From the NCBI RefSeq assembly GCF_035083965.1, contig NC_089722.1, forward strand, positions 43,710,697 to 43,774,696: a stretch of DNA of 64,000 bases, written 5' to 3'. Under the pieces are notes generated by a model. It was not told the DNA's origin and made no database searches. It saw nothing but the letters and a program-made list of their open reading frames with translations. The translations under genes were made by a program, and so were the position numbers. Origin of the DNA: Branchiostoma lanceolatum. Its lineage: Eukaryota > Chordata > Leptocardii > Amphioxiformes > Branchiostomatidae. Positions 1 through 64,000 of this stretch are shown piece by piece; the first letter of the stretch is position 1, and each line of letters begins with the position of its first letter.

Positions 1-1164
1 GGTGAAGGCAGCCTGTGTTGTATGAAGCGACTGCAATGGCTGACATGTAAGAACAAAGTTGACTTAAAACATGTTAGTTTCTGACAAGTTGAAATAAAAT
101 AATCTGACATAAGAATAGCCTCCATTCCATTTGTCCTTCCTTGGTCTGCGTTCTGTACTTCGGGAAATACGAACATGTTGTAACTTATAAGTGTTGTCGT
201 TTTCTCACTTATTTTCTCACATCGTTCAAAATGTTGTGCTTCAGTGTAACACATGTTCGTAGAGTTAAAGGCTGTCATATTTATTTTCTCATTTATCTAC
301 TAACGTAAACACTATATATTGGTACGCTAATGATCATGCTAAATCTGGAGTTAGAAATGTCATATGAATAATATGTAAGAACACAGTTGATTTGATTTAT
401 GACAAGCTAGAATAAAACGTTTAATAAGAAAACCGATTCCATTTTTACTTTTGTGTATGTTGTGCTGGCAAGGTGAGTTTCCATGATTATAATAGTTTAC
501 ATTTACACTAAGAACTAACACGGATTCAGAAAGTATATCTATATGCGTACATGATATATAATGTGCGAACACCAGTTATACACGCAAAATATTCAAGGCA
601 AAAAACACCACTGTGTATTTTGTGTACAAGATGGTACCCACCTCCGTTGGTGATTTTTCTTCCCATATCAATTGCATAAACCCGTGTATGACATTCTCTG
701 ATGACAAAAAAAAAAAAAAACAAGCTGAAAACAGAAATGGTAGCGGATAAGTGTTAGGCCTTTTGTAATGTATGCAGAAATTTCCACCCAATAAGTGGGT
801 AATCAGGTGCAAAATGATTACTACCAACACAGATGAGCTTCCATGATAGAAATATATTTACTACTAAGAGCTAACAAAAGGACAGAAGGTATATCTACAT
901 ATATATGCGTACATAATATGACTTACTTGACTTATTTACATAATATATAATGTGCGAACACCAGTTATACATCCAAAATAATCAAGGCCAAAAAAATATC
1001 ACTGGTACAAAGTGTCTTTTGTCTCCGTTGGTGATTTTGTCTTCCCATGTCAATACCCTGTGTATGAAATTCTCTGTTGACAAAGAAAAGGATAACGAAA
1101 ATACAGTGGATAGGTGTAGCCCTTTTGTAATGTCTACAATGAAGGCAGAAATATCCACAGAAAC
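1..1164 (+). other. 3' flank of an upstream array gene, no coding exon
   Basis: No gene is visible. The first 130 bases match the 3' module found after the zinc-finger genes further along (a 'tatgaagcgactg' block, 'gtaagaac', then AATAAA at 93-98 followed by a 'ccattccat' block). A second module carries AATAAA at 411-416. The array therefore probably has a member left of the window. From about 490 the sequence is near-identical to 60.4 kb onward, the flank of the orphan promoter there. Confidence 0.6.
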
Positions 1165-1288
1165 TGGGTAACCAGGCGCAAAATATGACCTTTCACCCCA
1201 AGTCAAGTTCACCTTTCACCCGCCGCTTAGCTTAGGTATAAGAAGAGACTTGCAGGATTGTGAAGAGAAAAATCAACACTAGAATCAG
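1165..1288 (+). promoter_or_regulatory. Array promoter and non-coding exon 1 (gene at 2742)
   Basis: Conserved block shared by eleven sites in the window. It holds two DR1-like sites read as TGACCTTTCACCC at 1186-1199 and TTCACCTTTCACCC at 1208-1221, on the reverse strand GGGTGA-A-AGGTCA and GGGTGA-A-AGGTGA. It ends in a strong splice donor after 1288 (CAG|GTAAGAAC). The intron runs to the acceptor at 2734. The transcription start is not known; I infer that exon 1 begins just downstream of the DR1 pair. Confidence 0.75.
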
Positions 1289-1850
1289 GTAAGAACTAAT
1301 GAGTTATGCTAATTACCAGCCTTATCGTGAGGCAGAGGAGCTATAGGTCGTTTCTATGGTGTATGGGGCCACATTAGGACGAAATGCAAGGACATTATGT
1401 CCTTGCGAAATGTAAGACTTTTCGGAGGTCGAGAGAAGGGGGGGGGGGGCGAAACCACACGTCACGTATTTTGGGATAGAAGTGCCGTTTTTGTTAGAAA
1501 AATCCCAAGAAGGGTGATAAAGTATAACCGGAATGAGGCAACTGTAATAGAGAGAATGTGGAAATGAAACGAAAAGCAAATTTGATTGGCGTGCATGCGT
1601 GGTCAACTTTGAAAAAATGGTTTGTTCAAGGAGGTTATGGTTTGTCGTATAACAGATTCATGATACTGGAGGGGGGGGGGGGCACAGAAAGAAAAAGTCT
1701 TCGTTTCTGCTTGTGACAAACCCCCCTGGGTGAAATAGTAATCTTAGAATCAAGCTGCTTACTCTATATGAATAAAGGTATATGAATAATGTGTAACAAA
1801 TTGTTTAATGCTTTAGTAACTGTCCTTCAATGTATTGGCACCCAGGCGGT

Positions 1851-2599
1851 AGCCGTAGCGACTAACGAAGGGAATATTTGCTTGATATTACATATACTTT
1901 CCCTTCTCAGTCGTGGGGCACGACACAATTTCACTTCTACTCGTGCGACGCCGGCCTTCTAACTTGCACGCCGGGCCCGATTCTTGTTCTCCCTGAACTC
2001 CCAACGCACTCACATACGTCGCCGGGCGCTTTAGCAACGCCGCAAACCCCAAGTTAGTCCACAACAGGGCTTGATGCGGCAAAAGTCAATGGAAAACAGC
2101 ATCGGGCCCACCATTTTGGTTCTAAATACAACGTCATGTCTTTGTGAAGGTTAGACATCCAGGTAACCAATATATAAAGAGAATTCAAACTCTACAACTG
2201 GATAAGAATTCGGATATTTATTTCCGGACATTTCGAGTGACATCCATTACTCTTCTTCATCGTCACTAAAGTGAACTAGCAGAACTAACCAGTACTTATT
2301 TACAATAACTAGAAAAACCGGAAATAAATCTCCGAATTCTTATCCAGTTGTAGAGTTTGAATTCTCTTTATAAACGTCATGTCTTATACAGTCTGATTGG
2401 TCAAGCCCAGTCATGTGAGAAAACGCACCAAGTGCGTTGGGAGCTCAGGGAGAACAAGAATCGGGCCCGGCGTGCAAGTTAGAAGGCCGGCGTCGCACAA
2501 GTAGAAGTGAAATTGTGTCGTGCTCCACGACTAAGAAGGGAAAGTATATGTAATATCAAGCAAAAACTCCCTTCGTTAGTCGCCACGGCTACCCAGGCG
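1851..2599. mobile_element. DNA transposon (MITE), TIR starting TAGCCGT, about 9-bp TSD
   Basis: About 170-bp inverted repeats: the segment after 1851 (TAGCCGTAGCGACTAACG at its tip) is repeated inverted in about 2440-2599. Both ends are flanked by CCCAGGCGG, giving a 9-bp target-site duplication. No transposase is encoded. It lies in the intron of the zinc-finger gene and is itself interrupted by a Penelope-type fragment at 2143-2372. A single TIR segment recurs at about 61600-61730. The TAGCC tip and 9-bp duplication resemble the palindrome at 42040; a Mutator-like affiliation is a guess. Confidence 0.65.
2143..2372 (-). mobile_element. Penelope-like element end fragment
   Basis: Flanked by AACGTCATGTCTT at 2130-2142 and 2373-2385, a 13-bp target-site duplication. 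It contains two inverted copies of a roughly 50-bp segment with the 'ttatccagttg' tail that also ends the Penelope element near 47 kb. The minus strand carries a degenerate hammerhead-like core (GACGA, short GAGT/ACTC stem, GAAA). It is nested within the TAGCC-type MITE. Confidence 0.5.
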
Positions 2600-2741
2600 G
2601 TTACTTATTTAGTTCTAACTGTGATAACGTTATACCACTCGATTTGTTGCAAGATTCCTAAATGTGCCAAGTCCTTTTATGTCCAATACCTGGCCACTAA
2701 TGTGTGCTTCATTATTTCAATTTTTGTTCACTAGGTTAGAC

Positions 2742-4832
2742 ATGGCAGAGGCAGGAAATGGGTCTCCTACTGCTGTTCCCCACAGCTTCTGTGATGGCTC
2801 TCCAACTGGAGTTTCATTGGACAGGGATAAAAGCAATGTAAAAGACCAGCCAGCAGTGTCCTGGCATTTCTGGGGTGGGTATCCTACTGGAGTTTCTCGG
2901 GATAGAGACACAAGCAATGCTGAAGACCAGCCGTCAGAAACCAAGACAAGTTTTGACAATCAGCCAGAAGAAAACACTGGTGAGAAACACTACATGTGTT
3001 CCTGGTGCGGGTACAGGGCTAAGTACAAGTCCAAGTTGTTCAGACATATGAGAACCCATACTGGTGAAAAACCGTACAGGTGTGACCAGTGTGACTACTC
3101 TGCTGCACAGAAATTCCATTTGGACAGGCATCTAGCCAACCACACTGGTGATAAACCCTACATGTGCGGAGAATGCCGGTACAGGACAACTGACAGGTCT
3201 CACCTATTCAAACATATGAGAACTCATACTGGTGAAAAACCCTACAAATGTGACCAGTGTGACTACTCTTCTGCAGCGAAGTCCTCAATGGACAGTCATC
3301 GAGCCAAACATACCGGTGAAAAATCCTATCAGTGTGGGGAGTGCGGGTACAGGACAGCTCACAAGCGTAGCCTATCCAGACATATGATGAGAACTCATAC
3401 AGGTGACAAACCCCACATGTGCAGGGAGTGTGGGTACAAGACAGCTGAGAAGCATGAGCTATCGAAACATCTAAGAACTCATACAAAACCCTACATGTGC
3501 GGGGAGTGCGGGTTCAGAACAACCCAAATGTATAACTTATCCCAACATATGAGAACTCATACTGGAGAAAAACCCTACAAGTGTGACCAGTGTGACTATT
3601 CCGCTGCACAGAAATCCACTTTAGACCAACATCTAGCCAAACACACCGGTGAGAAACCCTACATGTGTGAGAAGTGCGGGCACAGGACAGCTCACAAGCA
3701 TCACCTATCAAAACATATGAGAACCCATACTGGCGAGAAACCCTACAAGTGTGGCCAGTGTGACTATTCCGCTGCACAGAAATATCATTTGGACCAACAT
3801 CTAGCCAAACACACCGGTGAGAAGCCCTACATGTGTGGGGAGTGTGAGTTTAGGACAGCTCACAAGCATAACCTATCCGTGCATATGAGAACCCATACCG
3901 GTGAAACCCCTTACAAATGTCACCAGTGTGATTATTCTGCCAGAAAGAAGAGCACCTTGAACAGACATCTAGCCAAACACACCGGTGAGAAACCCTACAT
4001 GTGTAGGGAGTGCGGGTACAGGACAGCCGACAGGCGTAACCTATCCGTGCATATGAGAACCCATACTGGTGAAAAACCCTACAAGTGTGACCAGTGTGAC
4101 TATTCCGCTGCACAGAAACATCATTTGGACCGACATCTAGCCAAACACACCAGTGAGAAACCCTTCATGTGTGAGGAGTGCGGGTACAAAACAACTAACA
4201 ATTCTGACTTATCCGAACATATGAGAATCCACACAGGAGAAAAACCCTTCAAGTGTGACCAGTGTGATTATGCCGCTGCACATAAATCCACATTGGACCG
4301 ACATCTAGTCAAACACACTGGAGAAAAACCCCACATGTGTGGGGAGTGCGGGTACAGAACAGGTCACAAATCTGCCTTATCCAGCCATATGAGAACCCAT
4401 ACTGGTGAGAAACCCTACAAGTGTGGGGAGTGCGAGTACAGAACAGGTCACAAATCTGCCTTATCCAGCCATATGAGAACCCATACTGGTGAGAAGCCCT
4501 ACAAGTGTGACCAGTGTGACTATTCCGCTGCACAGAAATCCACTTTGGACAGCCATGTAGCTAAACACACTGGTGAGAAACCCTACATGTGTGGGGAGTG
4601 CGGGTACAGGACAGGTGACAAGAGTCACTTATCCAGGCATATGAGAACCCATACTGGTGAGAAACCCTACAAGTGTGGGGAGTGCGGGTACAGAACAGGT
4701 CACAAATCTGCCTTATCCAGACATATGAGAACCCATACTGGTGAGAAACCCTTTATGTGTGACAAGTGCGGATACAGAACAGCTCACAAGTGTCACTTAT
4801 CCAGCCATATGAGAACCCACATTGCTGAATAA
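2742..4832 (+). CDS. C2H2 zinc-finger protein, 22 fingers, array copy 1
   Basis: Probable nuclear DNA-binding protein of 696 aa. I chose the ATG at 2742 because it follows a pyrimidine-rich acceptor (TTCACTAG|GTTAGAC) and begins the N-terminal module conserved in all ten array genes (MAEAGNGSPTAV). An open stretch upstream to 2664 would read through that acceptor. The N-terminal module is internally repeated here: a second GYPTGV...NAEDQP copy follows the first. Twenty-two fingers follow from about residue 80. They are mainly two alternating types, [18 protein letters not shown] and [18 protein letters not shown], with TGEKP linkers. The linker after finger 6 is shortened to THTKP. Finger 22 ends HIAE and then stops. 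Sequence after the stop still resembles finger codons (to about 4990), so the ancestral protein was longer. No KRAB, SCAN, BTB or ZAD domain is visible. The DNA target is unknown. Confidence 0.9.
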   Translation: MAEAGNGSPTAVPHSFCDGSPTGVSLDRDKSNVKDQPAVSWHFWGGYPTGVSRDRDTSNAEDQPSETKTSFDNQPEENTGEKHYMCSWCGYRAKYKSKLFRHMRTHTGEKPYRCDQCDYSAAQKFHLDRHLANHTGDKPYMCGECRYRTTDRSHLFKHMRTHTGEKPYKCDQCDYSSAAKSSMDSHRAKHTGEKSYQCGECGYRTAHKRSLSRHMMRTHTGDKPHMCRECGYKTAEKHELSKHLRTHTKPYMCGECGFRTTQMYNLSQHMRTHTGEKPYKCDQCDYSAAQKSTLDQHLAKHTGEKPYMCEKCGHRTAHKHHLSKHMRTHTGEKPYKCGQCDYSAAQKYHLDQHLAKHTGEKPYMCGECEFRTAHKHNLSVHMRTHTGETPYKCHQCDYSARKKSTLNRHLAKHTGEKPYMCRECGYRTADRRNLSVHMRTHTGEKPYKCDQCDYSAAQKHHLDRHLAKHTSEKPFMCEECGYKTTNNSDLSEHMRIHTGEKPFKCDQCDYAAAHKSTLDRHLVKHTGEKPHMCGECGYRTGHKSALSSHMRTHTGEKPYKCGECEYRTGHKSALSSHMRTHTGEKPYKCDQCDYSAAQKSTLDSHVAKHTGEKPYMCGECGYRTGDKSHLSRHMRTHTGEKPYKCGECGYRTGHKSALSRHMRTHTGEKPFMCDKCGYRTAHKCHLSSHMRTHIAE

Positions 4833-6970
4833 CGAACCTACAAGTGTAACCAGTGTGAGTATTCAGCAGCTCGAAAATCAGATTTTGTCGGGCATGTAGC
4901 TAAACACACTGATGAGAAATGTGTACGAATCGCAGGTACAGGACAACAGAAGTTATTCAGCCATCGATACATATGTATGGAACATTGATTAAGAACACTA
5001 CATGTGTTCTATCCCAATGTCTGTCTGAGAATATGTCATTTCACAGTTCCGAATGCGCATCTGCTTTCGCGGTGCATTGTCGTCCAAGGTCAATGTGTAA
5101 GATTCCTCATTTGTAAACAACGTCGAGACGTGGTTGCATCATTCCCGATCCCGCTTGGAGTGGCTTTAACCTATGACATTACCGACAAGCCCATGCGGTG
5201 CTGGAACTGTGAGAAGACTTATTCATACAGAAGAGAATCTGTACAAATATGATAACACTGTACAGAATCTGTACATCTACAGTACTTTAGTCTCTATCGA
5301 GTACTTTATGTCATGTTATTCGTAAAGAAAACGTACAGCAGAGTGGAACATGCTTTGCTTGAATTGCTTTACATGTAAGTATAAAGAAAAAGGTTTCGAC
5401 ACTCGATACCAAACTTATGTCCGTCAAATCTCATGTAGGCTATCCTGATAGCTGACTTTGTGCTGACATTTTACTAAACGTTGTGCTTTATTGTAAGAAG
5501 CGTGCATGAAGTTTAAGGCTAAATCACTAACATATACCTATATATTAGTACACGAATGGCTATGCTATAATGGAGTATTTAACATAATCTTCTGTAATAT
5601 GATATTCATGTTTTAAATGTAAGAATATTGATTTAGAATATTTTAAGAAGCATGATTACTGTGCATTTTTCAAGGCTGTGATGTTTATTTTTCTTACTTA
5701 CTTATTTACTAGCATATACACTATATATTGGAATAATTATGACTGATATACCTGAAATGTATCATAGTGAAGTAAGGTTGTGTTTTGTGAAACGTCTGTC
5801 ATGGTCGATATGATATTTACTAGCATATACACTATATATTGGAATAATTATGAATGATATATCTGGAATGTATTATAGTCAGCTAAGATTATGTTTTATG
5901 AAGCGGCTGTCATGGTCGAAATGTAAGAAGACAGCTGATTCAAAATATGCTAATAAGTTCGATAGAATATACTACTAGTTGTAAGTTAAATAAAAGAACA
6001 GGTTGCATTCCATTTGTATGTAGTGTGCAAGTGAAAACGTTCCAACTCTCTCTAAAAGGCCTGAAAGAAATGTCACAGGTTACCTGACTTACCAGAAGGG
6101 TTAAAGTTGAAATGCCAAGTCCCTCAACGACGCTAAATGTTGGATTTTACTTCAATGTCCAATTACTGATATAATTTCAAAAAGCTGTGCATTAAGTTCA
6201 AGGCTGTGACATATTTTTTTCTTAGTTACTTATTTACTAGCATATACACTATATATTGGAATAATTATGACTGATATACCTGAAATGTATCATAGTGAAC
6301 TAAGCTTGTGTTATATGAAGCGTCTATCATGGTCGGTATGTAAGAACACAGCTGATTAAAAATATGCTAATAAGTTTAATGAAATATGCTACTAATGTTA
6401 ATAAAGATATGCTAATAAGTTTAATGAAATATGCTACTAATGTTAATAAAGATATGCTAGTAAATCTGATAAAAGAACAGGTTTCATTTTCAGTCTACAG
6501 CCCATGACAGAATGTGCGCATCAAACAAGAAATACCCGACCTGTGAAGAAGATGTTGATGAGTCTGATCGTCTATCCGGTTACGCAGACATTAATTAAAG
6601 TAGGAGCCCTGGGTGTTGGCGGTTCAAGGTTGTGACATTTTATTTTATTTTGAAAAGGGGGCAAGGACAACAAAGATAGTCTAAGAAACGGTAAAATTAC
6701 GAAAATAGAAGACTTCTGATATAGAGGGTAGAGCAGACTCGCCCAAAATATGTAACGTGAAGTACAATGATTAATCAAAAGTGTATCTTGTGTGCAAAGG
6801 ATACTACCCGCCTCCATTTTCCCATATCTAAATAACAGTTGACTTGACACAGAAAGAAAGAAAGAAAGAAAGAAAATTGAAAAAGAAACATACAAAAAAC
6901 AAACAAACAAAATGTCAGCAGATGGGTGCAACCGATCTAAAATGTAGGTGGAACTTCCCGCACACTAACT
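4833..6970 (+). other. 3' flank of copy 1 with decayed fingers and internal repeats
   Basis: Bases 4833-4990 are decayed finger codons. A 3' module with AATAAA at 5989-5994 follows. A segment reading 'actagcatatacactatatattggaataattatga' occurs near 5700, 5820 and 6235, so this flank was duplicated within itself. A short (GAAA)n run lies at about 6850-6875. No gene seen. Confidence 0.6.
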
Positions 6971-7084
6971 GGGTAACGAGGCACAAAATATGACCTTTCA
7001 CCCCACCCTCAGTTCACCTTTCACCCGCTGCTTCGTTATAGACGCTTGCGGATTGTGTGAAGGGGAAATCAACAATAAAAGCAG
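6971..7084 (+). promoter_or_regulatory. Array promoter and exon 1 (gene at 7705)
   Basis: DR1-like sites at 6991-7004 and 7013-7026, starts 22 bp apart; splice donor GCAG|GTAAGAAC after 7084; acceptor at 7697. Confidence 0.75.
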
Positions 7085-7704
7085 GTAAGAACTTGAAATA
7101 TACTACATATCTATCTTATCGTAAAGCGAGGGGCTATAGGTCGTTTCTATGGTGTACGGGTAACATTAGGACGGAACGTAAAACTTTTCTGGGTAAGAAA
7201 ATTGGCGATTGGGGAGGGGGGCGAAACCACAAGCCACAAGCTAGAGAGACATTAGCCTCGTATGAACCAAGCGTAACACAGCACCAAGAGACCACGTCTA
7301 GCGATATAATAGACGTTAAACAAGGACAACAACAACAACGTCGTTCGGGACAAAAGGGCCGTTTGTGTTAGAAAAGCTCTGAAAAGGGTGCTACAGTATC
7401 ACCAAAATATGACAAAATATTGCAATAGAACTCCTTTTTAGACTAAAAACAGGTTTCCGGGTCATGCCTGCAACTTTGGAGAAACTGTTGGTAATGAAGA
7501 TTCATGAATATTAGGGGGGGGGGCAGCAGAGAGAACAACTGGGTCAGGTTTCAGCGTCATTGCGATTCCAGTTGAGGTTAAACGCTTGTTGGAGCAACTT
7601 TTTTTGGTGGTAGTTTTTTGGCAGAATAAAAATGCAATCTTGACTTATCCTATTCTAAGATTGATGTGTTTGACCATTTCAATTTTCCATCCGTTAGGTT
7701 AGAC

Positions 7705-8639
7705 ATGGCAGAGGCAAGTGATGGGTCTCCTAGTGCTGTTCACCAGAGCTTCTGTGATGGGTCTCCTACTGGAGTTTTAGGGGACAAACATCAGAGCAAT
7801 GTAGAAGACCAGCTAACGAAAAGCAAAGCCAATTTGGACAAAAGCCTTCAGAACATACGGTTGAGAAACCCTTTATGTGTGAGGATTGCGGGTACGGGAC
7901 AGCTAACAAGAGTCACATATCCAGACATATGAGAACCCATATGGGTCAAAAACCCTACAAGTGTTACCAGTGTGACTATTCTGCTGCACTGAAATATCAT
8001 TTGGATCGACATCTAGCCAGACACACCGGTGAGAAACCCTTTATGTGCGGAGAGTGCGGGTACAGGTCAGCTGACAGGGGTAGCCTATCCAGACATATGA
8101 GAACCCATACTGGTGAAAAACCATACAAGTGTGACCAGTGTGACTATTCTGCTGCACAGAAAATCCTTTTGGACCGACATCTAGCCAAACACACCGATGA
8201 AAAACCCTTTATGTGTGACGAGTGCGGGTACAGGACAGTTAACAAGAGTCACAAATCCAGACATATCAGAACCCATACAGGTGAAAAACCCTACAAGTGT
8301 GACCAGTGTGACTACTCTGCTGCAGAGAAATCCACATTGGACCGACATCTAGCCAAACACAGTGGTGAGAAACCCTACATGTGTGGGGAGTGTGGGTACA
8401 GGACAGCTCAAAAGCTCCAGTTATCCAAACATATGAGAACTCATACTGGAGAAAAACCCTACAAGTGTGACCAGTGTGATTACTCCGCTGCGCAGAAATG
8501 CAATTTGGACCGACATCTAGCCAAACATACTGGAGAAAAACCCTTCATGTGTGGGGAGTGTGGGTACAGAGCAACTCAAAAGTGTCACTTATCAAAACAT
8601 ATGAGATGTCATACTGGTGTAAAAACCCTAAAAGTGTGA
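7705..8639 (+). pseudogene. Frameshifted C2H2 zinc-finger gene, array copy 2
   Basis: The ATG at 7705 follows the acceptor CCGTTAG|GTTAGAC and starts the usual module (MAEASDGSPSAV). After about 52 residues the frame changes: the module runs in one frame to a stop at 7932, while nine fingers are open in another frame (7875-8639). Comparison with sister genes suggests a short deletion near 7840 ('ttggacaaaagcc' where others have 'ttggacaatcagcc'). The finger frame also ends abnormally at 8639, where HTGVKP becomes HTGVKTLKV followed by a stop. More decayed finger sequence continues to about 8820. Probably a pseudogene; a sequencing error at the first site is possible, but the second break and decayed tail argue for real loss. 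The 3' half is closest to copy 24481. Confidence 0.8.
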
Positions 8640-10449
8640 CCAGTGTGATTATTCTGCTGCACAGAAATACACATTATAGAGACATCTAACCAAACGCTCT
8701 AGAGAGAAACCGTTCACGTGTGACAAGTGCGGGTTCAGAACAGCTCACAAGCACAACCTATTCACACATATGAAAACTCATGCTGGTGAGAAACCTTAGT
8801 GTGAGCTGTGTGAATACGATTAGCAGTACGAAAATCAGCTGTTGTCCAGGACAACAGAAGTTATCCAGCCATTCATACATGTATATGGACCTAAGGGAAA
8901 TGTATTTAAGAATACTACATGTGCTCTACGCCAGTGTGTGAGTAATAAGCCATTTCACAGTTCTGGAATCTGAATCCTACCACGTAGCGGAGCATACTTT
9001 CTTAGAAATACTTCTAATGCAAAAAATAAGGAGGCCTTAAAACTCAGTAACAAACTTATTCTGCAGATCTGTCTATCATAATATAGGCTATCCAGACCCC
9101 TAATTTTGCACTGACATCCTATAAAATGTTATTTTATCTTTTAGCATTGCAACAAAGTATAAATAAATAAACCAGGCGGTACAATGTATAACATTGTAAC
9201 AATTCATAACATTGTATAAATAAACAAGACAATTATCATAAAGGCTATCCTGACGCCCGATTTTGTATTGACATCCTATAACATGTTATTTTATCTTTTA
9301 ACATTGCAACTTTCATTTATAGAAATGTTGTGCTTCGGTGTAACGAGTGTGCCTTAAAGTTTGTTAGTAATGTTTATTTTCTTACTTACTTACCTATAAT
9401 ATATGTATTGGAACACTAATGATTATGCTAAATTTGGCGTGTTTGAAATCATATAGAATTGCAATGTAAACTTTTGTTATATGAAGCGTTTGCCATTGCT
9501 GCAATGTGAGAACACAGTTGATTCAAAATATGCTCATTTCCGAAGTGTGAAAATAAAATGTTTAATGAAAGAACATCATCGGAACAGGCTCCATTCAGAA
9601 TTTGCATCTCCTTTCTCTAAATAATGTTATAACATATGTAACATCACAACATCTTTACTAATGACTAAATACTCTAACGACAAGTTTGGTAGGAACATGT
9701 TATTATTCTTCTCTTTACCCTCAAAATCATGTCCATTTATAAAACATAACTTCATGCTAACCGTTTTAATTCTAATACTACGGAACGTAAACGTGACTTA
9801 CAGTTTTACTATTTCAAATCATTCAACCGGACAACTAAAGATGCTAATAACATCATCACTATGGATGCATTTCCAAAGCAAACTGCAGTAACTAATGTAT
9901 ATGATATTGTAAAGCCATAACAACAAAAACTATTTCTTGTCGGAAATTTCTGCCCCATGATTCACTGCACCACCATGTTTGGGCAGGAGGGAAGACAAGT
10001 TTTCTCCCGCCATGTAACAAAAGTCTCAAACATAAAATGAGGATGATTTCGGTACACAGCATTTTCATCAGAGATCATTACAGCGTCTGTATGTTAACAT
10101 CAGGATAAATGCAGGACATGAACATTATCAGAAAAGAAAATTCCAATAATAACAATAATCACATGGGCTGACTTGACCAGTGTGTCTCGTACATTCCATG
10201 TCCTTTTGTTGTGTTCATTTGTTTTCTTCATCTCCTGTCCATAAACTAAAGACAGAAACAAGCAGACAACAAAAACTAGAATAGTGACAAACTTGTAACA
10301 ACAGATTGTGTGAACATGTACACATTCGCATGTCTTGTTATCGGCGTGACTTTACCAGTTTGTCTCGTATGCTTTATAAACTGTAGTCGTGGCTTCCATA
10401 AAAACCACTACAGAAACTAGAATGACCAGACTGTGAGGACATGTTCACG
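8640..10449. other. 3' flank of copy 2; intergenic
   Basis: Decayed finger codons to about 8820, then the array 3' module with AATAAA at 9552-9557. A segment containing 'actgacatcctataaaatg' and 'ttattttatcttttagcat' occurs twice (about 9103-9155 and 9243-9312), a local duplication. From about 9600 to 10449 the DNA is AT-rich and should include the 3' UTR of the minus-strand gene; I see no other gene. Confidence 0.5.
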
Positions 10450-12337
10450 TTAACATAGATTTTTATCGGCGTGTTTCTTCATGTGCCTCCTCAAATTAGA
10501 CTTGTCACCCGTAGAATAACTACAAACCTCGCACTTGTAAGGTTTCTCCCCAGTGTGGGTGGCCATGTGACGGTTAAAATCGGCCATTCGTGCTGTAGAA
10601 TAACTACAAACCACACACTTGTAGGGTTTCTCCCCAGTGTGGTTAGCCATGTGACGCTTCAAATCGGACTTTTGAATTGCAGAATAACCACAAACATCAC
10701 ACCTGTAAGGTTTCTCCCTAGTGTGTGTAGCCATGTGGCGCTTTAAGTTAAACATTTGTGTTGCAGAATAGTCACATAATTCACACTTGTATGCTTTCTC
10801 CCCAGTGTGGGTAGCTAAGTGCTTCTTCAAAGTGGACATTTGTGCTGCAGAATAATCACAAACCTCGCACTTGTAAGGTTTCTCCCCAGTGTGGGTAGCG
10901 ATGTGGCGCTTTAAGTTAAACATTTGTGCTGCAGAATAGTCACATAATTCACACTTGTATGCCAAGTTTCTCACCAGTGTGGGTAGCCGTGTGATATTTC
11001 AAAGCGGACTTTCGTATTGCAGAATAATCACAAACTCCACACTTGTATGGTTTCTCACCAGTGTGGGTAGCCATGTGCTGCTTTAAGTGAGACATTTGTG
11101 CTGCAGAATAGCCACAAATGCCGCATTGGTGAGGTTTCTCCCAAGTGTGTGTAGCCATGTGACTCTTCAAACTGCTCTTCTGGGCTGTGGAGTAAGCGCA
11201 TGTCTCACAGCGGTATGGCTTCTCACCAGTGTGTGACCTCATATGAACCTTCAAATGTTCCTTGGTGACTGCATAGTGGTTGCACTGGGGGCATTTGTAC
11301 GGCCGGTAGTTACTGTGTTTTGCCATGATGTGATATTTCAGGGTAGACTTTTGTGCAGCGGAATAGTCGCAGACAGCGCACTGAAACGGTCTCTCGCCAC
11401 CGTTTGTTGCCCCGACATCATTTACAAGGTGATCTTTGCCGAGGCGATCTTTCTTCGTTTGTTTCCTTTTACCCGCGGCGTGCGACGTCCTGACGTGCCG
11501 TTTCAGGGCGGACATCTTGGATGTGGAGAACTCGCATTCCCGACATCGATGTGGTCTCTCACCACTGTGCGTCTTGCGGCGCTGTTTCCTTGTCCCGCCA
11601 TAGTCTGTATCTGGACAAGGCCGTTTCTCTTCTGTCTGTTCATGCAGATCTTCTGCTGCTTCTTCCATCTAGCAAGAGGAAAGAAGCTTCAGAACTTGAT
11701 TGTGTAACATGTTTGCCACAATGAAAGGAAACATAATGTCAAAACATAAACACATGCGCCACATATATAATAACACATTATATTTTCAAGACATAAAAAT
11801 ATTGCTTTAACATACGATCAAAAAAACATCTGAAGAAATGGAAGCAGGTATGTTTTGTTCAGTTTCGGGCTTGCGGCTTTCTGCCTATTGAAGAGACTTT
11901 GTCTGAAAACCTGCCTAAGCTTTGCAAAGTCTCCCCGGCAATGCCTCCGGTGTGCTACATCTGGTGTTAACCACCTTGGAGTGACACGATGTCAAAACAT
12001 GACATATTGTCTGCGTCTGAATAAATGTTGGCAACAACATCCCTAAAATAACCGTGTCTTAAACAGGCCGACAGTCAGAGCATGGATTCGAGTGAAAACA
12101 GAGACTCTGCCACAGTACCAGCTGTGCACATGGAGGGCGCCCGCTTTACGTACTGACAACGTCATAGCTGGGAGCAGATTTGAAAATATTACATCGCCCC
12201 CCTCCCCACATCCCGGTACCAACACGACAAAATTTTTACCAGAGAGTTGTAAAAGCAGACACCAGTCTAACCTGAGTCACAGCTTGGCCGCCAGGACGCT
12301 CTCGGAACGACGCCTCCTCTGCCAGGTTGGACGACAT
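10450..12337 (-). CDS. C2H2 zinc-finger protein, separate subfamily, two coding exons
   Basis: Minus-strand gene with twelve fingers, not of the array type: fingers read YKCEVCDYSAAQMSTLKKHLATH and the N-terminus lacks the GSPT module. Main exon 11668 to 10450. A good acceptor (CCTCTTGCTAG) abuts the ATG at 11668. A predicted first coding exon, 12337-12272, encodes MSSNLAEEASFRERPGGQAV plus two residues. It ends CAG|GTTAGA and joins the main exon in phase 0 across a 603-bp intron; this join is inferred. The first finger linkers are irregular, with basic stretches (GKRKQTKKDR). Near 10965 the frame breaks between fingers 6 and 7: the linker GEK is followed by seven bases before YKC where three are usual (net +4), so fingers 7-12 lie in another frame. 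The break may be real or a sequence error. Nothing ties this gene to its neighbours' regulation. Confidence 0.75.
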
Positions 12338-12391
12338 TTCTCTCCAAACTTTTCAACTCTCGGAAACAAACCTCACAGAAAAATCACAATG

Positions 12392-12399
12392 TGACGTCA
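12392..12399. promoter_or_regulatory. CRE palindrome upstream of minus-strand zinc-finger gene
   Basis: Perfect TGACGTCA, about 55 bp upstream of the predicted first ATG (12337) of the minus-strand gene. Known as the CREB/ATF-type site. The plus-strand array promoters lack it. Confidence 0.55.
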
Positions 12400-12626
12400 C
12401 TTACAAAGGTCAGGGGTCACGATGCTTGGAACCCCTAATAACTTGTTGTTCTTGTTCTTGTATAACGACGCTGTATTTACGTAAATAACAGTCCTATATT
12501 TAGCTATCAAAAGGGAACAAAGCAAGAAAGAAAATGACACAAACAAAAATGATACAAAAAGGCCAGCGGATTGGGGCAAGCGTTCTACAATGCAGGCAGA
12601 ACTTCCCGCACACTAACAAATTCATT

Positions 12627-12740
12627 GGGTAACCAGGCACTTAATATGACCTTTCACCCCACGCGAAGTTCACCTTCCACCCGCTGTTTCGCCAGAAGAC
12701 GTTTGCAGGATTGTGAGGCTACAATTAACGCTAGAAGCAG
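12627..12740 (+). promoter_or_regulatory. Array promoter and exon 1 (gene at 13255)
   Basis: DR1-like sites at 12647-12660 and 12669-12682, starts 22 bp apart; donor AGCAG|GTAAG after 12740; acceptor at 13252. Confidence 0.75.
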
Positions 12741-13254
12741 GTAAGAACTTGAGTTCTGCTGAATATCTACCATACCGTGAATCAGAGGAGCTATAGGTCG
12801 TTTCTATTATTTATATACGGGCGACATTAGGACGGAATGTAAGATATTTCGGGGTGAGAAAATTAGCGATGGGGGAGGGGGGCGAAATATCACGTCACTC
12901 CTTTCTGGACAAAAGGGTCGTTTTTATCATTAAAACTCCAAGAGGGTTGCTGCAATGTCACAAAAACGACACAAACTACAATAAAAACCATGTAAAAATG
13001 AAAAGGAAATTTGCGTGCATGCGTGGTCAACTTCGGAAAAACGGTTTGTATACCAGATTTATAAAACTGAAGCGGGGGGTGGGCAGTAAGACAGGAGAAC
13101 CGTTTTTAACGTCATTACGATGGGAGTGGAGGCTGGACAGTTGTTGCAGTAACTTTGCATTTCTGATATAAGCAGAAAAATGCACTCTTGACTTGTCATG
13201 AATTCGATTGATGTGTTTCATCTTTTCAAATTGTTTTCTATTATTATCTTAGAC

Positions 13255-14640
13255 ATGGCAGAGACAGGTAATGGGTCTCCCACTGCTGTTCCCCAGAGCT
13301 CCTGTGATGGGTCTCCTACTGGGGTTTCATCGGGCAGAGATACAAGCAATGTTGAATACCAGCCGACAGGAACCAAAACCAGTTTGGACAACCAGCCAGA
13401 AACACATACTAATGAGAAACCCTACATGTGCGGGGAGTGTGGGTACAGGACTATCAGCAAGTCCAAGTTGTCCATACATATGAGAACCCATACAGGTGAA
13501 AGACCCTACAAGTGTGACCAGTGTGATTATTCTGCTGCTCAGAAAGGTGATTTAAACCGACATCTAGCAAAACACTCCAGTGAGAAACCCTATATGTGTG
13601 GGGAGTGTGGGTACAGAACTATCAGCAAGAACTTGTCCAGACATATGAGAACCCATACAGGTGAAAAACCCCACAAGTGTGACCAGTGTGATTATTCTAC
13701 TGCTCAGAAAGGTGATTTAAACCGACATCTAGCAAAACACTCTGGTGAAAAACCCTACATGTGTGGGGAGTGTGGGTTCAGGACAGCTCACAAGCATGTT
13801 CTATCAAGACATATGAGAACTCATACAGGTGAAAAACCGTACAAGTGTGACCAGTGTGACTATTCTGCTGCTCAGAAAGGTGATTTAAACCGACATCTAG
13901 CAAAACCCTACATGTGTGGGGAATGCGGATACAGAGCCACTCGAAAGTCTCACTTATCCGAACATATGAGAACCCATACTGGTGAAAAACCCTACAAGTG
14001 TGACCAGTGTGATTACTCCGCCGCGCAGAAATGCAATTTGGACAGCCATCTAGCCAAACACACTGGAGAAAAACCCTTCATGTGTGGGGAGTGCGGGTAC
14101 AGGACAGTTAACAAGAGTCACATGTCCAGACACATGAGAACCCATACTGGTGAAAAACCGTACAAGTGTGACCAGTGTGACTATTCTGCCGCAGAGAAAT
14201 CCACATTAGACAACCATCTAGCCAAACATACTGGAGAGAAACCCTACATATGTGGGGAATGTAAGTACAGAACAACTAAAAAGTCTCACTTATCCCAACA
14301 TATGAGAACCCACACAGGAGAAAAGCCCTACAAGTGTGACCAGTGTGACTATTCTGCTGCAAAGAAATCCACCTTAAACAGCCATCTAGACAAACACACC
14401 GGAGAAAACCCCTTCATGTGTGGGGAGTGTGGGTACAGAGCAACTCAGAGGTCTCACTTATCCGAACATATGAGAACCCATACTGGCGTAAAACCCTACA
14501 AGTGTGACCAGTGTGATTATTCTGCTTCTCAGAAATCCAATTTGGACCGACATCTAGCCAAGCACACTGGTGGGAACCCAACATGTGTGAGGAGTGTGGG
14601 TACAGAACAGCTCACAAGCTTCTCTTATCCCGACACATAA
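13255..14640 (+). CDS. C2H2 zinc-finger protein, array copy 3, 3' end frameshifted
   Basis: 461-aa open frame from the ATG after TATCTTAG|AC. N-terminal module MAETGNGSPTAVPQSS, then fourteen fingers in the alternating two-type pattern. Two fingers are defective: finger 3 has lost one residue of its recognition helix (ISKNLSR), and finger 6 ends HLAKP, losing its second His and linker. At about 14570 the linker TGEKP is TGGNP and one base is missing relative to sister genes, so the frame runs to a stop at 14640. Finger codons continue in another frame downstream into the 84-bp array. Either a truncated protein or an early pseudogene; the upstream frame is otherwise intact. Confidence 0.75.
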   Translation: MAETGNGSPTAVPQSSCDGSPTGVSSGRDTSNVEYQPTGTKTSLDNQPETHTNEKPYMCGECGYRTISKSKLSIHMRTHTGERPYKCDQCDYSAAQKGDLNRHLAKHSSEKPYMCGECGYRTISKNLSRHMRTHTGEKPHKCDQCDYSTAQKGDLNRHLAKHSGEKPYMCGECGFRTAHKHVLSRHMRTHTGEKPYKCDQCDYSAAQKGDLNRHLAKPYMCGECGYRATRKSHLSEHMRTHTGEKPYKCDQCDYSAAQKCNLDSHLAKHTGEKPFMCGECGYRTVNKSHMSRHMRTHTGEKPYKCDQCDYSAAEKSTLDNHLAKHTGEKPYICGECKYRTTKKSHLSQHMRTHTGEKPYKCDQCDYSAAKKSTLNSHLDKHTGENPFMCGECGYRATQRSHLSEHMRTHTGVKPYKCDQCDYSASQKSNLDRHLAKHTGGNPTCVRSVGTEQLTSFSYPDT

Positions 14641-14818
14641 GAACCCATACAAGTGTGACGAGTGCGGGCACAGGACAGCTGACAAAGGTAACCTATCCCG
14701 ACACATGAGGAGTCACACTGGTGAAAAACCCTTCAACTGTGACGAGTGTTATTATTCTGCTTCACATAAATCTACCACTTTGTACCAACATGTAGCCAAA
14801 CACACTGGTGAGAAACCC
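14641..14818 (+). pseudogene. Out-of-frame finger codons linking copy 3 to the 84-bp array
   Basis: Still recognisable as YKCDECGHRTADKGNLSRH and FNCDECYYSASHKSTTL fingers but in a different frame from 13255-14640. A linker segment has been lost at about 14650 (HTSV in place of HTGEKPY). Confidence 0.65.
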
Positions 14819-16171
14819 TACATGTGTGGGGAGCGTGACTATTCTACAGCATTCAGATCCACTTTGAACCGACATCTAGCCAAACACACTGGTGAGAAAC
14901 CCTACAAGCGTGACAAGTGTGACTATTCTACAGCATTCAGATCCACTTTGAACCAACATTTAGCCAAACACACTGGTGAGAAACCCTACAAGCGTGATAA
15001 GTGTGACTATTCTACAGCATTCAGATCCACTTTGAACCAACATTTAGCCAAACACACCGGTGAGAAACCCTACAAGCGTGACAAGTGTGACTATTCTACA
15101 GCATTCAGATCCACTTTGAACCAACATTTAGCCAAACACACTGGTGAGAAACCCTACAAGCGTGACAAGTGTGACTATTCTACAGCATTCAGATCCACTT
15201 TGAACCGACATCTAGCCAAACACACTGGTGAGAAGCCCTACAAGCGTGACAAGTGTGACTATTCTACAGCATTCAGATCCACTTTGAACCGACATCTAGC
15301 CAAACACACTGGTGAGAAACCCTACAAGCGTGACAAGTGTGACTATTCTACAGCATTCAGATCCACTTTGAACCGACATCTAGCCAAAGACACTGGTGAG
15401 AAACCCTACAAGCGTGACAAGTGTGACTATTCTACAGCATTCAGATCCACTTTGAACCGACATCTAGCCAAACACACTGGTGAGAAACCCTACAAGCGTG
15501 ACAAGTGAGACTATTCTACAGCATTCAGATCCACTTTGAACCGACATCTAGCCAAACACACTGGTGAGAAACCCTACAAGCGTGACAAGTGTGACTAGTG
15601 TGACTATTCTACAGCATTCAGATCCACTTTGAACCAACATTTAGCCAAACACACTGGTGAGAAACCCTACAAGCGTGATAAGTGTGACTATTCTACAGCA
15701 TTCAGATCCACTTTGAACCAACATTTAGCCAAACACACCGGTGAGAAACCCTACAAGCGTGACAAGTGTGACTATTCTACAGCATTCAGATCCACTTTGA
15801 ACCAACATGTAGCCAAACACACCGGTGAGAAACCCTACAAGCGTGACAAGTGTGACTATTCTACAGCATTCAGATCCACTTTGAACCAACATTTAGCCAA
15901 ACACACTGGTGAGAAACCCTACAAGCGTGACAAGTGTGACTATTCTACAGCATTCAGATCCACTTTGAACCGACATCTAGCCAAAGACACTGGTGAGAAG
16001 CCCTACAAGCGTGACAAGTGTGACTATTCTACAGCATTCAGATCCACTTTGAACCGACATCTAGCCAAACACACTGGTGAGAAACCCTACAAGTGTGACA
16101 AGTGTGACTATTCTACAGCATTCAGATCCACTTTGAACCGACATTTAGCCAAACACACTGGTGAGAAGCCC
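14819..16171 (+). repeat. Satellite-like array of 16 zinc-finger units (84 bp each) lacking a zinc-ligand Cys
   Basis: Sixteen tandem units of 84 bp (28 codons), except the tenth, which is 93 bp. Each encodes YKRDKCDYSTAFRSTLNRH plus the LAKHTGEKP linker. Units 2-15 carry CGT (Arg) where the first zinc-binding Cys (TGT) should be; unit 1 has Arg at the second Cys; unit 16 has both Cys. Unit 9 contains an in-frame TGA and unit 10 a TAG. Marker variants recur in order (GATAAG in units 3 and 11, AAAGACACTGG in units 7 and 14), so a block of seven or eight units was itself duplicated. A collapsed or misassembled array is possible. Confidence 0.85.
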
Positions 16172-16297
16172 TACATGTGTGGGGAGCGTGAGAACAGGAC
16201 AGTTCACAAGGCCTACGGCATTTCCCACAATCCTCTGCAGTGTCGGAACTCTGAGAAGACTTATTCATACAAAAGAGAATATCTTCAAATATGTTAA
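16172..16297 (+). pseudogene. Terminal decayed finger and ancestral C-terminus
   Basis: Continues in frame from the array: YMCGERENRTVHKAYG, then a tail ending SYKREYLQIC before the stop at 16297. A similar tail in another frame, 'agacttattcatacagaagagaatctgtacaaatatgataa' in two segments, occurs after copy 1 (near 5215) and copy 4 (near 22085). This is probably the remnant of the ancestral C-terminus. Confidence 0.5.
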
Positions 16298-18419
16298 CAC
16301 TGTATAGTATCTGTAGTCCTGGAGAACTGCCGACAGCTTGGCACAGAACAGACCCAGATGGAAGACAAAAGTCATGGCCATATGTCTCGCAAGGGATGAA
16401 GAGGATAAGTAAGTAAGTAAGAATAGTATCTGTACATCTACTTAGCCTCTATCAAGTACTTAGTCTGTGACAAAGAATCCTGCAATAGAGAGGAGCATGG
16501 TTTGTTAGGAGTATCCTTCGTGTAAAGAGGCAGTTGGTTATAAAACTCAATACAAACTTCTTCCTGTCAAATCTAATATAGGCGACTAGTATCCTGACGT
16601 CTGGCTTTGCACTGACATCCTGACAAGATGTTCTGCTTCATTGAAACGTATGCATAAATTTAGAGGCTGTCATGTTTATTATCTGACTTATTTACTAACC
16701 TGTACAGTATAAACTATTTATTAGTACACTAATGATTATGTTATACCTAATGTTTTATATGTTATGTAAAGCGACCGATATGTTATGTGAAGTGACTGTG
16801 ATGTCTGATTTGTAAGATCTCAGTCAATTTAATTGATTAAAAAGCAAAAATAAAGTAACCAAATAAAAGTTTCCATTGCATTTTTATTTCTATTAGATAC
16901 GTTGTTGTACTAGCCGTACATGGTCACACCTAATTTCATACATATCAGCGTGTAAGATCTTGTCCTGCTACCAAGCTTTTGTCGTACATATCAGCAGACG
17001 CATGATAATAGTTCATATTTACTACTTAAGGGTTAATGACCCGCCCCGTTATGACACCATATACACCGTGGAACAGGCGGGTCATTAACGTTATTATCAC
17101 AAGCCTATCCAAACTGACCCATATAAGGGAGACAAATCCCTGTATAACACATAGATTCTTTATTTAATACTACACATGTTAAATCCATTCATTGTACATA
17201 TGATCTTCATATAATCAAATGTAAACAAGCGATAACTTGTCTTATTGTTGTGGACACGTAGACTTAATATCGGGCGGTATAATTGTAGATTTCGGTTCAA
17301 TTGTCACAATTCCTGACGCCTGATTGTTAAATGCTTAGTTGGCTGTGGTAAGAACAATCGTGCATGTTCACGTCCCATTTGCTTGTAGTTTTCCCGGATA
17401 ATATTTGCTCAAGCCGGAAAAAATCCCACAGAAGCGAACACGTATCGGACTGAGATCCTTGTAGGTAGAAACTTGTAAGAGTTTTGGCGATTTTGACCGT
17501 AATTTTTTCGATGCCAGCACATCGGTTTGGGGAGCTTACGTGACTTGGACCATGGGGAGGGGGCGTGTTTAGTGCGTGTCACGTTTGTTTTGAACACGAA
17601 AAACTGTGGGACTCAGCTCCTCCATGACGATCGAATTCGAACGGGTTCCAATGGCGGGACAAGATGAAATTTGTCGTTTCACTTACTCACGTGAAAAATA
17701 TTGTTTTAGTCATTCCATTTAAATTTCACTTGAATTGAAAATCGTTCTTTTTTATGTATTTTAAGACGGTTTTGTGAATTTTAAGACGATAATGATTTTT
17801 TAAAACAATGTTAAGAAAAAGATTCATAAAAAAACAACCCCTCTATAATATGGAACGGTTGTGTTATGACGTCATAGGTGGTGTGTTATGGCCCCATAAC
17901 ACATGGGCAACGGAGGCTTCTGATTAGTCGACGCCATCTAGCTATGTGATAATACGCGATAAAGTTCTATTGCACGTTCATGCCCGTGGGCTAATTGCCG
18001 GATACATGTAGAAATATAGGGAAAACGTACATGTGACAGTGAACTATGACTGATACTGTTTTAACTATAGCCTACTTATTACGAGTGTTTTCTACATCTG
18101 GACAAGCTGGGGTTGACTTCTTTTTTTTGGAGGCAGCTGAAGACGAAAAGTTTACAAAAGTGCACAGAGACCAGAAGGATTCACATACCTGCGCACACAT
18201 AATATACATGTGCACCAGATATACATACAAAATATGGAAGGCAAAAACACTGAGCGTCTTTTGTGTACAAAATATGCTACCCGCCTCCGTTGGTGATTTT
18301 TTCCCATCTGAATTACATTTAGCGTCACATATTCCGTGTGTGACATTCCTCTCTTGGCAAAAAAGGAAGATGGAAACAAAAGGAAAGCAGCGGATGGGTG
18401 CAACCATTCTACACTGAGT
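16298..18419. other. Intergenic: 3' module, hairpin, unassigned repeats
   Basis: A 3' module has AATAAA at 16849-16854. A 14-bp inverted repeat (GTTAATGACCCGCC) lies at 17032-17045 and 17076-17089. TTATGACGTCATA lies near 17869. From 18180 the sequence resembles the flank at 560-700. No gene seen; the 17.0-18.0 kb part may be an old transposon I could not bound. Confidence 0.4.
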
Positions 18420-18534
18420 GGGTAATCAGGCACAAAATATGACCTTTCACCCCACACTAAGCTCACCTTTCATGCGCTGCTCGGGACAGAAGACGCTAAT
18501 CGATTGTGAAGGGAAAAATCAGCACTGGAAGCAG
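18420..18534 (+). promoter_or_regulatory. Array promoter and exon 1 (gene at 19991)
   Basis: DR1-like sites at 18440-18453 and, diverged (CTCACCTTTCATGC), at 18462-18475; starts 22 bp apart. Donor GCAG|GTAAGT after 18534; acceptor at 19988. The least well conserved second site of the series. Confidence 0.7.
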
Positions 18535-18854
18535 GTAAGTTTCACTAAAGATCTGCCATATCGTGAAGCAAGCAGCTATGGGTCATATGTATGGTATATG
18601 AGCCACATTAGGACGGAATGTAAGACTTTTTCGGGATGAGAAGAATTGCCGAGGGGGAGGGGGCGACACCGCGAGACAAAAGGGTATGTTTTTGTTAGGG
18701 TGTTATTGTATCAAAGGTGAATGTCTAGATTTGCATAATAACGCCTTTACCTTTGACACTGGACATGCGTAGTAGCAACCGTGAACTACCTTATTAGCGT
18801 ATTATGTCACAACAATGATACAGAATTACAACAGAAACCATGACAAGGCGTTAA

Positions 18855-19780
18855 CCCTATCCAGACTGGGGGGGGGGGGGCTAAAAGTGCCCGCGCCAAC
18901 TTTGACATCGTATTTCTGCCGAACGATGTATGCTAGGACAACCAAACTTGGTGACTTTTCCTAAAATTTTGTTGGCAACAATTTTATGATAATGGTTTAA
19001 GTTTATCATTTTTTCATGTTGCCATGGCAACGGGTTTCTGACTGGCATTTTATCCAAAAATTATTAATTTTTTGAAAACAATGATATTTCTCGGGTTTTC
19101 TTGCACAACTACACTAGTTTTCCTAGATGTATAACATAACATGTAATTAGATGTAACTTTCCTGATTTAATATTCATAATTTATGCTAATTTGATGACGT
19201 AATCAGCCAAAATCCAAGATGGCGGACTATATCACTATTTCAGGTATCAGCAGGCTTTTTCGCCCTTAAAATCGTCAATACCTGACATTTTCTTTATCAG
19301 AAACATTTAGATTAACGTTTTTAGTCTATTTTTAGTGTCTTTTGGGGTCATAAGTGGAAAAAAAGGATTTTTGAAAATTTCAAAATGGCCAATCCAAGAT
19401 GGCGGATCCCAAGGGATCGCTAACAACACGTGACGTCATTTAATGACGTCATTTTGACGTCAACGTACTTACCATTGACTTTGTATGCCTTTGCATACCT
19501 TAAAATTAATAATACAAACCGTTTTTTAAAATTTCTTTAGATATTATGGGAATTCCCTATTTATCCAATAAAATCACATCGATGACGTCATAATTACGTC
19601 ATATTACGTCATAACGTCACCAAAATTACAGGAATTATAAAACTTCACGTGAATATCACTCCCTGCAAATTTGGTGATGATACATCATACCGTTCGGAAA
19701 TTATGAGGGGGGGCCGAATCAGCCCCCCCCCCCCCCCCCCCCAGTCCCAGATATACCAAAAAAGCCCAGTCTGGATAGGG
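18855..19780. mobile_element. Non-autonomous TTAA transposon (piggyBac-like MITE)
   Basis: 926 bp with 16-bp perfect terminal inverted repeats CCCTATCCAGACTGGG, flanked on both sides by TTAA (18851-18854 and 19781-19784). A TTAA duplication plus a CCC-start terminus fits piggyBac; Kolobok also uses TTAA. No transposase frame. The interior is rich in TGACGTCA/TTACGTCA sites (19430-19620) and has two copies of CCAAGATGGCGGA (near 19209 and 19392), a YY1-type motif. G and C runs lie just inside the ends. It sits in the intron of the copy-4 gene. Confidence 0.85.
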
Positions 19781-19990
19781 TTAATTTCCAGTTTATGCAA
19801 GCGTAGTCAACTTTGAAAAAACATGCATATTCATGACAAAAATGAAGGGAGGGGGCAGTAAGGAAGTTTGTTGTAGCGACCTACCAGTTTCAGGATTAGT
19901 ACAAACAATCCACTCTTGACGCATCGTATTTGCGATTGATGTATTTCGTTTTTTTTTTTTTTCAAATTGTTGTTCATTATTATTTTAGAC

Positions 19991-21274
19991 ATGGCAGAGG
20001 CAGGTAATGGGTCTCCTACTGCTGTTCCCAAGAACTTCTGCGATGGGTCTCCTACTAGGGTTTCATCGGGCAGAGATGCAAGCAATGTTGAATACAAGCT
20101 GAAAGGAACCAAAACCAGGTTGGACAATCGGCCAGAAGCACAGACTGATGAGAGACGCTTCATGTGTGGCGAGTGTGGGTACAGGACTATCAGCAAGTCC
20201 AAGTTGTCCAGACATATGAGATCTCACACAGTTGAAAAACCCTACAAGTGTGACCTGTGCGACTATTCTGCTGCACGGAAATCTACCTTAGACAGCCATC
20301 TAGCTAGACACACCGGTGAGGAAACCTACATGTGTGGAAAGTGTGGTTACAGGGCAACTAAAATTTCTGACTTATCGAAACATATGAGAACTCATACAGG
20401 TGAAAAGCCCAACAAGTGTGACCAGTGTGATTATTCTGCTGCACAGAAATCGGCTTTGAACAGCCATCTAGCCAAACACACCGGTGAGAAACCCTACATG
20501 TGTGGAGAGTGTGACTACAGGTGCCTTCGCAAGGCTCAGTTGTCCAGACATATGAGAACCCATACAGGTGAAAAACCGTACATGTGTTGGGAGTGTGGGC
20601 ACAGAACAACTGAACAGTGCCACTTGTCTGAACATACATGTATGAGAACTCACACAGGTGAAAAAACTTACAAGTGTGACCCGTGCGACTATTCTGCTGC
20701 ACTAAAATCCACCTTGGACCGACATCTGGCAAAACACACAGGGGAAAAACCCTACATGTGTGGGGAATGCGAGTACAAGACAGCTAATAAGTCTCACCTA
20801 TCGAGACATATCAAAACCCATACAGGTGAAAAACCCTACAAGTGTGACCAGTGTGATTATTCTGCTGCAGAGAAATCCAAATTGGACCGACATCTAGCCA
20901 AACACACCGGTGAGACACCCTACATGTGTGGGGAATGTGGGTACAAAACAGCTCACAAGTTTCACTTATCCCGACATATGAGAACCCATACTGCTGAAAG
21001 ACCCTACAAGTGTGACCAGTGTGACTTTTCTACTGCAGGGAAATCCAAATTGGACCATCATCTAGCCGTACATGCTGGTGAGAAACCCTACATGTGTGGC
21101 GAGTGCGGGCACAGGGCAGCTCAAAAGCGTGACTTGTCCAGACATATGAGAACCCATACCGGCGAAAGGCCGTACAAATGTGACCAGTGTGACTACTCTG
21201 CTGCACAGAAATACACCTTGAAGAAACATCTTGCCCGACACACTGGAAAAGAACCCTACATGTGTAGTAAGTGA
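19991..21274 (+). CDS. C2H2 zinc-finger protein, 13 fingers, array copy 4
   Basis: 427 aa. ATG after the acceptor TTATTTTAG|AC. N-terminal module MAEAGNGSPTAVPKNF, then thirteen fingers from about residue 62, alternating in type. Finger 6 has two extra residues between its His ligands (SEHTCMRTH). Fingers 4-5 ([20 protein letters not shown]) closely match copies at 40963 and 52678, suggesting gene conversion or shared descent. The protein ends PYMCSK at a TGA where the pattern predicts TGC/TGT; two more finger-like stretches follow in the same frame to about 21345, so the C-terminus was lost by a point change. Function unknown beyond predicted DNA binding. Confidence 0.88.
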   Translation: MAEAGNGSPTAVPKNFCDGSPTRVSSGRDASNVEYKLKGTKTRLDNRPEAQTDERRFMCGECGYRTISKSKLSRHMRSHTVEKPYKCDLCDYSAARKSTLDSHLARHTGEETYMCGKCGYRATKISDLSKHMRTHTGEKPNKCDQCDYSAAQKSALNSHLAKHTGEKPYMCGECDYRCLRKAQLSRHMRTHTGEKPYMCWECGHRTTEQCHLSEHTCMRTHTGEKTYKCDPCDYSAALKSTLDRHLAKHTGEKPYMCGECEYKTANKSHLSRHIKTHTGEKPYKCDQCDYSAAEKSKLDRHLAKHTGETPYMCGECGYKTAHKFHLSRHMRTHTAERPYKCDQCDFSTAGKSKLDHHLAVHAGEKPYMCGECGHRAAQKRDLSRHMRTHTGERPYKCDQCDYSAAQKYTLKKHLARHTGKEPYMCSK

Positions 21275-23384
21275 GGGTACGGGACAACTCAGAAGTCTAA
21301 CTTATATAGACACATGAAAACTCATACTGGTGAAAGGCCACTAGTGTGACAAGTGTGATTATTCTGCTGCAGAAAAAGCCTATTTGGACCGACATCTAGC
21401 AAAACGCTCATGTGAGAAACCCTACATGTGTGACGAGTGCGGGTACAGTGTAACTCAAAAGTCTCACTGATTCAGACATATCAGAACCCATATTGTAGAG
21501 AAAAGAAATGAATTTGTGAAAAGTTTGAGTATTCAGCAGCTCAGTATTAACCACTGAAACTCTATATATACGGAGTCCAGGTACAGGACAACAGAAGTTA
21601 TCCAGCCATACATACATGTACGTGGAAGGAAGGAAAACGGAGGTAAGAACACTACATGTGTTCTACGTCAATGTTTAAGAACAAGTCATTGCACAATTCT
21701 TAGTGTGCATCTGTAGTCGTGAAGCATTGCGATCTAAGGTCAAACTTCAAGCTGCCTTATTTGGAAAGCCGTTTGTGGAGACGTGTTTGCGATATTCCCG
21801 CTCAGAGGGACCTGAACATAAGGCATTACATACATGTACATGTATATGGAACATAGGAAAGTTGATGTAAGAACACTACATGTGTTCTACCCCAATGTCT
21901 ATTTGATAATATGTCATTTCACAGTTCCGAATGCGCATCTGCAATCGTGATGTATTGTGGTCCAAGGTCACAGTGTAAGATTCCTCATTTGTAAACAGTC
22001 GAGACGTGTTTTTAACATTGTCGCTTGGAGGGACGTTAACCTACGCCATTTCCCACTACCCCCTGCGGTGCTGGAACTGTGAGAAGACTTATTCATACAG
22101 AAGTGAATCTGTACAAATATGATAACACTGTGCCGAATCTGTACATCAACATTACGTTGTCTCTATCCAGTACCTTATGGTATTCGTAAAGGAAAAATAC
22201 AACATACGTACACTGAGGAGCAATTTTTGTTGGAAGTACTATCAGTGTAAACAATAGGTCGTTCTTAAAACTCATTAACAACTAATTTTCGTCAAATATG
22301 ATAAAGGCTGACGCCTGACTTTGAACTAACATCCTTTAAAATGTTGTGCTTTAGTGTTACAAGGGTGATGTTTGATTTGTCATTTATTCACTAACCCATA
22401 AACTATATATTGGAACATGATTATGCTATAACTGGAGTGTTTAACGTTATGAAGAATTGTAGAGTAAGCTTGTGCGATATAAGCGACTGGCTGATATGTA
22501 AGAAGTGAAAATAAAAATGCTTGATAAAAGAACAGGTTCCATTTCATTTTTCCGTGTGACGTAATTTAATTAGTTATGAATGAATGAATGAATGGTTTAT
22601 TAGATACTGTATTAAACATGGTCAATAAAACAGTTTGTCGCAGCCACAAATGGCTGAATCGGATACTTTTTGTACAGGTGCGTTCTTAGGCCTTCTTAAC
22701 CATAAGGCGATTCAAACTCTTAACTAAAGTTATTTTTCATGACGCAGCACCCCCATGAAAACCCTGTCCTGCCGAACGTATTTTCTTGCGGTACCCTCTA
22801 GAGATATTTCACGTACCCGGTTATTACACTTGCCGTACCCGTTAGAAAGTCGAGCCGTATGTGGTAGTTCTTAACGTACCCGGTCCTTTTGTGCCGTACC
22901 CAATGGATTCTAGACATCGCAGGGCCACAGTGCGAAGTCATTCGAAGGTCGTGTCTAAACACCCAGTACGGCAGCCATACAGGATGTCTCACTAGCCTCT
23001 ACCAGGCTCCGCGGATCGCTGGGAAAATAGTAGAAATTAGTCCCCCGGCAAATGTTCTCCCTTTAGACGGCGCGGTTAGTCAGTGTGTCATTCGAGGGTC
23101 GTGTCTAAACACCCAGTACGGCAGCCTTACAGGATGTCTCCCAGCCAAGGCCCTGGCAAACACTCCTGACCACCTCTACCGAGCCGTTGCACGTGTTCTC
23201 GTACCCACCCTGAAGAAAAGATAGACACCCCACAACCATTTATAGGTACCCTTCCCCCCATGTTATTCAAGGGTATCCAGATAAAATAAAACCTTTTTGG
23301 CGAAGGTAACAAAGAAAAAGAATGCAGAAAGGGCATAGATGGGTGCAACTCTTGTACAATGTAGGCAGAACTTCCACACACTAC
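21275..23384. other. 3' flank of copy 4 and repeats
   Basis: Decayed fingers to about 21470. A second decayed 3' segment follows (21800-22120), then the 3' module with AATAAA at 22510-22515, an inverted LINE end (22574-22740) and a 'gccgtaccc'-rich repeat (22740-22930). The phrase 'gtgtctaaacacccagtacgg' lies near 22951 and again near 23103, marking a duplication of about 50 bp. No gene seen. Confidence 0.45.
22574..22740 (-). mobile_element. LINE 3'-end fragment with (ATGA)n tail
   Basis: On the plus strand it begins with (ATGA)n and continues 'ggtttattagatactgtatt'. Read on the minus strand this is a 3' end with AATAAACC and a tetranucleotide tail. A second copy lies at about 60005-60150. 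Both sit just after an array 3' module, so the insertion predates that duplication. No coding sequence remains. Confidence 0.4.
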
Positions 23385-23505
23385 AAGGATTATCGGGCAC
23401 AAAATATGACCTTTCACCCCACGATATGTTCACCTTTCACCCGCTGCTTCGCTTGGAAGACGCTTGCAGGAATTGTGTGAGGATAAAAGTCTACACTAAA
23501 AGCAG
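23385..23505 (+). promoter_or_regulatory. Array promoter and exon 1 (gene at 24481)
   Basis: DR1-like sites at 23407-23420 and 23429-23442, starts 22 bp apart; donor AGCAG|GTAAG after 23505; acceptor at 24473. Confidence 0.75.
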
Positions 23506-24480
23506 GTAAGAAGTTGAGCTACACTACATATCTACCTTGGCATACAGTAGAGGAGGTATAGGTCATTTCTATGGTGTATGGGCGACTATAGGACGGGATG
23601 TAAGATTTTACAGAGGGTGAGAGAGAAAATAGCGAGGGGGGAGGGGGCGAAACCGACACGTCAAGGATCGTGCAGGCCACAGAAGCGTAATCAAGCTTCC
23701 TATCTTAATATATGGCAATCATGTAAGAAAGAAGCTGTCAAAAGTCACCTACCTGAGTTTTAGTACATGAAAAACATGCATTGGCAGGGCTGTCAGGCCT
23801 CCAAAGTTTCAATCTAAGGCATAATTTCAACTTTCTAATCGGCACAACCCCTACGAATCCGGCCCTGTTTACAAAAAAATGACCTTTGACCTCCTTCTCT
23901 ACCTGATAATCACACAACACCACAAAACTTCTATTGCCTACAGACACCACAAACATGGATGAAAGTCTGATTTTTCAACACAATTAGAAGGAAGAAACCC
24001 TTACCTGTAACATCCAGCTCAGAAATACCAACATATCCTAGAAAAAAACCCTCTACAGCTACTTTTACCAAGGGTACCAAACCTATTGGGGCTAAAAGTT
24101 GGCCTTCTGCGCCTGCGCCGATTACTGGAGTGTCGCCTGCAAGTTTTCCGAGATAGAAGGGCCGTTTATGTTAGGTGGGCTATAGTGTCACTAAAAGGAG
24201 ACAAACTACAATAACAACCATGTGAAATGAAAACCAAATTTGCGACATGCATACTCAGAGTACGCAAATGGATTGTATGTTACTAGTAGACAGATTCATG
24301 AAACTGCATTCCGAGTGGGGGGGGGGCGAGTCAGGTGTGAACGTCATCACTATGGAAGTGAATGCTGGACAGTTGAAGCAACCTCCCATTTTTGGTATTA
24401 GCAGAAGAAATGCTCTCATGGCTTATCTTATTTCTGATTGGTGTGTTTCATCCTTTCAATCATTTCTCCATAGGTTAGAC

Positions 24481-25233
24481 ATGGCAGAGCCAGGAAAGGG
24501 GTCTCCTACTGAAGTTCCGCAGAACTTCTGTGATGTATCTCCTACTGAAATTTTGTTGGACAGAGATACAAGCAAGGTTGAAGACAAGCCAACAGCAACC
24601 AAAACGATTTTGGACAACCAGCCAGAAGCACATACTGGTGAGAAACCATTCAACTGTGGGGAGTGCGGGTACAGGACTATCAGCAAGTCCAAGTTGTCCA
24701 GACATATGAGAACCCATACAGGTGAAAAACCCTACATGTGTGACGAGTGCGGGTACAGGACAGTTAACAAGAGTCACATATCCAGACATATGAGAACCCA
24801 TACAGGAGAAAAACCCTACAAGTGTGACCAGTGTGACTATTCTGCTGCACAGAAATCCACATTGGACCGACATCTAGCCAAACATACTGGAGAGAAACCC
24901 TACATTTGTGGGGAGTGCGGATACAGGACAGCTCAAAAGCTCCAGTTATCAAAACATATGAGAACTCATACAGGTGAAAAACCCTACAAGTGTGACCAGT
25001 GTGATTATTCCGCTGCGCAGAAATGCAATTTGGACCGACATCTAGCCAAACACACTGGAGAAAAACCCTACATGTGTGGGGAGTGCGGGTACAGAGCAAC
25101 TCAAAAGTCTCACTTATCAAAACATATGAGATGTCATACTGGCGTAAAATCCTACAAGTGTGACCAGTGTGATTATTCTGCTGCACAGAAATACACATTA
25201 AGAGAGACATCTAACCAAACACTCCAAGCATAA
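24481..25233 (+). CDS. C2H2 zinc-finger protein, 6 complete fingers, array copy 5
   Basis: 250 aa, the shortest intact member. ATG follows CTCCATAG|GTTAGAC. N-terminal module MAEPGKGSPTEVPQNF, then six complete fingers and the first half of a seventh. The frame ends RETSNQTLQA after a shift near 25200. From there the sequence matches the decayed tail of copy 2 (7705), so the two share a damaged 3' end and a recent common source. Fingers 1 and 2 are both of the CGECGYRT type, breaking the usual alternation and suggesting loss of one finger between them. Confidence 0.85.
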   Translation: MAEPGKGSPTEVPQNFCDVSPTEILLDRDTSKVEDKPTATKTILDNQPEAHTGEKPFNCGECGYRTISKSKLSRHMRTHTGEKPYMCDECGYRTVNKSHISRHMRTHTGEKPYKCDQCDYSAAQKSTLDRHLAKHTGEKPYICGECGYRTAQKLQLSKHMRTHTGEKPYKCDQCDYSAAQKCNLDRHLAKHTGEKPYMCGECGYRATQKSHLSKHMRCHTGVKSYKCDQCDYSAAQKYTLRETSNQTLQA

Positions 25234-26466
25234 CCTATTTACACATATGAAAACTCATACTGGGGAAAAACCTTAGTGTGAGCTGTGTGAATATAATTAG
25301 CAGTTCGAAAATCAGCTGTTGTCCGGCATCTAGCTAGACCCACTGATGAGAAACTCTTAATGTGTACGGAGTGCAGGTACAGGACAACAGAAGTTATCCA
25401 GACAGGTATACATGTATATGGACCTAAGGGAAATGGATGTAAGAACACTACATGTGCCTTACGCCAGTGTGTGAGTAATAAGCCATTTCACAGTTCTGGA
25501 ATCTGAATCCTACCACATAGCGGAGCATACTTTCTTAGAAATACTTCTAATGTCAAGAATAAGGAGGCTTTAAAACTCAGTAGGTCTGTCCATTATAATA
25601 TAGGCAATCCTGACCCATGATTTTGCACTGACATCCTAGCTATAAAATGTTATTTTATCTTTTAACATTGCAACAATGCAGTACAATGCTCAATCTGGGC
25701 AGCATTGCTGATATCGGTGCCATATAAGTATATAACACGCAATCATGTACATCAGTTCAACATTCATTTATAGAAATGTTGTGCTTCGGTGTAACAAGTG
25801 TGCCACGTTAAAGGTTATAATTCTTGTCTATTTTCTAACTTACTAACCTATACTCTATGTATTGGAACACTAATGATTATGCTATACCTGCCATGTTTAG
25901 AATGATGTAGAATTGTGAGGTAAGTTTTTGTAAAAGTATGATGATGATGATCCACTTTGTTCTGCGGCTCAGAGGTTTGTTATATGAAGCGTCTGTCATT
26001 GCTGAAGTGTAAGAACTCAGTTGATTCAAAATATGCTCATTTCTGACATGTGAAAATAAAATGTTTATCTAATGAAAGAACAAAATCTAAACAGGTTCCA
26101 TTCCAAAATGCTGTGTAACATGTAACATTTTATTCTCACTCATTTACTAACCTATAGCTATACACGATATGTTGGAGCACTAATGACTATGCTATACCAG
26201 GAGTGTTGAACATTATAAAGTATTGTGAAGTAATCTTGTGTTATATGGCTGATAAGTAAGAACACAGTTTATTCAAAACATGCTGATTTCTGATAAGCGA
26301 TAATAAAAATGTTTGCTTAAAGAACAGCTTCCATTCCATTTCCCATGTGTGGTAGATGTAAGTAATTGAGCTAGCCGCGCAGTGTAAGTGTGTCGACAAA
26401 TCGTTATCAACTCTATTTTTCATGACAAACCATTCTCATCAAAATCATTTTCTCTGCCGTACCCAA

Positions 26467-26704
26467 TAATTCTTTCTGTTCCCCGATAAAATTATGGCCG
26501 AACCCCTTTATTCTTGCCATGCCCGCTAGAAATTTGTGCCGTACCCGGTAATTCCTGTCGTACCCGGTGCTTTTGAGCAGCAACCAATACTTCTTTCTGT
26601 ACCTCGATATAAATTTGGCCGAACCCGCTTATTATTGCCATCCCCGCTAAAAATTTGTGCCGTACCCGGTATTTCTTGTCGTACCCGGTGCTTTTGCGCC
26701 GTAC
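26467..26704. repeat. Two tandem copies of a roughly 119-bp unit
   Basis: Units about 26467-26585 and 26586-26704, each with 'ttctttctgt', 'ttgtgccgtacccggta' and 'cgtacccggtgcttttg'. Related single copies precede the promoters near 22.8, 47.7 and 55.2 kb, so this is a standard part of the array spacer. Confidence 0.65.
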
Positions 26705-27132
26705 CCAATGCGGACTAGCCGTGTCTAAATACCCCGTACGGGAAGGATACACAGTCTCATGTAGACGATGCCAAGGCAAACACTTCTGACCACCTCTGCC
26801 GAGTGGCGTTGTACACCGATTAGACCACATCCTAAGAACAACTTCTGCAAAGGTTCAAACAAACAAACTGTAGTGAGAAGCGGTCTGGCGAGAAGTGGAA
26901 ATCAGCTTTGAGATGAAGATTCCTCATTGGTGGGCAGTGCAAGAAGCACATTTTGATTAGAGACCGTGGTGTTAGTTTGATAATTATGCTGCGTTATTCT
27001 GCCATCCAGTGCTTTATACACCCCCCCCCCCGTCCTCCCGTAACAATCCTGAACCAATAGACATACCGCCCACCCCAACCGGTACCCACTTTATTCTACG
27101 TCAACGTTCTACCAGGATAAAAAGGTAAAATA

Positions 27133-27309
27133 CTGTAAACGCATTTATGTTCGCGCGGTTTTATTTCGCGCTAAGGCAGAAATGGAGTGTTCGCGGAGGT
27201 TTTAAGTTTGCGGCAGCGCAATAATTACATACTGCTACAATATTGGACAAAAATGTTGGCGGGGGGTTGAAGTTCGCGGTGAACGCCGCAAATATTTCTG
27301 CATTTACAG
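27133..27309. mobile_element. Small MITE with CTGTAAA termini and TA flanks
   Basis: 177 bp. The left end CTGTAAACGCATTTATGTTCG and right end (reverse complement CTGTAAATGCAGAAATATTTG) form imperfect inverted repeats. TA lies on each side (27131-27132, 27310-27311). Interior with several TTCGCGG-type phrases. No coding capacity. Tc1/mariner-type duplication is suggested by the TA. Confidence 0.55.
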
Positions 27310-27403
27310 TATAACAGGAATGTAAGAAACGGAAAATAATGCAGAAAGGGCAGCCGATCGGTGCACTCTTCTACAATGTAGGCAGAACTTCCACACACAA
27401 TAT

Positions 27404-27520
27404 GGGTAACCGGGTACAAAATATGACCTTTCACCTCACGGTAAGTTCACCTTCCACCCCTTGCTTCACATACTAGACGCTTGCAGTATTTGTGAAGGTA
27501 AAAATCAACCCTGGAAGCAG
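27404..27520 (+). promoter_or_regulatory. Array promoter and exon 1 (gene at 28079)
   Basis: DR1-like sites at 27424-27437 and 27446-27459 (TTCACCTTCCACCC), starts 22 bp apart; donor AGCAG|GTAAG after 27520; acceptor at 28071. Confidence 0.75.
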
Positions 27521-28078
27521 GTAAGAACGCGAATTATGATAAATGACTTCCCCTTGGTGAAGCAGAGGTGCTATAGGTTGTTTCTATGGTGTATGGGCCA
27601 CACTAGCACGAAATGTAAGACTTTTCTGTGTGAGGAAATTTGAGAGGGGGAGGGGGACGAAACCAAATGTCACACATCACGAAACAAAGGTGTTATTTTG
27701 GTTACAAAAGCTCTAAGAATCTTGCTATAGAACAACCTAAATGGGACATAAGTACAATAACAAACATACCTTAGGATACCTTAGGACGACTCGGTGTGGA
27801 AGGCGTCTTCTTGCCTAATTTGTTAACAAGTGTTATGATAACAAATGCGTTCATGAGTGGTTAACTAGGAAAAATGGTTTATAGCAGATTCATATCACGG
27901 AATTGGAGGCAGTATTAAAGGAGGAAAGTACAAGTGAGCCAGGTTTTAACGCCTTTACTATAGGAGTGGTGGCTGGACTGTTGTAGTAACATTTTTTGTG
28001 CCAGCAGAAAAAAATGCACTCTTGAATTATTATATTTTTGATTGATGTCTTTCCAATTTTTTGTCCGTTAGGTTAGAC

Positions 28079-29365
28079 ATGTCAGATGCATGTTATGGGT
28101 CTCCTACTGCTGTTCCCCAGAGCTCCAATGAAGGGTCTCCAACTGTGGTTTTAGGGAATGGAGGTACAAGCAATGTTAAAGATCGGCCAACAGGAGCCAA
28201 AGCCAGTTGGGACAATCAGTCAAAAGCACATACTGATGAGAAACCCTACATGTGCGAAGAGTGCGGGTACAGGGCAGCTCAGAAGAGTCACATATCCAGA
28301 CATATGAGAACCCATACTGGTGAAAAACCCTACAAGTGTGACCAGTGTGATTATTCTGCCGCTGAGAAATCCGCCTTGAACAGCCATCTAGCAAAACACA
28401 CCGGTGAGAAACCCTATATGTGCGGGGAGTGCGGGTACAGGACAGCTCAAAAGCGCCACATATCCAGACATATGAGAACCCATACTGGTGAAAAACCATA
28501 CAAGTGTGACCAGTGTGATTATTCTGCCGCTGAGAAATCCGCCTTGAAGGGACATCTAGCAAAACACACCGGTGAGAAACCCTACATGTGTGGAGAGTGC
28601 GGGTACAGGACAGCTCACAAGCGTAGCCTATCCAGACATATGAGAACTCATACTGGAGAAAAACCCTACAAGTGTGACCAATGTGATTACTCTGCTTCAC
28701 AGAAAACCACCTTGGACAGCCATCTAGGAAAGCACTCAGGTGAGAAACCCTACATGTGTGGGGAGTGTGGGTACAGGACTTTTCGAAAGTCTGAGCTTTC
28801 CATACACATGAGAACCCATACAGGTGAAAAACCTTACAAGTGTGACCAGTGTGACTATTCTGCTGCACAGAAATGTTATTTGAACAGCCATTTAGCGAAA
28901 CACATCGGCAAGAAACCCTACATGTGTGGAGAGTGTGGGTACAGGACAGATCACAGGCATAGCCTATCCAGACACATGAGAACTCATACAGGAGAAAAAC
29001 CCTACAAGTGTGACCAGTGTGACTATTCTGCTGCACAGAAATGTTATTTGAACAGCCATTTAGCGAAACACATCGGCAAGAAACACTACATGTGTGACGA
29101 GTGCGGGTACAAAACAACTAACAATTCTGACTTATCCGAACATATGAGAATCCACACTGGAGAAAAACCCTTCAAGTGTGACCAGTGTAATTATGCCGCT
29201 GCATATAAATCCACATTGGAGAGACATTTAGCCAAACACTCTGGAGAAAAACCCTACATGTGCGGGGAGTGTGGGTACAGGACAGCTCACAAGTCTCACC
29301 TATCCAGACATATGAAAACCCTTACTGGTGAAAAAACATTTATACTGCATAGAAAATCCATTTAG
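28079..29365 (+). CDS. C2H2 zinc-finger protein, 13 fingers, array copy 6
   Basis: 428 aa. ATG follows TGTCCGTTAG|GTTAGAC. N-terminal module variant MSDACYGSPTAVPQSSNEGS, then thirteen fingers in strict alternation. Fingers 8 and 10 are the same QKCYLNSH type with unusual HIGKKP/HIGKKH linkers. In the last finger the second His ligand is Leu (HMKTLTGEK), and the protein ends TFILHRKSI. Nearly identical to the gene at 49096 except that this copy has one extra finger pair (168 bp), a clear case of gain or loss by whole two-finger units. Confidence 0.9.
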   Translation: MSDACYGSPTAVPQSSNEGSPTVVLGNGGTSNVKDRPTGAKASWDNQSKAHTDEKPYMCEECGYRAAQKSHISRHMRTHTGEKPYKCDQCDYSAAEKSALNSHLAKHTGEKPYMCGECGYRTAQKRHISRHMRTHTGEKPYKCDQCDYSAAEKSALKGHLAKHTGEKPYMCGECGYRTAHKRSLSRHMRTHTGEKPYKCDQCDYSASQKTTLDSHLGKHSGEKPYMCGECGYRTFRKSELSIHMRTHTGEKPYKCDQCDYSAAQKCYLNSHLAKHIGKKPYMCGECGYRTDHRHSLSRHMRTHTGEKPYKCDQCDYSAAQKCYLNSHLAKHIGKKHYMCDECGYKTTNNSDLSEHMRIHTGEKPFKCDQCNYAAAYKSTLERHLAKHSGEKPYMCGECGYRTAHKSHLSRHMKTLTGEKTFILHRKSI

Positions 29366-30261
29366 CCCGACAAATAGCAAGTTCAGGTGAGAAACCATAC
29401 ATGTGAGGCGAGTGTAGGTACAGGGCAACTGAAAAGTGTCATTTATCCAAACATACATATCTTCATACATAAGAGAATTTCTACAAATATCATAACACTG
29501 CAGTATATGTACATCTGTTTATCCTCTATCACGTATTACTATATGTGGTATTCGTGGAAAGAACTGTAACAGAGAGGAGCATGGTTTGTTGTTAGTGTAA
29601 GTGTAGATTAAGTATAAAGACGTGTAAAAACTTGGTAACAATCACTGTCAAATCTAATACAAGCTTTCCTGACGACTGACTTTATACTGACATCCTACAA
29701 AAAGTCGTTGCTTTTATGATATATTGGTATTTTCTTGTGATTAAAGTCGGTCCTGTTTGTGTGGGTGAAGGGTTTTTTGGGGGGGGGGGGGCTTCAAAAA
29801 TGTTTCTATAACAGCCTTGACCTCGCTCAAGCAGATGTTGGGGTGAAAGTTAAAAATGTTCTGGTGCTGGGACAGCTGTATGTCAGAATCAAATGTGGAC
29901 CACCGGGAAATGTGATGATTTTCATGCCCAACATCTGCTTGGAGTTTGTCCCTGTCGTAGACTAGCCCACGGTGTGAACAGGAGTTGTACATGTTCGTAC
30001 AGGAGGTCAAAGTTCACCAATCATATCAGCTGTACAGGAACCAGACTGGAGGGTTGCCATGGTGACAATAAATCTGGATTTTAGCAATTTTGTTGTCTTT
30101 TTTGTGAACTGCACGATTCTGTATGAGTGCTTCTATCTTAGGCCACATCAATTTCATTAGATGGTTCTTGGAATCGCTGCTTCGAAATTTTTTTTTCGCC
30201 CTGTCGCTTCATATTTTTCCTGAAAATATCCGAAAAACCAACAAATTAAATTGCTGTGGCC
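29366..30261. other. 3' flank of copy 6, duplicated after copy 8
   Basis: Decayed finger codons to about 29470, then a flank nearly identical to 50215-51149. It includes a G run and a 16-base inverted repeat (CAAGCAGATGTTGGGG near 29828, its complement near 29928), ending in AATAAA at 30067-30072, which looks like an old short retroelement. The copy-6 version is interrupted at 30266 by the Kolobok element. Confidence 0.55.
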
Positions 30262-30431
30262 TTAAACAGCTACTGACACATAGAGGGCATTTTTTCAGAA
30301 TATATGCATCAAAGGTACTTTTATTCAGTTGACATACTTATTTATGAAAAAAATGCACGGTTCTGTAGTTAAAAGCTACTTTTGAACACCCCTTCACCGA
30401 AAATCCGCGCCGAGGTTCGCTAGAACAGTCA

Positions 30432-30458
30432 GCCGGCAATGACGTCATCGGCTGTAAA
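30432..30458 (+). promoter_or_regulatory. CRE in left subterminal inverted repeat of the Kolobok element
   Basis: TGACGTCA at 30440-30447 within CGGCAATGACGTCATCGGC and then TGTAAAG. It is mirrored inverted at the right end (TGACGTCA at 38151-38158, then CACGTG). It lies about 110 bp upstream of the transposase ATG; a YY1-like CCGCCATCTTGG follows near 30484. Probable promoter and/or transposase-binding region. Confidence 0.5.
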
Positions 30459-30556
30459 GGGAAATAGAACACTGAAGCCGCGGCCGCCATCTTGGTTGTT
30501 TGTAAACATTACGAAGACCACATATCCCGGGCCTGTCCCGGAACTACCTTGTTGCT

Positions 30557-33500
30557 ATGCCGGACCAATGTAGCGCAGGGTATTGCTCTAACGGCAGGGA
30601 AGCAGGCTTTAGCCTCCACAAGTTTCCACAAGAGGAAAGTGTTCGTAAGAAGTGGATTCAACAGGTTCGGCGGACGAGATCGGGTCCAAATGGCACTCCC
30701 TGGCAATTGAACGATTCCGCTTTTCTGTGTTCCGCCCACTTTGACGAGTCGTGCTTTGATCCCGCCGAACGTCTGAAGCAACAGTTTGGATTGAAGCCCG
30801 TGAACAGCAGAAAAATTCTATTGGCCGGTGCGATACCGAGCATATTTCCACGAGGACGGGAGACGGCTGCTCAGCCGGGACCAGCGGTGCGCACCCGGAA
30901 GTCGGGGGCGATAGAGAAGAGGCGCCATCTAGAGGTACGTTTTGTACGTCGGTGTTTCGATGGGGTCACTTCTACGCCGATGTGTTTGTACACGGTGCGA
31001 CTACATATGGTTATTATCGCTTGAATGGGGTAGTGCGTAGCGAAAGTTCAGCCTTTTGTTTATGTACAAGGATGTAATGTAGCGTGTAGCGGTGGACGTC
31101 GTAAATCCAACATGTCGGACCCCACACGGATAAACAAAACAAAGGCGCCGCAGTTTTATCTCTACTATAAAGTCATGCTTTTGAAAACTCTCACCGCACG
31201 GACACTTTGCAGACACAAAGAGGTCACCACCTCATGTTAGCAAGTATTGATATAGCATCCTTTGCGTGATGGGCGATATTTTGCACAATCATGTTACTAA
31301 TAATAGTGGGTGTTTACTAAAAAAATTAAAGGGGGAGGGGGGCAAAACTCTAGACTTACATTTGAAGAAAAGTTCTTAACCAAGGGCCTATACACAAGTG
31401 TGAAATCTTTTTTTATAAGTGCTGAAGGGAACCATAACTTATGTCACCACAGAAATTCACTTACATGCAGTTCTTTTACCAGGAGATGAATCAAGTCCAC
31501 CAGATGACATTATAAATAGTGGAGTGTTCATTACTCATACTTAGAATTATGATTCAAAATCCTGTCTTTATGCATATACCAGATACTCCAGGAATGCATG
31601 CCCTCAGAAGTGACCACAACAACAACAGCAACAGAAGAGGGAGAAGACCTTCCCGCTGACTCTAATCTATTTGTTGAGACAAATGTATGTTTTCACACCT
31701 TATAATTCCCAAGTTTGGTAATTTACAGATACATTATTGCAGATATCATTTCCCTACATACATATTATAACATGTCAAATGCCCCTCTTCGCTTTCTTTT
31801 CACTGTCTCTCAGACCTTCAGTCTGATATATTATTAATACTGCATGTACTTTTTTGTATACATACAGGTGACTCCAACAGAGAGGGGTGTGCAGGTGTGC
31901 ATGAAACCTGAAACAAGAACAGTAGCCACTCTGTTCCGAGGGTATGGACAAAGCAGACGGAGCAAAGGTATTTGATATTACATGTATAAGTTTTCAGTTC
32001 CTGACTTACTTCAATTTAACATTTTCTTTTGGCTGAAATGATGTCAGTGGAATAGATGTCTCTTTTAACAACCTATCATTCTGTTCATACTAGATAACTA
32101 ATGTGATGTTTTTGTTATGTCATATTTCCCCAGGTGTGCAGACTGTTACACCATCTGTGCGCACAATTGGTACTCAGACAGAGATCACGAGTGAGTTTTT
32201 CGACCAGTGTTCCGATTCCGAGGACCAGATGTCAGTGTCTGAGGAGGACAGCATGTCGATTTCTACAGATGACCCAGACTACGAGCCAGACTGTGATCCA
32301 GACTACGATCCATTAGACGATTCTGACGAGGACATCTCAGCTTTTGAGAATACCGAGACCAATGGAAACACCGAGAACATGGAGACATCAGACTCAGAAC
32401 CAGGACGTAGAATTTTCCTGGTATTCTGGACATGTTTAGCACAACTCTTCTCTGTATGGTGCAGTTGCCCCATGTGCCCTAATCGGAAGCTCGCGTGGTC
32501 TTGTAAAGAAGTAGGGACCTTAGTGCAGGTCACAATCAAGTGCACAGAGTGCTCCTACGAAGGACTGTGGAACTCTCAGCCGTTCTTTGGGAAGACAGCA
32601 GCTGGCAACATATTGTTGTCAGCTTCTATCCTGTTCAGTGGAGCAACTCCAACAAAAGTACTCCGCGTATTATCACACATGGGTGTCGCCCTAATGTCAA
32701 TCAGATCCTTTTTCAGACACCAGGAGCGGGTATTGTTTAAAGCTGTTTATCAACTGTGGGCGGAGCGCCAGGTGTGGGATCTCAGCCTCCTCCAGGCAGA
32801 GAGAGAGCCTATCATCTGTGGTGGTGATGGACGTGCGGACACACCAGGGCATTCTGCCAAATATGGCACCTATACCATGATGGAGCTCAGGAAGAATGTT
32901 GTGATTGATGTGCAACTTGTGCAGGTATAGTTTACTTGTCTTATAATATCATGTAGGGCTGGTACAGGTTTATCCCGGGTTTAAGTACAGGTTCGGATTT
33001 GTAAACGTACCTAAACAGGTTTGTTCAATTATCTGTAACTTTAGTCATACAAGTAACCACCTTTTTGTTTTAGTGTCAAATTGTCATTTTTGAATGAGGA
33101 TGTACATATTCTGATCTCAAAATTAAAGTATTTAGCTTTCTAACAAGTACAGGACTATCAAAATTGTTGTTCCTGACAAAGTATTTATCTATCTTTAGCC
33201 TTTAAGATGGTGTCTGCTATAGGTTTAGTTTTGTTCAGGTACAGGTTTATGTACAGATCAAGTTGATTTTTAGGTTTGGACCTGTACCAGACCAAAACAA
33301 ATTAAAGTACAAACTAGTCCCAACAGATGATTTGAATCAAAGATTATTTCTAAGACATTGATGATGATACGGTTTATTATTCAAATTCAAACTTTACACC
33401 ATGAACATATACAGTCTTCCAGCCAACAAGTATATATCATACATCATCATCCTGTGCTAGAACGAAAATCTGAATGCATCTAGTAAATCTTATATACTTA

Positions 33501-35394
33501 ATATTTTAGAGCAATGAGGTAGGAGGGTCCTATCACATGGAGAAAGAGGGACTGGAGCGGTCACTGCACCTACTCCAGGACACATGGAACTTAGATGTTG
33601 GCACGTTGGTGACTGACAGACACTCTGGGATTATCAAGTGGCTCCGTGACCATCAACCGGACATCATACATCTATTTGACATCTGGCATGTTGCTAAAAG
33701 TAAGTGAAACTTGCAAAAGGATATTTAGTTGTTCTTTGCTCATTTGGTGATACTAATATCCATAGTTTTAGATTATATGGGGATACAAATGCCAGTGGTA
33801 GGTTGAAATCATTCAATTTGTAATGATTGATTTGTCCATGCTTGTATATACAGATATCAAGAAAAAGCTACAAGGCCTGAGCCGAACAACAGAATGCCAG
33901 GCATTGAGACCATGGGTTTCAAGTATCATTAACCACTTGTATTGGTCTGTCGTGTCCACACCTCATGGGGAAGGAGAGCTCATCACAGACAAGTGGACGT
34001 CTGTTGTACAACACATTCACAACAGACACACAGGGTTTCCCGGGCAGTTTCCAGCATGTATCCATGAACCCCTTGAGGGAAGGGAGCTTAGGAAGCCCTG
34101 GCTACCATCGCGTAAGTATGAAAAACTTTTCATGACATCGTTAGTGAAATTCCTTGTAATTTCAAAGCAGTACATCGTATATTCTATTGAGAAAGAGCTT
34201 ATGTGTTGACACCTTTTTTTACATGTTTTCCAGATACAAAAGTGTCCATTGAAGTGGAGAAAGTGGTGTGCAGGAAGAAATTGTGTGGAGACATCAAACG
34301 ACTGTCACCTGTACATCAGACATCATCTTTGGAGGCATTCCACAGCCTAATCAACCATTTTGCTCCAAAGATGTATCATTTCTGCTATGAGGGAATGGAG
34401 TGCAGGTAATGAAAATAGAATACTACTGTAAAAGATGCTTTTAGAACATAGCGTTTATGCTCCCGTACAAGAATTGTAATCTTGTTCATGCTCACTTTTT
34501 ATATGATTGTGTTTGTGTATGTAGAGTGATTACCCCATTTCTGATCCCTGTTTAGAGTGATTCTTGCTGCCATGCACTGGAACGAAAATGGATACAGGGC
34601 ACAGCACACCACTGGAGACGGTAAAGCGACCTACAGCCTGCACTATCCAAAGCACAAGAAGGGAGGGCACGTTGTGCGCAAAGTCCTGGCGAATGCATCT
34701 TTTGGTACGTCCCTGTATTTTTATAACTGGTATCACCGCCATTTTGCATAATACTTATCTTTGTAGGTTATTGTATACAATGTACATTGTAAAAGTAAAG
34801 CTATTGCAGTGTAGTTGTTAGCGTCTGAGATTGGATGCAGACTTACTAGTAATTCATTCACTGCACCTATAAATGTGATTTGTAATTTCTTTTTCCCCAG
34901 ACTCACAGTCATCAATGTTTCCAGATGATTCCTTGTTGTATTTGATTGCATTTATATAAAACTTCTTGATGTTTTCTGCCATTGATTTGTCTCATCCCAA
35001 TAAGATTGTATTTTGCACTTTGTTACTGATATGCAGAATGAGACAAGACATTAGATGGGGTAATCACTCTACATAATGCATTAGATCGGGTATTCACTCT
35101 ACATAATACATATCAAAATTTGAATAATACTTTTTCACTAAACATATGTTGTCAATATTTTCTAAGCAGGATAAAACTTTTGAAAATTCATTTCTTATTC
35201 AATGTATATTTCTATCAGGATATGTCAAAAGGTTGCTCAACATGGTGGAGAAGATCTGCAGTGGCCAGTCGTACGATGGGGATGACATGGAGGTTCCAGA
35301 CCCAGCCCGCATCCCAGAGCCCCTCAGTGCTTCCTTCCATCATCCGAACATGGAGGCGGCGATTCAGGCCCATGCTACAAGACTGCATGTTTAA
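30557..35394 (+). CDS. Kolobok transposase with N-terminal THAP domain (9 exons, 771 aa)
   Basis: Inferred exons: 30557-30934, 31583-31684, 31868-31967, 32134-32924, 33510-33699, 33854-34111, 34234-34405, 34556-34704, 35219-35394. All have GT-AG borders, agreeing phases and total 2,316 bases. Residues 1-100 form a THAP zinc finger (C5, C10, then CSAH and AIPSIF), expected to bind the element's ends. A low-complexity acidic stretch follows (about 205-285). Next comes a Cys-rich region (CSCPMC ... CTEC, about 303-335), possibly zinc-binding. The catalytic core has D425 in GDGRAD followed by PGHSAKYGTY, D493 in LVTDRHSG, and E640 in SSLEAFHSLI; I propose these as the DDE triad by position and conservation. 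Exon 9 was chosen over an earlier acceptor because it gives a longer tail (GYVKRLLNMVEKI). No stop or shift seen. Nuclear cut-and-paste transposase by family knowledge. Confidence 0.85.
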
Positions 35395-36492
35395 AGAGAA
35401 AGCTCTTGGTATTATTACTAGCATACATTGTATAGCATACTGCATTTGGAATGTAAAACAAATCTGTCTCAGTTTTTAGAGAATTTCATACAAATTAGAC
35501 AAGATATTGTAGATATCTAGGTAGAACATTATATCATGATTAATCATCTCTGTATATGGCAATATTGTATTGGGGTTACATACAAAAACTATTACAAGTT
35601 TTGGCAATATAAAATTCTGATGCAAAACATTCTGAGTAACATTAAAAATGTTTCTGACTTTGTTATACCTTTCAGATAGAAGAGGTTTACAGGATACAAA
35701 TAGTATCCGCTGGTGCTACAAGTACCTGGGAAAGTGTGTCAGTACTTTTTCCTGCAGTAACTGCTATAAGGACAGAATTTCTTTGTGCACCACACAGGTT
35801 TTATGCAGAGCAATGACTTCTAAACTCTTTTTAACCTCTGTCAAGAATAGTTCTCATGGCAGTGTTTGAAGTTACTAGACAAAGTGCCTTGTACTTATAT
35901 TCAATATAAATGTTTAACAACAAATTAAATATGTAGAAGAAGTACAGTCACTTCAGATATACATAATCCAGATTTCTGGTTATATATGTTATAGCCATAA
36001 TGAACATTGAAAATTTAGCTGCTGTAAAGGTTGGACACAAATTGAATATGTTGACATGACTTCTCATACTTAGTTCATTGACATTACATATCAAAATTTG
36101 AATAATGCTACATGCATATCACTAAACATATGTTCTCAATATTTTCTAAGCAGGATAAAACTTTCTAAACTTTGATAATACTATTATGTAGTGACATTAC
36201 TTAAAAAACTTGGATAATGAAATACCACTGTTGTAAATAGAATGTACTTGTTGCCATGCCTGTTAATAAAGTTTTTCTTCCTCTATATTACTGTAACGTT
36301 ACAGCAAAACAGAAATCCCATTTTGACATGAATTGTGTTGTACACTCACTCGTTTCCAATGTCATCCTATGGTCCTCCTGATAGATACAGAAACTCTGGA
36401 AGGGGCACCCATGCACCCGTAACCCGATACCCTCCCTATCAACGGGACGTTTATCTTAGCAACCGACTTCAGTGGTTCCCCTGTCATACACA

Positions 36493-37358
36493 ATGGCCGA
36501 TGAAATGGTGTTCCACTCCGACTCATCAGAGTCAAGTGTTGACGCGTTTTTTGAGGTGGCCGATAGTGATGAGCCTGCCGAGCTCGAGGGGGCCGTGGGA
36601 GGTATAGTGCCGTACCGGTATGAGCCGTACCTAGACGACATGCAAGCCGAAGAGCCGGACGATAATGATGAGGGTACCGAGGAAGATCGCGGGAATGGGA
36701 ACGACGGTGATATCCAGAGACTTCAAAATACGGAGTGGTAAGCAAGGCATTATGATAGTGGCACGACAGAACAGTACATGTACTTGTAATTCATCGTACA
36801 CAGCTAATTAGTAATTAACATTTGTCTGGCGATTTCAATATTGATTTTATTACCAGGTGTTCCTGTGGGCGATGCGAGGCCATGCCAACAGTCGTGGAGA
36901 GCGTCTGCTGTCGCGAGCAGGCTCGTGTTTCGGCCACTAGAGACGAACTGGACGGTCTCCGGTGCATAACAGAACATCCCGGCTTTGAGCCGGTTTGCCT
37001 AAATGTGTATGTTCTTACAACTGCACATAGCGGTTACAGGCAGCAGTACGGAGTGACCCTCGGAAACGAGTGAGTAGAATTTATTTGGCGCAGAAAAAGC
37101 TCCCGATTTACTTGACATACGATATGACATACGTTGTAAACGGTAAGAAATAGATAAAATATGATGTATGTATCACTTTACAAACGCCCCTGTTTTCCCC
37201 ATTACAGATGGAAGAGGTACTCAGCCTACCGACAGTTCGTCACGTGGTGCTATGACCACCTGGGCAAAGAAGTGAGGGTGCCTCTGCCATCCTGTGCCGT
37301 GTCTACCATAAGAAGGGCATTCCCCTCAGCCGACTACACGGGATACAAGGAGAATTAA
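36493..37358 (+). CDS. P2X7 C-terminal (ballast)-like domain protein, 3 exons, 202 aa
   Basis: Inferred exons 36493-36737, 36857-37069 and 37208-37358; phases agree and total 609 bases. Starts MADEMVFHSDSSESSVDAFF. An acidic first third (DDNDEGTEEDRG) leads to VPYRYEPYL and IQRLQNTEW. The conserved part then begins at the exon 1/2 border: WCSCGRCEAMPT, CCREQARV, CITEHPGF, and VPLPSCAVSTIRRAFP near the end. This is the pattern of the zinc- and nucleotide-binding cytosolic domain of P2X7, which also occurs in many stand-alone invertebrate proteins. No channel segments are present. AATAAA at 37361-37366 follows the stop. It lies inside the transposon, downstream of and codirectional with the transposase; its role there is unknown. 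Confidence 0.75.
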
Positions 37359-37797
37359 TTAATAAAATTATAGGACTTTCAACTACACATTTTAGTTGTT
37401 TTTTCAATTTTCCCTATCTTTCTACATCTACCACCCTCGTGTCATGTTATTTCTGTTTCATGAACAACACCTACAACGTTGTTAACATATAGAATTTTAC
37501 ATGATGATATTCTACTCGTAACGTTTATTTGATAACAATGGAGCTAATGTATGAATTGTCGAAATACGTATACAGTCCGATAAATAAATTGTCCGGTGTA
37601 CACAAGTACAGGGCTGATCAGTAGTCATATTTTGAAAAAGGATTTTAGGTCAGTGGTTAACGTTATAACGTTATGTTGATTGGCGTTTTCGCCGGTGTCA
37701 CGAAGCCTAAATGCTGCATCGTCCCACGGCGTCTATACTTCGTCATCTGACAGAAACTTGTAATGTATAAACAACAGTAACACCATCATAGCTGCCC

Positions 37798-38070
37798 TTA
37801 CCATTCAACATGTTGCAGTCTCCCGATGTCTATGGGGATCCGGCCTTCCATTTCCGCTTCAGTGTCGCCGTTGTTGTTACCAACACTGTTGGAACAGCTC
37901 CTCCGCCACGCTGTCTGCACACGGCTGCTGAGTATGCCGATATATGGTTCATATATGTAGGGTACAACCCCATCTACATCCCCTTGAGACAACAGGGACT
38001 TGACTTCTTTAAAAAATGCGTCCCACGCTCGGCGAAAGTCGGAAAACCGCACAACTTCTTCACCCATCAT
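37798..38070 (-). CDS. Inverted orphan first exon of a second ballast-type gene
   Basis: Minus-strand frame starting at 38070 (MMGEEVVRFSDFRRAWDAFF). It parallels exon 1 of the 36493 gene: WDAFF/VDAFF, VVPYIYEPYI/IVPYRYEPYL and IGRLQHVEW/IQRLQNTEW. It ends with the same splice donor arrangement (TG|GTAAG at the Trp codon). No matching Cys-rich second exon is found on the minus strand to its left. Its start is about 80 bp inside the CRE of the right subterminal repeat, so it may have its own promoter. Either a remnant of an inverted duplication or an exon joined to an unrecognised partner. Confidence 0.55.
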   Translation of the reverse strand: MMGEEVVRFSDFRRAWDAFFKEVKSLLSQGDVDGVVPYIYEPYIGILSSRVQTAWRRSCSNSVGNNNGDTEAEMEGRIPIDIGRLQHVEW

Positions 38071-38141
38071 GTCGGCCGTGTTGTTGAACCTCCTGCGTGC
38101 GCGAGCTAGCTGCGCGAGCTGCGTGCGTGCCGGGGATTCTT

Positions 38142-38166
38142 TACAGCCGGTGACGTCATAGGGTCA
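38142..38166 (-). promoter_or_regulatory. CRE and E-box in right subterminal inverted repeat
   Basis: TGACGTCA at 38151-38158 followed by GGTCACGTGATG (E-box CACGTG). The reverse complement shares GACGTCACCGGCTGTAAAG with the left end (one change in that stretch). It faces the inverted ballast-type exon. Confidence 0.5.
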
Positions 38167-38345
38167 CGTGATGCCCATTCCAGAGGCCAACACAGTGCGC
38201 CGGGAAAGGCGGACTTTGGGAAGCCGTATAAACTTTATTTTTAGGTCATGGCGATCACAAGCAATTTTAAACTACTACATTTTATCTATATTTCTAAGAT
38301 ATAAATGCATTTCAACAAGTTTTTCACCTGTCAGTAGCTGTTTAA

Positions 38346-39575
38346 ACCTTACCTTATAGGATTGATAAAAAAAGGATTGCTCAACTGGAAAATTCGTATG
38401 AAAAAAAAGGTAGAGATCATCATGTTCTGAATCTGCAGGGCCTGAAAAAGTCTTATCAAAGGCCGCATCATCTCGATTGGTTGGTTCCTGGAATGTAATT
38501 TTCCTGGAATGAAATTCAACATGAAAACAGAGTCTGTACCGTGGCACACACAGTTTCAGGGACTGGATACTTTGAGATACGGCGAGAAGCAGTACTCCAG
38601 TTAGAAGCTCTGAAGCAGGTGTCTGACAGACACGGAAACGTAAGCAGGTGAGATTCCTGGTGGTGTAAAAAGAAACTCCAAATATCCGATACTTTGACAC
38701 TTTATTCACTCCATTTGCTACCATAAAAGTAACACACACAGAACTAGTAAGTTGCTAATCTTCCTGGAGTACAAATAAAACAGGCATACACCTGACAAAC
38801 TACATACAGTCAGATTCAAGTCTTCCTCCCAGCCCTCGGTTTTCAATCTGACCTCTTGCTGGATATTGCCTTACAAATATCCAAGAAACAAATAAATGAA
38901 TTCACTTGAAAGTTCATCTGTGTTGGTAGAAGTAATTCTGAATCAAAGTTATTTTCGCTTAGCAGCTGCGTCATGTGTCATCTGTAAGGCCACACCATTT
39001 CTTTCTGAATCAAAGTTGACCTGTAATTGCCAACACAATGACTTACCCAAATTTTTTTTGGGGGGGAGGGGGACAAGAGTGGAGTTGTGTACCATATTCC
39101 GTGCCAAGGTCAGAACATCAGGGGTCAGTGCAAAGAATAATACATTGGAGAGACGGGACGATCTCTTCAGACGTGGTTTAACGAACACAAACGCCCAAGT
39201 TCTACAGCTTCTGAAGTGTCACAACACAGACACATTGAGTAACCTGGACACTCGGTCTCACTGGACAAAGTTAAAATCTTGGACGCTGAACCAGACTTTT
39301 TTTGCAAGAGGAATTAAAAAGGTCATCTACATCCGTGCTCTACAACCATCTCTCAACAGAGACGGGGGGCGCCATAGACTTCCTGCAGCATATGATCCAC
39401 TGCTCTTCGAGTCATGTATGCCTATCTGCATAACGTGACGTCACAGAAGCAGTGGATTGCTCATTCCTTGACATTATATAAGACTGTAGCTGATCAGCCG
39501 ACCCAATTTATTGTGTTGGCAATTATAGTTCAACTTTGATTCAGAAAGAATTGGTGCGGCCTTACATAAGACACA
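38346..39575 (+). mobile_element. Degraded Penelope-like element fragment with GIY-YIG remnant
   Basis: Contains a GIY-YIG endonuclease remnant near 39130-39200 (YIGETGRSLQTWFNEHKR in one frame) and the family C-terminal phrase IYIRALQPSLNRDGG near 39330-39365. A hammerhead-like core lies at 38610-38643. An inverted repeat of about 60 bp (near 38975-39040 and 39505-39570) brackets the endonuclease part. It is broken. Its left portion is shared with 51160-51900 after copy 8, so part predates the block duplication; the exact left border is uncertain. Confidence 0.6.
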
Positions 39576-40171
39576 GTTGAATTTTTGGTCAGGTAGGACT
39601 TTTTCAGTTTAGACCGCTCTTCATTGTCGAATTATTTTTCACTCAACTGTCATGGTTGGTTTATGTGGGTGTTCCAAAGCTCTGTGGTTGTACTTAACCG
39701 AGGATGAAATTCCATGTACCCAAGGAGGTTATAACCTCCTTGATGTACCTGACGAATCAGGCTTTGAAGGCATTCACTGAGGGAGCATTGATTACTTCTT
39801 CCGTGAGTCCGTTCCACCAGGGGATTAGATTGTGTTGGGGGGGGGGGGTCTAAGGTCCTCTGGTGCCCGACAGAGGGACTTTCGCGGCCGAGAAACTGCC
39901 GGGAATAAGAGTCAACCTTAGCCGGTGTAAAATAAATCGCGAATTAGTGCTATCTACCCCCCCCCCCCCCAAATAAATGTCTCTGCTCCGAGAAAAGAGG
40001 CTACAATTTGATGACTTTCTTAATATAGATTACATTTGTCCCGTGTATGGCAGTCATATTTTGAATGAAATATAAACGACGATGAAACGAATAGATTAAG
40101 ATAGATGAATAACAAAGAAAACATAAAGGGCACCAATCTATAATGTAAGCAGAGTTTTCCGCACAATAACT
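39576..40171. other. Intergenic, no gene seen
   Basis: Holds a perfect palindrome AAGGAGGTTATAACCTCCTT (39721-39740) and G and C runs near 39838 and 39957. From about 40080 it matches the sequence upstream of the 52678 promoter. Confidence 0.5.
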
Positions 40172-40291
40172 GGGTAACAAGGCACAAAGTATGACCTTTC
40201 ACCCCACACCAAATTCACCTTTCACCCGTTAGTTCATAGAAGACGCTTGCAGGATATTTGTGTCAGGGCAAAAATCAACACTACGCAGCAG
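40172..40291 (+). promoter_or_regulatory. Array promoter and exon 1 (gene at 40963)
   Basis: DR1-like sites at 40192-40205 and 40214-40227, starts 22 bp apart; donor GCAGCAG|GTAAG after 40291; acceptor at 40955. Confidence 0.75.
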
Positions 40292-40563
40292 GTAAGTTGC
40301 GTTATGCTTCATATCTACCTTATCGTGAAGCAGAGGAGCTAGAGGTCATTTCTATGGTGAACATGGCGACATCAGGACGGAATGTAAGGCTTTTCGGGGT
40401 GAGGAAATTGTCGGAGGGGAGGGGGGCGACACCACACGCAAACGGTCATTTTTAAAGGAACAACTGTCAGAAGGGCGTTATAGTATCACCAAAAATGAAA
40501 CAGAAACCATGTGAAAAAGGGCCGTGCATGCTTAGTCAGCTTTGTAGAAATTCTTCGAAAAGC

Positions 40564-40775
40564 TGGGATGTCCCTGTAGCGGCTTCGCAGTTGAGCCTCC
40601 TGTTTCCAATTAGTTGGAACCGGGAGACCCCGGATCGAATCCCGGGAAGGGTATCCTTGTCGGAGCTGCGCCGTCTTTCGGAAGAGACGAAAAATGGGGG
40701 TCCCGTGTTCGAGAAGGTGCCTCGAGTGCGTTACAACAGCCTCGTTACTCACATGGGTGGTGAATTCAATCAAAA
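40564..40775 (+). mobile_element. tRNA-like SINE
   Basis: Insert of about 210 bp in the intron, absent from the matching place upstream of gene 52678 (about 52490), where the flanks join directly. It contains a B-box-like GGATCGAATCC (near 40633) and a weaker A-box-like stretch about 55 bp upstream. The body includes 'tcggaagagacg' and 'ggtcccgtgttcgagaag', typical of tRNA-derived SINEs. The exact ends and TSD could not be fixed. Confidence 0.55.
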
Positions 40776-40962
40776 TTAAGCGGTGGGGGGGGGGGGAGAG
40801 GAGTACAAGTTTGTCAGGTTTAAACATCATTACGATGGGAGTGAAGGCTGGACACCTGAAGAGGCATCCAATTTTTTTTATATTAGCAGAATACACTCTT
40901 CATAAAACATATTTTCGATTGGTGTGTTTCATGTTTTCACATTTTTGTCTGTTAGGTTAGAC

Positions 40963-41973
<1,011 letters not shown>

Positions 41974-42039
41974 TGAGAAAACCTTTATGTGTGGGGAGTG
42001 CGGGTACAGGACAGCTGACAAGCGTAGCCTAGAGTGTCC

Positions 42040-42163
42040 TAGCCTGGAATCCATCCTATTTAGCTTCCGGCCGCTACCCAAGCTCCGCTGCCTGGCCAAA
42101 TATTTGGCCAGGCAGCGGAGCTTGGGTAGCGGCCGGAAGCTGAATAGGATGGATTCCAGGCTA
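42040..42163. mobile_element. Near-perfect 124-bp palindromic MITE with 9-bp TSD
   Basis: Two 62-bp arms with one mismatch and no spacer, tip TAGCCTGGAATCC, centre CCAAATATTTGG. Flanked by AGAGTGTCC at 42031-42039 and 42164-42172. The matching site after gene 52678 (near 53744) has one GAGTGTCC and no insert. No coding capacity. Tip and TSD length match the element at 1851-2599. Confidence 0.85.
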
Positions 42164-42207
42164 AGAGTGTCCTGCATCAAACTAAACATACTGTTGAGAA
42201 ACTCTAA

Positions 42208-43119
42208 ATGTGTACTTTCAATGGCCCTCCCCCAGCAAACTGGTTTCGCTATGTAGACGACACTTGGTGTTGGCTAAAGAAGAGAGTAGCTGATGACTTC
42301 TTTGACCATATTAACCAGGTAGATGGCAACATCAAGTTCACACAGGAGTCGTGTCAAAACAACATGCTCCCCTTCTTAGACACCAAAACCATCATAGAGA
42401 AGGATGGCAACCTTCAGTTCGAAGTGTACAGGAAACCGACCCACACTGATCAATATCTGACCGTTGATTCCCATCACCCTTTAGAACACAAACTAGCAGT
42501 GATTAAAACTCTCTTCCATCGAGCAGACAATGTCATTACCTCAGACGAAGCAAAAACAGAAGAACACAGACATGTCCGTGTGGCTTTAGCCAAGTGTGGC
42601 TACCAAAATTGGACCTTCAACAAGGCCCTCAAACCTTCTGACCAGTCTAAGAAAACACTCAAGTGCAGACCATTGACCAACAGAAACAAGGTCAACATTA
42701 CCATTCCCTACGTCCAAGGAGTATCGGAAAAACTCAGACGTATCTTCCAAAACTTCAACATTGCCACTAACTTCAAACCTCACTCAACTCTCAGGCAGAA
42801 ACTAGTCCATCCAAAAGACAGGCCTGAAAAAGGCATCAAAGCCAATGTCATCTACAAACTGAAATGTGAGGAACCGAACTGCAATAACATCTACATTGGG
42901 GAGACAAGTCGACCACTAAAAGAAAGGTACAAGGAACATTGCAGAAAGAGCGCTAACCGCTACTCCTCTGCCATTTACCACCATCTAAAACACAACCAGG
43001 GACACTCATTCAATCTCGAATCCACGGACATCCTAGATCGTGAAGAACGCTGGTTCGAACGGGGAATTAGAGAAGCAATATATGAGAGGATGTACAACCC
43101 TGCCCTCAACAGGAAAGGG
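42208..43119 (+). CDS. Penelope-like RT C-terminal part plus GIY-YIG endonuclease (partial)
   Basis: Partial product of the truncated element; the ATG at 42208 is in zinc-finger flank and probably not a true start. Visible: the RT active-site box YVDD at about residues 15-18, the family signature YRKPTHTDQYL near residue 75, a CxxxxC pair (KCEEPNC) before the endonuclease, and GIY-YIG IYIGETSR near residue 227 with the Arg/Glu-containing helix after it (ERYKEH). The frame stays open into the nested LINE, making a 943-aa fused frame to 45039. Confidence 0.7.
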
Positions 43120-46100
43120 TATGAATTTGTATTGAACAAAGACCCAGTTTTCACGGCTATGATCTACTACTGTACAAGTTTGTATACACTTTACACGTGG
43201 TTACTGTTGTTGTTGATTGTTTTATCAAATGATGTTCACCCTAATCCGGGACCCACCTGTTCAAGTACTACATCCAAATACCTGAATATCTTACACGCCA
43301 ACGTTAATAGTATAACTGTAGGGACGAAGCTGGATGAGCTTTCTTTGTTGTCTAAACAATTCAAACTTAACATTATTGCAATTTCTGAGACGTGGCTAAG
43401 TGACGTTGTTACCTCAGAAAACCTTACTATCCCGAATTTTCAGCCCCCGATCCGTCGAGATCGAAACAGGCACGGCGGAGGTGTTCTGGTTTACGTTTCG
43501 TCTTCTATTGCTTTCAAACGGCGCACTGATCTTGAGCCCCAATCGTTTGAAGCTATTTGGGTTCAGCTGAAAATCAAATCTTTTGATATTCTACTTTCTG
43601 TGTACTACCGGCCGCCTGGCCAGGACGCAACTACTGCAGCTGATTTTCTGTCTTCGTTTTCTGATTCCGTCCAGATGGCGAGAATGTCGCGTCCCGATGC
43701 CATTATAGTTGTCGGTGACTTTAATGCAAAACACCATCAATGGTGGCACCTGGACATAATTGGCTCCGAGCTATACCAAATTACTCAGCTCTTGAATCTT
43801 ACACAAATTGTTAATGAGCCCACCAGTGACCTTTCGCGTCACGCTTCCCTTATTGATCTTATACTCACCGATGCTTTAAACTATGTTGACTCGGTGTCAG
43901 TCCAAGCGCCTCTTTCACGATGTCACCACTGTCCCACAATTTGTTCCATGGCCTTTTCGATGTATGTACCCAAACCTTATGCACGGACTGTATGGGATTA
44001 TTCTCGCATTGATTACGATAAACTGTCGGAAGTTTGTTCCTGCTCGGAATGGAATGACATTTTTCTCCTTCCATCTGTAGACGAAGCTGCGTCAAAACGA
44101 TGTCAACTTATTATTGAGGCAAAAAATGTTTGTATCCCCTGCAAAAACATATTAATTAGACCAAAAGATAAACCCTGGATAACGAAAGAAATCCGGAAGC
44201 TTATGCGGTCCCGTAATAAATTTCATAAGTTGGCTAAGCTATCAAACTCTCAGGTAAATTGGGCAGCATACCGCAAAATCCGCAATAAGCTTTCGAATGC
44301 CATCTCATCCAGCAAGTCCAAGTATTTTTGTCGTCTGTCTGACTCTTTAAAGGATCCTTCTTTATCTGGCAAGAAGTGGTGGCATGTAGTAAAACACTTT
44401 TACAAACCTAAAACAACTACTTCTATTCCCCCTTTGAACGAAGGCAGCACGCTTATTGTTGACTCGATGGCGAAGGCTTCACTTTTTAATGAATACTTTG
44501 TCTCTCAATCCTCCATAGATGAGTCTAATGCATCGCTGCCTGAATTTCACTACCTGACAAGTAGTCGTTTACTTCATGTTACCACCACTCCAGAAGAAGT
44601 TCAACTTTATGTCAAAGAACTAGATACTCATAAGTCACACGGATATGACAACATAGACAACCGCTTCCTAAAAATAGTTGTCCCGTTCATAGCTGACAAA
44701 ATTAGTTACGTATTTAATCTATCATTGTGTCATGGTCATTTTCCTAAAATCTGGAAATATGCTAATGTTGTACCTATTTTCAAAAAGGGCGATGCTAGTG
44801 ATAAGAGCAACTATCGTCCCGTGTCCCTACTTCCAACCCTGTCGAAGGTCCTAGAAAAAATAGTCTATAAGCACCTTTACAACCACCTGATGCAAAATAA
44901 TCTTTTGTATAGGCTTCAATCCGGTTTTATAAGAGGCGATTCTACTGTTTGTCAATTAGCGTATTTCTGTCATACTATTTTAAAAGCCCTGGATACCGGA
45001 AAAGAAGTCCGAGCTGGATTTTTCTCGGGCATTCGATAAGGTGTGGCACAGTGGCCTTATTTTCAAACTACATTGTAATCGGATCGAAGGGCCTCTTATA
45101 AACTGGATTTATTCATATCTTAGTGACAGGTCTCAAAGGGTTGCAATAGACGGTACATGTTCTTCCTGGTGTTTAGTTAGTGCTGGAGTTCCACAAGGGT
45201 CTATATTAGGTCCCTTATTCTTTCTTGTTTACATTAATGATATTGTTGATAATCTTGTCTCCCAGCCATTTCCTTTTGCTGATGACAGCTCTCTTCTTCA
45301 TGTTGTTGATAATCCGATTCACTCCGCTTCCTGTTTAAATGCTGATTTGGAAACAATTCACACATGGGCTGTTCAGTGGTTAATGGAACTTAATCCAACC
45401 AAAACAGTAGAAATGATCTTTTCAACCACAAGAGCAAATTTAGTACACCCACCTCTTCTCTTAAACGATTGTGTTATCCAGTCTGTCTCCTCCCACAAAC
45501 ATATCGGAGCTACATTAAGCTCCGATATGTCCTGGAAATCTCATACCAACTACATGTTGAAAAAAATTTCCAAAACTTTGGCCACATTTAAAGGATTGAA
45601 ATTCAAACTACCTCGTAATGTTCTGGAGATATTGGACAAATCGTTTATTCGTCCCTGCTTAGAGTACGGTGATGTCGTTTGGCAGAGCTGCACATACGAA
45701 GAATCACAACTTTTAGAACGAATACAGTATCATTGTTCCCTTATTGTTGCAGGTGCTGTCAAAGGATCATCGTATTCCTTAACTTGTAAAGAACTCGGTT
45801 GGGAGACATTATCGGATAGGAGGCACATTCATCGACTTTTACTGTTTTACAAAATCATTCATGGTGTTACTCGTAGCTATCTATCTGATTTACTCCCCGC
45901 AGTCATTTCATCAACATGTTTGTATGATCTTCGTAACAAAATGAATCTAAGATCGCTGAATGGCTCAACAAACCGTTTTGTTAAGTCCTTTGTTCCATAC
46001 TCATTAACTCATTGGAACAAACTGGATGTTGGAATACGAAGTTACAGCTACTCTAAGTTTCGGATGTACCTATTTAAATGTGTACGACCTTCCAAACCTA

Positions 46101-46727
46101 GTCATTTCAGTTATGGTCCCCGATATGTTTGTTCACTCTTGGCACGATTTCGCATTGGCACCCACGGCTTGAATGACAGTCTCTTCAGTCGTGGGCTAGT
46201 TGATAGCCCGGCATGTTACTGCGGGTGTCAATTCGAATCAATCTCTCATTTCTTACTTCACTGCCCATTACATATTAATCAGCGTTTACTTTTACTTGAC
46301 CAACTTTCCAAAATTATAGGACACATTTTCGCCATCAAATCACTCTCGGACGATGCTATTAAACACCTGTTAATCTACGGATCATCTCTTTGCTCCGACA
46401 GTTCAAACTGTAACATAATGAGTTTAACTCAATAATATATTATACTTACGAAGCGGTTCTCACATTGAAATTGGTACATCCCATCCTATCAGTTATATTT
46501 AGTCGGGGGGAAGGGAGGTTTGCGCTTGTGAAACGAATCATATTGCAACACATGTATTGAACGCTTTCATTGATCTGTTGTTATTGTGTAGATAAGTTTA
46601 TTACTGTTTAAGATATTCCTGTTTTGTATGATGGCACGTAATATAAGTTTTATTAACTTGAGTTCGTTGCCATCCTGTCTGTATCTGTTGTTTATGTTGT
46701 TTAATAAAAATAAAAAATAAAAAAAAA
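43120..46727 (+). mobile_element. Near-complete APE LINE nested in the Penelope element, 12-bp TSD
   Basis: Flanked by AACAGGAAAGGG at 43108-43119 and 46728-46739. It is 3,608 bp long with a very short 5' leader (39 bp before the ATG at 43159). The 3' end is TTTAATAAAAATAAAAAATA plus an A tail. Encodes 2A, APE endonuclease, RT and a Cys-His C-terminus. No separate ORF1. It belongs to the CR1/jockey-like group of APE LINEs; I cannot fix the clade. Young: only one break seen in the ORF. Confidence 0.9.
43159..46435 (+). CDS. LINE ORF2 with N-terminal 2A peptide, APE endonuclease and RT
   Basis: Starts with a hydrophobic, signal-like stretch (LYTWLLLLLIVLSN) directly followed by DVHPNPGP, a canonical 2A ribosome-skipping motif; skipping would separate residues 1-35 from the rest. 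The APE endonuclease follows (HANVNS, SETWLS, GDFNAKHHQW). RT motifs include FKKGDASDKSNYRPVSLLP, LDFSRAFDKVW, GVPQGSILGP and FADD (instead of YADD). Near the C-terminus CYCGCQ...HFLLHC is a probable zinc motif. The frame shifts once at about 45010: expected RAVFLDFSR reads RAGFFSG and stops at 45039. About eight bases appear missing just before LDFSRAFD; the second frame is open to 46435. Signal-plus-2A starts are known in APE LINEs of sea urchin and lancelet. Confidence 0.85.
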
Positions 46728-46984
46728 AACAGGAAAGGGGGTCTACGCGTTCAACTTTCAGGCACCTGGGATAATGCACTGCCCACCACCCCCCCACCCC
46801 TGGACAAGCAACATTTAGTTACTGTACTAGAACAACAGTAGCTAATTGAACTATTGGCATAAACTTTGTCTTGAATTAATCTTCTTTTTAAAGACTACTT
46901 CAAGACATCCTAAATTGTCTTTACCTCATTAACATATCTATTCAGAGTTTTGGTATAAAACCTGGTGTTCTCAGTCCTATCGTG

Positions 46985-47028
46985 AGTCACTGACGAAAGA
47001 CAGTGGATACTGTCTGAAACGTCTGACT
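46985..47028 (+). ncRNA. Hammerhead ribozyme motif of Penelope type
   Basis: Core CTGACGA (46990-46996); stem II of 7 perfect pairs AGACAGT/ACTGTCT with loop GGAT (46998-47015); GAAA (47016-47019); then CG and the cleavage triplet GTC (47021-47023). Stem I is AGTCA (46985-46989) pairing with TGACT (47024-47028). Stem III is minimal, as known for Penelope elements, which cleave best as dimers. One extra A lies between the core and stem II. Confidence 0.7.
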
Positions 47029-47079
47029 GTTTCAAAATCTTATCCAGTTGCTTGAGTAATTATTTTTGGCGTATCTGTA

Positions 47080-48494
47080 TCAAGTACTTTATGTCTGTGG
47101 TACTCTTAAAAAAAACTACAACAGAAAGGAGCATACTTATTTAGAAATACTGTAAGTGTAAATAATGTTGAGGTTTTAAAACTCAATAAGAAACTTATTT
47201 CTGTCAAATCTAATCTCGCATCCTAACCTATCTTGTGCTTCAGTGTAACAAGTGTGCATGAAGTTAAAGGCTGTGATGTTTATTTTCCCACTTATGCTCT
47301 AACCTATACGCTACATATTGGAACACTAATAACTATGTTGTGATCTAGAGTGTTTAACATTTTGTAGAATCGCGAAGTATGTTATAAGAAGCGACTTCCA
47401 TGGCCGATATGTAAGATCAAAGTTGATTCAAAATATGCGTATTTCTGACAAGCGAAATAAAAACGTTTAATAGAAGAACAGGTTTCATTCCATGTTCCCT
47501 TGTGTGGTTGATGTAAGTTATTGTGATGCCGCACAGGGTACAGGCACCATCGTTATTATCATCATTTTCATCAAAGCATAAAACTCTTTTCCTGACGTAA
47601 TTCTTTCCGCACCCTACGAAATTCCTTCCGAAAATAAAAGCGTTTAATAGACATTATTATCATTTTCATCAAAGCACCCCCAAGAAACTCATTTCCTGCA
47701 TGGAGTAATTCCTTTCGTAACCGGGGATTTTTGCCATACCCAAAAGAAATTCCTGCGCATATTTTAGCCGTATCCACTTTCAGTTCTTGCAGCACTCGGT
47801 TATTCCTACCGTATCCACTAGACGATGTACTTTTGTGCCGTACCCAATGGTGCTGCACAGTCACAGTCGTGTCTGAATACCTAGCCTTTAGCAAGGCAAA
47901 CACGGAGTGGCGTTGAAAAATCACACCCAATTTTGAAAACGTTTATATATTTATGTGCAACCTTTAGTGAGAAGCGGTCTAGAGAGAAGCGGAAATCAGT
48001 TTTGAGGTGAAAACATGGTAAAAAAACACCTCGATGATCGGGGACAGTGATGTTGGTTTAGAAATTACCACGCATATATTTGCCATACAGTTCTTCATAC
48101 ACTACTCATACACTGTACTCCTGCATCCATTCTGAACCTATAAACTATACGCCTATAAACCTAGACATAAGAAACTCCTCCCATGATTGTAAAATCCCAT
48201 TGTCATCCCATACCATTACAGCATATTGTATAAGATAGACTACTACTCCATATTGTGTAAGATAGACTACTACACAATATTGTATTCGATAGATTGGTTA
48301 GCCTGTTAGAATGTTATCTATGTACCAGTGAATGCCATACTTTGTACCTTGTACAATTGTTGTGCAATAAAATTTATTATTATTATATACAATCTAACAT
48401 TTTTGGCGAAGGCAACAAAGAAAAAGAATGCAGACAGGGCAGTAGTCGTGTAAACGCATTCTACAATGTAGGCAGAACTTCCCACACACAATAA
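47080..48494. other. Spacer upstream of copy 8; duplicate of spacer upstream of copy 10
   Basis: Nearly collinear with about 53965-55950. Holds the 3' module with AATAAA at 47456-47461, the 'gccatacccaaaagaaattcctgcg' repeat in pieces (47640-47860), and a retroelement 3' end (to about 48390). It lacks the inverted-repeat element found at 54576-55020, showing the empty site at about 47560. No gene seen. Confidence 0.6.
48130..48390 (+). mobile_element. LINE/SINE 3' end with (ATT)n tail
   Basis: Ends 'gtgcaataaaatttattatt' with a short ATT run, typical of a retroelement 3' end. A second copy lies at about 55585-55845. 5' border not defined; no coding sequence. Confidence 0.4.
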
Positions 48495-48612
48495 CTGGTC
48501 AACGAGGGACAAATCATGACCTTTCACCCCACGCTAAGTTCACCTTTCACCCTTGCTTCTCATACAAGACGCTGGCAGTATTTGTGAGGGTAAAAATCAA
48601 CCCTGGAAGCAG
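48495..48612 (+). promoter_or_regulatory. Array promoter and exon 1 (gene at 49096)
   Basis: DR1-like sites at 48517-48530 and 48539-48552, starts 22 bp apart; donor AAGCAG|GTAAG after 48612; acceptor at 49088. Confidence 0.75.
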
Positions 48613-49095
48613 GTAAGAACGCGAATTATGATAAAAGACTTCTCTTTCGTGAAGCAGAGGTGCTATAGGCTGTTTCTATGGTGTATGGGCCACACTAGCA
48701 CGAAATGTAAGACTTTTCTGGGTGAGGAAATTTGAGAGGGGGAGGGGGGCGAAACCAAATGTCACACATCACGAGACAAAGGTGTTATTTAGAAAAGGTC
48801 TAAGAATCTTGTTATAAAATAACCAAAATGGGACATAAGTACAATAACAAACATGTGTAATGATAGCAAATGCGTTCAAGAGTGGTTAACTTAGAAAAAT
48901 GGTTTATAGCAGATTCATATCACGGAACGGAAGGTAGTATTAAAAGGAAGAAAGTACGAGTGGGCCAGGTTTTAACGCCATTGCCATAGGAGTGGTGGCT
49001 GGACTGGACATTTTTGTGCCATCAGAAAAAAATTCATTTTGAGTTATGATATTTTTGATTGATGTCGTTCAAATTTTTTGTCCGTTAGGTTAGAC

Positions 49096-50214
49096 ATGGC
49101 AGATGCATGTTATGGGTCTCCTACTGCTGTTCCCCAGAGCTCCAAGGAAGGGTCTCTAACTGTGGTTTTAGGGAATGGAGGTACAAGCAATGTTATAGAT
49201 CGGCCAACAGGAGCCAAAGCCAGTTTGGACAATCAGTCAAAAGCACATACTGGTGAGAAACCCTACATGTGCGAAGAGTGCGGGTACAGGGCAGCTCAGA
49301 AGAGTCACATATCCAGACATATGAGAACCCATACTGGTGAAAAACCCTACAAGTGTGACCAGTGTGATTATTCTGCTGCTGAGAAATCCACCTTGAAGAG
49401 ACATCTAGCCAAACACACCGGAGAGAAACCCTACATGTGCGGAGAGTGCGGGTACAGGACAGATCACAGGCGTAGCCTATCCAGACATATGAGAACTCAT
49501 ACTGGAGAAAAACCCTACAAGTGTGACCAATGTGATTACTCTGCTGTACAGAAAACCACCTTGCACAGACATCTAGCAAAGCACTCAGGTGAGAAACCCT
49601 ACATGTGTGGGGAGTGCGGGTACAGGACTATTGGGAAGTCTGAGCTTTCCATACACATGAGAACCCATACAGGTGAAAAACCTTACAAGTGTGACCAGTG
49701 TGACTATTCTGCTGCACAGAAATGTTATTTGAACAGCCACTTAGCGAAACACATCGGCAAGAAACCCTACATGTGTGGAGAGTGTGGGTACAGGACAGAT
49801 CACAGGCATAGCCTATCCAGACACATGAGAACTCATACTGGAGAAAAACCTTACAAGTGTGACCAGTGTGACTATTCTGCTGCACAGAAATGTTATTTGA
49901 ACAGCCATTTAGCGAAACACATCGGCAAGAAACACTACATGTGTGACGAGTGCGGGTACAAAACAACTAACAATTCTGACTTATCCGAACATATGAAAAT
50001 CCACACTGGAGAAAAACCCTTCAAGTGTGACCAGTGTAATTATGCCGCTGCATATAAATCCACATTGGAGAGACATTTAGCCAAACACTCTGGAGAAAAA
50101 CCCTACATGTGTGGTGAATGTGGGTACAGGACAGATCACAAGTCTCACCTATCCAGACATATGAAAACCCATACTGGTGAAAAACCATTTATACTGCATA
50201 GAAAGTCCATTTAG
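49096..50214 (+). CDS. C2H2 zinc-finger protein, 11 fingers, array copy 8
   Basis: 372 aa. ATG follows TGTCCGTTAG|GTTAGAC. Module MADACYGSPTAVPQSSKEGS; eleven fingers in strict alternation; C-terminus FILHRKSI as in copy 6. Compared with copy 6 (28079) it lacks one 168-bp finger pair. Several differences fall in recognition helices (DHRRSLSR for HKRSLSR, VQKTTLHR for SQKTTLDS, IGKSELSI for FRKSELSI), while frameworks are almost unchanged. The last finger keeps both His (HMKTH), unlike copy 6. Best-preserved member of this pair. Confidence 0.9.
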   Translation: MADACYGSPTAVPQSSKEGSLTVVLGNGGTSNVIDRPTGAKASLDNQSKAHTGEKPYMCEECGYRAAQKSHISRHMRTHTGEKPYKCDQCDYSAAEKSTLKRHLAKHTGEKPYMCGECGYRTDHRRSLSRHMRTHTGEKPYKCDQCDYSAVQKTTLHRHLAKHSGEKPYMCGECGYRTIGKSELSIHMRTHTGEKPYKCDQCDYSAAQKCYLNSHLAKHIGKKPYMCGECGYRTDHRHSLSRHMRTHTGEKPYKCDQCDYSAAQKCYLNSHLAKHIGKKHYMCDECGYKTTNNSDLSEHMKIHTGEKPFKCDQCNYAAAYKSTLERHLAKHSGEKPYMCGECGYRTDHKSHLSRHMKTHTGEKPFILHRKSI

Positions 50215-51270
50215 CCCGACAAATAGCAAGTTCAGGTGAGAAACCATACATGTGAGGCGAGTGTGGGTACAGGGCAACTGAAAAGTCTCATTTATCCAAA
50301 CATACATATCTTCATACATAAGAGAATTTCTACAAATATCATAACAGTGCAGTATATGTACATCTGTTTATCCTCTATCGCGTATTACTATATGTGGTAT
50401 TCGTGGAAAGAACTGTAACAGAGAGGAGCATGGTTTGTTGTAAGTGTAAGTGTAAGTGTAGATTAAGTATAAAGACGTGTAAAAACTCGGTAACAATCAC
50501 TGTCAAATCTAATACAAGCTAGCCTGACGACTGACTTTATACTGACATCCTACAAAAATTCGTTGCTTTTATGATATATTGGTATTTTCTTGTGATTAAA
50601 GTCGGTCCTGTTTGTGTAGGTGAAGGGTTTTTTTTTTGGGGGGGGGGCTTCAAAAATGTTTCTATAACAGCCTTGACCTCGCTCAAGCAGATGTTGGGGT
50701 GAAAGTTAAAAATGTTCTGGTGCTGGGACAGCTGTATGTCAGAATCAAATGTGGACCACCAGGAAATGTGATGATTTTCATGCCCAACATCTGCTTGGAG
50801 TTTGTCCCTGTCTTAGACTAGCCCATGGTGTGAACAGGAGTTGTACATGTTCGTACAGGAGGTTAAAGTTCACCAATCATATCAGCTGTACAGGAACCAG
50901 ACTGGAGGGTTGCTATGGTGACAATAAATCTGGATTTTAGCAATTTTGCTGTCTTTTTTGTGAACTGCATGGTTCTGTATGAGTGCTACTATCTTAGGCC
51001 GCACGAATTCAATTTGTCGGTCAGGCCACATCAATTTCATTAGATGGTTCTTGGAATCGCTGCTTCGAAAAATCTTTTTTTTTTCGCCCTGTCGCTTCAT
51101 ATTTTTCCTGAAAAAATCCGAAAAACCAACAAATTAAATTGTTGTGGCCTTAAACCTTACCTTACCTTATAGGATTGATAAAAAAGGGATTGCTCAACTG
51201 GAAAATCTGCATGAAAAAAAACTGAGGTAGAGGTCATCATGTTCTGAATCTGCAGGGCCTGAAATAGTCT

Positions 51271-51385
51271 TACCGAAGAACTTTATTGCACGACAACAAA
51301 GTATGGCAAGAATTTGTTAACATAATACAAAGTAGAAGTATAGAATAAAACTTAACATCCTAATTAATAATACAATACAATACAA
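51271..51385 (-). mobile_element. Short LINE 3'-end insertion
   Basis: Present here, absent at the paralogous point near 38448. On the minus strand it ends TGCAATAAAGTTCTT; on the plus strand its right side is an ATACA repeat. TCTTA lies at both borders as a likely short TSD. Confidence 0.5.
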
Positions 51386-51540
51386 TATCTTATCAAAGGC
51401 CGCATCATCTCGATTGGTTGGTTCCTGGAATGTAAGACTGGAAAGTCAACATGAAAACAGAGCCTGTACCGTGACACACACAGTTTCAGGGACTGGATAC
51501 TTCGAGATACGGCGAGAAGCAGTTACTTACTCCAGTCAGA

Positions 51541-51580
51541 AGCTCTGAAGAAGGTGTCTGACAGACACGGAAACGTCAGC
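51541..51580 (+). ncRNA. Hammerhead-like motif in Penelope-derived repeat
   Basis: CTGAAGA (51545-51551), stem GTGTC/GACAC with loop TGACA, then GAAAC and GTC (51575-51577). Stem I is only about three pairs (GCT/AGC). The paralogue at 38610-38643 has GTA in place of GTC and CTGAAGC in place of CTGAAGA, so is probably inactive. Confidence 0.5.
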
Positions 51581-52114
51581 AGGTGAGATTAAAAAGAAAC
51601 TCCAAATGTCCGATACTTGGACTCTTTATTCACTCCATTTGCTACCAAACAAGTAACAAACAAGGACTAGTAAGTAGCTAATCTTCCTGGAGTACAAATA
51701 AAACAGGCATAAATCTGACAAACTACAAAAGTCAGGTTCAAGTTTTCCTCCCAGCCCTCGGCTTTCAATGTGACCTCTGGCTAAATATTGCTTTACAAAT
51801 ATCCAAGAAACAAAAAATGAATTCACTTGAAAGTTCATCTGTGTTGATAGAAGTCTTTCTGAATCAAAGTTATTCTCATTTATCAGTTGCGTCATGTGTC
51901 ACCTGGAAGGACACACCAATTCATTACATACTTTCTGAATCTGATAAATTGAACTGATAAATGTTGCCCTCAGTTTAGCCTCCTTCGCAGACTTCTTGGA
52001 GCGGCAAAATTGATTGTGTTGGGGGGGGGGCGAATGGATTAAAATAGATAAATAACAAAGAAAACATAAAGGTCACCAATCTATAATGTAGACAGAACTT
52101 CCCGCACAATAACT

Positions 52115-52231
52115 GGGTAACAAGGCACAAAGTGACCTTTCACCCCACACCAAATTCACCTTTCACCCGTTGCTTCATAGAAGACGCCTGCAGGATATTT
52201 GTGTGAGGTCAAAATCAACATTACGCAGCAG
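52115..52231 (+). promoter_or_regulatory. Array promoter and exon 1 (gene at 52678)
   Basis: DR1-like sites at 52133-52146 and 52155-52168, starts 22 bp apart; donor GCAGCAG|GTAAG after 52231; acceptor at 52675. Confidence 0.75.
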
Positions 52232-52677
52232 GTAAGTTGCGTTATGCTAAATATCTACCTTATCGTGAAGCAGAGGAGCTATAGGTCGTTTCTATGGTGA
52301 ACATGGCGACATCAGGGCGGAACGTAAGGCTTTTCGGGGTGAGAAAATTGTCGGAGGGGAGGGGGGCGACACCACAAGTCATTTTTACAGAAGGGTGTTA
52401 TAGTATCACCAAAAAATGAAACAGAAACCATGTGAAAGGGGGCTGTGCATGCTTGTTCAGCTTTGTAGAAATATGCCGAAAAGCTGATCCATAAAAATTA
52501 AGCGGGGGGGGGAGGAGGATTACAAGTTTGTCAGGTTTAAACATCATTACGATGGGAGTGAAGGCTGGACAGCTGAAGCAGCATCCGATTTTTTTAAATT
52601 AGCAGATTACACTCTTGATTAATCATATTTTCGATTGGCGTGTTTGATTTTTTCACATTTTGTCCTTTTGGTCAGAC

Positions 52678-53688
52678 ATGGCAGAGGCAGATAATGGGTC
52701 TCCTACTGCTGTTCCCCAGAACTTCTCTGATGGGTCTCCCACCGGAGTATTAGGGGGCAGAGATGAAAGCAATGTAGAAGACCAGCCGACTGGAACCAAA
52801 GTAAGTTTGGAGAATCAGTCAGAGGCACATACTGTCGAGAAACCCTACATGTGCGGGGAGTGTGGGTACAGGACAGCTGACAAGCGTAACCTATCCAGGC
52901 ATATGAGAGTCCATACTGGTGTGAAACCCTACAAGTGTGACCAGTGTGATTATTCCTCAGCAAGGAAATCTAATTTGGACAGCCATCTGGCCAAACATAC
53001 CGGTGAGAAACCTTTCATGTGTGGCGAGTGCGAGTACAGGACTATCAGCAATTCCAAGTTGTCAAGGCATATGAGAACCCATACAGGGGAAAAACCTTAC
53101 AAGTGTGACCAGTGTGACTATTCTGCTGCACAGAAATCTACCTTGGACAGCCATCTAGCCATACACACCGGTGAGAAACCCTACATGTGCGGAAAGTGTG
53201 GCTACGGAGCAACTAAAATATCTGACTTATCCAAACATATGAGAACTCATACCGGTGAAAAACCCTACAAGTGTGACCAGTGTGATTATTCCGCCGCGCA
53301 GAAATGCAATTTGGACAGCCATCTAGCTAAACACTCAGGTGAGAAACCCTACATGTGTGGGGAGTGTGACTACAGGTGCCTCCGCAAGTCTCAGCTGTCC
53401 AGACATATGAGAACCCATACAGGTGAAAAACGGTACATGTGTTGGGAGTGTGGATACCGCACAATTGACAAGTATCACCTGTCCAGACATATGAGAACTC
53501 ACACTGGTGAAAAACCCTTCAAGTGTGACCAGTGTGACTATTCTGCTGCAGATAAATCCTCCTTGGACCAGCATCGAGCAAAACACACTGGGGGAAAACC
53601 CTACATATGTGGGGAGTGCGGGTACAGGACAGCTAAAAAGTCCCACCTGTCGAGACATGCCTTGAACATACATTTAGCAAAACACTGA
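52678..53688 (+). CDS. C2H2 zinc-finger protein, 10 fingers, array copy 9
   Basis: 336 aa. ATG follows CTTTTGGTCAG|AC, an acceptor differing from the usual TTAG|GTTAGAC. Module MAEADNGSPTAVPQNF; ten fingers, with the last ending SRHALNIHLAKH, a fused finger end shared with copy 7. Finger 9 has linker TGGKP. This is the intact sister of the nonsense-damaged copy 7 (40963). Fingers with [12 protein letters not shown] and YGATKISDLSKH also occur in copies 4 and 7, so this subgroup shares particular finger types. Confidence 0.9.
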   Translation: MAEADNGSPTAVPQNFSDGSPTGVLGGRDESNVEDQPTGTKVSLENQSEAHTVEKPYMCGECGYRTADKRNLSRHMRVHTGVKPYKCDQCDYSSARKSNLDSHLAKHTGEKPFMCGECEYRTISNSKLSRHMRTHTGEKPYKCDQCDYSAAQKSTLDSHLAIHTGEKPYMCGKCGYGATKISDLSKHMRTHTGEKPYKCDQCDYSAAQKCNLDSHLAKHSGEKPYMCGECDYRCLRKSQLSRHMRTHTGEKRYMCWECGYRTIDKYHLSRHMRTHTGEKPFKCDQCDYSAADKSSLDQHRAKHTGGKPYICGECGYRTAKKSHLSRHALNIHLAKH

Positions 53689-54076
53689 TGACAAACCTTT
53701 TATGTGTGGGGAGTGCGGGTACAGGACAGCTGACAAGCGTAACCTTGAGTGTCCTGCATCAAACTAAACACACTTGAGAAACTCTAAATGGGTACGGAGT
53801 GCAGGTACACAGACGTTATCCAGCCCTACAATTTACAAACATGTATGATAAAAAATGGATGTAAGACCACTGCATGTGCTCAATGTCAATGTTTGATAAT
53901 AATCCGAGTTCCGAGTGCGCATCTGCAGCCACGGTGCATTCTGCTCTGAGGTCAAAGTTTAAGTTCCCTTATTTAAAAAAACTACAACAGAAAGGAGCAT
54001 ACTTTTGTAGAAACTGACACTGTAAGTTTAAAGAATGTTGAGGTTTTAAAGCTCAATAAGAAACTTAGTTCTGTCA

Positions 54077-54120
54077 AGGAGGTTATATAGAGGTCTATAG
54101 GTCTATATAACCTCCTTGGT
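54077..54120. mobile_element. Tiny hairpin element CAAGGAGGTTATA
   Basis: Inverted repeat CAAGGAGGTTATATAGA and its complement around a short loop, flanked by GTTCTGT on both sides. The equivalent site near 47195 has no insert. Related 'aaggaggttat' phrases occur at 1628, 39721 and 61522. Confidence 0.55.
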
Positions 54121-54575
54121 TCTGTCAAATCTAATATACCTGCTTTCCTGACAGCTCACATCCTAACCTATCTTGTGCCTCAGCGTAACACGTGTGTCTG
54201 ACGTTATGGGATGTTTATTTTCTCACTTATGCTCTAACCTATACACTATATATTGGAACACTAATAATCATGCTATTATGCTCTAACCTATACACTATAT
54301 ATTGGAACACTAATAATCATGCTATGATGTAGAGTGTTTAACATTTTGTAGAATTGCGAAGTTTGTTATATGAAGCGACTTTCATGGCCGATATGTAAGA
54401 ACAATGTTGATTCAAAGTATGCTAATTTCTGACAAGCGAAATAAAAACGTTTAATAGATGAACAGGTTTCATTCCATTTTCCCTTGTGTGGTTGATGTAA
54501 GTTATTATGTGATTGATGTAAGTTATTGTAATGCCGCACAGGGTACAGGCACCATCGTTATTATCATCATTTTCA

Positions 54576-55020
54576 CATCCTCGTCCACCAGGACCTTTCC
54601 GCTCTACGTTACATCGCTCGCGGAAAAGGCCCTGGTAACACGGGGTGGCATCCATGGTTATTGCAGGTCGAGCCTCCAAAACAGCTTCAGCCAATCAGAG
54701 GGGTTAAAACCCATTTGCTTCCACTCATCGGAAGCAAACGCGCAAAGAACGCTGGGAAGCTATCAACCAATCATGTTACGTGTTACGGCTAGCTCATTAA
54801 TTATTTATGAGCTACAACTGCCGTTTGTCCCAAATAAGGGTTAGCTCATTAACTATTCATTAGCTACAACTGCCATTTGTCCCAAATAAGGATTAGCTCA
54901 TTAATTATTCATCAGCAAGTCTCGTCGACCTGCAATAACCATGGATGCCATCCCGTGTTACCAGGGCCTTTTCCGCGAGCGATGTAACGTAGAGCGGAAA
55001 GGTCCTGGTGGACGAGGATG
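54576..55020. mobile_element. 445-bp MITE with 95-bp TIRs and 8-bp TSD
   Basis: Terminal inverted repeats of about 95 bp with one mismatch, tip CATCCTCGTCCACCAGGACC. Flanked by CATTTTCA at 54568-54575 and 55021-55028. The empty site is seen near 47560. Interior with CCAATCA boxes and two to three copies of a roughly 55-bp 'tagctcattaattatt' unit. An 8-bp TSD suggests hAT; the tip does not confirm it. Confidence 0.85.
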
Positions 55021-55951
55021 CATTTTCATCAAAGCATAAAACTCTTTTCCTGACGTAATTCTTTCCGCACCCCACGAAATTCCTTTGGAAATAAAAGCGT
55101 TTAATAGATATTATTATCATTTTCATCAAAGCACCCCCAAGAAACTCATTTCCTGCAGTATTTCCTTCCGTAACCGGTGATTTTTGCCATACCCAAAAGA
55201 AATTCCTGCGCATATTTTAGCCGTATCCACATTCAGTTCTTGCAGCACTCGGTTAATCCTACCGTATCCACTAGACGATGTACTTTTGTGCCGTACCCAA
55301 TGGTGCTGCACAGGCAATGTGTCTGAATACCTAGCCTTTACCAAGGCAAACACGGAGTGGCGTTGTACAAATCACAACCAATTTTGAAAGCGTTTATATA
55401 TTTGTGCAGCCTTTAGTGAGAAGCGGTCTAAAGAGAGGTGGAAATCAGTTATGAGGTGAAGATTCATCAGTGTAAAAAAAAAACCTCGATGATCGGAGAC
55501 AGTGAATTTGGAGGTTTAGAAATTACCATTCATATATTTGCCATACTGTTCTTCATACACTACTCATACACTGTACTCCTGTATCCATTCTGAACCTATA
55601 AACTATACGCCTATAAACCTAGACATAAGAAACTCCTCCCATGATTGTAAAATCCCATTGTCATCCCATACCACTACAGCATATTGTATAAGATAGACTA
55701 CTACTCCATATTGTGTAAGATAGACTACTACACAATATTGTATTCGATAGATTGGTTAGCCTGTTAGAATGTTATCTATGTACCAGTGAATGCCATACTT
55801 TGCACCTTGTACAATTGTTGTGCAATAAAGTTATTATTATTATAAACAATCTAACATTTTTGGCGAAGGCAACAAAGAAAAAGAATGCAGACAGGGCAGT
55901 AGTCGTGTAAACGCATTCTACAATGTAGGCAGAACTTCCCACACAATAACT

Positions 55952-56068
55952 GGGTAACGAGGGACAAATTATGACCTTTCACCCCACGCTAAGTTCACCT
56001 TTCACCCGTGACGTTTCATAGAAGACGCTTGCAGGATTTGTGAAGGTAGAAATCAACCCTGGAAGCAG
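55952..56068 (+). promoter_or_regulatory. Array promoter and exon 1 (gene at 56714)
   Basis: DR1-like sites at 55972-55985 and 55994-56007, starts 22 bp apart; donor AAGCAG|GTAAG after 56068; acceptor at 56706. Confidence 0.75.
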
Positions 56069-56713
56069 GTAAGAAAACGAGTTATGATAAATGACTACCC
56101 TTTCGTGCCGCAGAGGAGCTATAGGTCGTTTCTGTGGTGCTTGGGCCACATTAGGACGGAATGTAAGACTTTTCTGTGTGGGAAAATTAGGGAGGGGAGG
56201 GGGGCGACACCACACGTCACGAGGCAAAATAGTCGTTTTTGTCAGAAAAAAAACTCTACAAAGGGTGTTACAGAACCACCAAAATGATACAGAAGTACAA
56301 TAGAAAACATGAGATCGGAAGACTTTACAAATATGGTTTGTAAAGCAGATTCGAAAGCGAAGAGGGGGGGGGGCAGTAAGAAAGGAGTGAAACTGGGTCA
56401 TGTTTTGAGGTCATTGCGTTGGGAGTGGTGGCTGCAAAGTTGTTGTGGCAGCTTCCTAGTTTTGGAATCAGCAGAAAAATGATCTTTAATCTTTGTTATC
56501 AACATGGCAGGAATACAAGTAATTTATACAATGTCACGGTATATTATGTTACCCAGTTACCCCTGAATTGCGTTGATCTTAAAAATCCCATCTATACACA
56601 CAACGCAACAAAGAAGACAAAAACCGGAAATCAACACAAAATGCACTCTTGACTTAAATTATTTTTTATTGACGTGTTTCACATTTTAAATGTATTTGTC
56701 TATTAGGTTAGAC

Positions 56714-57859
56714 ATGGCAGAGGCAGGTAATGGGTCTCTCACTGCTGTTCCCAAGAGCTTTTTTGATGGGTCTCCTACTGGAGTTTCTTCGCACAGAAAT
56801 GCAAACTATATTGAAGACCAGCCAGAAGCACAGACTGATGAGAAACCCTACATGTGCGGTGAGTCTGGGTACAGGTCAGCTAAAACATGTGGCCTAATCG
56901 GACATAGGAGAATCCATATGAGTAAAAAATCTTACAAGTGTGACCAGTGTGCCTATTCTGCTGCAGATAAATCCGCCTTGGACAGCCATCTAGCAATTCA
57001 CATGGGTGAAAAACCCTACATGTGCGAGAAATGCGGGTACAAGACAGCCAACAAGAGTGACCTACTTAGACATATGAGAACCCATACTGGTGAAAAACCC
57101 TTCAAGTGTGACCATTGTGACTATTCTGCTGCACAAAAATCAGCCTTGAAGAGACATCTAGCAAGACACTCTGGACAAAAACCCTACATGTGCGGAGAGT
57201 GCGGGTACAGGTCAGCTGACAGGAGTCACCTATCCAGACATATGAGAACCCATACTGGTGAAAAACCCTTCAAGTGTGACCAGTGTGACTATTCCGCTGC
57301 ACAGAAATCCCATTTGAACGAACATCTCGCAAAACACACCGGTGAGAAACCCTATATGTGTGACGATTGCGGGTACAGGACAGATGACAAGGGTAGCCTT
57401 TCGAAACATATCAGAACCCATACAGGTGAAAAACCCTTCAAGTGCGACCAGTGTGATTATTCTGCAGCACGTAAATCCACCTTAAACAGCCATCTAGCCA
57501 AACACACTGGTGAGAAACCCTACATCTGTGGGGAGTGCAGGTACAGGACAGCTAACAAGCGAAACCTATCCACACATATGAGAACCCATACTGGTGAAAA
57601 ACCCTACAAGTGTGACCAGTGTGACTACTCTGCTAGACAGAAATCCACCTTAGACAGCCATCTAGCAAAACACTCAGGGGAGAAACCCTACATGTGTGGG
57701 GAGTGCGGGTACAGGACTATCGGAAAGTCTGCGTTGTCCAGACATATGAGAACCCATGGGGGTGAGAAACCCTACAAGTGTGACCAGTGTGACTATTCCG
57801 CTGCACAGAAATCCACCTTGGACCGACATCTAGCAAAACACACTGGTGAAAAATCCTGA
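56714..57859 (+). CDS. C2H2 zinc-finger protein, 12 fingers, array copy 10
   Basis: 381 aa. ATG follows TGTCTATTAG|GTTAGAC. Module MAEAGNGSLTAVPKSFFDGS, shortened: the stretch between the NYIEDQP-type segment and the fingers lacks the TGTKTSLDNQ part. The first finger has lost its second Cys (CGES) and has an unusual HRRIHMSKKS linker, so probably does not fold. Eleven normal fingers follow in alternation, ending HTGEKS and a TGA at a point where another finger would begin. The upstream spacer, not the coding part, is the near duplicate of the spacer before copy 8. Confidence 0.9.
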   Translation: MAEAGNGSLTAVPKSFFDGSPTGVSSHRNANYIEDQPEAQTDEKPYMCGESGYRSAKTCGLIGHRRIHMSKKSYKCDQCAYSAADKSALDSHLAIHMGEKPYMCEKCGYKTANKSDLLRHMRTHTGEKPFKCDHCDYSAAQKSALKRHLARHSGQKPYMCGECGYRSADRSHLSRHMRTHTGEKPFKCDQCDYSAAQKSHLNEHLAKHTGEKPYMCDDCGYRTDDKGSLSKHIRTHTGEKPFKCDQCDYSAARKSTLNSHLAKHTGEKPYICGECRYRTANKRNLSTHMRTHTGEKPYKCDQCDYSARQKSTLDSHLAKHSGEKPYMCGECGYRTIGKSALSRHMRTHGGEKPYKCDQCDYSAAQKSTLDRHLAKHTGEKS

Positions 57860-58035
57860 AATGAATTTCCGTCAAATCTAACATAGGCTATCCTGACAGC
57901 TAGATTTGTACTGACATCCTACAAAATATTGGTGCTTTTGCTTTAATTATGCAAATCAGGAATTTATTTGCATAATTGGTATCTGTTGATGCTCCACTTT
58001 CCATAAACTACATATGTTACATGTATTTGAGTCTT

Positions 58036-58960
58036 ATATTAATAATTCATTCATTCATTCATGTTTATTGCATGTTCATTGCCCTTCCGGGCTAAATGCA
58101 TTATAAGTAATACAATTGTGCATTGTAATAACAGAAAAAAAATGAAGAAAACTATTCTATGTTCTATCTACTTCTAAAGTTTACACGCTACTTCTCTCTT
58201 CTTGAGACATGTGTACACGAATTCACAGAGTTTCTCAATTACAGATTGATTATTCGATGACATCAAGTATGTGAACACTTTGTCATTTGTTAAGTTTGTA
58301 TATCTCTGGTCTAGTTGTATTGCGTTAACCAAAGAGATGCGTAAATCTTTGTACAGTGAGCATTCTAGAATAAAATGTTCTTCATCTTCTATAGAGCTCT
58401 TATTACAGAGTGCACATAGTCTATCGCTAGGAGGAGTCCGGCTGTTTCTACCAGTTTCAATATGCAGTGGATGGTCGCTAATTCTTAGCTTAGCCATGGC
58501 TCGGCGATGGCTAAAGTTTTTGATGTCAAGATATTTTTCTCTTTCATATGTCCGTTTGAATTTCCTGTATGTTCTTAATTTGTTGCCTTGGTTCTCTTTT
58601 TTGCCAGGGGAGTTTTGTTCTGAGTTAAATGTTTGTATAAAAATGTCTTTTAGTCTCTGTTTTAAAGCAGACTGTGCATATGATGTATTGTGATCCTTGT
58701 TGATAAGTAAGTAGGCATAGCCCGACTCCTCAAGAATTTTACTAACATCGGATAACCAGCATGGTACTTTACTTCGGTGCAATTCTTGCTGTACCAAATA
58801 TGCTTCAAACTGAAGGCTACTTGTCGGCACCTCTTTAATCAATCTTTTGTAATATGAATATAATCTAGTGTAAATTTCAATCCATAACGGGAACCTACCC
58901 AGTTCTGCTCTTGCGGCGAGGTATTGGAAAACACTGCAAATATAGATTTTCCTCATTAGC
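58036..58960 (-). mobile_element. 5'-truncated LINE, C-terminal ORF2 part
   Basis: Minus-strand open frame of 260 aa (58956-58174) with ALCNKSSIEDEEHFILECSL, a C-terminal zinc-type motif of APE LINE ORF2 proteins, after ISDHPLHIETGR. No RT remains. Its 3' end at 58036 has AATAAAC and an (ATGA)n tail. CR1/L2-like group by motif; not certain. Confidence 0.6.
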
Positions 58961-59185
58961 TGTGCAAATTAAGTGCCAATTAGCATAATTTGCACTTCAT
59001 TGTGTATATCTCTGTCTAAGCTACCTGCATACTTAATATCATGGAAATCCGTTGTTGCTTTGTTCAGTTATTCTCCTTAGAAGATTTTCACAATAACGCC
59101 CTTGCAGTTCCAGAGCAAGCTGCTAGGGGGCCCAAACCTACATAACTTCTTTATTACATCACAAGCTATCTGCCACCACTCTGCT

Positions 59186-59266
59186 CTGCTCTACTCTACT
59201 CTACTCTACTCTACTCTACTCTACTCTACTCTACTCTACTCTACTCTACTCTACTCTACTTTACTC
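59186..59266 (+). repeat. (CTACT)n microsatellite
   Basis: About 16 uninterrupted 5-bp units, preceded by CTGCT variants and ended by a CTTTACTCTATG variant. Confidence 0.9.
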
Positions 59267-60004
59267 TATGCTGCACACGAAGCTGAAGGTTGAAATTTAA
59301 GAAAAATGGTGGATATGTGATCAAAGCTACTGCGCATGCGTTGTAAAATTGTCGTCTGCAACAAGGCAAGGATGGAAACTTCTGTTTTACTGTGCTCTGC
59401 TGAAAGTACTTTTAATTCAGACATGTGAAGTTCAATACGAATGTTTTCAGATATCTATTGATATTTACATTGTAGGCATTGATATAATGAACTCTTTACA
59501 CGACTTTGTGATGAATGGTACGATTCGTATCTTGTTGCGGGTGTTTACATATCAATGAGTACTTAGTCTCTATCGAGTACTTTATGAAATGGTATTCTTA
59601 AAAAAATACAACAGAGATGAGCAAGTTTTGTAGAATTACTGTCACTGGAAACGATAGGTAGTTATAAAACTAAAAAACAAACTTATTTCCGTCAAATATG
59701 ATATAGTCTGACGCCTGACTTTGTACTGATATCCTTTCAAATGTTGTGGTTTAGTGTAACAAGTGTGCATACAGAAAGGTCAGGCTGTGATGTTCATTTT
59801 GTCATTTATTCACTAACCTAAACACTAATATTGGAACACTAATGATAATTCTATACCTGGAGTGTTTATCGTTATGAAGAATTGGAAAGTAAGCTTGTGC
59901 GATATAAAGGGACTGTCATGGCTGATATGTAAGAAGTATTCTAATTTTTGACAACTGAAAATATAAAAAAAATGCATGATCAAAGAACAGGTTCCATTCC
60001 ATTC

Positions 60005-60150
60005 ATGATGAATGATTGGTTTATTTGATAAACATTGTCAATAAAACAGGTTGAGGCAGCCACAAATGGCTGAATTGGCAAATTTTTGTACAATTGCGTT
60101 CTTAGGCCTTCTTAACCATAAGGCAATTCAGACTCTTAACTAAAGTTATT
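60005..60150 (-). mobile_element. LINE 3'-end fragment, second copy
   Basis: Same element end as 22574-22740 ('cagccacaaatggctgaat', 'cgttcttaggccttcttaac'), in the same position relative to the array 3' module. Confidence 0.4.
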
Positions 60151-61084
60151 TTGTAGCCGTACATCATTCGTCAGTCTACCAAACGATAAAAGTTAAGATA
60201 ATAAGCACCTGTTCTATTCAATTTTTACTTTTGTGGCAGATGTGTGTTGTTGTGCTGGCCGTTCAGGGTCACATCTTTCTAGCGTTATGAATTCCATTTT
60301 CATCACACAGCACCCTCATGTAACTCCTTTACTGTTGTACCCCGTTATTCTTGCAGTACGCACTAGAAATTCGTGCCGTAGCCGCTATCATGAATCACAT
60401 GATTACTACCAACACAGATGTGCGTCCATGATAATAATAGTTTATATTTACACTAAGAGCTAACACGGATTCAGAAAGTATATCTATATGCGTACATGAT
60501 ATATAATGTGCGAACACCAGTTATACACGCAAAATATTCAAGGCAAAAAAAAAACACTGTGTATTTTGTGTACAAGATGGTACCCACCTCCGTTGGTGAT
60601 TTTTCTTCCCATATCAACTGCATAAACCCGTGTATGACATTCTGTGTTGACAAAAAAAAAAAGAAAACAAGCTGAAAACAGAAATGGCAGCGGATAAGTG
60701 TTAGGCCTTTTGTAATGTATGCAGAAATTCCCACCCAATTAGTGGGTAATCAGGTGCAAAATAATTACTACCAACACAGATGAGCTTCCATGATAGAAAT
60801 ATATTTACTACTAAGAGCTAACAAAAGGACAGAAAGTATATCTACATGTATATGCGTACATAATGTATAATGTGCCAACACCAGTTATACACGCAAAATA
60901 ACCAAGGCAAAAAAACACCAGTTACAGAGTGTCTTTTGTCTCCGTTGGTGATTTTTTCTTCTTCCCATGTAAATACCCTGTATGTGACATTCTCTTTTGC
61001 CAAAAAAAGGATAACAAGAAGACAGTGGATAGGTGTAGCCCCTTTGTAATGTCTGCAATGAAGCCAGAAATATCCACAGAAACT

Positions 61085-61205
61085 GGGTAACCAGGCGCAA
61101 AATATGACCTTTCACCCCAAGTCAAGTTCACCTTTCACCCGCCGCTTAGCTTAGGTAAGAAGAGACTTGCAGGATTGTGAAGAGAAAAATCAACACTAGA
61201 ACCAG
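61085..61205 (+). promoter_or_regulatory. Orphan array promoter and exon 1
   Basis: DR1-like sites at 61105-61118 and 61127-61140, starts 22 bp apart; donor ACCAG|GTAAGAAC after 61205. Near-identical to the block at 1165-1288. No zinc-finger coding exon follows before the LINE at about 62.2 kb or the window end. The coding exon was lost or lies beyond the LINE. Confidence 0.7.
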
Positions 61206-62185
61206 GTAAGAACTTGAGTTATGCTAAATACCTGCCTTATCGTGAGGCAGAGGAGCTATAGGTCGTTTCTATGGTGTACGGGTCACATCAGGACGGAATG
61301 TAAGGCTTTTCGGAGGTCGAGAGAAGGGGGAGGGGGGAGGGGCGAAACCACACGTCACGTATTTTGGGATAGAAGTGCCGTTTTTGTTAGAAAAATCCCA
61401 AGAAGGGTGATAAAGTATAACCGGAATGAGGCAACTGTAATAGAGAGAATGTGGAAATGAAACGAAAAGCAAATTTGATTGGCGTGCATGGGTGGTCGAC
61501 TTTGGGAAAATGGTCTGTTCAAGGAGGTTATGGTTTGTTGTAAAGCAGATTCATGATACTAAAGTAGCCTCCGATGCTCCGAACTCCGATGGGAGTTCAG
61601 GGAGAACAAGAATCGGGCCCGGCGTGCAAGTTAGAAGGCCGGTGTCGCACAAGTAGAAGTGAAATTGTGTCACGACCAAGAAGGGAAAGTATATATGTAA
61701 TATCAAGCAAAACTCCCTTCGTAAGAGCAAATGTCTGTAAGGATCAAACAATGGTGACAGGGGTAAAAAAAATCGAGTCGGCTCATATTTTGCACAACGA
61801 TAGTACTTGGCCCACTGTCCCTCAAAATAGCTTTCTTTTTGCTCAACACCGATTGTTGCCAAGTTTTGGGGCCATTTTCCCTGATTTGGGCATGTCAAAA
61901 ACATGAAAATTGGCTCATTTTTGGACATGATTACGAGCAGATGCTTGAATTTAATGGGAAAACAAAAACTGGGCTAACGAGAGCAACTACTCAGATTTAC
62001 TAGAATAGCTTGGAAGTTTTCAGAAATCCAAGTTGAAGTGCTTGGGCAACCTCAAAACAATACAGTGTTTGTAGCTTGTGAAAAAAGGTAATTTTGTCCC
62101 AACTTTGAAACGCTGTAAGTCCAAAAGTGGTGTTTTGTTTTGCTTGAAATTTACATCATATATAGAGCCCTTTCACCCTATATAG
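61206..62185. other. Remnant intron and unassigned sequence
   Basis: Bases 61206-61560 match the 5' part of the copy-1 intron. Bases 61600-61730 match one TIR of the TAGCC element (as at 2455-2575). The rest, with long phrases on both strands, shows no gene. Confidence 0.5.
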
Positions 62186-64000
62186 AGCCAGTCACCCTTT
62201 CAAGTCAGCCCCCCCTCACAGTCACAGTCCCATTCTTCATGGGTCTGTGATACTTGTGACCTCCGTGTCTCATGGAACGACCGTGGCATAGAATGCGAAA
62301 AATGTGGCCAATGGTTCCACGGACATTGCCAGAGTGTTGACACACAATATTATGAAGATTTGGCAGACTCAAACATTCATTGGTATTGCGCAATATGTGG
62401 TAGTCCCAACAGTAGAACTGTGTTTGATCTATATGGAATTGACTGGTCGGGGTCATCACTTCATGATTCGTCCCTAAATTCCTGTAAAACACCAACTGAT
62501 CTTCAGTTCAAACCTCAACATACATCTACTCCCTCAAGAAGTAGCCAACAAGACAAGTGGAGAGATAGACCTTTACGTATTTTAAATATTAATTTCCAGT
62601 CAGCTAGCTCAAAAAGATCAGAACTTCCACACCTTTTGGAAAGTCTAAAACCTGATATAGTCATTGGATCAGAGACTTGGCTAGATCCAACGATTGCGAG
62701 TACAGAATTCTTCCCAGATTTGTATAGAGTATACAGGAAAGATAGAGGTGGACGTGGGGGAGGTGTGTTGATTGCCGCCCACAACAACATTGACAGTTTT
62801 GCAGCCCCGGAGCTGGAGGTGGACAATTGCGAACTCCTGTGGGTACGCATCAAGTTGAGAGGTAGGCGAGCCCTCTATGTTGCTGCCTTTTACAGACCGG
62901 ACGTTGGCGACGAGCCTAGTCTGATACACTTGGCTACATCACTTCAGAGGGCATCTCAGCTACAGAATGCTTTCCTTCTCATAGGGGGTGATTTCAATCT
63001 CCCCGGATGGGATTGGACCACAACCACCTTAAAACCAAAGGCACCTCATCCCCGTCTTCATCAGGACCTCCTTAGTATGCTGTATGACAATGGTTTGGAA
63101 CAAATGGTCAAGCAACCAACTAGGGAAGCCAACACTTTGGACCTGTTCTTAACAAACTTTCCCGACTTGGTCCCCCGGGTAGAGGTGGTACCTGGACTTT
63201 CAGACCACTGTATACCGTACTGTGAAATTAGCACCAGTGCTAGGAGAAAGAAACAATCTCCACGCCAGATCCCCTGTACAATAAGGCAGATTTGGACAGT
63301 CTGAGAGCTGCAGCCACAGAACTTAGTACAGAAATTCAGGGAAAACATGACAATTTTACAACAGAAGAGCTATGGGTTACCTTTAAAGACTCTCTACTCG
63401 CAGCAGTTAAGATGCATATACCACACAAAGTGGCAAGGACCAAGACTGACCAGCCTTGGGTCACGCCAAGTATCCGGAAGCTCATCAATAGACGGAATAG
63501 GAAATACCGTCAGATGAAGAAAACCGGATCGGCCTCACTGAGAGAGGAGGTGAAGGTACTACGCCACACTATCCAGCGACAGATTCGCCGGAGTTACTGG
63601 AGCTACCTGAACTCAGTCTTTACCGAAGAAACAGCGGCTGGTCAGCCGGGTAAGAGGTTTTGGACATACATTAAAAAACAGCGCTCGTCCAATGTGGGCG
63701 TGGCACCACTCAAAAAGGATGGTCATTTGACTTCAAACCCTCAGGAGCAAGCAGAACTGCTAAACGACCAGTTCCAATCTGTCTTCGGGGAGGGTAGACA
63801 ATACACTGATGAAGAATTTGAACAGAAAACTGGTATGCAAAACACTGACATCCCAGCAATGGACAATATAAACATCAACTGCGAGGGTGTGAGGAAACTC
63901 ATGAAGAAACTTGATCCTCACAAAGCAGGAGGACCAGACGGTATAAGCACCAGAGTGCTGCGGGAGCTTGCAACAGAACTAGCACCAGCACTCACAGTCA
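62186..64000 (+). mobile_element. PHD-APE-RT LINE, 5' portion, runs off the window
   Basis: Order: PHD finger, APE endonuclease, start of reverse transcriptase. The left border lies near the last upstream in-frame stop (62183-62185) and may be a few tens of bases off. The RT proper lies mostly beyond 64000. CR1/L2-like group by domain order; exact clade not set. Confidence 0.8.
62222..64000 (+). CDS. LINE ORF: PHD finger, APE endonuclease, RT (partial)
   Basis: The frame is open from 62186 with no ATG in its first part, so the start is uncertain. PHD-type zinc ligands: CDTC, CEKC, HGHC, CAIC within residues 10-60. APE domain from NINFQSASSKRSE, SETWLD, GGGVLIAA, GGDFNLPGWDW, LSDHCIPY. At about 63270 the frame shifts by one base (RQIPCTIR where LYNKADLDSL is open in another frame). 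That second frame then stays open to the window end and includes QPWVTPSIRKLINRRNRKYR and KKLDPHKAGGPDGISTRVL, the start of the RT domain. Apart from that shift it looks undamaged. Confidence 0.8.

Follow-up and report, generated by a model that had tools for sequence, protein, structure and literature searches.

The window, by which we mean the whole 64-kb stretch of DNA analysed here, contains a Kolobok-type element set between two copies of TTAA. Inside it lie a nine-exon transposase gene, a three-exon gene related to the ballast of the P2X7 receptor (KolX), two further KolX-like pieces and a pair of mirrored subterminal repeats. The features are given below in their order along the window, the exon joins of transposase and KolX being predicted from sequence.

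30262..30265, no strand: TTAA target-site duplication, left copy; the empty paralogous site has one TTAA
30266-38341: Kolobok-type element, whole, from terminal inverted repeat (TIR) to TIR
30266..30278, plus strand: left TIR, 13 bp
30439..30459, plus strand: left subterminal 21-bp repeat with TGACGTCA, 174-194 bp from the end
30557..30934, plus strand: transposase exon 1, THAP domain
31583..31684, plus strand: transposase exon 2, without a domain match of its own
31868..31967, plus strand: transposase exon 3, without a domain match of its own
32134..32924, plus strand: transposase exon 4, with the likely first catalytic D (residue 425), assigned by motif and not aligned
33510..33699, plus strand: transposase exon 5, with the likely second catalytic D (residue 492) and DxxH at 514-517
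33854..34111, plus strand: transposase exon 6, H2CH-like motif at 576-591
34234..34405, plus strand: transposase exon 7, with the likely catalytic E (residue 640), assigned by motif
34556..34704, plus strand: transposase exon 8
35219..35394, plus strand: transposase exon 9, including the stop codon
35676..35739, plus strand: probable remnant of a third KolX exon, interrupted by in-frame stops and altered in length by 2 bp
36493..36737, plus strand: KolX exon 1
36857..37069, plus strand: KolX exon 2, with 6 of the 7 zinc-type cysteines
37208..37358, plus strand: KolX exon 3, with the stop codon and the LPSC...IR motif
37802..38070, minus strand: second, diverged KolX-like exon 1, its GTAAG donor placed in the codon used by KolX exon 1; partner exons were not found
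38139..38159, minus strand: right subterminal 21-bp repeat, 183-203 bp from the end
38329..38341, minus strand: right TIR, 13 bp, exact complement of the left TIR
38342..38345, no strand: TTAA target-site duplication, right copy; the empty paralogous site has one TTAA

The initial annotation of this DNA had proposed that nine transposase exons (771 aa) and three ballast exons (202 aa) join in phase, and this predicted gene structure stands: the transposase model, from 30557 to 35394, has GT-AG borders at all 8 introns, the KolX model, from 36493 to 37358, at both of its 2 introns, and neither contains an internal stop. The same annotation described exact 13-bp TIRs and TTAA duplications, which we also recovered. 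Upon scanning the 64 kb for TTAA followed by the TIR, with one position left open and up to 3 mismatches permitted, we found two matches, both without mismatches and both at the element ends; at this tolerance 0.88 matches are expected by chance, and two or more occurred in 24 of 100 shuffles. No further TIR copy was found in the window with 3 mismatches or fewer.

The flanking DNA is duplicated in tandem within the same window (49245-51155, then 51159 onward), and this duplicate, which matches both flanks, runs uninterrupted across the insertion point near 51150 with one TTAA. With 74 gap columns excluded, the left flank agrees with its paralogue at 935 of 962 aligned columns; for the right flank the figure is 106 of 114 (6 gap columns). 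The empty site has one additional 5-bp repeat unit immediately to the right of the insertion point. Both element ends are therefore fixed independently of the TIRs, and the simplest reading is that the flanks were duplicated before the element inserted. The string common to both junctions is TTAAAC, and we adopted the TTAA register because the symmetry of the TIRs selects TTAA out of it. In this register the element reads 5'-AC ... GT-3', with a purine at base 1 and none at base 2 of the 5' end; if the register were instead the 6-bp TTAAAC, the element would show AG at its end and not AC.

A paralogous empty site is available because the element sits in a cluster of C2H2 zinc-finger genes that arose by tandem duplication. 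Zinc-finger open reading frames with long arrays of 84-bp repeats lie at 28046-29365, at 49063-50214 and at other places across the window. At 15069-16297, a zinc-finger array is made of many near-identical units of 84 bp that have lost the first zinc cysteine to a substitution (KRDKCDYS); this array is recently homogenised and probably degenerate.

The predicted transposase has two Pfam matches above the curated cut-offs, to THAP (PF05485, residues 5-97, E 9.4e-14) and to the Mutator-like domain (PF20700, best stretch 462-580, E 4.7e-13). Searched as a single sequence against solved structures, the THAP part hits THAP2 (2d8r, E 1.3e-7); its C2CH residues are C5, C10, C58 and H61, and its AVPTIF box reads AIPSIF. 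The likely catalytic residues correspond to a DDE of the C/DxxH group (D425, D492, D514xxH517 and E640), assigned by motif and not by alignment with Kolobok members. Between the DxxH and the catalytic E lies an H2CH-like finger of the form HxxH...CxH at 576-591, also recognised by motif only. The transposase further contains a WCSCPMC...C stretch (window 32460-32520) that resembles the WCSCGRC motif of KolX and is probably an ordinary zinc knuckle.

For KolX, Pfam gives P2RX7_C (PF20478) over residues 71-199 with an E of 5.2e-15, above the curated cut-off, and the single-sequence search against solved structures aligns residues 79-200 with human P2X7 473-592 at an E of 0.0047, which is weak alone. 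The protein has the WCxCxxC, CC, C-I-T and LPSC...IR motifs of the P2X7 ballast (PDB 9e3m, 8tr5, 6u9v), and all seven zinc-type cysteines (Cys 83, 85, 88, 99, 100, 118 and 182) could be mapped by eye with the motifs that the accessible text of PMC7016195 offers for placing them in P2X7. It differs from the P2X7 ballast in being a free-standing protein of 202 aa and in having a longer spacer from CC to CIT. We thus identify the ballast gene of the element as KolX, with a predicted ballast-type domain.

A codirectional ballast gene inside such a transposon had been called little described in the initial annotation, and this has to be corrected. In the portions of their paper available to us, Kojima and Bao (2022; PMC9587614) describe a Kol0 lineage of Kolobok that encodes two proteins, the transposase and KolX, the latter showing clear similarity to the cytoplasmic ballast of human P2X7 (residues 476-595). 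According to the same portions, ballast-like proteins of diverse animals were formerly unrecognised as parts of Kolobok, Nanor is likely a domesticated KolX, and P2X7 originated when a P2X4-like gene fused with KolX. The earlier suggestion that the genes of stand-alone ballast proteins belong in part to transposons agrees with this text and is, by the same token, not new. Hence the central idea of a Kol0 transposon carrying a ballast gene is already in print, while the details of KolX duplication given below are new in relation to what that text contains. Nanor and other stand-alone ballast (ZCD) proteins, as treated in the accessible part of PMC7016195, likewise have the ballast domain without a P2X channel, whereas the ballast gene studied here sits within its own transposon.

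The ends, the TTAA duplication with its empty site, the two uninterrupted spliced frames, and the THAP, transposase and P2RX7_C domains can be seen in the sequence itself, and they uphold the earlier proposal of a Kolobok element enclosing a P2X7-ballast-like gene. We consider the element to be an apparently complete autonomous cut-and-paste Kolobok transposon of Kol0 type, with genes for a THAP-DDE transposase and for KolX as an accessory protein, with a probability of about 0.92 for this explanation as a whole, in which Kol0 membership is assigned by gene content and not by a tree. DDE, THAP and H2CH are given as the usual Kolobok motifs in the consulted part of PMC6004289, and the element has a TTAA duplication, a DDE of the C/DxxH group, a THAP domain and an H2CH-like finger. 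With Kol0 (type Kolobok-1_XT; PMC9587614, as far as available) it shares the DDE transposase accompanied by KolX, the second protein with a ballast domain being present at sequence level, as well as the TTAA duplications and the C/DxxH motif. It differs in its 5'-AC ends, the termini given there for Kolobok being 5'-RR ... YY-3', and in its additional minus-strand KolX-like exon and exon-3 relic. Subfamily A1 of the Xenopus tropicalis XKol elements (PMC6004289, Table 5, from the part seen) has the same TTAA and the same THAP, H2CH and DDE motifs; KolX is not mentioned for it there. A gapless comparison of its TIR with that of the element shows CTGACA at positions 8-13 and 10/13 and 9/13 matching bases by eye; CTGACA stands at that place in 3 of the 10 Xenopus rows, those of subfamily A1, and in none of the other 7. 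The terminal dinucleotide is AC in the element versus AG in all 10 full-length Xenopus rows of that table. By peptide patterns, no relative of KolX or of the transposase was found in viral_contigs, and in genome_contigs nine stretches matched a pattern, none of which encoded a relative; these collections yielded no Kolobok sequences.

Two other explanations of the element as a whole were considered. One sees in the ballast gene an unrelated gene of the host, which either stood at this site or was picked up on one occasion by this copy, and not a regular part of the transposon. A single copy of the element was examined, which leaves room for such an accident, but the empty-site paralogue has neither transposase nor ballast gene between its joined flanks, two more KolX-like pieces lie within the same element, and KolX is a standard Kol0 gene in the published description (PMC9587614, available portions); we regard this explanation as very improbable. 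We give still less credence to an element of piggyBac or P type, although TTAA is common to piggyBac and THAP to P, the end is not 5'-RR, and KolX-like proteins also occur in a few families of piggyBac according to the accessible text of PMC9587614. Against it, the transposase combines THAP, a Mutator-like domain of the C/DxxH group and an H2CH-like motif, and among its Pfam matches up to E 1 there is no piggyBac or P transposase model, the piggyBac transposase domain thus being absent at this level.

Returning to the Kol0-type transposon, its right part contains a 90-codon open frame (minus strand, 38070-37802) that aligns with KolX exon 1 at 32% over 93 columns, with tblastn E values of 1.8e-5 and 1.6e-7 in the two directions. 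Its GTAAG donor falls in the same tryptophan codon as the splice point of KolX exon 1. Over 78 aligned codons the two exons differ at 51 third, 36 first and 36 second positions, and over the 43 best aligned codons at 28 third, 15 first and 13 second positions, in a protein-guided alignment that itself lowers the differences at first and second positions and favours the third-position pattern. Synonymous change between the two looks saturated; the exons would therefore have diverged long ago and remained coding for long. The other piece lies at 35676, 280 bp past the transposase stop, where a TTTCAG acceptor precedes a sequence resembling the start of KolX exon 3. Its two adjacent segments match KolX exon 3 at 25/35 and then 20/29 bases, each being the best match of the window outside the KolX gene itself (the next best reach 21 and 19). 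We call it a relic because of its stops and its 2-bp length change. An 88-bp direct repeat (85%) joins 35107-35188, in transposase intron 8, with 36085-36172, upstream of KolX; we considered it as a trace of a tandem duplication carrying KolX and dropped this idea on account of the unequal distances to the two third exons.

It could be argued that both pieces are chance resemblances and that the element has a single KolX gene. The relic has a tblastn E of only 0.74 against KolX, its DNA alignment score of 21 is equalled at a single unrelated site elsewhere in the window (56641, minus strand), and the minus-strand exon has no Pfam match to P2RX7_C, only matches below the cut-off. Yet two sets of 500 and 300 randomised sequences, drawn from a first-order Markov chain and thus not exact shuffles, contained no sequence that reached the score of the relic, and both of its segments are the best of the window, while the minus-strand exon has low E values in both directions and an identical splice codon. 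Chance therefore seems unlikely to us: we hold with high confidence, as judged from sequence, that the minus-strand KolX-like exon is real, and the exon-3 relic near 35676 is probably real too. A more serious alternative, which we nevertheless find doubtful, is that the minus-strand exon opens a second, functional KolX gene, which would run inward from the right end towards the transposase gene and whose other exons would be too diverged to recognise. The 90-codon open frame, the donor in the codon used by KolX exon 1, the mirrored 21-bp repeat upstream and the excess of third-position differences, as under long protein constraint, are all in its favour. However, that excess is read from an alignment which favours it, no second or third exon was found on the minus strand, and the stretch 37800-37358 of that strand is full of stops in all three frames; the cysteine motif of exon 2 occurs on the minus strand at a single place, 34039-34030, antisense within transposase exon 6.

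The left and right 21-bp repeats are inverted relative to each other and complementary at 20 of 21 bp. The CRE-like TGACGTCA alone occurs at 9 places in the window, but the right-hand part CGGCTGTAAAG occurs only at the two subterminal repeats. Transposase exon 1 and the minus-strand exon, both pointing inward, start about 70-100 bp downstream of a copy. The repeat could be a subterminal site for the transposase or a promoter module. The minus-strand exon, the exon-3 relic, the mirrored repeat and the AC termini had all been overlooked in the initial annotation. Together, the extra pieces, the mirrored repeat and the AC ends suggest gain and loss of KolX genes within such elements, and the minus-strand exon and the relic may be remains of an earlier KolX duplication and loss in the family of this element. 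A bolder proposal, which we advance as speculation, is that some Kol0 are two-promoter elements in which the mirrored 21-bp modules start the transposase gene from the left end and a KolX-type gene from the right end, with KolX genes repeatedly duplicated, strand-switched and lost. If so, KolX would be a fast-turning accessory gene, through which guanine nucleotides might control the transposase, and the ballast of P2X7 would represent a part of that control put to new use.

By analogy with known families, the THAP domain of the Kol0-type transposase would bind the terminal or subterminal repeats, and the DDE domain would cut at the 13-bp TIRs and join the element to TTAA. KolX, presumably a soluble zinc-bound ballast fold, may help or regulate the transposase in the nucleus. 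Our literature search found no published answer on the role of KolX for the transposase. The P-element transposase needs GTP, and our guess is that KolX might act as a zinc-folded cofactor, perhaps adding guanine-nucleotide binding to the transposase complex. The guanine-nucleotide site of P2X7 comprises R546-H547, R574, R578 and K583 in the accessible text of PMC7016195. In the alignment with human P2X7, KolX keeps two of these five GDP-contact residues (R156 and R188 for R546 and R578), and the other three, H547, R574 and K583, are replaced by Y157, V184 and S193, which weakens the guess. The element, well preserved and with a natural empty site alongside, comes from the lineage thought to have given P2X7 its tail, which makes it a good starting point for testing what KolX does for the transposase.

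The window also holds sequences of other mobile elements. An open frame at 42208-46435 has a GIY-YIG-like stretch (no Pfam match), which in our view presumably resembles Penelope-like elements, and continues into a LINE endonuclease-reverse transcriptase with DVHPNPGP near its start, reminiscent of 2A-like motifs. A second LINE-type frame, at 62186-63999, has a PHD finger before the endonuclease domain.
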